Of a stretch of 36,555 bases of DNA, positions 1-36,555 are shown piece after piece (the stretch's first letter is position 1; the number at the start of each line of letters is the position of its first letter). Made by a program: the position numbers and the translations under genes. The notes below the pieces were generated by a model. That model was not told where the DNA came from, ran no database searches, and saw only the letters and a program-made list of their open reading frames with translations. This DNA is from Terriglobia bacterium (GTDB taxonomy: Bacteria; Acidobacteriota; Terriglobia; Acidiferrales; UBA7541): positions 1 through 36,555 of the forward strand of contig JAIQEV010000055.1 of assembly GCA_020073585.1 (NCBI GenBank). The letters are read 5' to 3'.

Positions 1-435
1 GGGATAGATGTCCGGATGATCCAGGCCGACGATATGAAACCCGGCGAACAGGGCCTCCACCTGGGACACCTTCTTGAGCACCGCCCGGCGCTCGCCCCGC
101 TGGGGGGGCTCTAAGTTTTAGGAGCTTCTTTTAGGCACTCCGAAGACCCCGGTACCGGATAGCTAAGTCGTTCTTCTGCAGCAAGATAGGACGTCCACCG
201 CATCTGTCCCTGACAGGCGTGACACGAAGGAACCACCCGGCCCGACTGGGGTCAAGTGCGCTCCGAACGAGGAAATTTATGTCGTCCATGATGACCAACG
301 AACTTCATACCCGCGCCGGGGAATTCGAGCCCGGCGACGGAGCGGATATTTTGATCCTGGCGGGAGACGTGGATAGCGACACGCACGCGCACGACGAGCA
401 CTCCGAGGGCCATGCGGAGGAGCATGCCGCCGAGC
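1..435. other. Unassigned left end, abutting broken aspS
   Basis: No gene can be assigned with confidence. On the minus strand, positions 1-112 form an open frame with high GC at third positions (it includes KKVSQVEALFAGFHIVGLDH) that runs off the edge and has no ATG; a GTG is possible. On the plus strand, 287-400 reads GADILILAGDVDS, which resembles the metal-binding strand of calcineurin-like phosphoesterases, but the frame has no partner motifs and ends inside aspS. None of the three minus frames continues the aspartyl-tRNA synthetase sequence. The stretch is either a rearranged neighbour or an assembly chimera. Confidence 0.4.
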
Positions 436-816
436 TTCGCTGGCGTTGATGTCGTCCTCGATCGGGAAGGGCGGGGTCTTGGCGTTGTTCAGGATGTGCA
501 GTTTGGCGGCGATGATTTCGACTTCGCCGGTGGCCAGCTCGGGGTTGGCTTTCTGGCGCTTGATGACCTTGCCTTCGACGGCGACGACGAACTCCGAGCG
601 GGCCTGCTCGGCCTTGGCGTGGGCCGCGGGCTGGGTCTCCTTGTTGAAGACCACTTGGACGATGCCGGCGCGGTCGCGCAGGTCGAGGAAGAGGAGGTTG
701 CCGAGGTCGCGGCGGCGCGCCACCCAGCCCAGGACGACGACGTCGCGGGCGTCGTCGGCCGCGCGCAGGTCGCCGCAGTAGTGTGTGCGTTTCAGATTAC
801 CCAAAAAGTCGAGCAC
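436..816 (-). pseudogene. aspS: Aspartyl-tRNA synthetase, N-terminal fragment only
   Basis: This encodes the N-terminal anticodon-binding OB-fold of class II aspartyl-tRNA synthetase, which charges tRNA-Asp (or tRNA-Asp/Asn in non-discriminating forms). The start MLDFLGNLKRTHYCGDL, the GWVARRRDLGNLLFLDLRDR segment and the GIVQVVFN strand are typical. The start codon is GTG at 814-816, with AAGGTG upstream. Homology runs to PFPIEDDINASE at about residue 127 and then stops abruptly near position 436. The usual next block (RYRYLDLRRP and the whole class II catalytic domain, about 460 residues) is absent in all frames, although the original frame stays open to 277. A split or chimeric gene is likely; as it stands the product could not aminoacylate. 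It lies downstream of hisS, a common pairing. Confidence 0.85.
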
Positions 817-909
817 GTCTTTTCACCTTGTAGGCCGAGCCTTCAGGCCCGGGGAGTTTCATTATTTACCAAGCCCGACGCGCCCCTGAAGGGGCGCATC
901 TACAACTTC

Positions 910-1016
910 TGTCATGCTGAGCGCAGCGAAGCATCTCAACTCATGCTGTTCTCAGGCTTCGCGATACGGGTTGCCGACACGAACAGCTGAGATCCTTCGC
1001 TTCGCTCAGGATGACA
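910..1016. repeat. Imperfect long palindrome, GTCATCCTGAGC type
   Basis: The left arm 910-938 and right arm 988-1016 are inverted copies of a 29-base unit with three mismatches (core TCCTGAGCGAAGCGAAGGAT). The complementary CTGTTC (946-951) and GAACAG (981-986) extend the stem inward. It would fold into a long hairpin in the 260-bp gap between hisS and aspS. This unit resembles dispersed intergenic repeats I recall from Acidobacteriota and some other soil phyla. Confidence 0.8.
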
Positions 1017-1042
1017 ACCGCTCCTAACTTGCGACCGCCTTG

Positions 1043-1070
1043 ATCACTTCCGCTTCGTTCAGGATGACAC
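1043..1070. repeat. Degenerate single copy of the same palindrome unit
   Basis: The sequence TTCGTTCAGGATGACAC and its flank match the right arm of the 910-1016 palindrome with several changes. It ends just before the hisS stop codon. There is no partner arm, so this is probably a decayed or solitary copy. Confidence 0.6.
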
Positions 1071-1076
1071 CCTTTT

Positions 1077-2342
1077 CTAGCGCCGCAGGTATTGCAAAAG
1101 TTCCGCCTCAGTGAACTTGGCCTGCGTGCCATCGGCGAGGGTCTTGAGCGTCCACTGGCCGCTCGCGACTTCGTCCTCGCCGAGGATAAGAGCATAGCGC
1201 GCGCCGAGTTTATCCGCGTGGCCCAGGGCCTTGCCGAATTTTTGTTCGACGGCGGGGAGCTCGACGGCGAAACCCGCGCCGCGCAGGGCCCTGGCGGCGC
1301 GCACGGCGGTGGGATAGGTCTTTTCGCCCATCCAGGCGATGTAGACGTCGCGGCCGTGCGCGGCCGGGGCCTTGCCGCTCTCCTGCAAGGACAGAATGAG
1401 GCGGTCTTCGCCGATGGCGAAGCCGATGCCCTTGGTGGGATGGCCGCCGAGCAGCTCGACGAGGCCGTCGTAGCGGCCGCCGCCGCAGACGGCGTTCTGC
1501 GAGCCGAGGCCGGGGGCGATGATTTCGAAGGTGGTGCGCATGTAGTAGTCGAGGCCGCGCACGAGGCGCCAGTTCTCGTGATAGGCGACGCCGCGGAGGA
1601 CGAGATTGTGTTTTACCGCGGTGTAGTGTGCGGCGCAGGGGTCGCAGAGGTGCGCGGCGATGCGCGGCAGAGTAGCGATAATGCCCTGCTCGCTCTCGAG
1701 CTTGGAGTCGAGGACGCGCAGGGGGTTGGTTTCGATGCGGCGCTGGCTGTCGGGGCCGAGCTTTTCTTTTACTTTGGAAAGTTCCGCGCGCAGCAGCTCG
1801 ACGTACTTGGGGCGGCAGTCGCGGCAGCCGATGGAGTTGAGGTCCAGCTTCGCGCCTTCCAGGCCCAGCTTGGCGAAGAAGGCCATGACCATTTCGATCA
1901 CTTCGGCGTCTATCGCGGGAGCGTCGCTGCCGCCGAGGACCTCGGCGCCGATCTGGTAGAACTGGCGGTAGCGGCCCTTCTGCGGGCGTTCGCGGCGGAA
2001 CATGGGACCCAGGTAGTAGAGCTTCACCGGAGCGGGCAGCGCGTGCATGCCGTGTTCGATGTAGGCGCGGCAGACGGAGGCGGTGGCTTCGGGGCGCAGG
2101 CTCACGCTGGTTTCGTCGCGGTCCGCGAAAGAGTACATCTCCTTGGAGACGACGTCGGTGTCGAAACCGATGGAGCGGGCAAAAAGGTCCGTTTGTTCGA
2201 AAATGGGGACGCGGATTTCACCGAAGCCGTAGGTGGAGAAGACGGCGTGGGCGGTCTGCTCGACGCGGTTCCACAGTGCGGTCTCCGGGGGAAGGAGATC
2301 GCGCGTGCCGCGGATGGCTTGAAATTTGGTGTTGGTGGCCAT
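1077..2342 (-). CDS. hisS: Histidyl-tRNA synthetase
   Basis: A class II aminoacyl-tRNA synthetase that attaches histidine to tRNA-His in the cytoplasm. At 421 aa it has the family's usual length. The N-terminus IRGTRDLLPPE is characteristic. Motif 2 lies at residues 113-131 (MFRRERPQKGRYRQFYQIG), the histidine-specific LVRGLDYY at 260-267 and motif 3 GIGFAIGEDR at 305-314; the C-terminal 95 residues form the anticodon-binding domain. Two CxxC pairs (C173/C176 and C233/C236) lie in the insertion domain, as in many bacterial HisRS. The ATG at 2342 is preceded by a small inverted repeat (2353-2368) that contains the purine-rich AGGAA. It lies upstream of aspS on the same strand. Confidence 0.97.
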   Translation of the reverse strand: MATNTKFQAIRGTRDLLPPETALWNRVEQTAHAVFSTYGFGEIRVPIFEQTDLFARSIGFDTDVVSKEMYSFADRDETSVSLRPEATASVCRAYIEHGMHALPAPVKLYYLGPMFRRERPQKGRYRQFYQIGAEVLGGSDAPAIDAEVIEMVMAFFAKLGLEGAKLDLNSIGCRDCRPKYVELLRAELSKVKEKLGPDSQRRIETNPLRVLDSKLESEQGIIATLPRIAAHLCDPCAAHYTAVKHNLVLRGVAYHENWRLVRGLDYYMRTTFEIIAPGLGSQNAVCGGGRYDGLVELLGGHPTKGIGFAIGEDRLILSLQESGKAPAAHGRDVYIAWMGEKTYPTAVRAARALRGAGFAVELPAVEQKFGKALGHADKLGARYALILGEDEVASGQWTLKTLADGTQAKFTEAELLQYLRR

Positions 2343-2395
2343 GAAAGACTAAGAGAGATTCCTCTCTCCGTAAACCCCTCCGGAGCGCAAAAAAC

Positions 2396-2415
2396 GCGCT
2401 TCGCTCGGAATGACG
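2396..2415. repeat. Relic of the GTCATTCCGAGCG repeat unit
   Basis: GCGCTTCGCTCGGAATGACG matches one arm of the palindrome at 910-1016 in degenerate form. It sits in the intergenic space upstream of hisS. The match is short, so the assignment is tentative. Confidence 0.5.
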
Positions 2416-2462
2416 TGCGCTATGGGTTGCTTCTTAAATTTTAGCGTACAGCTCCTACGCAT

Positions 2463-2540
2463 GAGTCACAAAACACGAGTCACCAATCATCAATCACGAG
2501 TCACGAATCGCCAGTCACCAGTCACGAGTCACCAGTCACG
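2463..2540. repeat. Short tandem repeat of AGTCACC/GAGTCAC
   Basis: About ten variants of a 7-base unit (AGTCACC, AGTCACG, AATCACG) run head to tail across 78 bases. The right end overlaps the 3' end of the neighbouring hexapeptide-protein gene and supplies its last codons (VTGDS) and stop. This is an expandable, slippage-prone sequence. Confidence 0.85.
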
Positions 2541-3049
2541 GTTTCTGCTTTGTAGATGCGGCTGTACTCGACGTAGCGCTGGGCGTGCTTCGCGATGGTA
2601 GCTTTCTCGCTCTCGGTGAGCGCGCGCTTGACCTTGCCGGGGGCGCCCATCACCAGGCTGCCCGGAGGGATGACGGTGCGCTCGGGGATCAGCGAGCCGG
2701 CGGCGACGATGCTGCCGGAGCCGACCTTGGCGCCGTTGAGGACGATGGCGCCGATGCCGATGAGGCAGCGGGGCTCGATGGTGCAGCCGTGCAGCATCAC
2801 GCCGTGACCGATGGTCACGTCGTCGCCGAGAATGAGTTCGTACTCGTCGCTCATTACGTGCAGCACGGAACCGTCCTGCACGCTGGTGCGCGCGCCGATG
2901 CGGATGGAGTCCACGTCGCCGCGGATGACCGCATGGGGCCAGACGCTGGAGTCTTCGCCAATGGTGACGTCGCCGATGATCACCGCCGAGGGGTCGATAT
3001 AGGCGGAGGGGGCGATCTGCGGACGCTTGCCACGATACGCTCGAATCAT
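2522..3049 (-). CDS. Gamma carbonic anhydrase family protein
   Basis: A left-handed beta-helix hexapeptide-repeat protein of 175 aa, in the family of Cam-type carbonic anhydrases and YrdA/PaaY-like proteins. These are trimers that bind a metal between subunits; some hydrate CO2 and others have no proven activity. The three expected ligands are visible: His64 (SVLHV), His82 and His87 (GHGVMLHG). Repeated I-G-x-x-x-x units run from about residue 15 to 140, followed by a C-terminal helix (SEKATIAKHAQRYVEYSRIY). I chose the ATG at 3049 because AAGGAA lies 5 bases upstream and homology begins there; the frame is open 25 codons further up. The last codons are made from the tandem repeat at 2463-2540, so the C-terminus may vary between strains. 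Confidence 0.9.
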   Translation of the reverse strand: MIRAYRGKRPQIAPSAYIDPSAVIIGDVTIGEDSSVWPHAVIRGDVDSIRIGARTSVQDGSVLHVMSDEYELILGDDVTIGHGVMLHGCTIEPRCLIGIGAIVLNGAKVGSGSIVAAGSLIPERTVIPPGSLVMGAPGKVKRALTESEKATIAKHAQRYVEYSRIYKAETVTGDS

Positions 3050-3228
3050 GCTATTTCCTTGATTCCTCAACACATACACGGAATTCCGCGGGGCGCGGCC
3101 CGGAACCGCGAGGCCCGCCTGCACGTGCTTAGCAAACTAACATACGGGTAGGAGACTGACAAGAAAGCGCGGACGGGATTCCGGGGCCAAAATGGGTCCC
3201 TGGGTTTCGCGGAGCTTTCAAGAAAGCA

Positions 3229-4785
3229 TCAGATCCACTTCTTCACCTTCGGCCAGACTTGCTGCAGCGTGCCGAATTTCGGTCCGCGGACGATCCAGAT
3301 CGCACGGTGGTTTTCATAGGGGATGGCGTATTGCTGATAGGTTTCGCCGGCCTGCACAACTTCGCTGAAGAGCTGCTCGAGCTTTTCGCGGCGGTCGCCG
3401 ACGACGATCAGGCATTGGCCGGTGTAGCCGCGCGGCCCCCAGAGCCAGTAGCTCTGGTGGCCGGAGAGGGCCGTGGGCAGGCCGTACTGGCGGCCGAAGA
3501 AGTCGATGGCGCCGGCCTCGCCGTAGTTCTGCGCAAAGATTCCGCAGGCGGCGCGCTGCTCCGGGGGAATGGAGTTGTAGACCTTGGCGACCGCCGCGGC
3601 CATCTCCGGCCAGCCGAACATGTCGGCATACTGCTGGGGGAGGCGGCTGAGCTGCATCGTTTCGGTCTTCGGCGGGGCGATGTGCAGCGCCTCTTCGTAG
3701 GCGATGAACTTTTCCACGGACATCATGGGCATGGCAAACGGCCAGATCACCATGCAGCCGAAGAGCACCAGTGCGGCGATGGACGGCTGCAGCGCCGCGC
3801 GAAGCGAGGCGTTCGGCCGGCGCGCCAGCCAGGACTCGACGGCGACCGCGCCCGCGGCGAACAGCGTGGAATAGACCGGGGCGAGGTAGTAGTTTTTTCC
3901 TTTCAGGACGATGAAGGTGGCATAGGCGGCGACCCAGGTCCAGCCCAGCGCGCGGAAGCGCTTGCCGTCCTTCGCCAACAAGCACCACAGCAGGCCCGCG
4001 CCCCAGATAGGCAGAGTGAACGGCGACAGGAAGAGGACGTTCGAGAACAGGTACTTCCCCGGACCCAGAACGATGTTCTTGTCGCTCCTGGCGATGTTGG
4101 AGAGGAGTTCGTAGGTGGCCCAGTGGTGGGTGTATTCCCAGATGAGGTTGGGCAGAGCGATGAGGAAGGCCAGCGCGCCGCCCGCCCAGAGCCAGGGGCT
4201 CGCGAACATTTTGCGCTGCGAAGAAAGAAGCAAGCCCGCGACGAAGGCCAAGCCGAAAAAGAGCATGGCGTGCTTGCCCTGCAGCGCGAGCCCCGCGAAG
4301 AAGCCGAAGAGGAGCCACAGTTTGGGGCTCTCGCCGGCGAGGATGCGCGTGGCCACCCAGGCGCAGGCCGCCCAGCCGAGGATCATGAACATGTCGGTGT
4401 TGAGATAGGAGGCGAAATAGATCGGCGCGGCCATCACACAGAGCGCGGCCAGGGCTTGCGCGTAGCGCCCCCCGCCCATGGAGCGCGCGGTGAGCCCGGC
4501 GAGCAGGACCTGGGCGGAGGCAAACAGCATGGGGACGAAGCGGACGGCCAACAGCGTGTCGCCCAACACGCGGCGCGACGCCCACGCCACCACGGCCACG
4601 CCCGGGGGCTGGTCCACATAGCCCCAGGCGAGATGCTCGCCGCAAGCGATGAAGTAGAGTTCGTCGCGGAAGAAGCCGAAACCTTTATAGAAGGCGAGGT
4701 GCAGAAGGAAGGTGAGGAAGACCAGCGCGCCGAGAAGCGCCCAATCTCCGCGGCGGGGTTCGCCGGGCGTTTGCTGAGTCTGCAT
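3229..4785 (-). CDS. GT39-type polytopic membrane glycosyltransferase
   Basis: A 518-aa integral membrane protein of the dolichyl-phosphate-mannose / ArnT-like superfamily (Pfam PMT_2 type). Such enzymes move sugars from polyprenyl-phosphate donors to lipid or protein acceptors on the outer face of the inner membrane. The first extracytoplasmic loop carries the catalytic-type acidic pair in FFRDELYFIACGEHLAWGYVDQPP (D41, E42), a hallmark of this branch. About ten hydrophobic segments follow between residues 15 and 355. The C-terminal 160 residues are soluble and probably periplasmic. Acceptor and sugar cannot be told from sequence. The start ATG is at 4785, 87 bp after the mrp stop, so co-transcription is possible. 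Confidence 0.88.
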   Translation of the reverse strand: MQTQQTPGEPRRGDWALLGALVFLTFLLHLAFYKGFGFFRDELYFIACGEHLAWGYVDQPPGVAVVAWASRRVLGDTLLAVRFVPMLFASAQVLLAGLTARSMGGGRYAQALAALCVMAAPIYFASYLNTDMFMILGWAACAWVATRILAGESPKLWLLFGFFAGLALQGKHAMLFFGLAFVAGLLLSSQRKMFASPWLWAGGALAFLIALPNLIWEYTHHWATYELLSNIARSDKNIVLGPGKYLFSNVLFLSPFTLPIWGAGLLWCLLAKDGKRFRALGWTWVAAYATFIVLKGKNYYLAPVYSTLFAAGAVAVESWLARRPNASLRAALQPSIAALVLFGCMVIWPFAMPMMSVEKFIAYEEALHIAPPKTETMQLSRLPQQYADMFGWPEMAAAVAKVYNSIPPEQRAACGIFAQNYGEAGAIDFFGRQYGLPTALSGHQSYWLWGPRGYTGQCLIVVGDRREKLEQLFSEVVQAGETYQQYAIPYENHRAIWIVRGPKFGTLQQVWPKVKKWI

Positions 4786-4872
4786 AAAAACCTCGCCGGC
4801 AGATACGGGATTCCACGCCGGAATGTTCCGGGCGAAGACTAACAGTTTCGCGGAACAGACTCCAGAAGGCGT

Positions 4873-5712
4873 TCAGTCGATCTGGATTTTGGGGCCGGCG
4901 GCGGATTCGCTGACGGCGGCGAGGCGCGCCACGACGGCGCGGGCCATGGCGTAGAGGCTTTTCGCGCCGGGGCCGGCTTCGCCGGCGGCGGCGACGGGCT
5001 GTCCGGTATCGCCGCCGATGCGGATGCGCGGATCGATCTCGATTTCGCCGAGGACCGGGACGCCGTACTCGCGGGCGGTGCGCGCGCCCTCGCCGTGGCC
5101 GAAGATGTCCACGGGCTTGTCGCAATGCGGGCAGAGGAAGGTGCTCATGTTTTCGACGACGCCGAGGACTTCGACGTTGACCTGGCGGAACATCTCGATG
5201 GCCTTGCGCACATCGGCGAGGGCCACGGCCGAGGGCGTGGTGACCACCACGGCGCCGGTGACCGGCACGGTCTGGATCAGCGTCAACTGCACGTCGCCGG
5301 TGCCCGGCGGGAGATCCACGATGAGGTAGTCCAGCTCGCCCCACTGCACGCTGCGCAGGAACTGCTGGATGACGCTGTGCAGCATCGGACCGCGCCAAAT
5401 CATGGGGCGGTCGCCGGGGCTGAGCAGGCCCATGGAGATCATCTTCAGGCCCTGGGCTTCGACGGGAAAGATTTTGCGGTCTTCGGTGGCGCGGGGCTCG
5501 GCGGCCGAGCCGAGCATGAGCGGCACGTTGGGGCCGTAGACGTCGGCATCGAGCAGGCCGACGCGGTAGCCGAGCTTGGTGAGAGCCAAGGCGAGGTTCA
5601 CGGCGACGGTGGTTTTGCCCACGCCGCCTTTGCCGCTGGCCACGGCAACGAGATTCTTCACGCCCGGGATGGGCATTTTTTCCTGCTGCGGCGGCATCGG
5701 TGCTGGCGGCAT
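4873..5712 (-). CDS. mrp: Mrp/NBP35 family Fe-S cluster carrier ATPase
   Basis: A 279-aa P-loop ATPase of the Mrp/ApbC/NBP35 group, which binds a [4Fe-4S] cluster at a dimer interface and passes it to apo-proteins in the cytosol. The deviant Walker A GKGGVGKTT is at residues 27-35, the switch II DLPPGTGD at 133-140 and the cluster-binding CPHC at 194-197. The N-terminal DUF59/MIP18 domain of many bacterial Mrp proteins is missing; only a short Pro/Met-rich leader precedes the ATPase. The ATG at 5712 has AGGAG about 11 bases upstream. It lies between secA and the GT39 gene, which share its strand; no functional link to either is evident. Confidence 0.93.
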   Translation of the reverse strand: MPPAPMPPQQEKMPIPGVKNLVAVASGKGGVGKTTVAVNLALALTKLGYRVGLLDADVYGPNVPLMLGSAAEPRATEDRKIFPVEAQGLKMISMGLLSPGDRPMIWRGPMLHSVIQQFLRSVQWGELDYLIVDLPPGTGDVQLTLIQTVPVTGAVVVTTPSAVALADVRKAIEMFRQVNVEVLGVVENMSTFLCPHCDKPVDIFGHGEGARTAREYGVPVLGEIEIDPRIRIGGDTGQPVAAAGEAGPGAKSLYAMARAVVARLAAVSESAAGPKIQID

Positions 5713-5774
5713 GTGTTCTAGCGCTCCTAATCAGGCGAAGTGAGATTTTTTCCGGCCGGGGCGGCAGCGCGAAA

Positions 5775-8744
<2,970 letters not shown>

Positions 8745-8876
8745 GAATTCGCTTCGCCGTTTCCCGCCGGTGATTTTCGAGGGCTCGCCGCGCGTCCCGG
8801 CCGCCGGCCGAGGGGACGCGCCCGCTCGCACTGCCGCGCGCACCCGCTAGGTCCGGTGAGACACGCGTAATTTATT

Positions 8877-8906
8877 ATTCTAACTGTTTCACAACAGTTG
8901 CGCCAA
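8877..8906 (-). promoter_or_regulatory. Predicted secA promoter with palindrome in the spacer
   Basis: Read on the minus strand, TTGGCG (8906-8901) and TAGAAT (8882-8877) are separated by 18 bases. The spacer is filled by a perfect 7-bp inverted repeat, AACTGTT/AACAGTT with a 4-base centre (8882-8899). The layout suggests repression or activation by a dimeric regulator. The start point would be near 8870, giving a leader of about 125 bases. Confidence 0.55.
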
Positions 8907-8974
8907 GAAATGCCACAAGGGGGGTAATCGAGGCGAGGGCAAGGTCTGGGCAGAAGAGTGGCTGGGCCTAGGGA

Positions 8975-11893
8975 TTAGGTGCGGCTGACGGCTACTTGGC
9001 CGCGGCGGTGGCTGCGGTTGCCGAGGTGGGCGGCCAGCGGGGTGCTCCCCAGCTCCAGCAGCAGCTTGCGCAGGCGCAGGCGTTCTTCCAGGTCGATCTC
9101 CACAAATTCAAAGGCCATGGCCTGCGGGCGCGCTCCGCGCACCATGGCCTGGGCCTTGATGGGGCGCACGCCGCTGGAGAACTTCAGGGCCAGGAGGGTG
9201 CCGGGAGCGAGGTGGCGCTCGCTGGCGCCCACGCCTCCGCCGAGGTTCAGCTCGGCGACGGCAATCTTGAAATTTTCGTGCAGGTTGGTGGTCAGCGCGG
9301 TCACGCTGCGCGGCAGGCGCAGCCGGGCGTAGCGCCGCTGGCGGATGACCGAGGAGCCCGGCTCGGGGTCGATGGGCTCGAAGGTCAGGTCCTTGCGCTC
9401 CAGGCCGCTGGCGGCCAGGCGTTCCATGGCGATTACCGGATCGATGCGCATGAGAGCCTGGGCCGCGGCAATGCGCAGTTCCATGGCATGCACCCAGCGC
9501 CACATGTGGCGCACATCCAGGATCTGCTGCAGCGGCGCGCTGGCGGCCTGCGCGCGCAAACGCCCCAGGGCCTCGATGGCCTTCAGCCGCACGTAGCCGG
9601 AGGTGCGCTCGGCCGCGAGCAGTTCCAGCAGTTTGGGGATGCACTCGACGCGTCCGGTCATGCCCATTTCGTCCAGGGCCGAGGGCTGGATCAGCGGGTC
9701 CAGGGCGTCGAACAACGCCACCAATTGGCGCGCGCGGAGCTCCGCGGGCGCCGCGGACAATTGCCGCACGGCGCGGTCGTGGGCCGCGCGCGGCCACTGC
9801 GCCAGACGCACCGGCAGCACTTTTTCCACGGTCTCGGGCTCCAGCTGGCTTAGCAAGCCCACGGTTTCCACGGCGACCGCGGCCGGCGCGGTTTTCAGCG
9901 ATTCCCGTAGGTCCCGCACGCTCGGCTCGCCCAGGCCGCGCACGATCTCCGCCAGCAGTTCACAGTCCTCCCGGAATCCGCAGCGCCCGAAGCGGGTGGT
10001 AAGGTAGCGCAAAGCCGCCTGCGACATCTGGCACAGAATGTCCAGCAGGCCGTCGGGGAGCCGCCCATCCCGCAGGGCATCTTCGATGAACTCCGGCAGG
10101 CGCTCTTCGGCACCGATGCGCGGGCGCAGACTCGAGAGGGCGCCCGGGCGCTGCGCTTCCACGCCTTCCAGGGAGGCCAGGGCCTGCTGCATGGCCGGAT
10201 AGCAGCGCAGGCCCGCCGCCTCCTGGCTCAAGCGCACAAAGGCCGCGCTGATGATGGTCTGCAGGTCGGGCTCCGTCTCGACCGCCAGCTGCAGGCCCAG
10301 CCGGCGGATCGCTTCCATCAGCGCACTGCCGTCGCCGCTGCCGTAGAGCGCCGCGAGCTCGGAGAGGCCGATGGCCGTGGTGCGGCGCGCTTCGGGCGCG
10401 GGCAGGGCGATGCACGAGCAATACTTCAGCAGGATCTCGTTGACCGTCTTGAGCTCGCCGCGCTTGACCATCGCCTCGAGATAGGCGCGCACGTTGCGCG
10501 GCGGCACGCACCAGGCTTCGTCCGAAGTCAGCACCTCGCGCTTGTTCTCTTCGGGCACCTGCTCCCAGAATTCCTGGTCCAGCAGTTCCGTGAAGCTTTG
10601 CACCTGCAGACCCGCGCCGGCCATGACTTCTTCGTGCTGTCCCAGGATCTTGCGCAGCCCCGCGATCTCCTGGTTCATGCGGTCGAGCATCTGCTTGACG
10701 GCGTTGACGCGCAGCTCCCCGCGCTCGTAGCTATCCAGGGCGAAGCGGATGGCGATGTGCTCGGCCAGGCGCAGGAGCATGGGCTTGTCCGGTTTTTCGG
10801 TGGGGGCCTGCGCCGCCAGCCCGGCCAGGGCCTGCTGCAGGGTGGTCTGGGCGCGCACCGGCAGGGCCGAGAGCCGCGATTGGAAGGTGGGCAGATCCGC
10901 CTTGGCCGCGGGGTCTTTGTGGCTGCGGCCCAACTGCGCAAACAGGGAGAGCATCGAGCGCACATCGTCCTCGGCCACCAGAAACCCGCCGGGGCCGCCC
11001 GGGAGTGCCGCGGCGCCACCCGGAGTGACCGGGCCGCCGCGCAGCAGCGCGCTGGCCTTCAGCCATTTCCCATGCCTGCTCACGTCGCTGCCGCCGGGGC
11101 CCGCTACCGCCGCTCCGCCAGGGCCTGCTCCGGGCCCTGGGGGACCTCCTGGGCCAGTTCCCGTTCCGCCCCCGCCGCCTTGTCCGGCGTCCCAAAGATT
11201 TCCGGACCCACCGCCACCCCAACCGGCGCCAGCGGCCCCGCCGCCTCCGCCCGGCCCGCCGCCGGGGCCAGAGCCCGCTCCGGAGCCTGGGCCACGCGAG
11301 CCTTCCGCGGCCAGGAGCAGTTGCAGCATCTTCTGGGGATCTTCGAGGAAATCCTTGAACTTATCGCCGGCCGCGCCCAGAACTTTGGCGGTGAGCTGCG
11401 CCGCCGCGGTCACGCCGGGCGTCGAAGTGTCTTCGGCCACGAAGCGGAACTCGTTCAGGCGGATGCTGGTGTCGCCGGCCAGGGCGGACTTGAGATGTTC
11501 GGCCAGGGCCTGGGGCTTGGTGTGGCCCGTGGGAAAGGCGCGCACGAAGCGCGCGAACTGCGCCTGGGTCACGCTGGGAGCGAAATGGATGCTGGCGATG
11601 CCGGCGGAGGAGAGAATTTGCGCGAAGCTGCGTTCGGCGGCGGCTCCGCCGAGCGGCTCGCCGTCAATCAGGATCTGGTCACCGGAGGAGCCCAGAAGGA
11701 TGCCGCTGCCGCCGCTTTCCTGCAGCGCAGTGTGCAGTTCGCGCCAGGTGGTGTCGAATTGCGCGTTCGAGCCGTGCCAGGAACTGCCGCCCCTCACCAC
11801 AGTAGGCGCAGGGCAGACGCGAAACAAGCCCCGGCTCGCGATGCTGTGGCGTTTAGGATAACCGAACCCGCTGCGGCCCTTTCCGGTAGGCAA
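8975..11893 (-). CDS. HEAT-repeat-like protein with C-terminal PilZ-like domain
   Basis: A large protein (up to 972 aa) of unknown role. The N-terminal 190 residues contain an alpha/beta segment (ILLGSSGDQILIDGEPLGG, FAQILSSAGIASIHFAPSV). Residues 199-268 are a Gly/Pro-rich, collagen-like linker. Residues 300-840 are helical with HEAT-like repeats (for example SGYVRLKAIEALGRLRAQ). The last 110 residues resemble PilZ: RRYAR (RxxxR) near 853, then ELNLGGG where [D/N]xSxxG is expected, and EFVEIDLEERLRLRKLL. The second motif is degenerate (Glu for Asp, Asn for Ser), so cyclic-di-GMP binding is doubtful. No signal peptide or membrane segment is visible. The start is uncertain: the first 40 codons look non-coding, and a GTG near 11800 is an alternative. 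I infer a signalling or scaffold role only. Confidence 0.7.
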   Translation of the reverse strand: MPTGKGRSGFGYPKRHSIASRGLFRVCPAPTVVRGGSSWHGSNAQFDTTWRELHTALQESGGSGILLGSSGDQILIDGEPLGGAAAERSFAQILSSAGIASIHFAPSVTQAQFARFVRAFPTGHTKPQALAEHLKSALAGDTSIRLNEFRFVAEDTSTPGVTAAAQLTAKVLGAAGDKFKDFLEDPQKMLQLLLAAEGSRGPGSGAGSGPGGGPGGGGGAAGAGWGGGGSGNLWDAGQGGGGGTGTGPGGPPGPGAGPGGAAVAGPGGSDVSRHGKWLKASALLRGGPVTPGGAAALPGGPGGFLVAEDDVRSMLSLFAQLGRSHKDPAAKADLPTFQSRLSALPVRAQTTLQQALAGLAAQAPTEKPDKPMLLRLAEHIAIRFALDSYERGELRVNAVKQMLDRMNQEIAGLRKILGQHEEVMAGAGLQVQSFTELLDQEFWEQVPEENKREVLTSDEAWCVPPRNVRAYLEAMVKRGELKTVNEILLKYCSCIALPAPEARRTTAIGLSELAALYGSGDGSALMEAIRRLGLQLAVETEPDLQTIISAAFVRLSQEAAGLRCYPAMQQALASLEGVEAQRPGALSSLRPRIGAEERLPEFIEDALRDGRLPDGLLDILCQMSQAALRYLTTRFGRCGFREDCELLAEIVRGLGEPSVRDLRESLKTAPAAVAVETVGLLSQLEPETVEKVLPVRLAQWPRAAHDRAVRQLSAAPAELRARQLVALFDALDPLIQPSALDEMGMTGRVECIPKLLELLAAERTSGYVRLKAIEALGRLRAQAASAPLQQILDVRHMWRWVHAMELRIAAAQALMRIDPVIAMERLAASGLERKDLTFEPIDPEPGSSVIRQRRYARLRLPRSVTALTTNLHENFKIAVAELNLGGGVGASERHLAPGTLLALKFSSGVRPIKAQAMVRGARPQAMAFEFVEIDLEERLRLRKLLLELGSTPLAAHLGNRSHRRGQVAVSRT

Positions 11894-12205
11894 GCCTCCA
11901 GAGCCCTCGTCGGCAGAGGCTTCCGGGAGAGCAACCCCTTATCCAGTTGCGGCTTGCGGGCCTCAGGCATAAACTGACGATTGGGTGCAGCCGTTACTCC
12001 TGACCGGGCGGGCGCCCAGCGCGGGCGTTTCGTCCAATTCTGTGACCGTGAAGCGGTCAGCTATTTTTGCGACCGCGAAGCGGTCGATTGTTTTTGTGAC
12101 CGCGAAGCGGTCAACCGGCCCGGCCGTGCAGGGTTTCATTGCGGATTTTCCGGCGCGGGATGCCACGCCGTGGCGCCGGATTCCAACTCCTATTTGGGAA
12201 GCACA
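11894..12205. other. Divergent intergenic region with palindrome cluster
   Basis: About 310 bases lie between the start of the HEAT/PilZ gene and the start of the membrane-protein gene. The frames that cross it look non-coding. The recognisable content is the triple palindrome at 12044-12112. I see no convincing promoter hexamers. Confidence 0.6.
12044..12112. repeat. Three GACCGCGAAGCGGTC palindromes at 27-bp spacing
   Basis: Copies lie at 12044-12058 (one T change), 12071-12085 and 12098-12112. Each is a 6-bp inverted repeat, GACCGC/GCGGTC, around GAA. The distance between copies is exactly 27 bp, and the spacers are T-rich (CTATTTTTGC, GATTGTTTTTGT). A fourth relative is at 17222-17236. 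They could be binding sites on one face of the helix or a small interspersed repeat. Confidence 0.85.
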
Positions 12206-12910
12206 ATGCCCGATCAGCCATCACCGGAACGCTTCAAGGCCGAAATGCCGGAGATTCCCGGTTTGGACAAACCGGCCACGGGGGCGCGCCCGGGCGGGTT
12301 CTTCGCCGGGTTGAGCCCGGCGGCGCGGCTGGCCGGCGGCATCGGCTTCGTGCTGCTCGCCGGGCTGCTGTGCGCGCTGGTATTTCTGCGCCCGAAACGC
12401 GGCGAGCGCGTGCAGGCCGAGCCCGCCCCGCAGATCGTGGTGCCGGCCCCCGCCGATACACCGCCGCCCCCGGTGGCCACCGAAAGTCAGCCGGTGATCG
12501 CCACGGTGGCCGAAATGGCCGAGCCCTGGTCGTCGAAAGAGTTCTTCTTTTACAACCGCCTGACGGGCGCCAATGTGCCGGCGCTGCTGGTGCGCCTCCC
12601 GGGTGGCTCGGCGTCCTCCGCCAACTCCTACTGGGGGTTTTCCCTGGAAGTGCCCCTGGGCCGCTGCCAGTTCGAATACCTCACGGATGTGCGCAAGCTC
12701 GCTGCGGATTACGGCTTCCGCGCCAAGCACCCTATGGTGGGAGATCCCTGCAGCCGCACGGTCTTCGACCCCCTGCGGATGATGAGCCGCCGCGGTAACG
12801 TCTGGGTGCGCGGAGCCATCGTGCAGGGCTCGGACCTGCGACCGCCGTTGGCCATCGAAATCAAGATTCAGGGCAAAGAGATCTCCGCGGTGAGCATGGA
12901 AGAGCTCTAG
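12206..12910 (+). CDS. Single-pass membrane protein, function unknown
   Basis: I do not recognise this 234-aa protein with confidence. A cytoplasmic N-terminus of about 40 residues is followed by one membrane helix (residues 42-61, LAGGIGFVLLAGLLCALVFL), a Pro-rich spacer (72-92) and a globular domain outside the membrane. The domain holds Cys154, His175 and Cys182 (HPMVGDPCSRTVFDPL), then VRGAIVQGSDLRPPLAIEIKI. The last part faintly recalls the C-terminal strands of Rieske domains (PCHGSxFD ... GPAPRPL), but the full C-x-H/C-x2-H ligand set is missing, so an Fe-S cluster is unlikely. The ATG at 12206 is chosen because GGGAAG lies just upstream; codons further up run through the palindromes. 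No same-strand partner is adjacent. Confidence 0.75.
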   Translation: MPDQPSPERFKAEMPEIPGLDKPATGARPGGFFAGLSPAARLAGGIGFVLLAGLLCALVFLRPKRGERVQAEPAPQIVVPAPADTPPPPVATESQPVIATVAEMAEPWSSKEFFFYNRLTGANVPALLVRLPGGSASSANSYWGFSLEVPLGRCQFEYLTDVRKLAADYGFRAKHPMVGDPCSRTVFDPLRMMSRRGNVWVRGAIVQGSDLRPPLAIEIKIQGKEISAVSMEEL

Positions 12911-13280
12911 CAGTCTGCGGGCGGAACTGTCCTTGCTTTCTTACTGCCCTGCTTTCTGACGCGCACCGCGGCACCTTTGCTCCCATCCTGCCGGTGAGTA
13001 TCGGCACCACCATTTTCTGGTCGCCAACGCGTAGGACACAACGCGCGCTCCCGCAGTGCGCCGCACCGTCGTGGGCTAGCTGTGCGCCCCCAGGTACTCC
13101 GGCCAGAAACTCAAAGAGCCCCTCTTTACCCCGATAACTGCCGCCTTCGCCGCCAGGGGCTGCGCGCGCCGGGAAATCGGCCGTGGCGGAGCGCCCAACG
13201 GTCGAACGCAAAAAAAACCGGGGAGCCCAGCTTCGGGCTCCCCGGGAAGAGTGTTGCGGCTCGATTGCCTGGGTAAGGCC
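12911..13280. other. Intergenic region between convergent genes
   Basis: About 370 bases between two convergent genes. The minus-strand frame 12861-13211 shows no domain and no ribosome binding site, so I do not call it. The one clear element is the terminator at 13210-13245. Confidence 0.6.
13210..13245 (-). terminator. Rho-independent terminator of the TonB-receptor gene
   Basis: On the minus strand a perfect 11-bp stem (CCGGGGAGCCC with GGGCTCCCCGG, 13218-13245, 6-base loop) is followed by eight T residues (13217-13210). It starts about 35 bases after the receptor stop codon and is oriented for that gene. Confidence 0.92.
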
Positions 13281-16200
13281 TTAGAAATCCAGGCGCAGCG
13301 CCAACTGCGTCACGCGGGGATTCCCGAAGACATAGGTGGACCGCCCAAACGTTCCGCTATTCCGGCTACCGCTGGGAACGCCGAAGTTCGGATGGTTGAA
13401 GAGGTTGAAGAAATTGGCTTGGAACTGCAGTGCGATCCGCTCACTGAGCTTGAACTTCTTTCCCAGCCCAAAGTCGGTGTTCACAAGGCCCGGGCCGCGG
13501 AGCGTGTTGCGCCCGGTCGGGCTGTTGCACCACAGGCCAAAGTTCACACTGGTCGGGCAAACGTAGCTGCTGAACGCGCTCGTGTTGAGCCAACCGTCTG
13601 CCGGGCTTCCCCCACTGACATAGGGATTGCCGGAGATAGCCGGGCGATCCGTGGGGTAACCATCCCGGTTCGTGTCACCGCCACCCGAGGTGGTGCCATT
13701 CTGGATCGGGACCGGGACACCCTTCTGCAGCACTACGATTCCGCTCGTGGACCACCCTCCCAGCCAGCGGTTCTCCTTGAAGAACGGCAACTCATAATAT
13801 CCGCTCCACACGACGCGGTGCCGGATGTCGAAATCGGCGCTGCCCTTATCGAGCGCGATGTTGAAGTTGTCCGTGGGCCGCAGAATGCCCCCGCGCCCGT
13901 TGTTGAAGGCATCGCTGACGGTGTCGATCGTGTGGCTCCAGGTATAGTTGCCGCTGAACTGCAATCCCTTTCCGAAGTTCTTCCTCACGATCACCTGCAG
14001 CCCGCTGTAGCTGGAACTGAAGGCATTCGTCCGGAAGTTGTCCCCGGCAAAGCCGCTATTCACACGCCGGCTGGAGAAGGTCGCCGTAGGAATGTTCCCC
14101 GCCGTGAAAGCCGCCGTGCAGGCTGCCCGCACGGAGCTGCAAGCCGTCCGGCCGTCATAGGTGTTGATGTCCATAACGCCCGTCAATTCGCGCCCACCCG
14201 TATAGGCGCCATTGATTTCGAGGACGTAGTTCTGGGCAAAGCCCCACTGAATGCCCAGGTTGAGCTGCTGGGTGTAGGGCGTCACCAGGTTCTGGTCCAT
14301 GTGCCGGGGGGCGGGCAATGCCGCATAGGCCTTGAAGATTTGCGTGTCGGTAAAAGGAGACGCGTACACCCCCGGGGTCTCTAGCGGTCCTACCGGCGGC
14401 GCCCCCGCGAAGTAGCCGAGAGAAGCAAAGGAGAAGAATGGCGGATTGAACCGGATATTCTCGAAGAGGTTGTTCCAAATGCGGTCGAAGAAGAAGCCGC
14501 CTCCGCCGCGCAGCACCAGCTTCTGATTGCCCAGAACATCCCAGCTGAAGCCTATGCGCGGGGCAAAGTTATTGGTGTCCTTGTGCCAGATGTCGTGATC
14601 GGTCTGGATCGCTCTCGAACCGTAGACCATGGCGGCCTGCGGACTATTGTGCGGGTAGAAGACGTTGCTGGTCACTACCGGGACGGGGGTCAGGGGGCTC
14701 CCGAAAAAGATATTGGAGTCCAACCCGTTTTTAAAGTTGTGCGGGGGACCGAAATATTCCCAGCGCAGACCGAGGTTCAGCGTCAGCCGGGGATGGATCT
14801 TCCAGTCATCCTGCATGTACCAGGCGATTTCATTGGCCCGATACCCACGGTAGTATTCCGGGAACCCGCCGGTGATAGGATTGATGGAAGCCTGTGCGAA
14901 ACCAATGGAACCGAACACCGGCTCTCCATTCAGGAGCAGGTCCGCTACGTCTCCGAAATAGCCGTCCGTTAGCAGTTCTTCCACGCCATAGGGCTCGAAC
15001 AAGCCGTTCTTGTTGGCCTCGAACGACGAGCCGTTGCGCGTGCGGCGATACTCACCGCCAAACTTGAAGCTGTGCTTGCCGTGAATCACGGACAGGTCAT
15101 CCTTGTACTGGAACTGATTGTCCGTGAAAAACTGCGGCAGGCCGCTGGTGTTTCCGAAACCTACCGACAGGGGATCGAACAGCGTCACGATGGACGGGAC
15201 GTTCGCCGCGCCGGGAGCGTTTGGATAGTCCGAGCGGCGGCGCAGATAGGAGACGCGGAATTGGTTGAGCACGTTCAAGGTGAAGTTACGTGTGTAAGCG
15301 ATTCCGAGCAGAACGGAACGTGCTGGATTCACAAAGGGCGGCCCAATCGTCGTATCGGCTCCCGTGAAGGACTGGCTCTCATCCTCATGAGTATAGAGAA
15401 ATGTGCCGGTAAGCTGATCCTTATTGGAGAGCTTATGATCGATCTTGGCCGACACCCGATGCTGGTTGAAAACGTCTCCGGCCAGAACCGTGACATCACC
15501 ATAGACATTCACTGGATAAGCGATGCCACCGGTATAGAATCCCTGGCCAGTAGAACTAAAATTACGCTGGGCCAACGGAAATGGCTGAGTTGATTTGAGG
15601 GAATTGAAAATCGGCCCCAGTGTGGCTGATTGCGCAAACGCGCCGGGGCAGGCAGCCCCCAAGTTCACGACGCAGAAACCTGCAAGGTTGCTCTCCATGA
15701 AAGTCTGGAATGCGCCGGAATTAACGAAGTTGAGAAAATCCTGGGTCACGCCGGTCCCTGTCAGCGGACTGGCCTGCCGGCGGCGATGGGCCTCGTAGCT
15801 CGCGTAGAAGAAAGTTTTGTCCTTGACGACGGCACCGCCGAGGGAGCCGCCGAACTGGTTGCGGACCAGGCTGTCCTTCAATCCGGCCGCATTGGAAAAG
15901 AAGTCGTTGGCCGCCAGCGCCTGGACGCGGTTATATTCGAAAGCGGAACCGTGCAATTCATTGGTTCCGGCCTTCAGAACCGTATCCGTCACGAAGCCGC
16001 CGCCCTTGCCGTACTCGGCTGCATAGGAGTGGCTGATCACGCGGTATTCCTGAATGGCTTCCGGCGAAATCGAAGTGATGGCGCCGCTGCCCTCAGACCC
16101 CCGGCCGCCCTGGCCCTGGTCGTTGTTGTCGAAACCTTCGACCAGGAAATTGCCCATGCCCGGGCGCGCGCCGTTAACGGCAGCTCCGCGCGTCGTGCCC

Positions 16201-16709
16201 CCCACATCGTTGGGGACCACGCCCGCCGAGAGATTGATGAAAGTATTCTGGTTGCGAACCTCCAGCGGGATGTTCTGCCACACACGGCGATCAACCAGTT
16301 CGGAGACCTGCGATTCAGCCGTATTGACGAGGATTGTTCCCGCCTCCACCGTCACCGTCTGCGTGGCCGCACCCAGTTCCATGTGCACATCCTGCGTGAC
16401 CGTCAAGCCTACGCTGACCACGATGCCGGAAACCTCGAAATGGTGGAAACCTTCATGGTCCACCGCGAGGGTATAGGTTCCCACGACCGGAAGCGCAGGA
16501 AAACGGTACAATCCGGCTGATCCCGAGACTGCCTCCCGCACCGCACCTGTTGCCGTGTTGGTGAGAGTCACCTTCGCCCCCACGATAACTGCTCCGCTGG
16601 GGTCGTAGATAGCGCCCATCAGTTCGCCCGTTCCGCTCTGCGCGAAACAGGGCGCGCTTACTCCCAGGAACAGGACCACAAAGAGCGACAGCAAAACAAG
16701 TTTGCGCAT
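13281..16709 (-). CDS. Oar-like TonB-dependent outer-membrane receptor
   Basis: A 1142-aa outer-membrane beta-barrel protein. A signal peptide (MRKLVLLSLFVVLFLGVSA, cleavage near CFAQ) precedes a carboxypeptidase-regulatory-like domain (GELMGAIYDPSGAVIVGAKV ... VTVEAG, residues 27-125). A plug region follows (NTFINLSAGV, FLVEGFDNND, ISPEAIQEYRVIS), then an Oar-type barrel ending in LALRLDF with terminal Phe. Such receptors are numerous in Acidobacteriota and are thought to import large ligands such as oligosaccharides using TonB energy; the substrate here is unknown. The ATG at 16709 is preceded by GGAGGAG 11 bases upstream; the frame is open 21 codons further up. The gene stands alone, with a strong terminator and an AT-rich upstream island. 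Confidence 0.93.
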   Translation of the reverse strand: MRKLVLLSLFVVLFLGVSAPCFAQSGTGELMGAIYDPSGAVIVGAKVTLTNTATGAVREAVSGSAGLYRFPALPVVGTYTLAVDHEGFHHFEVSGIVVSVGLTVTQDVHMELGAATQTVTVEAGTILVNTAESQVSELVDRRVWQNIPLEVRNQNTFINLSAGVVPNDVGGTTRGAAVNGARPGMGNFLVEGFDNNDQGQGGRGSEGSGAITSISPEAIQEYRVISHSYAAEYGKGGGFVTDTVLKAGTNELHGSAFEYNRVQALAANDFFSNAAGLKDSLVRNQFGGSLGGAVVKDKTFFYASYEAHRRRQASPLTGTGVTQDFLNFVNSGAFQTFMESNLAGFCVVNLGAACPGAFAQSATLGPIFNSLKSTQPFPLAQRNFSSTGQGFYTGGIAYPVNVYGDVTVLAGDVFNQHRVSAKIDHKLSNKDQLTGTFLYTHEDESQSFTGADTTIGPPFVNPARSVLLGIAYTRNFTLNVLNQFRVSYLRRRSDYPNAPGAANVPSIVTLFDPLSVGFGNTSGLPQFFTDNQFQYKDDLSVIHGKHSFKFGGEYRRTRNGSSFEANKNGLFEPYGVEELLTDGYFGDVADLLLNGEPVFGSIGFAQASINPITGGFPEYYRGYRANEIAWYMQDDWKIHPRLTLNLGLRWEYFGPPHNFKNGLDSNIFFGSPLTPVPVVTSNVFYPHNSPQAAMVYGSRAIQTDHDIWHKDTNNFAPRIGFSWDVLGNQKLVLRGGGGFFFDRIWNNLFENIRFNPPFFSFASLGYFAGAPPVGPLETPGVYASPFTDTQIFKAYAALPAPRHMDQNLVTPYTQQLNLGIQWGFAQNYVLEINGAYTGGRELTGVMDINTYDGRTACSSVRAACTAAFTAGNIPTATFSSRRVNSGFAGDNFRTNAFSSSYSGLQVIVRKNFGKGLQFSGNYTWSHTIDTVSDAFNNGRGGILRPTDNFNIALDKGSADFDIRHRVVWSGYYELPFFKENRWLGGWSTSGIVVLQKGVPVPIQNGTTSGGGDTNRDGYPTDRPAISGNPYVSGGSPADGWLNTSAFSSYVCPTSVNFGLWCNSPTGRNTLRGPGLVNTDFGLGKKFKLSERIALQFQANFFNLFNHPNFGVPSGSRNSGTFGRSTYVFGNPRVTQLALRLDF

Positions 16710-17221
16710 AATCGTAATCACTCCTCCACGAAATTTTCTACATCTACCCAAAAATGCAAAACCCGAAGGCAACCCGCGCTGGACAAGCGCTCAATTCGCA
16801 TGTACCCGGATGCTCGAACGCACAAGTTTTTCCGGATCCCCCAAAGTACTTCAATCCCTAAAACACTTTTAGAAGCAGGTAATGAACCGATCTCCGCTAT
16901 TGGTGTTATATGTACTTGCACGACACATTCCACAGGAGACGGTTTTCCGGAAAGAGGCATAGGAGACGTAAGGTTCATTTTTTCAATGAATTAGAAGCAA
17001 TCTCGCAATGATACATATACTATTTCATTACAAATCTCTACCAATGGACATAAATCTTATGGATTTTAGAATCTTTATGGAAAATATAAGTACTGGGACT
17101 GCTATTTTCATTTGGAACTTCGCAAGGCCATCCGCAAGTTGCCTCACCGTATGCCACGTCGTTCAAATTTCCTGCTCTTCGCGGATGCGATCGCCGTCGT
17201 TTCCGGCGTCATTGTCTGCGT

Positions 17222-17236
17222 GACCGCGAAGCGGTG
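17222..17236. repeat. Fourth copy of the GACCGCGAAGCGGT palindrome
   Basis: This matches the 12071-12085 copy at 14 of 15 positions; the last base is G instead of C. It lies about 60 bases upstream of the M24 peptidase start and just upstream of a promoter-like element. Confidence 0.75.
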
Positions 17237-17257
17237 AAGCTGCCGCGCCGCTTCCGC

Positions 17258-17284
17258 TTGACAGGCCGCTCTCAACCGGATAAT
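17258..17284 (+). promoter_or_regulatory. Possible promoter of the M24 peptidase
   Basis: A perfect TTGACA (17258-17263) and GATAAT (17279-17284) are 15 bases apart, which is short for a sigma70-type promoter. The predicted start point, near 17291, would leave at most a few bases before the ATG at 17297. Confidence 0.4.
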
Positions 17285-17296
17285 CGTTTCTCCGCC

Positions 17297-18607
17297 ATGA
17301 GCAAACATGTCTCGAACTCGCGCTTTTCACGCCGTCATTTCCTGCAAGCCGGGGCATCGGCTTCTGCTCTGTCATTTCTCCCGGCGGCTGCCGCGGCGAA
17401 GGCGGACGCCGCCGCGGGACCATCCGATCTGCCGGCGGCGTTCTCCGGGCTGAAGCCGCTGGGGGAGCGCGTGCGGCCGATCACGCCGGAGGAGTTCCGC
17501 GGGCGGCTGGCGCATGCGCAGCAGCTCATGAGCGAGCTGCGCCCACGCTTCGACGCGCTGTTCGTCACGCCGGGCAGCTCGCTCTACTACTTCACGGGCA
17601 TTCGCTGGAGCCTCAGCGAGCGGCTCCTGGCGCTGGTCCTGCCGCGCAGCGGCGATCCCTTCTTCGTCTGCCCGGAATTCGAGGAGGGCCGCCTGCGGGA
17701 GCAACTGCGCTTCCCCGCCGACATCCGCGTGTGGTCCGAGGACAAGAGCCCCGCGCAGCTCATCGCCGCCACGCTGGCCGAGAAGGGCTTCGGCGGCGGG
17801 CGCATGGGCGTGGAGGAGACCACGCGCTTCACCTTCTTCGAGCATTTGCGCGACGCCGCGCCGCATTTCGACTATTCCTCCGCCGACCCGGTGACCATCG
17901 GCTGCCGCGCCCGCAAGTCCGAGCACGAACTGGAGCTGATGCGCCTGGCCTGCGCCGCCACCTGCGACGTCTTCCGCGCGGTCTTCGCCTCGCTGCGCGA
18001 AGGCATGGCCCAGGAAGAGATCGAGCACCTGATCGAGGGCGGCTTCGCGAAGATGGGGCTGCGCGGGGGCGCGCTGGTGCTGCTGGGCGCCTCGGCGGCG
18101 CTGCCGCACGGCTCGCTGAAGCCGCAGAAGCTGCGCCCGGGGGATGTGGTCCTGATCGACGGGGGCACGACCGTGGAAGGCTATGCGTCGGACGTGACGC
18201 GCACCGGCGTGCTGGGCAAGCCTGCGGAGAAGGTGGTCCGGGCGTTTACCGCGGTGCGCGAGGCCCAGGATGCCGCGCTGCGTGCCGCGCGCGCCGGGCG
18301 GCTCTCCGGCTCGGTGGACGACGCCGCGCGCGCGGTCATCCTCAGCGCCGGCTATACGCCCGGCTACAAGTTCTTCACGCACCGCCTGGGCCACGGCATC
18401 GGCCTGGACGGCCACGAGCACCCCTATCTGGTGCGCGGCAGCAAAACCGTTCTCGAAGCGGGCATGACCTTCTCGAATGAGCCGGGGATCTACGTGCCGG
18501 GAGAGTACGGGGTGCGCAGCGAGGACGACATGGTCATCACCGCCGACGGCCCGGCGCAACTCCTCACGCCGGGGTTTGCCGTCTCCCTGGAAAAGCCGCT
18601 AGGATGA
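17297..18607 (+). CDS. Tat-exported M24 (Xaa-Pro) metallopeptidase
   Basis: A 436-aa peptidase of the pita-bread fold, of the Xaa-Pro aminopeptidase/prolidase type, which removes residues next to proline. The N-terminus FSRRHFLQAGASASALSFLP is a twin-arginine signal, so the enzyme should be exported folded. A creatinase-like N-terminal domain (about 65-200) precedes the catalytic domain. All five metal ligands are visible: D288 (LIDGG), D299 (YASDVTRTG), H366 (RLGHGIGL), E395 (NEPGIY) and E409 (VRSEDD), plus the conserved H271 (LPHG). I chose the ATG at 17297 because the Tat motif follows directly. There is no Shine-Dalgarno sequence before it. A GTG at 17234 in the same frame is less likely. 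The gene is monocistronic. Confidence 0.92.
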   Translation: MSKHVSNSRFSRRHFLQAGASASALSFLPAAAAAKADAAAGPSDLPAAFSGLKPLGERVRPITPEEFRGRLAHAQQLMSELRPRFDALFVTPGSSLYYFTGIRWSLSERLLALVLPRSGDPFFVCPEFEEGRLREQLRFPADIRVWSEDKSPAQLIAATLAEKGFGGGRMGVEETTRFTFFEHLRDAAPHFDYSSADPVTIGCRARKSEHELELMRLACAATCDVFRAVFASLREGMAQEEIEHLIEGGFAKMGLRGGALVLLGASAALPHGSLKPQKLRPGDVVLIDGGTTVEGYASDVTRTGVLGKPAEKVVRAFTAVREAQDAALRAARAGRLSGSVDDAARAVILSAGYTPGYKFFTHRLGHGIGLDGHEHPYLVRGSKTVLEAGMTFSNEPGIYVPGEYGVRSEDDMVITADGPAQLLTPGFAVSLEKPLG

Positions 18608-18627
18608 GGTTGCAGTAGCCGCAGCCG

Positions 18628-18661
18628 AAAGAAAAAGCCCGCCCTCTGAAGAGGGCGGGCT
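18628..18661 (-). terminator. Rho-independent terminator of the YheT-like gene
   Basis: On the minus strand an 11-bp perfect stem (AGCCCGCCCTC/GAGGGCGGGCT, 18636-18661, 4-base loop) runs into TTTTTCTTT (18635-18628 complement). The stem begins at the stop codon of the hydrolase gene. The plus-strand peptidase ends 28 bases away and may share the hairpin, though without a T-tract. Confidence 0.88.
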
Positions 18662-19634
18662 ACAACTCAGACGCACAGAATTCGACGACGCGCGCCTCGG
18701 CCCAAAAGCGCCCGGGGCCGGGGCGATTGGTGATGAATCCGCAGTGTCCGCCGTGCTCAGGGGCCTCGAAGGTGATCGCGGGGTTGCCGCCTACGCCCGC
18801 CTCGAGGAACGGGGCGTAGGGCACGAAGGGATCGTCCTGCGCGGTGAGGATCAGCGTGGGCACGCGGATCTGCGCCAGCACGCGGCGGGCGCTGGAGTGC
18901 GTGTAGTAGTCCTGGGCGTCGCGGTAGCGGAATTGCGGCGCGGTGATCTTGTCGTCGAATTCGCGCACCGTGCGGATGGCGCCGAAACCGTCGCGCGGAT
19001 AGCGCGCGGGAAACAGCGCGGCCTTGCGCGCATAGCGCGCCAGCAGGCCGCGTAGGAAATGGCGCTGGTAGAAATAGTTTTCGCGCTTCTCGAGGGCGTC
19101 GGCGCAGGCCGCCAGGTCCAGCGCGGGGCAGACCGCGCAGACGCCGCGCAGCGCCGCGGGCGCGCCATCGCCCAGCTCCCCGGCCATCTTCAGCACCAGG
19201 TTGCCGCCCATGGAATAGCCGGCGAAGCAGATGGCGGGCAGGGCGTCGCGGGCGATCAACTCCTCGAGCACCGCGCGGTAATCCCCGCTCAGCCCGGAGT
19301 TGTAGAGCGTGGGCGTCAGGCGCTCCGTGCCGCCGCAGTTGCGCTGGTTCAGGCGCAGCACGTGAAAGCCCCGCTGGAAGGCCTTCTCCGCGATGCCCAG
19401 CATGTAGAAGGACTCGCTGGACCCCTCCAGGCCATGCACCAGCACCAGCGCGGGGGCCGCCCGCCGCTCGCCCGGCTGCCAGTGGCAGCGCCCCAGGATC
19501 TGGGTCTCCTCGGCCACGCGGAACAGGCGGTCCTCCGCGGGGGGCAGCAGGAACCGCCGCCGCCAGAAGGCCGCGGCGATGGTCATCAGGTGGGCGTTGC
19601 GCAACAGGGGATGCGCGTGGAATGGCGGCAACAT
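18660..19634 (-). CDS. YheT-family alpha/beta hydrolase
   Basis: A 324-aa serine hydrolase of the YheT/ABHD1-3 group, esterases or lipases of mostly unknown natural substrate. The N-terminus FHAHPLLRNAHLMTIAAAFW is typical of the family (the LRNxHxQT block). The oxyanion strand is LVLVHGLEG (64-71), the nucleophile Ser141 lies in GYSMGG, the acid is in LTAQDDPFVPY, and the His in EHGGHCGF completes the triad. No signal peptide is seen, so it is probably cytoplasmic. The start is ATG at 19634. It is divergent from padR with about 120 bases between them, so the PadR regulator might act on both, but this is only an inference from position. Confidence 0.92.
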   Translation of the reverse strand: MLPPFHAHPLLRNAHLMTIAAAFWRRRFLLPPAEDRLFRVAEETQILGRCHWQPGERRAAPALVLVHGLEGSSESFYMLGIAEKAFQRGFHVLRLNQRNCGGTERLTPTLYNSGLSGDYRAVLEELIARDALPAICFAGYSMGGNLVLKMAGELGDGAPAALRGVCAVCPALDLAACADALEKRENYFYQRHFLRGLLARYARKAALFPARYPRDGFGAIRTVREFDDKITAPQFRYRDAQDYYTHSSARRVLAQIRVPTLILTAQDDPFVPYAPFLEAGVGGNPAITFEAPEHGGHCGFITNRPGPGRFWAEARVVEFCASEL

Positions 19635-19715
19635 GCAAGAAAACTGTACGTGACGCGCGGGCCAGGGGCAAGCCGCCCACCTGCCGTCCGCAGCCAGCGG
19701 CCTCCGGGAAGAAGG

Positions 19716-19756
19716 TTGCTTTTCAGAGTACGTTTCGTTATGCTACGCAGCGTACT
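19716..19756 (+). promoter_or_regulatory. padR promoter with overlapping inverted repeat
   Basis: TTGCTT (19716-19721) and TATGCT (19739-19744) are 17 bases apart. An inverted repeat, AGTACG (19727-19732) and CGTACT (19751-19756), brackets the -10 element and touches the ATG. The start point would fall at about 19751-19757, giving a transcript with almost no leader. The repeat is a plausible PadR autoregulatory operator. Confidence 0.6.
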
Positions 19757-20314
19757 ATGAACGAGACTTCCATACTCGGCTACGCCCTCCTGGGACTGCT
19801 CCTGCAGAAGCCCCGTTCCGGCTACGACCTCCGGAAGATTTTTACGGCCACCCCCATGCGCACGTTCAGCGATAGCCCGGGAGCGATTTATCCCGCGCTG
19901 CGCAGGCTGGAAGAACGCGGGCTGGTCCGCAGCCATGTTCAAGAGAGGTCCGGACTTCGCCGGCGGCGACTCTTTCGGCCCACGTCCGCGGGAGTGGCCG
20001 AGTTCAAGACCTGGCAGACCAAGGCCATTTTGCGGGATGACCTCATCCGGCGCACCGACGAGCTCATGCTGCGCTTCGCTTTCATGGATGAAACGATCGG
20101 GCCCAAGAAATCTCTGGAGTTCTTGAAGGCCTTGGCCGGCGAACTCGCGTCGTATATTCCGAGTCTTCGGACTTGCCTCGGCCCGCGCGAAGGCCACATG
20201 CCGCTCTCGGGGAGGCTGGCTCTGGAGAGCGGCATCCAGGGATACGAAGCTCTGCTGCGCTGGGCCCGGAAGGCCATCGCCGTTTATGAACGCAAGGAGA
20301 AAGGGAGGGCATGA
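19757..20314 (+). CDS. PadR-family transcriptional regulator
   Basis: A 185-aa winged-helix regulator. The N-terminal 85 residues match PadR: LGYALLGLLLQKPRSGYDLRK, then PGAIYPALRRLEERGLV with the wing RRRLFRPTSAGVAEF. A helical dimerisation domain of about 90 residues follows, as in two-domain PadR proteins that bind small hydrophobic ligands. The ATG at 19757 starts exactly at the family N-terminus. No Shine-Dalgarno sequence precedes it, and the promoter elements sit so close that the message may be leaderless. The stop codon overlaps the start of the next gene (ATGA), so the two are translationally coupled. Autorepression and control of the membrane-protein partner are likely by family habit. 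Confidence 0.92.
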   Translation: MNETSILGYALLGLLLQKPRSGYDLRKIFTATPMRTFSDSPGAIYPALRRLEERGLVRSHVQERSGLRRRRLFRPTSAGVAEFKTWQTKAILRDDLIRRTDELMLRFAFMDETIGPKKSLEFLKALAGELASYIPSLRTCLGPREGHMPLSGRLALESGIQGYEALLRWARKAIAVYERKEKGRA

Positions 20315-21123
20315 CCATGATCCCACGAGTTGTTCTTTACTGCCTGCTCGGAGGTTTGCTCATGGCCATTCCAGCCCTGGGCGCGGGCAGATTTGGAGCG
20401 TTCTGGCTCTCGGGGATGGTTCTGGCTGGCGCATTTGTCCCGGTGGCGCGGTTTGGCCCGCGCGGCGCGCGCGCGCAATTCGGCGTGATTGCCCCCGTTC
20501 TGCTGCTGGTAACCGCGCTCTGCACCTGGTCGGAAGCCCTGATCTTCCTGCCGGGATACCGGCAGCATGCGGCGCGGGATCTGACGGGAAGCGTGGTGAT
20601 GTATCTAATCGTATCCGCGGGTTTGGCGGCGCTGGCATGGACGCTGCAGTTGACGCGGCCGCCCACCGCAAAGGTGGAGCGCCATTCGGGAGCAACCGTG
20701 CTCCTCATGGTCCTCACCTGTGGGGCGGCGTATGTGATCTACTACCTGGTTTTTGGAGCCATCACCTATCGGTTTTTCACGCGGGGCTATTATCCCGAGG
20801 CCACGCAAATTGTGGCGCGGCTGGGTCTATGGTTCTGGGCCATCCAGGCCGGGCGCGGCTTGCTGATGACTTTGGCGGTCATTCCCGTGATCTACACGCT
20901 GCCCATGAAACGCTGGCAGGCGGCGCTCGCCGTCGGTATGCTGATGTGGATCGCGGGCGGCGCGGCGGCTCTTCTCCTGCCGAACGATTGGATGGAGACG
21001 AGACAGCGCTTCATCCACATTGCGGAAATTTTCACGCAGAACGCGTCCCTCGGCATCACCGCAGTGTTGCTGCTGCGTCCAAAGCCAGCGCCACTGGCAA
21101 CGAGTTTGCCCGCCCGCGTGTAG
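20311..21123 (+). CDS. Polytopic membrane protein coupled to PadR, unknown
   Basis: I do not recognise this 270-aa protein. It has seven or eight hydrophobic segments (about residues 6-26, 28-46, 55-75, 92-112, 128-150, 166-190, 199-220 and perhaps 245-260), short loops and no clear catalytic motif. Its ATG overlaps the padR stop; a second ATG at 20317 is better spaced from GGGAGG, so the true start could be either. PadR regulators are often paired with the transporter or membrane protein they control, which suggests, without proof, a role in efflux or envelope stress. There is no ABC ATPase next to it. No terminator is visible before the guaB promoter. Confidence 0.8.
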   Translation: MTMIPRVVLYCLLGGLLMAIPALGAGRFGAFWLSGMVLAGAFVPVARFGPRGARAQFGVIAPVLLLVTALCTWSEALIFLPGYRQHAARDLTGSVVMYLIVSAGLAALAWTLQLTRPPTAKVERHSGATVLLMVLTCGAAYVIYYLVFGAITYRFFTRGYYPEATQIVARLGLWFWAIQAGRGLLMTLAVIPVIYTLPMKRWQAALAVGMLMWIAGGAAALLLPNDWMETRQRFIHIAEIFTQNASLGITAVLLLRPKPAPLATSLPARV

Positions 21124-21235
21124 TCTCGGCGGCGGCCGTTCCCGAAAAACGCCCTCGGGGGAGGCCCGGCAGGCCGCGAACCGCGTGACGCCGTAGAAAA
21201 TTCCCGGCCGGCAATGGACCCCTCGTCCACCGGGC

Positions 21236-21264
21236 TTGACCGGATTTTACGGGGCCTCTAGAAT
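21236..21264 (+). promoter_or_regulatory. guaB promoter, sigma70 type
   Basis: TTGACC (21236-21241) and TAGAAT (21259-21264) have an ideal 17-base spacer. Transcription would start near 21271, leaving a leader of about 120 bases before guaB. Confidence 0.75.
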
Positions 21265-21311
21265 GGTTCTTCAACAGTGAGGCACTTTTGCCAAGTAGCG
21301 CAGCAGGAATG

Positions 21312-21345
21312 GCCCGGCGGATGCCCGCTGGGCTTTGTCGTTTAT
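21312..21345 (+). promoter_or_regulatory. Stem-loop in the guaB leader, possible attenuator
   Basis: A 9-bp stem with one G-T pair (GCCCGGCGG/CCGCTGGGC, 21312-21333, 4-base loop) is followed by TTTGTCGTTT. The shape resembles a weak intrinsic terminator between promoter and start codon. No known riboswitch consensus is recognised. Confidence 0.4.
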
Positions 21346-21390
21346 AGAGGCACTCATCTTTAGCTGCACTTATCGGGGGGCGAAGCCGGA

Positions 21391-22851
21391 ATGATGGAAG
21401 GTCCGATTCTCGAGGGATTGACGTTTGACGACGTGCTGCTGCTGCCGGGAAAATCGTCGGTGCTGCCGGCGGAAGTGGATACGCGGACGTGGTTCACGCG
21501 GAAGATTCCGCTGAACGTGCCACTGGTCTCCGCAGCCATGGACACGGTGACGGAGTCGCGCCTGGCCATCGCCATCGCCCGGCAGGGCGGCATCGGCCTG
21601 ATCCACCGCAACATGGCGCTGGACCGCCAAGCCGAGGAAGTGGACCGCGTGAAGCGCTCGGAGAGCGGAATGATCGTGGACCCGGTGACCATCTCCCCGG
21701 ACATCACTTTGCGCCAGGCCCTGGAGATCATGACCAAGTATCGCATCTCCGGCCTGCCGGTCACCCGCGGCACGCGCCTCACCGGCATCCTCACCAACCG
21801 CGACCTGCGCTTCGAGAAGAATCATTCGCTGCCGGTCAGCGCGGTGATGACCAAGGAGAATCTGGTCACCGTGCCGGTGGGCACGACGCTCGAGGAAGCC
21901 GAGCGCATCCTGCAGAAGCACCGCATCGAGAAGCTGCTGGTGGTGGACAAGGAGTTCAACCTCAAGGGCCTGATCACCGTCAAGGACATCCAGAAGAAGC
22001 TGGAATTCCCGCGCTCCGCCAAGGACGACCACGGGCGGCTGCGCGTGGGCGCCGCGGTCGGCGCCACCGGGGATTACCTGGAGCGCGCCGTGGAGATGGC
22101 CAAGTGCAACGCCGACGTCCTGGCCATCGACACCGCGCACGGGCACACCGACCGGGTGATGAACGCGATTACCGAGATCCGCAAGCGGCTGCCGGAGATG
22201 CAGCTGGTGGCAGGCAACGTGGCCACCTACGAAGGCGCGAAGGACCTGATCGCTCTGGGCATCGACGGCATCAAGGTGGGCATCGGCCCGGGCTCCATCT
22301 GCACCACGCGGGTGGTCACCGGCGCGGGCGTGCCGCAGCTCACCGCGATCATGGAAGTGGCGCGCGCGGCCCAGGGCACCGGCGTGCCGGTCATCGCCGA
22401 CGGGGGCATCAAGTATTCCGGCGACGTGTCCAAGGCCATCGCCGCGGGCGCCGCCTGCGTGATGATCGGCAGCCTCTTTGCCGGCACCGAGGAATCCCCC
22501 GGGGAGACGATTCTCTACCAGAGCCGCACCTTCAAGTCCTACCGCGGCATGGGCTCGATCGGGGCCATGGAAGCCGGTTCCGCCGACCGCTACGCGCAAG
22601 AAACCGCGGAACGCGGCAAGAGCGTTCCGGAAGGCGTGGAAGGGCGGGTGGCCTACAAGGGCCCGCTGTCGGCGCTGACCGACCAGCTGGTCGGGGGCCT
22701 GCGGAGCGGCATGGGCTACGTGGGCGCGGCCACGCTGCCGGAGCTGGCCGCGAAGGCGCGCTTCGTGCGCATCACCTCGGCGGGGCTGCGCGAGAGCCAC
22801 GTCCACGACGTCATCATCACCCGCGAAGCGCCCAACTACCGGATGGAGTAA
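21391..22851 (+). CDS. guaB: Inosine-5'-monophosphate dehydrogenase
   Basis: This oxidises IMP to XMP with NAD+, the committed step of guanine nucleotide synthesis in the cytosol. The 486-aa length is standard. The N-terminus [11 protein letters not shown], a pair of CBS domains at about 93-205 ([30 protein letters not shown]), [10 protein letters not shown], the catalytic loop [15 protein letters not shown] with Cys304, [11 protein letters not shown] and the flap residues YRGMGS are all visible. The start is ATG at 21391 or 21394; the purine-rich GGGGGGCG upstream is a weak binding site. It has its own promoter and a structured leader. It converges on the ribosomal cluster, ending 87 bases from rplQ. 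Confidence 0.97.
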
Positions 22852-22879
22852 GGAACACCCGACTCCAGCGTCTCCCGCA

Positions 22880-22914
22880 AAAGAAAAAGCCCGCCCCGGC
22901 GAACCGGAGCGGGC
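22880..22914 (-). terminator. Rho-independent terminator of the ribosomal cluster
   Basis: On the minus strand an 11-bp stem with one mismatch (GCCCGCTCCGG/CCGGGGCGGGC, 22889-22914, TTCG loop) runs into TTTTTCTTT. It begins 24 bases after the rplQ stop and ends the S10-spc-alpha transcription unit. Its T-tract and first stem arm share 17 bases with the terminator at 18628-18661. Confidence 0.93.
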
Positions 22915-22938
22915 CTGCAAACATTTCCGAAGCGAGCG

Positions 22939-23367
22939 TCAGCTCTTGCTGGCGGCTTCCTTTTCGGTAGTCTCTTCCTTGCGCGCCGCCTTCTTTTCCT
23001 TCTTCTTGAACTCGTAACCCACGAGCTCGAGGATGGCGACCTTGGCGCCGTCGCCGACGCGGATGCCGCCGGGAATGATGCGCGTGTAGCCGCCCGCGCG
23101 GTCGGCGAACTTGGGCGCGATCTCACCGAAGAGCTTGTCGGTGACGGCGGGGGTCATGAGGTAGGCCGCCGCCTGGCGCCGCGAATGCAGCGTATCCCGC
23201 TTGCCCATGGTGATGATCTTCTCGGCCACCGGGCGCGCCGCCTTGGCGCGCGTCAGGGTCGTGGTGATGCGCCCGTGTTCAAAGAGGTTGGTGACCAGAT
23301 TGCGCAGCGTCGCGCGGCGATGCCACGGATTGCGTCCCAGTTTCGATCCCGATTTCAGATGTCTCAT
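22939..23367 (-). CDS. rplQ: Ribosomal protein L17
   Basis: A 50S subunit protein near the exit tunnel. The N-terminus [24 protein letters not shown] is diagnostic, and [21 protein letters not shown] follows. The family core ends near residue 118 ([12 protein letters not shown]); the remaining 24 residues are a Lys/Glu-rich tail. It is the last gene of the cluster, 24 bases after rpoA and just before the terminator. Confidence 0.97.
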
Positions 23368-23391
23368 GTCAGGTCCCTTGCCGCCTTCGCC

Positions 23392-24420
<1,029 letters not shown>

Positions 24421-24489
24421 CGTTGCCTTCCTTCTGTCCGGCAGCACCGGACCCCGCTGACTGGCGCACCGCGCCGTTGCTTCGGTTAA

Positions 24490-25122
24490 TTACTTCGAAT
24501 ACAGCTCGACGATGAGCTGCTCGTTGATCGGGGGCGTCTGCACGTCATCGCGTTTGGGCAGGGCCACGACCTTGGCCTTGAAGTGCTCGCGGTCCTGCTC
24601 CAGCCAGGGCACCGCGGCCTGGCTCTGCGCGACGTTGCGCGCCTCCAGGACCATGGCGTTCTCGTGCATCTTGTCCTTGAGCGCGATCTCCTCGCCCACG
24701 CTCACCAGGTAGGAAGGAATGTTGACCTTCCGCCCGTTGACCCGCACGTGGCCGTGCAGCACCAGTTGCCGTGCCTGGGTCCGCGAGGACGCCAGCCCGG
24801 CGCGCCACACCGCGTTGTCCAGGCGCCGCTCCAGCATCACGATGAGGTTTTCGCCCGTGGGACCCTTGGCGCGCTCCGCCTTCTCGAAATAGTTGCGGAA
24901 CTGCCGTTCCAGCAGCCCGTAGGTGCGCTTCACCTTCTGCTTCTCGCGCAACTGCAGGCCGTACCCGGCGACCTTGGGGCGCCGCGACTGCCCGTGCTGC
25001 CCCGGCACGAAGTTGCGCTTCTCAATCGCGCACTTCTCGGTGAAGCAGCGCAGCCCCTTCAAAAACAGTTTCTGCCCTTCCCGGCGGCACAGGCGGCAAA
25101 TTGCATCTCGGTGTCTTGCCAA
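24490..25122 (-). CDS. rpsD: Ribosomal protein S4, zinc-binding type
   Basis: A primary 16S rRNA-binding protein of the 30S body and, in many bacteria, an autoregulator of the alpha operon. The 210 aa begin with a TTG codon at 25122 ([16 protein letters not shown] aligns with the usual [16 protein letters not shown]). AAGGAG lies exactly 8 bases upstream, which decides the start; ATG/GTG starts further up add unconserved residues. Four cysteines in C-x2-C-x13-C-x4-C ([17 protein letters not shown]) mark the zinc-containing form. The S4 RNA-binding domain is at about residues 98-160 ([20 protein letters not shown]). A gap of 76 bases separates it from rpsK. Confidence 0.96.
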
Positions 25123-25198
25123 CTTCTTTTCTCCTTCCCCGAATCTCTCGGGTCGGGCAGGCATTCTTGCCGGCCCTCCTCAATCTTTGGTACTGCCC

Positions 25199-25648
25199 TT
25201 ACACGCGGCGGCGTTTCGGCGGACGGCAGCCGTTGTGCGGAATGGGCGTCACGTCGCGGATCACCACGATGTGCAGCCCCGCCGCGGCCAGCGCGCGCAC
25301 GGCCGACTCGCGTCCCGATCCCGGCCCCTTCACGCGCACTTCCACGCTCTTCATCCCGTACTGGTCGCGCGCCGTGCCCGCGGCCCCCAGCGAAGCCTGC
25401 TGCGCCGCGTACGGCGTGCCCTTGCGCGAGCCCTTGAAGCCGATGGCCCCCGCCGAGGACCAGCACAGCACCCGGCCATCCGGATCGGCGATGGTGATCT
25501 GGGTGTTGTTGAACGTCGCCTGAATGTGCACCAGTCCGTGCGGAACGGTGCGCCGCTCGCGCTTCTTCTTGAATTCCTTCTTGCGCTTGGCTACCGGTTT
25601 ACCGCCGGCTGCTGTTTCCGGCGCCGCGCCCTGTTGTTCCTTTGCCAC
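25199..25648 (-). CDS. rpsK: Ribosomal protein S11
   Basis: A 30S platform protein next to the Shine-Dalgarno cleft. The 149 aa start with GTG at 25648 ([11 protein letters not shown]); GGAG is 6 bases upstream. The N-terminus carries a basic extension of about 20 residues before the conserved core. The core shows [58 protein letters not shown] and the end [16 protein letters not shown]. It lies between rpsM and rpsD. Confidence 0.96.
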
Positions 25649-25741
25649 GTGTGACTCCGTTTCTCTCGATCTTCCGCCATGGCCGCTGCCCGCGGCCACG
25701 CTTGCTTCCCGCTGCCGGCGGCGCTGCCGCCGCCGCGCAAC

Positions 25742-26131
25742 TTAACCCTTCTTGCCGGTGACCTTCTTCTTCGCCGCCACCGCCCCGCGCCGCGGACCCT
25801 TGCGCGTGCGCGCGTTGGTGTGCGTGCGCTGTCCGCGCACCGGCAGGTTGCGGCGGTGCCGCACCCCGCGGTAGCACTGGATTTCGATCAGCCGGCGGAT
25901 GTTCATCTGGATCTCCTTGCGGAGATCGCCTTCCACGCGGCCTTCCTTCTCGATTTCCTGGCGGAGGTGGTTGACTTCCTCCTCGGTCAGGTCGCGCACC
26001 TTCTTGGTATGGTCCACGTGCGCCTTGGCGCAGAGCTCCTTGGCGCGGTGCTGCCCGATCCCGTAGATCGAGGTCAGCCCCACCCAGATGCGCTTCTGCA
26101 CCGGAAGATCTACACCTGCAATGCGTGCCAT
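25742..26131 (-). CDS. rpsM: Ribosomal protein S13
   Basis: A 30S head protein that contacts the P-site tRNA and forms bridges to the 50S subunit. The 129 aa start [26 protein letters not shown]. The central IGVYGIG-type helix-two-turn-helix and the basic tail [18 protein letters not shown] are typical. GGAG is placed before ATG 26131. It follows rpmJ by nine bases. Confidence 0.97.
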
Positions 26132-26140
26132 TCGTTCTCC

Positions 26141-26254
26141 TTACCCCTGGCGCTGCTTGTGCTTGGGGTTGGTGCAGATCACCCGCACCACTCCGCGCCG
26201 GTGAATCACCTTGCACTTGTCGCAAATCTTTTTTACCGAGGACCGCACTTTCAT
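26141..26254 (-). CDS. rpmJ: Ribosomal protein L36
   Basis: A 37-aa zinc-ribbon protein of the 50S subunit: [20 protein letters not shown] and [13 protein letters not shown]. The ligands C11, C14, C27 and H32 follow the C-x2-C-x12-C-x4-H pattern of the zinc-containing L36. It lies between infA and rpsM, its canonical place. Confidence 0.95.
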
Positions 26255-26277
26255 ACTCGTTCGCTCCTGCCGGAACT

Positions 26278-26541
26278 CTACTTGTACCGGTACACGATCC
26301 GCCCGCGCGTCAGGTCATACGGCGACAATTCCACCGCGACCTTGTCTCCCGCCAGGATGCGGATGAAGTTCTTGCGCATCTTGCCGGAAACATGCGCCAG
26401 CACCTGGTGCTTGTTCTCCAGCTCCACGCGGAACATGGCGTTGGGCAGCGGCTCGATCACCGTGGCCATCACCTCGATGGCATCCTCTTTGGGATTGCCC
26501 GAGTCGCCCTTCTTCTTCTCTGTGTCGTAGCGTTTCGCCAT
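26278..26541 (-). CDS. infA: Translation initiation factor IF-1
   Basis: An OB-fold factor that occupies the 30S A site during initiation. The conserved core [20 protein letters not shown] through [15 protein letters not shown] matches fully. At 87 aa it is about 15 residues longer than usual, because of a charged N-terminal segment ([17 protein letters not shown]). The start ATG at 26541 has AGGAG directly upstream; no ATG lies nearer the core, so the extension appears real. Confidence 0.96.
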
Positions 26542-26556
26542 ACGCTCCTGTTTACC

Positions 26557-27330
26557 CTACCACGCCGGGCCGCTTACCTCGCGCGGCCTCGTCAGGATCC
26601 ACGGCCCGCCGGCCGTCACCGCGACGGTGTGCTCGAAATGCGCGGAAGCGCTGCCGTCCGCGGTTTCCGCCGTCCACTCGTCCCGCATGTGCACATCCGG
26701 CTTGCCCGCGTTGACCATCGGCTCCACCGCGATGACCATGCCTTCCTGCAACCGCGCGCCGCGTCCCGGCTCGCCGTAGTTCGGCAGGTTGGGCTCGTCG
26801 TGCATCTTGGTGCCGATGCCGTGCCCCACAAACTCCCGCACCACCGAGAAGCCGTTCTGCTCCACCAGGCTCTGCACCGCGTGCCCCACGTCGCCCAGCC
26901 TGTTGCCCGGCCGCATCTTCTCGATGGCCCGGTCCAGCGCGTCGCGGGTCACCTCCAGCAGCTTCCGCAGCTCCGGCCGGATGTTCCCGACCGGCACGGT
27001 CACCGCCGAATCCGCGTAGTACCCGTCCACTTCCATCCCGAAATCGATCGAGATGATGTCGCCCTCGCGCAGCTTGCGCTTCGCCGAGGGAATCCCGTGA
27101 ACGATCTCGCTGTTCACCGACGTGCACAGCACGCAGGGATAGCCGCGGTAGCCCTTGAACGCCGCGTGCCCCGGCTGGCCCGCGATGCGCGCCTCGGCGA
27201 ACTTCTCGAGGTCCATCGTGGTCAGCCCCGGCTCCACGATCTTGCGCAGCGCCGTCAGCACATCCCACACCAGCAAACCGGCGCGGTGCATCTTTTCCAG
27301 CTCTTCCGCGCTGCGCAGATGAATGGCCAT
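26557..27330 (-). CDS. map: Methionine aminopeptidase, type I
   Basis: This removes the initiator methionine from nascent proteins. The 257-aa pita-bread enzyme has all metal ligands: D96 (IISIDFG), D107 (YYADSAVTV), H170 (VGHGIGTKMHDEP), E203 (AVEPMVN) and E233 (HFEHTVAVT), plus the catalytic H79 (IVHGIP). No N-terminal zinc-finger extension is present. It is tightly packed, beginning 4 bases after the adk stop and ending 15 bases before infA. Confidence 0.97.
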   Translation of the reverse strand: MAIHLRSAEELEKMHRAGLLVWDVLTALRKIVEPGLTTMDLEKFAEARIAGQPGHAAFKGYRGYPCVLCTSVNSEIVHGIPSAKRKLREGDIISIDFGMEVDGYYADSAVTVPVGNIRPELRKLLEVTRDALDRAIEKMRPGNRLGDVGHAVQSLVEQNGFSVVREFVGHGIGTKMHDEPNLPNYGEPGRGARLQEGMVIAVEPMVNAGKPDVHMRDEWTAETADGSASAHFEHTVAVTAGGPWILTRPREVSGPAW

Positions 27331-27334
27331 CGCT

Positions 27335-28033
27335 TCACCGCGCTTTGCGCAGAATCTCCGTCACCCGCCGCGTCACGTCCGCCACTTCCGCGGCCGCGTC
27401 CACATCCGCGAGCACGCCCTGCGACCGGTAGTACTCCACCAGCGGCGCGGTCTGTTCCGCGTACGCCTGCAGCCGCGGCCCGATCACTTCTTCCCGGTCA
27501 TCCGGCCGCTGCACCAGCTCGCCGCCGTCGTGGTCGCAGCGGTTGGGCACCTTCGGCGGGCGCTCGTACACATTATAAATCTCGCCGCCCACCTGGCACA
27601 TCCGCCGCCCCGTCAGCCGCTTCAAGAGCAGCCCCGGATCCACCACGAAGTGAATCACCGCGGGCCGCCCGAAACCGCCCTGCTTCAGCAACTCGCCCAG
27701 CCACTTGGCCTGCGCTTCCGTGCGCGGGATGCCGTCCAGCACGAAACCGTGCGCGCAATCCGGCCGGGAAATCCGCTCGCCGATCATGCCCATCACGATG
27801 GGGTCCGGCACCAGCCCGCCGTTCTCCATAATCGGCTTGGCCTGCCGCCCCAGCGGCGTTCCCTTCTCGACGTGTTCCCGGAACATGTCCCCCGTCGAGA
27901 GGTGCGGCGCTCCATAGAGCCGCGTAATTTCCTTGGCCTGCGTCCCCTTGCCCGCCCCGGGCGGCCCGATAAAGATCACCGCGCGGTCGAGCTTCTCGAG
28001 GGGGCGCTTCTTCGATTGTCCGGCCTCGGCCAA
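27335..28033 (-). CDS. adk: Adenylate kinase
   Basis: This interconverts ATP + AMP and 2 ADP in the cytosol. The 232 aa start with TTG at 28033; GAGGAG lies 6 bases upstream and no ATG occurs before the P-loop. The P-loop GPPGAGKGT is at 23-31, then STGDMFR (46-52), GFVLDGIPRT (96-105) and the LID at about 140-180. The LID keeps C146, C166 and D169 of the zinc-type C-x2-C ... C-x2-D motif, but the second cysteine is Gly149, so zinc binding is doubtful. About 15 extra residues precede the core. It follows secY by 14 bases. Confidence 0.95.
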   Translation of the reverse strand: MAEAGQSKKRPLEKLDRAVIFIGPPGAGKGTQAKEITRLYGAPHLSTGDMFREHVEKGTPLGRQAKPIMENGGLVPDPIVMGMIGERISRPDCAHGFVLDGIPRTEAQAKWLGELLKQGGFGRPAVIHFVVDPGLLLKRLTGRRMCQVGGEIYNVYERPPKVPNRCDHDGGELVQRPDDREEVIGPRLQAYAEQTAPLVEYYRSQGVLADVDAAAEVADVTRRVTEILRKAR

Positions 28034-28047
28034 GCCGCTCTCCTCGA

Positions 28048-29445
28048 TTACCGCCGGCTGCGCACCCGGCCCTTGCGTGCAAATCCTTCGTAATTGCGCA
28101 TGACCAGCTGGGCTTCGAGCTGCTGCACGGTGTCCATGGCCACGCCCACGACGATCAGCAGCGAAGTTCCGCCAAAGTAAAATTGCACGCCCAGCCCTTC
28201 CAGAATCCAGCGCGGGAAGTGCGCGTCAAACCACGGCCCGATCATCCACAGGTGGTGCAGCTTGATGCCCGCGATCATCCACTCCGGCAGCAGGCAGACC
28301 ATCGCCAGGTACACCGCGCCGATGAACGTCAGGCGCTTCAGAATCCGGCTGATGTGCTCCGAGGTGTTGCGTCCCGGACGGATCCCGGGGATGAATCCCC
28401 CGTTCTTGCGCATGTTGTCGGCCAGCTCGGTGGGATTGAAGACGATGCCCACGTAGAAAAAGGCGAAGACCAGAATCATCGTTACATAGACCGCGGTATA
28501 CAGCGGTTCGCCCCAGCGCAGCCAGTCGCCAATGTCCTTGATGAACTTATAGTGCGGGAAGATCAGCGCCGCGGTCGCCGGAAACGCCAGCAGCGAGCTC
28601 GCAAAAATCGGCGGAATCACCCCGCCGGAATTGACGCGCAGCGGCAGGTAGGTCATCTGCCCGCCGAGCACCTTGCGGCCCACCACGCGCTTGGCGTACT
28701 GCACCGGAATGCGCCGCTGCCCGCCTTCCACGTAGATGATGAAGGCCACCACCGCGATCATCAGCCCGACCAGCAGCAGCAGGGCCAGCGGGGTGAACGG
28801 CCCCCAGGCCGCGGTCTTGGCCTTTTCGTAGAGGTCCGCGATGGCCCGCGGCAGCCCCACCACGATGCCCACGAAAATGATCAGCGACATGCCGTTGCCG
28901 ATCCCGCGCTCGCTGATCTGCTCGCCCAGCCACATGATGAAGGCCGAGCCGGTGGTCAGCGTTAGGATGGTCATGAGCATGAAGCGCGCGCCGGGATGAT
29001 AAACCAGCGACTGCCCGCTCATGGTCTGCGCCTGCAGCGTCGTGGCGATGCCGATGGACTGGATGACGCTCAGCACGATGGTCATGTACCGCGTGTACTG
29101 CGTGATCTTGCGCCGCCCCAGCTCGCCTTCCTTCTGCAGGCGCTCCAGGTAGGGAAAAACCACCGTGAGCAGCTGCAAAATGATGGACGAGGTGATGTAG
29201 GGCATGATGCCCAGCGCGAAAATCGTCAGCCGGCGGAAGTTGCCGCCGCTGAACAGATCGAAAATCCCCAGCACCGAGCCCTTGCCCTGCTCGAAGAGCT
29301 GCTGCAGCAGCGCGGTGTTGATCCCCGGGGTGGGAATGTGCGCGCCGATGCGGTAGACCGCCAGCAGCGCCAGGGTGAACAGCAGCCGCTTCCGCAGGTC
29401 TTCGATGCGGAACAGATTCGCCAGTGCCTGTAGGAATCGGTTCAT
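28048..29445 (-). CDS. secY: Protein translocase channel subunit SecY
   Basis: The pore of the Sec translocon in the inner membrane and partner of SecA (5775-8744). The 465 aa contain ten membrane helices. Landmarks are LAVYRIGAHIPTPGI (first helix), the plug-side FSGGNFRRLTIFALGIMPYI, SLIIFVGIVVGLP, GGQRRIPVQYAKR and the C-terminal LLIVVGVAMDTVQQLEAQLV. It is placed between rplO and adk as in most spc operons. Confidence 0.97.
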   Translation of the reverse strand: MNRFLQALANLFRIEDLRKRLLFTLALLAVYRIGAHIPTPGINTALLQQLFEQGKGSVLGIFDLFSGGNFRRLTIFALGIMPYITSSIILQLLTVVFPYLERLQKEGELGRRKITQYTRYMTIVLSVIQSIGIATTLQAQTMSGQSLVYHPGARFMLMTILTLTTGSAFIMWLGEQISERGIGNGMSLIIFVGIVVGLPRAIADLYEKAKTAAWGPFTPLALLLLVGLMIAVVAFIIYVEGGQRRIPVQYAKRVVGRKVLGGQMTYLPLRVNSGGVIPPIFASSLLAFPATAALIFPHYKFIKDIGDWLRWGEPLYTAVYVTMILVFAFFYVGIVFNPTELADNMRKNGGFIPGIRPGRNTSEHISRILKRLTFIGAVYLAMVCLLPEWMIAGIKLHHLWMIGPWFDAHFPRWILEGLGVQFYFGGTSLLIVVGVAMDTVQQLEAQLVMRNYEGFARKGRVRSRR

Positions 29446-29452
29446 GCGCGCC

Positions 29453-29950
29453 CTAGGCCACGACCTCGAAGGTTCCGCCCGCGGCGGTGATTTTCTGCTT
29501 GGCCGACTCGCTGAACGCCTGGGCCTGCACGGCCAGCTTGGTCTTCAGTTCGCCTTCGCCCAAAACCTTGATGGGGTCCGTGGCCCGGCGCACGAAACCG
29601 TGCGCGCGCAGCAGTTCCGGCGTCACCGTATCGCCCGCCGCGAACACATTCAGCTCTTCCACGTTGACCACCGAAAATCCCTGCCCGAACGGGTTGTGGA
29701 ACCCGCGCTTGGGCATGCGCCGGTGCAGCGGCATCTGCCCGCCCTCGAAGCCCCGCCGCCGCTGATAACCGGTGCGCGCCTTCTGGCCCTTGTTGCCGCG
29801 GCCCGCGGTCTTGCCGAGCTTCGAGCCCATGCCGCGGCCCACGCGCACTTTGCGTCCGCGCGAACCCTTGGCCGGCTGCAGGTTCGACAGGCTTACCGGC
29901 CTGCGGCTGCCCGCTTCTTTTTTGCGCTCGCCCGTTTCTTTGGTCGCCAT
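29453..29950 (-). CDS. rplO: Ribosomal protein L15
   Basis: A late-assembling 50S protein. The core starts LSNLQPAKGSRGRKVRVGRGMGSKLGKTAGRGNKGQKAR, with the Gly/Arg-rich loop GYQRRRGFEGGQMPLHRRMPKRGF, and the globular end is INP-like (AVQAQAFSESAKQKITAAGG). About 20 charged residues precede the usual start (MATKETGERKKEAGSRRPVS). It is seven bases from secY. Confidence 0.96.
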   Translation of the reverse strand: MATKETGERKKEAGSRRPVSLSNLQPAKGSRGRKVRVGRGMGSKLGKTAGRGNKGQKARTGYQRRRGFEGGQMPLHRRMPKRGFHNPFGQGFSVVNVEELNVFAAGDTVTPELLRAHGFVRRATDPIKVLGEGELKTKLAVQAQAFSESAKQKITAAGGTFEVVA

Positions 29951-29959
29951 CTCCGCCCC

Positions 29960-30157
29960 TTACTCCACCACGACCACGAGGTGCCGGACCTTGTGAATCA
30001 TCCCGCGCACTTCGGGGGTGTCCTGCCGCTCGACGACGCGGTTCATCTTGCGCAGCCCCAGACCCTTGATGGTCTGCCGGATGTCATCCGTGCTGCCGAT
30101 ATCGCTCTTGACCCACTTAACCTTCACGGTGCCGGCCGTTTTCTGCTTGCCCGTCAT
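29960..30157 (-). CDS. rpmD: Ribosomal protein L30
   Basis: A small 50S protein of 65 aa. [51 protein letters not shown] is the family fold. The ATG overlaps the rpsE stop by four bases (ATGA), so translation is coupled. Confidence 0.95.
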
Positions 30158-30717
30158 GCGCGTTCACCCGCCGTCTTGTGCTTGCCCGTCAGTTCTTCCA
30201 CGGTCTTGGAGCGCGTTTCCGCCACCTGCGCCGCGTCCTTCAGGCTGAGCAGCGCCGCGAACGTGGCCTTGACCACGTTGTGCGGGTTCGAGGTGCCGAT
30301 GGACTTGGTCATCACGTTGGTGATTCCCGCCACCTGCATCACCTTGCGCACCGGACCCCCGGCGATTACCCCCGTGCCTTCCGAGGCCGGCTTCAGCAGC
30401 ACCTGTGCCGAGCCGTAGGTTCCCAGCACCTGGTGCGGGATGGTCGTGCCCTTCATGTTCAGCTTGATCAGGTTCTTCTTGGCCTGTTCGATGCCCTTCT
30501 TGATGGCCATGGGCACTTCGCGGGCCTTGCCCATGCCGAAGCCGGCGTGGCCGTGATGGTCGCCCACCACCACCAGCGCCGAAAAGCTCATGTTCTTGCC
30601 GCCCTTGACCACTTTCGTGACGCGGTTGATCGCGATCACGTCGTCTTTGAGGTCCGCTGGGTTGACTTCCAGCAGCCGCCGTACCGCCAGGCTATCCCGC
30701 AAAATTTGCTTGGACAT
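30154..30717 (-). CDS. rpsE: Ribosomal protein S5
   Basis: A 30S protein that guards decoding accuracy and the mRNA entry side. The 187 aa have the double-stranded-RNA-binding fold ([39 protein letters not shown]) and the C-terminal domain ([34 protein letters not shown]). The tail [20 protein letters not shown] is slightly long. The start lies three bases after the rplR stop. Confidence 0.97.
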
Positions 30718-30720
30718 AGG

Positions 30721-31101
30721 TTAGAACTGTAACCCCGCTTCCCTTGCCGCATCGGCCAGCGCTTTTACGCGGCCGTGATACTTGTAGCCACCCCGGTCGA
30801 ATACCACCTTGGCGATCTTCGCCGCCTTGGCGCGCTCGGCGACGATCTTGCCGATCACTTTGGCCGCGGCGATGTTGCCGCCGCCCTTGAGCTGCTTCTT
30901 GGTCTCTTTGTCCACCGAGCTCGCGGAGACCAGCGTGCTCCCCGTGCGGTCGTCGATGATCTGCGCGTAGATGTGCCCCAGCGAGCGGTACACGCACAGC
31001 CGCGGCCGCTCCGCCGTGCCTTCCACCTTCATGCGCACGCGCTCATGCACCCGTCGGCGGTGCTCGTCGCGCGAAATCCTGCGTACCGATATCCTGGCCA
31101 C
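30721..31101 (-). CDS. rplR: Ribosomal protein L18
   Basis: A 5S rRNA-binding protein of the central protuberance, 126 aa. Typical blocks are [69 protein letters not shown] and [17 protein letters not shown]. Confidence 0.96.
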
Positions 31102-31113
31102 GTTCGCTTCTCC

Positions 31114-31656
31114 TTACCCGCCGGCCTTGGCTCCGGCCTTGCCGGCCTTCTTCTTCAGGCGCTCGCCGGTGATGCGCACGCCCTTCTGCTTGTAGGGATC
31201 CGGCGGGCGCAGCGCGCGGAGATCCGCGGCCACCTGCCCGACCTGCCCTTTATCCGCGCCGCTCACCACCAGGTGCGTCTGCTTCTCCACGGTGATGGTG
31301 ATGCCTTCGGGGATCGGAAACACCACCGGATGCGAATAGCCCAGCGCGAAGTTCACCGCCTTGCCCTTGAGTTCCGCGCGGTAGCCGACGCCCACGATGT
31401 CCAGATCCTTCTTGAAGCCCTCGGTCACGCCGCGCACGGCGTTGGCCACCAGCGCCCGCGCCAGTCCATGCACCGCGCGGTGCTCTTCGCTGGCCCGCGT
31501 GGCCGTCAGCACGCCTTCCTTCTGCTCGAAGTGAATGCCCGCCGGAAGCAGCACCGCCAGCTTGCCCTTCGGCCCCTGCACTTCGACACGGCCGCCCGGC
31601 AGCGCCACCTTCACGCCGCTCGGCACCGCAATCGGTTTACGCCCAATACGTGACAT
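31114..31656 (-). CDS. rplF: Ribosomal protein L6
   Basis: A 50S protein near the factor-binding site, with two repeated alpha/beta domains. The 180 aa begin [17 protein letters not shown]. The signature [22 protein letters not shown] ends the second domain, followed by a short Ala/Gly tail. Confidence 0.97.
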
Positions 31657-31680
31657 CGTCTTGTCCCCGCCCTTCGCTTC

Positions 31681-32079
31681 CTACCACACTTCGCAGAGTA
31701 TTTCGCCGCCGACGCGCGCTTTGCGCGCGGCCCGCCCGCTCATCAGGCCCTTGGGGGTGGTCACGATGCTGATCCCCAACCCGCCCACCACGGGCTTGAT
31801 CTCCAGCGCTCCGGTGTAACGCCGCGCGCCCGGCTTGGAAATCCGCCGCAGCCCGGTAATCACGCTTCTCCGGTCCGGCGTGTACTTCAGGAATACGCGC
31901 AGCGTCTTGCGCACCTTGTTCTCGTCCACCATCTTGTAGGTGGCGATGTAGCCTTCGTCCTTGAGAATGCGCGCAATCTCCACCTTCAGCTTGGAGGCCG
32001 GCACGTCCAGCCGCGCGTGCTTGGCGGCCACCGCGTTGCGGATGCGCGTCAGAAAATCGGCAATCGGATCGGTCTGCAT
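31681..32079 (-). CDS. rpsH: Ribosomal protein S8
   Basis: A 16S rRNA central-domain binder and, in enterics, the translational repressor of the spc operon. The 132 aa begin [17 protein letters not shown] and end [14 protein letters not shown]; the signature [18 protein letters not shown] is intact. Confidence 0.97.
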
Positions 32080-32089
32080 CGTTTGGTCC

Positions 32090-32275
32090 TTACCAGCTCG
32101 CTTTCGTTACGCCGGGAATCTCGCCCCGCAGCGCCATGCCGCGGAAGCAGATGCGGCACAGTTCGAATTTACGGATATAGGCCCGCGCGCGCCCGCACAG
32201 CCGGCAGCGGTTGCGCACCCGCACCTTGAACTTGGCCTTCTTCTTGGTCTTGGCAATCTTGGCTGTACGCGCCAT
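32090..32275 (-). CDS. rpsN: Ribosomal protein S14, zinc (type Z) form
   Basis: A 61-aa S14 of the short zinc-containing type. [20 protein letters not shown] holds the two C-x2-C pairs, and [17 protein letters not shown] is the conserved end. The long zinc-free form is not present in this window. Confidence 0.97.
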
Positions 32276-32278
32276 TCG

Positions 32279-32842
32279 CTATCCTTCCTTCGCCACGCTG
32301 GCCGTGCGCAGCGGCACACCCAGCAGCTTCAGCAGCTCGCGGCCCTCTTCGTCGTTCTTCGCCGTGGTGGTCAGGGTGATGTTCATGCCCTTGATCTTGT
32401 CCACGCGCGTGTAATCGATCTCCGGAAACACCAGCTGGTCCTTCAGCCCCAGGGTGTAGTTCCCCCGGCCGTCAAAGGCGTTGGAGGGCAGGCCCTTGAA
32501 GTCGCGCACGCGCGGCAGCACCACGTTGCACAAGCGGTCGAGAAACTCGTACATGCGCTCGCCGCGCAGGGTCACCGCGCAGCCGATGGGCATGCCCTTG
32601 CGGATCTTGAAGTTGGCGATGGACTTCTTGGCCCGCGTCTGCATGGCCCGCTGCCCGGTGATCTGTCCCAGCTCCACCGCGGCGGTATCCAGTAGCTTCA
32701 CGTTCTGGCTGGCTTCGCCCAGCCCGATGTTCAGCGTGATCTTCTGCAATTTCGGCACGGCCATCGGGTTGGTCCATCCGAAGCGCTTCATCAGCGCCGG
32801 CACCGCTTCTTTGCGGTAGCGTTCCTGCATTCGGCTCATCAT
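32279..32842 (-). CDS. rplE: Ribosomal protein L5
   Basis: A 5S rRNA-binding protein that touches the P-site tRNA and S13. The 187 aa include [59 protein letters not shown] and a C-terminal end [10 protein letters not shown]. The frame starts MMSRMQERY; the first or second ATG is the start. It is four bases from rpsN. Confidence 0.97.
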
Positions 32843-32861
32843 GGATTTCTTTGCCTCGCTC

Positions 32862-33209
32862 CTACTTGTCCAGCGTCGTCGCGCAGCGCCGGCACGAGCG
32901 CGTCCGCGTGCCGTCCGGCAGTTGCGTGTGGCCCACCCGCGTGTGCTTCCCGCAGGACGGGCAGACGATCATCACGTTCGAGACGTTGATCGGCGCTTCC
33001 TTCTCCACGATCCCGCCCTTGATGTTCTTCCCCGGGTTGGGCCGCGTGTGCCGCTTGATCATGTTGGCGTGCTCGACCACCACCGCGTTCTTCTTGGGAT
33101 GCACGGACAGCACCCGCCCGGTCTTCCCGCGGTCGCGCCCGCTCATCACCTTCACCTGGTCGCCCTTGCGGACGCTGAATACGTGTCGTACGAGTTCCCG
33201 TTTTCTCAT
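32862..33209 (-). CDS. rplX: Ribosomal protein L24
   Basis: An assembly-initiating 50S protein with an N-terminal KOW motif ([22 protein letters not shown]). Two C-x2-C pairs ([12 protein letters not shown] and SCRRC) form a zinc-ribbon-like C-terminus, as in many non-proteobacterial L24. 115 aa. It follows rplN. Confidence 0.96.
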
Positions 33210-33218
33210 AGCCTTCGC

Positions 33219-33587
33219 CTACCACACTTCCGGAGCGAGCGAGACGATCTTGGTGAATTGCTTGTCCCGCAGCTCGCGCGCCACCGGCCCGAACACGCGC
33301 GTGCCCACCGGCTCGTTGGCGTCGTTGATCAGCACCGCGGCGTTGTCGTCAAACCGGATGTACGTGCCGTCCTTGCGCCGCCGTTCCTTGCGCATGCGCA
33401 CAATCACCGCTTTCACCACGGTGCCCTTCTTGATCGGGCTTTCCGGTGTCGCTTCCTTCACCGACGCGGTCACGATGTCCCCGAGCCCCGCCTTCAGCCC
33501 CGCATCGCCGCCGATCGGCAGAATGCACATCAGCTTCCGCGCGCCGGAATTGTCGGCCACCGTCAGCCAGGTTCGCATCTGAATCAT
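33219..33587 (-). CDS. rplN: Ribosomal protein L14
   Basis: A 50S protein at the subunit interface and the binding site for the silencing factor RsfS. 122 aa, the exact family length; [50 protein letters not shown] and [18 protein letters not shown] are diagnostic. GGGGAG is placed 8 bases before the ATG. Confidence 0.97.
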
Positions 33588-33609
33588 TGTTCGGCTCCCC
33601 TGTCTTCCC

Positions 33610-33903
33610 TTACTCCGCCGACGTCTTGCGCGTCAGCACTTCCGCGAGCCGCCAGCGCTTCAGCCGCGAGAGCGGCCGCGAGGCGATGATGCGCACCGTG
33701 TCGCCCTGCCGCGCCTCGCGCTGCTCGTCATGCGCGTAAAACTTCTTGGAGATGCGCACCACGCGGTGGTACTTCGGATGCTTCACCAGCCGCGCCACCT
33801 CCACCACGATGGTCTTTTCCATCTTCGCGCTGGTCACCTTGCCCACCAGCTCCTGCCGCTGATGGCGCTCCGGCGCCGGCGTTGCCTGTGTTCCACTGGT
33901 CAT
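33610..33903 (-). CDS. rpsQ: Ribosomal protein S17
   Basis: A primary 16S rRNA binder with an OB-fold, 97 aa. The core [34 protein letters not shown] and [24 protein letters not shown] is intact; about 15 polar residues precede it. The ATG at 33903 overlaps the rpmC stop (ATGA), which decides the start, although the frame is open far upstream. Confidence 0.96.
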
Positions 33904-34115
33904 TGCGCATTCCTCGATTTCCCCAGCTCCCGCTCGCGCAGCAGCGTATTCACCCGCGCCAGGTCCTTCTTGGCCTCGCGCAGCCGCTTCAGCGCTTCGG
34001 CCTGCCCGGTGGACATCTGAAACCTCAGCCGGAAAACCTGCTCGGACAGCTCGCGCTGCTGCAGTTCCAGCTCTTTTGCGTCCGCTTCGCGGAGCTTCTC
34101 GATACGCCGCGGCAT
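33900..34115 (-). CDS. rpmC: Ribosomal protein L29
   Basis: A small helical 50S protein at the tunnel exit that helps dock SRP and trigger factor. 71 aa: EKLREADAKELELQQRELSEQVFRLRFQMSTGQ and RLREAKKDLARVNTLLRERE show the two-helix hairpin. It is translationally coupled to rpsQ. Confidence 0.95.
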   Translation of the reverse strand: MPRRIEKLREADAKELELQQRELSEQVFRLRFQMSTGQAEALKRLREAKKDLARVNTLLRERELGKSRNAQ

Positions 34116-34117
34116 CT

Positions 34118-34534
34118 CTAGAGCCCTCCCGCGCGGTTGACAAACTTGGTCAGAATCGGCAGCTTGTGCGCTGCCAGCAGCAGCGCTTCCTTGGCCGTCG
34201 CTTCGTCAACCCCCGCCATTTCGAACATGATGCGCCCGGGCTTGACCACCGCCACCCACTTCTCCGGCGCGCCTTTGCCCTTGCCCATGCGCGTTTCGGC
34301 GGGCTTCTTGGTGAACGGCTTGTCCGGGAAAACCCGGATCCACAGCTTGCCGCCGCGCTTGATGAACCGCGTGATGGCCACGCGCGAGGCTTCGATCTGC
34401 CGGTCGGTGATCCACGCGGCTTCCAGGGCCTTCAGCCCATACTCCCCGAACGCCAGGCTCCCGCCGCGCCACGCTTTCCCCGAGCGGCGCCCGCGCTGCT
34501 GCTTGCGGTACTTTACTTTCTTGGGCATCAACAT
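34118..34534 (-). CDS. rplP: Ribosomal protein L16
   Basis: A 50S protein that positions the A-site tRNA. The 138 aa contain [20 protein letters not shown], the [47 protein letters not shown] block and the [10 protein letters not shown] end. The start could be 34534 or the ATG at 34528, which gives the more usual MPKK. Confidence 0.97.
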
Positions 34535-34575
34535 CGTTGTGGTCTCGCTTCCTCAGTCCCTGTGCGCTTTCGTCC

Positions 34576-35253
34576 CTACACCGCGGCGGGCGCGGCGGCC
34601 CGCTCGCGGGTGCGCTGCACGCCGCGTTGCGGAACGTTCTCGCCCTGATAGACCCAGCACTTCACCCCGATGACCCCGTAGGTGGTGTAGGCCTGCGCGA
34701 AGCCAAAATCGATGTCCGCGCGCAGCGTCTGCAGCGGCAGCCGCCCCTGCAGGTACCACTCCTTGCGCGCGATTTCCGCGCCGTTCAGCCGCCCGGCCAC
34801 GCGCACCTTGATCCCCTTGCAGCCGAAGCGCAGCGCCGAATCCACGGCCTTGCGCATCGCCCGCCGGAAAGCGACGCGCTTTTCCAGCTGCAGCGCGATC
34901 GATTCCGCCACCAGTTGCGCGTCCAGCTCCGGACGGTGCACTTCCTGGATGTCGATGTGCACCTCGCGCTTGGTGCGTTTCTGCACTTCCTGCTTCAGCT
35001 TGTCGATCTCCGAGCCCTTGCGCCCGATGATGATGCCCGGGCGCGCGGTGTAGATGCGCACCACCAGCTTGTTCGCGGCGCGCTCGATGTCGATCGAGCT
35101 GATGCCCGCGGACTTCAGGCGTTCCTTCAGCTCGCGGCGCAGTAGCGTATCTTCGTACAGCAGGTCCGCGTAGTCGCGGTCGGCGTACCAGCGCGATTTC
35201 CACGGCTTGTTGTAGCCCAGTCGAAACCCGTACGGGTGTGTCTTCTGTCCCAC
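34576..35253 (-). CDS. rpsC: Ribosomal protein S3
   Basis: A 30S head protein lining the mRNA entry channel, with helicase function together with S4. The 225 aa start with GTG at 35253 ([15 protein letters not shown]), and AAGGAG is 7 bases upstream. The KH domain GIIIGRKG is at 73-80, and the C-terminal domain has [33 protein letters not shown]. It ends with a short Ala/Arg tail. Confidence 0.97.
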
Positions 35254-35264
35254 TCTGGCTCTCC

Positions 35265-35774
35265 TTACTTCTTGCCCTTCTTCGGCGCTGCCGGCTTGCC
35301 CACCAGGGCCTTGCGCACACGCCGCGCGGCGCCCCGGACGCCCTTCTGCGATTCGGCTTCCGCCGCGGCGGCCGCCACGCGCTCCTGCGCGGCCACGTGA
35401 TGCTCGCTCACGCCCAGCCAGACGTGCGCCGTGCGCTTCTGGTAGCGGAACGCGCGGCCCATCGGCGCCGGGCGCAGCCGCTTCCAGCGCGGCCCTTCAT
35501 TGATAAAACACTCGGTCACATACAGCGCGTCTTCGTCCAGCGGCGTCCCGGCGTTGTCGGCTTTCACCTGAGCGTTGGCGATGGCGCTGTCGAGGACCTT
35601 CTCGATCTGCCGCGCCGCGCGCTTCGGCGTGAACTTCAGGATGCGCTTGGCGGCGTTCACGTTCTGCCCGCGGATCAGGTCGATCACCAGCCGCGCCTTC
35701 TGCGGCGACAGGTGCACGTAGCGCAACAGCGCGTGCGCTTCGATGGATGCGGATTGCGTGGTCACGTCAGCCAT
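35265..35774 (-). CDS. rplV: Ribosomal protein L22 with basic C-terminal tail
   Basis: A 50S protein whose beta-hairpin narrows the exit tunnel. The core ([43 protein letters not shown], hairpin [20 protein letters not shown]) spans about residues 12-125. The remaining 45 residues form an Ala/Lys/Arg-rich tail, so the 169 aa exceed the usual 110-115. The tail should lie on the ribosome surface. Confidence 0.96.
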
Positions 35775-35777
35775 GGC

Positions 35778-36113
35778 TTATGCCTTCGGCGCTGCGGGTG
35801 CTGCTGCCGCGCCGCCTCCTGCGGGCGCCGGTCCCGCCGCCCTCTCCAGCGCCGCCTTCACGGCGTGGCCCTTGAAGGTGCGCGTCGGCGCAAACTCTCC
35901 CAACTTGTGCCCGACCATCTGCTCGGTCACGTACACCGGGATGAACTTCCGTCCGTTGTGCACCGCGATAGTGTGCCCGATCATCTCCGGCACGATCGTC
36001 GAACGGCGCGACCACGTCTTTACGACCTTTTTTTCATTCCGCGCGTTCAGGCCGTCGACCTTTTCGCGCAGGTGGCCGTCCACAAACGGCCCTTTCTTGA
36101 GTGAACGCGGCAT
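35778..36113 (-). CDS. rpsS: Ribosomal protein S19 with Ala/Pro tail
   Basis: A 30S head protein next to S13. The core [15 protein letters not shown] through [13 protein letters not shown] is standard and about 87 residues long. An extra tail of about 24 residues, rich in Ala, Pro and Gly ([19 protein letters not shown]), makes it 111 aa. Its GGAGG ribosome binding site (36125-36129) lies inside the last codons of the upstream 97-codon gene, and only six bases separate the two genes. Confidence 0.96.
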
Positions 36114-36119
36114 TGCTCT

Positions 36120-36413
36120 CTATTCCTCCACGCGGCGCAGCCGCCCCCACTGCGCGCGACGAATCTTCTTAAATCCCCGCACCGGTCCCGGCACGCGGTG
36201 CGACTGCGGGCAGAACGGGCAGACAAAGCGTGTGCCCTGCGCGTGCGGCGCGCGCTCCACCACCACTGACCAGCCCGGCTTGCAAAGCCGGTACAGCACC
36301 GGCTCCGGGGGCTGCACCACCGGCTTGGCGGCCGCCTTGACCGCCGTGCGCTTGACCGCCGTGCGCTTCACCGTCCGCCCTGTTGTGGAACGACTTGTCC
36401 GTGTCGCTCGCAT
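36120..36413 (-). CDS. Unknown basic CPFC protein between rplB and rpsS
   Basis: I do not recognise this 97-aa protein. The N-terminal 35 residues are disordered-looking and strongly basic (MRATRTSRSTTGRTVKRTAV), with an exact tandem 15-base duplication that encodes KRTAV twice. The C-terminal 60 residues hold Cys44, His57, a C-P-F-C knuckle (C65, C68) and His72, then a Trp- and Arg-rich end (KKIRRAQWGRLRRVEE). This could be a small zinc ribbon that binds RNA. Third codon positions are G/C-rich as in its neighbours. The ATG at 36413 lies 47 bases after the rplB stop with GAGAGAG upstream; its last codons contain the rpsS binding site, so it is probably translated with the operon. An open frame runs 43 codons further up but overlaps rplB. 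A species-specific ribosome-associated factor is my inference. Confidence 0.75.
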   Translation of the reverse strand: MRATRTSRSTTGRTVKRTAVKRTAVKAAAKPVVQPPEPVLYRLCKPGWSVVVERAPHAQGTRFVCPFCPQSHRVPGPVRGFKKIRRAQWGRLRRVEE

Positions 36414-36460
36414 CGCTTCTCTCTCAGCGGGCCGCCTCACTGCGCCGCCCGTTCTCTTCT

Positions 36461-36555
36461 TCAACCCTTGCGCCGCTGCACGATCATCTTGTCCGTGCGC
36501 TTGTTCTGCCGCGTCTTGGCTCCCAGCGTCGGGAAGCCCCACGGCGTCTGCGGGT
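36461..36555 (-). CDS. rplB: Ribosomal protein L2, C-terminal end (partial)
   Basis: The last 30 codons of L2, a peptidyl-transferase-centre protein of the 50S subunit, are present: [20 protein letters not shown] and [10 protein letters not shown]. The rest lies beyond the right edge of the window. It marks the S10 part of the cluster. Confidence 0.95.

Follow-up and report, generated by a model that had tools for sequence, protein, structure and literature searches.

REP sequences, REPINs, insertion sequences of the IS200/IS605 family and the hairpins of class 3 TnpA-Y1 enzymes are the described systems closest to the repeat family reported here. The REP of S. maltophilia is 23 nt long, its perfect 8-bp stem enclosing a 3-nt loop, and TnpA-REP enzymes are described as cleaving at CT and, in Marinomonas, also at CA, with the GTAG foot of the Marinomonas system shown to help choose the cleavage site (PMC8266576). 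REPs of the CGTC type are reported to occur mostly as head-to-head dimers (PMC3733652). REPINs have been presented as miniature mobile DNA moved in trans by RAYTs, with the inverted doublet proposed to be mobile and singlets immobile, and their dissemination was called a central but unresolved issue (PMC3116915). IS608 inserts 3′ of a tetranucleotide that remains in the left flank and carries guides 5′ of its hairpins, which pair at the hairpin foot with the target and the ends, the cleavage sites being TTAC on the left and TCAA on the right (PMC5934647); the IS200/IS605 family is described as producing no larger target duplications (PMC2817692). Finally, class 3 Y1 enzymes are described as rare, with Acidobacteria among their hosts, and as accompanied by high-copy hairpins with the foot CnGA, of which Solibacter usitatus has about 600 copies without GT[AG]G (PMC6006769).

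The window analysed here is a stretch of 36,555 nucleotides (contig JAIQEV010000055.1, assembly GCA_020073585.1) from a Terriglobia bacterium, G000, whose 4.03 Mb genome was compared with that of a relative at 88.8% identity, G009. Pattern matching placed copies of a 15-nt palindrome at 12044, 12071 and 12098, exactly 27 bp apart, with a distant fourth at 17222, in agreement with the spacing and positions in the original prediction, which had been made from the sequence alone. The palindromes are real inverted repeats, as had been claimed, of 6 bp, or 7 bp in copies bordered by a T and an A; they are not perfect, however, as the arms enclose a 3-nt GAA loop, and only two of the four copies match the 15-mer exactly, the first (GACCGTGAAGCGGTC) and the fourth (GACCGCGAAGCGGTG) carrying one mismatch each. 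The divergent intergenic setting of the array was borne out by the called gene on its left and the open reading frame on its right (Table 1), and the gene downstream of the fourth copy was assigned by Pfam to the M24 peptidases, again as predicted. The right-hand neighbour had no Pfam or NCBIfam match at E 0.001. With unit limits taken from the genome comparison, positions 12035-12115 consist of three contiguous 27-nt units without remainder, directly behind the putative TCGTC target. In the alignment with G009, the orthologous gap holds two units, whose spacers are unlike those of the window, and two units also stand at the orthologous place of the decayed fourth copy. Within the window alone, eight matches with at most three mismatches compare with a shuffle mean of 4.34, and 6 of 100 shuffles reach eight, which is hardly above chance. 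We consider it likely that the three palindromes of the array are copies of a lineage-specific, non-coding, REP-like element made of a single hairpin, which an HUH (Y1) enzyme moves in single-stranded form. The neighbouring genes would then be bystanders.

Table 1. Features of the window around the palindrome array and the distant fourth copy.
Feature	Position	Strand	Basis or remark
Left neighbour, HEAT-repeat-like protein	8975..11800	-	Pfam HEAT_2 slightly below cut-off
Putative insertion target TCGTC, adjoining the first unit	12030..12034	+	Fits WCNWY
Unit 1, 27 nt: left arm CAATTCTGT, hairpin GACCGTGAAGCGGTC, right end AGC	12035..12061	+	Limits from genome comparison
Unit 2, 27 nt: left arm TATTTTTGC, hairpin GACCGCGAAGCGGTC, right end GAT	12062..12088	+	Limits from genome comparison
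Unit 3, 27 nt: left arm TGTTTTTGT, hairpin GACCGCGAAGCGGTC, right end AAC	12089..12115	+	Limits from genome comparison
Right neighbour, 234-residue protein	12206..12910	+	ATG at 12206; own gene caller starts at 12245
TCATT, probable target of the fourth unit	17209..17213	+	Sequence
Fourth unit, decayed, 26 nt; right end GTGAAG, not GTCAAC; upstream of M24 peptidase gene	17214..17239	+	

The genome scan proposed along with the original prediction returned 237 matches to the 15-mer with at most one mismatch in G000, 98 of them exact, against 7 for the reversed control. Stem sites with any loop numbered 237 in G000, 253 in G009, 100 in G005, 26 in G025, 22 each in G026 and G010, and 16 in G023, and the remaining 29 of the 36 genus genomes had 0-13 such sites (controls 0-5), some of these copy-poor members standing above their control (G029, 13 vs 2; G027, 11 vs 1). 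The exact 15-mer was not found in the 25 searched relatives outside the genus. A search for the exact tandem pair across 84,980 species genomes, from which records near the window's own genome were possibly omitted, returned four contigs, all titled Acidobacteria bacterium isolate gp2, and viral contigs held no exact match to one tandem-pair pattern. Among the genomes searched, high copy number is confined to a few members of one Acidobacteria (gp2) genus. With hundreds of copies, a lineage-restricted range among these genomes, and both filled and empty sites, the small interspersed repeat that had been offered as one of two readings is the one that held. The family shares with REP sequences and REPtrons a short hairpin, hundreds of copies, a mostly intergenic location and restriction to a lineage. 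Unlike the GTAG and CGTC REPs, its 27-nt unit carries neither tag and has the foot GTGA, and its sharp limits and target motif are visible in filled and empty sites. In contrast to REPtrons, no RAYT gene flanked by the unit's palindrome was found in G000, in G009 or at the 30 loci that were checked among other genus members.

The anatomy of the unit was derived from 0.85 Mb of G000 (69 stretches and the window) and 0.98 Mb of G009 (71 stretches), all picked around listed copies and therefore giving no density estimate. They contain 428 stems with no more than one mismatch, and the flanks are recognisable in 415. The unit is 27 nt long and consists of a 9-nt left arm (consensus approximately TGTATGYGT), the hairpin GACCGC-GAA-GCGGTC, and AAC. 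Its loop is strand-specific: with orientation taken from the flanks alone, 338 of the 415 loops read NAA and 4 read TTN, the commonest forms being GAA (253), AAA (70) and AGA (21), and orientation of 191 units by the loop instead recovered the same flanks. The right limit is sharp, with a KL of 1.25 bits at +17, 0.06 at +18 and 0.11 at +19; on the left, the unit's own signal starts at -9, and a separate WCNWY motif lies ahead of it, from -14 to -10. The second stem pair, scored in 419 units with good flanks, was A-T in 377, G-C in 6, A-C in 13 and G-T in 13, and the six double changes, some of which may share descent, compare with about one expected under independence. A wobble test for the GAA-strand hairpin, on a set whose 183 two-mismatch units include many chance matches, gave 31 wobble-keeping against 22 pair-breaking transitions. 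Computed folding hardly separates the strands (-7.5 and -7.3 kcal/mol) and so adds nothing to the strand argument. The GCGAAGC core is an extraordinarily stable single-stranded DNA hairpin.

Two Acidobacteria genomes at 89% identity provide a natural set of filled and empty sites from which the mobile unit, the target rule and the formation of arrays can be read. The alignment of G000 and G009 covers 385,917 bases and contains 99 unit sites, a few of which are chance matches in genes; 92 are anchored, and 65 differ in unit number. At 24 of these 65 sites the length difference is exactly 27 times the difference in units, the largest case being seven units against one (162 bp). At the other 41 the lengths do not fit exactly: in many the discrepancy is a few bases of flank, some have undergone larger rearrangement, and a few are chance matches. 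Alignment gaps of 15-170 nt with a unit-like match inside them or within 20 columns were exact multiples of 27 in 34 of 62 cases, compared with 15 of 263 gaps of the same size range without such a match (Fisher p 8e-18). Among the 15 filled/empty pairs with exact net length, a cut at -9/+17 was the best or tied for best in 13, and in the remaining two, L092 (AGA loops) and L102 (GGA loops), it had one identity fewer than the best cut. These 15 pairs show neither duplication nor loss of the target. Filled and empty sites fix the mobile unit almost to single bases, and they indicate that a lone hairpin can move.

The sequence ahead of the unit follows a rule of its own. WCNWY occupies positions -14 to -10 at 155 of 289 first or single units, compared with 2.5% at control offsets, TCCTT being its commonest form, and the narrower TC.T[CT] stands just 5′ of 88 of the 289 (1.1% at control offsets). 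In the pieces examined from G005, G025, G026 and G023, WCNWY precedes 27 of 49 first units against 3.4% in the control. Of the 15 empty alleles only 7 carry the motif; as this is still well above the 2.5% of the control, WCNWY must be, at least partly, a property of the target. The aligned genomes show units arriving at new sites as 27-nt blocks, or multiples of them, 3′ of WCNWY, and both the mobility and the target rule are well supported. The original prediction is extended here in two respects: the palindromes recur at exactly 27 bp since this is how long an inserted unit is, and that unit obeys a 5-nt target rule.

As in IS608 and ISDra2 of the IS200/IS605 family, the 27-nt unit has a hairpin and inserts 3′ of a short motif that is kept in the left flank, with no target duplication and with a right end resembling the target; it differs in having no gene and a single hairpin instead of two ends. 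We infer a Y1 enzyme as the mover, and single-strand chemistry is likely. Under such a model, the strand with the GAA loop would move as single-stranded DNA, and an HUH/Y1 tyrosine nuclease of the RAYT/TnpA-REP or IS200/IS605 type would act in trans, placing its cuts after the target and after the right end of the unit. The GA of the hairpin foot (GTGA) may base-pair with TC, either in the target or at the right end, in the manner of the IS608 guides. With respect to the lagging-strand template, local GC skew was in agreement at 178 against 102, a signal that in G009 weakens or vanishes with smoothing. The single-strand model is directly testable with short oligonucleotides. Dispersal by a different recombinase, whether an integron-type integrase acting on folded sites, an IS110-type recombinase or a reverse transcriptase, would be the next candidate, as precise insertion without duplication fits some of these as well and the GGTCAAC of the unit's right side is one base off the integron core, RYYYAAC. 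The target, however, is one-sided, the sequence 3′ of the insertion is hardly conserved, as the values at +18 and +19 show, and 27 nt is far below the length of attC sites, which leaves this route unlikely.

Enzymes of the kind envisaged for the hairpin's movement are encoded in both genomes. G000 has one RAYT-type gene (L049, G000:C59:61346), which scores over the NCBIfam NF047646 cut-off, and G009 has three Y1 matches over the Pfam cut-off and one divergent match. The GACCGC palindrome, with up to two stem mismatches allowed, is absent from the ends of the G000 gene and of all four G009 matches; other palindromes, identified partly by reading the sequence, lie near the ends of the G000 gene and of three G009 Y1 genes. 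The units nearest to two G009 Y1 genes are 1.2-1.4 kb off and not at the gene ends. Y1 counts do not track copy number across the genus, as G034 has 15 Y1 matches and one any-loop site, and G025 has no Y1 match and 26 sites. The RAYT-type genes at L049 (G000) and at L182 and L119 (G009) have inverted palindromes of the type GCCCCAC...GTGGGGC on both sides. A RAYT-type gene of G009 (L115, approximately 7614-7928; G009:C1:420614) has several GTAG-type palindromes, for example ATGTAGGCGCCGGGCTTTAGCCCGGCC, on both sides as judged by eye, and this locus has the appearance of a classical REPtron within the genus.

The hairpins of class 3 enzymes are similar to the 27-nt unit in their high copy number and occurrence in Acidobacteria, and the feet CnGA and GTGA share their last two bases; the first foot base differs. 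No class 3 gene was seen among the translated Y1 matches, which were inspected without a class 3 profile. Guide pairing by a class 3 Y1 enzyme was considered and set aside, the likeness of GTGA to CnGA being a resemblance only.

The formation of arrays follows from the ends of the unit. Its last five bases, TCAAC, also fit WCNWY, so that the right end of a resident unit can serve as target for the next, which then inserts immediately behind it and yields head-to-tail arrays at exactly 27 bp. Neighbours 24-31 bp apart have the same orientation in 127 of 127 cases in G000 and G009, 119 of them at 27 bp, and in 12 of 13 cases in the pieces of G005, G025, G026 and G023, the exception being a G025 pair in opposite orientation at 26 bp. 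This arrangement differs from that of CGTC REPs, since the units stand head-to-tail, and from REPINs, since single hairpins insert. In 22 of 119 pairs of adjacent units the left arms agree at 8 or more of their 9 bases, compared with 3.3% of random pairs, and local duplication may account for part of array growth. That slippage, the local tandem duplication of a hairpin motif without any transposition step, could account for the family as a whole is improbable, as the arms of most neighbours differ (a mean of 5.9 of 9 bases identical, 4.5 in random pairs) and single 27-bp units at new sites behind a 5-nt target are left unexplained. The family behaves like a derivative of REPs or of IS200/IS605 elements, yet it has no REP tag and no RAYT gene with its palindrome in the flanks, and it is not a REPIN. 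We found no description of this 27-nt element family in the open-access papers searched.

The position of the units relative to genes, which were called with our own hexamer script rather than a standard gene finder, bears on whether they have a regulatory role. Of 280 sampled clusters, 213 were intergenic and 64 lay in called genes, though genes cover 83-84% of the stretches, so that genic copies are strongly depleted. The intergenic clusters were divided 70/122/21 among divergent, tandem and convergent gaps, where intergenic length predicts 65.6/122.5/24.9, and neither a promoter bias nor a gene-end (terminator) bias was found among the 280 clusters. The palindromes had also been read as operators joining the two loci of the window, and the proposal that a dimeric regulator or a nucleoid protein binds them in a 27-bp phase can point to the inverted repeat itself, to the array between divergent genes, and to the 21 aligned shared units, in which the palindrome is 94.6% conserved against 78.3% for the left arm and 85.8% for the anchored flanks (727 positions). 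This reading does not agree with hundreds of copies where few sites are expected, a copy number that the original prediction itself had named as speaking for a selfish repeat and not an operator, with clusters that show no promoter bias and occur also within genes, with the exact 27n steps between filled and empty sites, or with an asymmetric loop; moreover, a 27-bp step does not bring successive sites round by complete helical turns, and G009 does not share the spacer sequences of the window. We therefore reject the operator reading on copy number and position and regard such a role as very unlikely.

The T-rich spacers noted at the outset do occur in the window, but they are no feature of the family, TTTT following within 15 nt of the stem in 17 of 413 units against 7 of 413 in an upstream control stretch; in the window they are a local accident. 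Intrinsic terminators or RNA elements are the least credible explanation, for although units 1 and 2 of the window score terminator-like (a hairpin followed by a T-run), T-runs are this rare in the family, clusters have no preference for gene ends, and positions 11700-12400 had no Rfam match up to E 1; the intrinsic terminator was accordingly rejected. There are 12 instances of a called gene that terminates 2 nt into the palindrome, using the TGA at the unit's edge as its stop codon. Across tandem gaps and genes, the GAA strand was antisense to the surrounding genes more often than sense (112 vs 74).

Seven of the 24 sites with exact length difference are within called genes in both genomes, and all seven are in frame, adding 9 or 18 residues, as the 27-bp length of the unit entails. 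The isocitrate lyase of G000 (L102:3593-4981) contains 18 extra residues, corresponding to two units, that are absent in G009. This stretch is also absent from two solved isocitrate lyase structures whose alignments were compared and from the 14 other isocitrate lyase rows recovered from the 30 genus loci sampled, a comparison of 15 proteins in which two rows are the same G033 gene, with L297 out of frame there. As the 18 residues are lacking in all other isocitrate lyases compared, they represent an insertion in G000 and not a loss elsewhere. In this way a protein can be lengthened by nine or eighteen residues at once. Rickettsia palindromic elements are likewise palindromic units inserted in frame in protein genes; at approximately 100-150 bp they are much longer, and their hosts are unrelated bacteria.

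A more far-reaching interpretation is possible, and we put it forward tentatively. A single hairpin of 27 nt, possibly among the smallest DNA units seen to transpose, might move without an inverted partner; its right end, serving as its own target, would build head-to-tail arrays, and its length of nine codons would make it a ready-made cassette of nine residues. The mover would then be a Y1-type enzyme from a group that has yet to be paired with a substrate like this one.

Other repeats were observed alongside the 27-nt family. Near L135:8922, in the alignment of L135 and L107, there are several copies of TGTTCCACGTGGAACA, with a unit inserted among them in G009; this group of copies looks like a parS cluster. 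Within the window, a different intergenic repeat occurs at 998-1079 as two copies 53 bp apart (CGCTTCGCTCAGGATGACA...), and a tandem array with units of 7, 14 and 21 bp (CACGAGTCACGAATCACCAGT) occupies positions 2474-2540.
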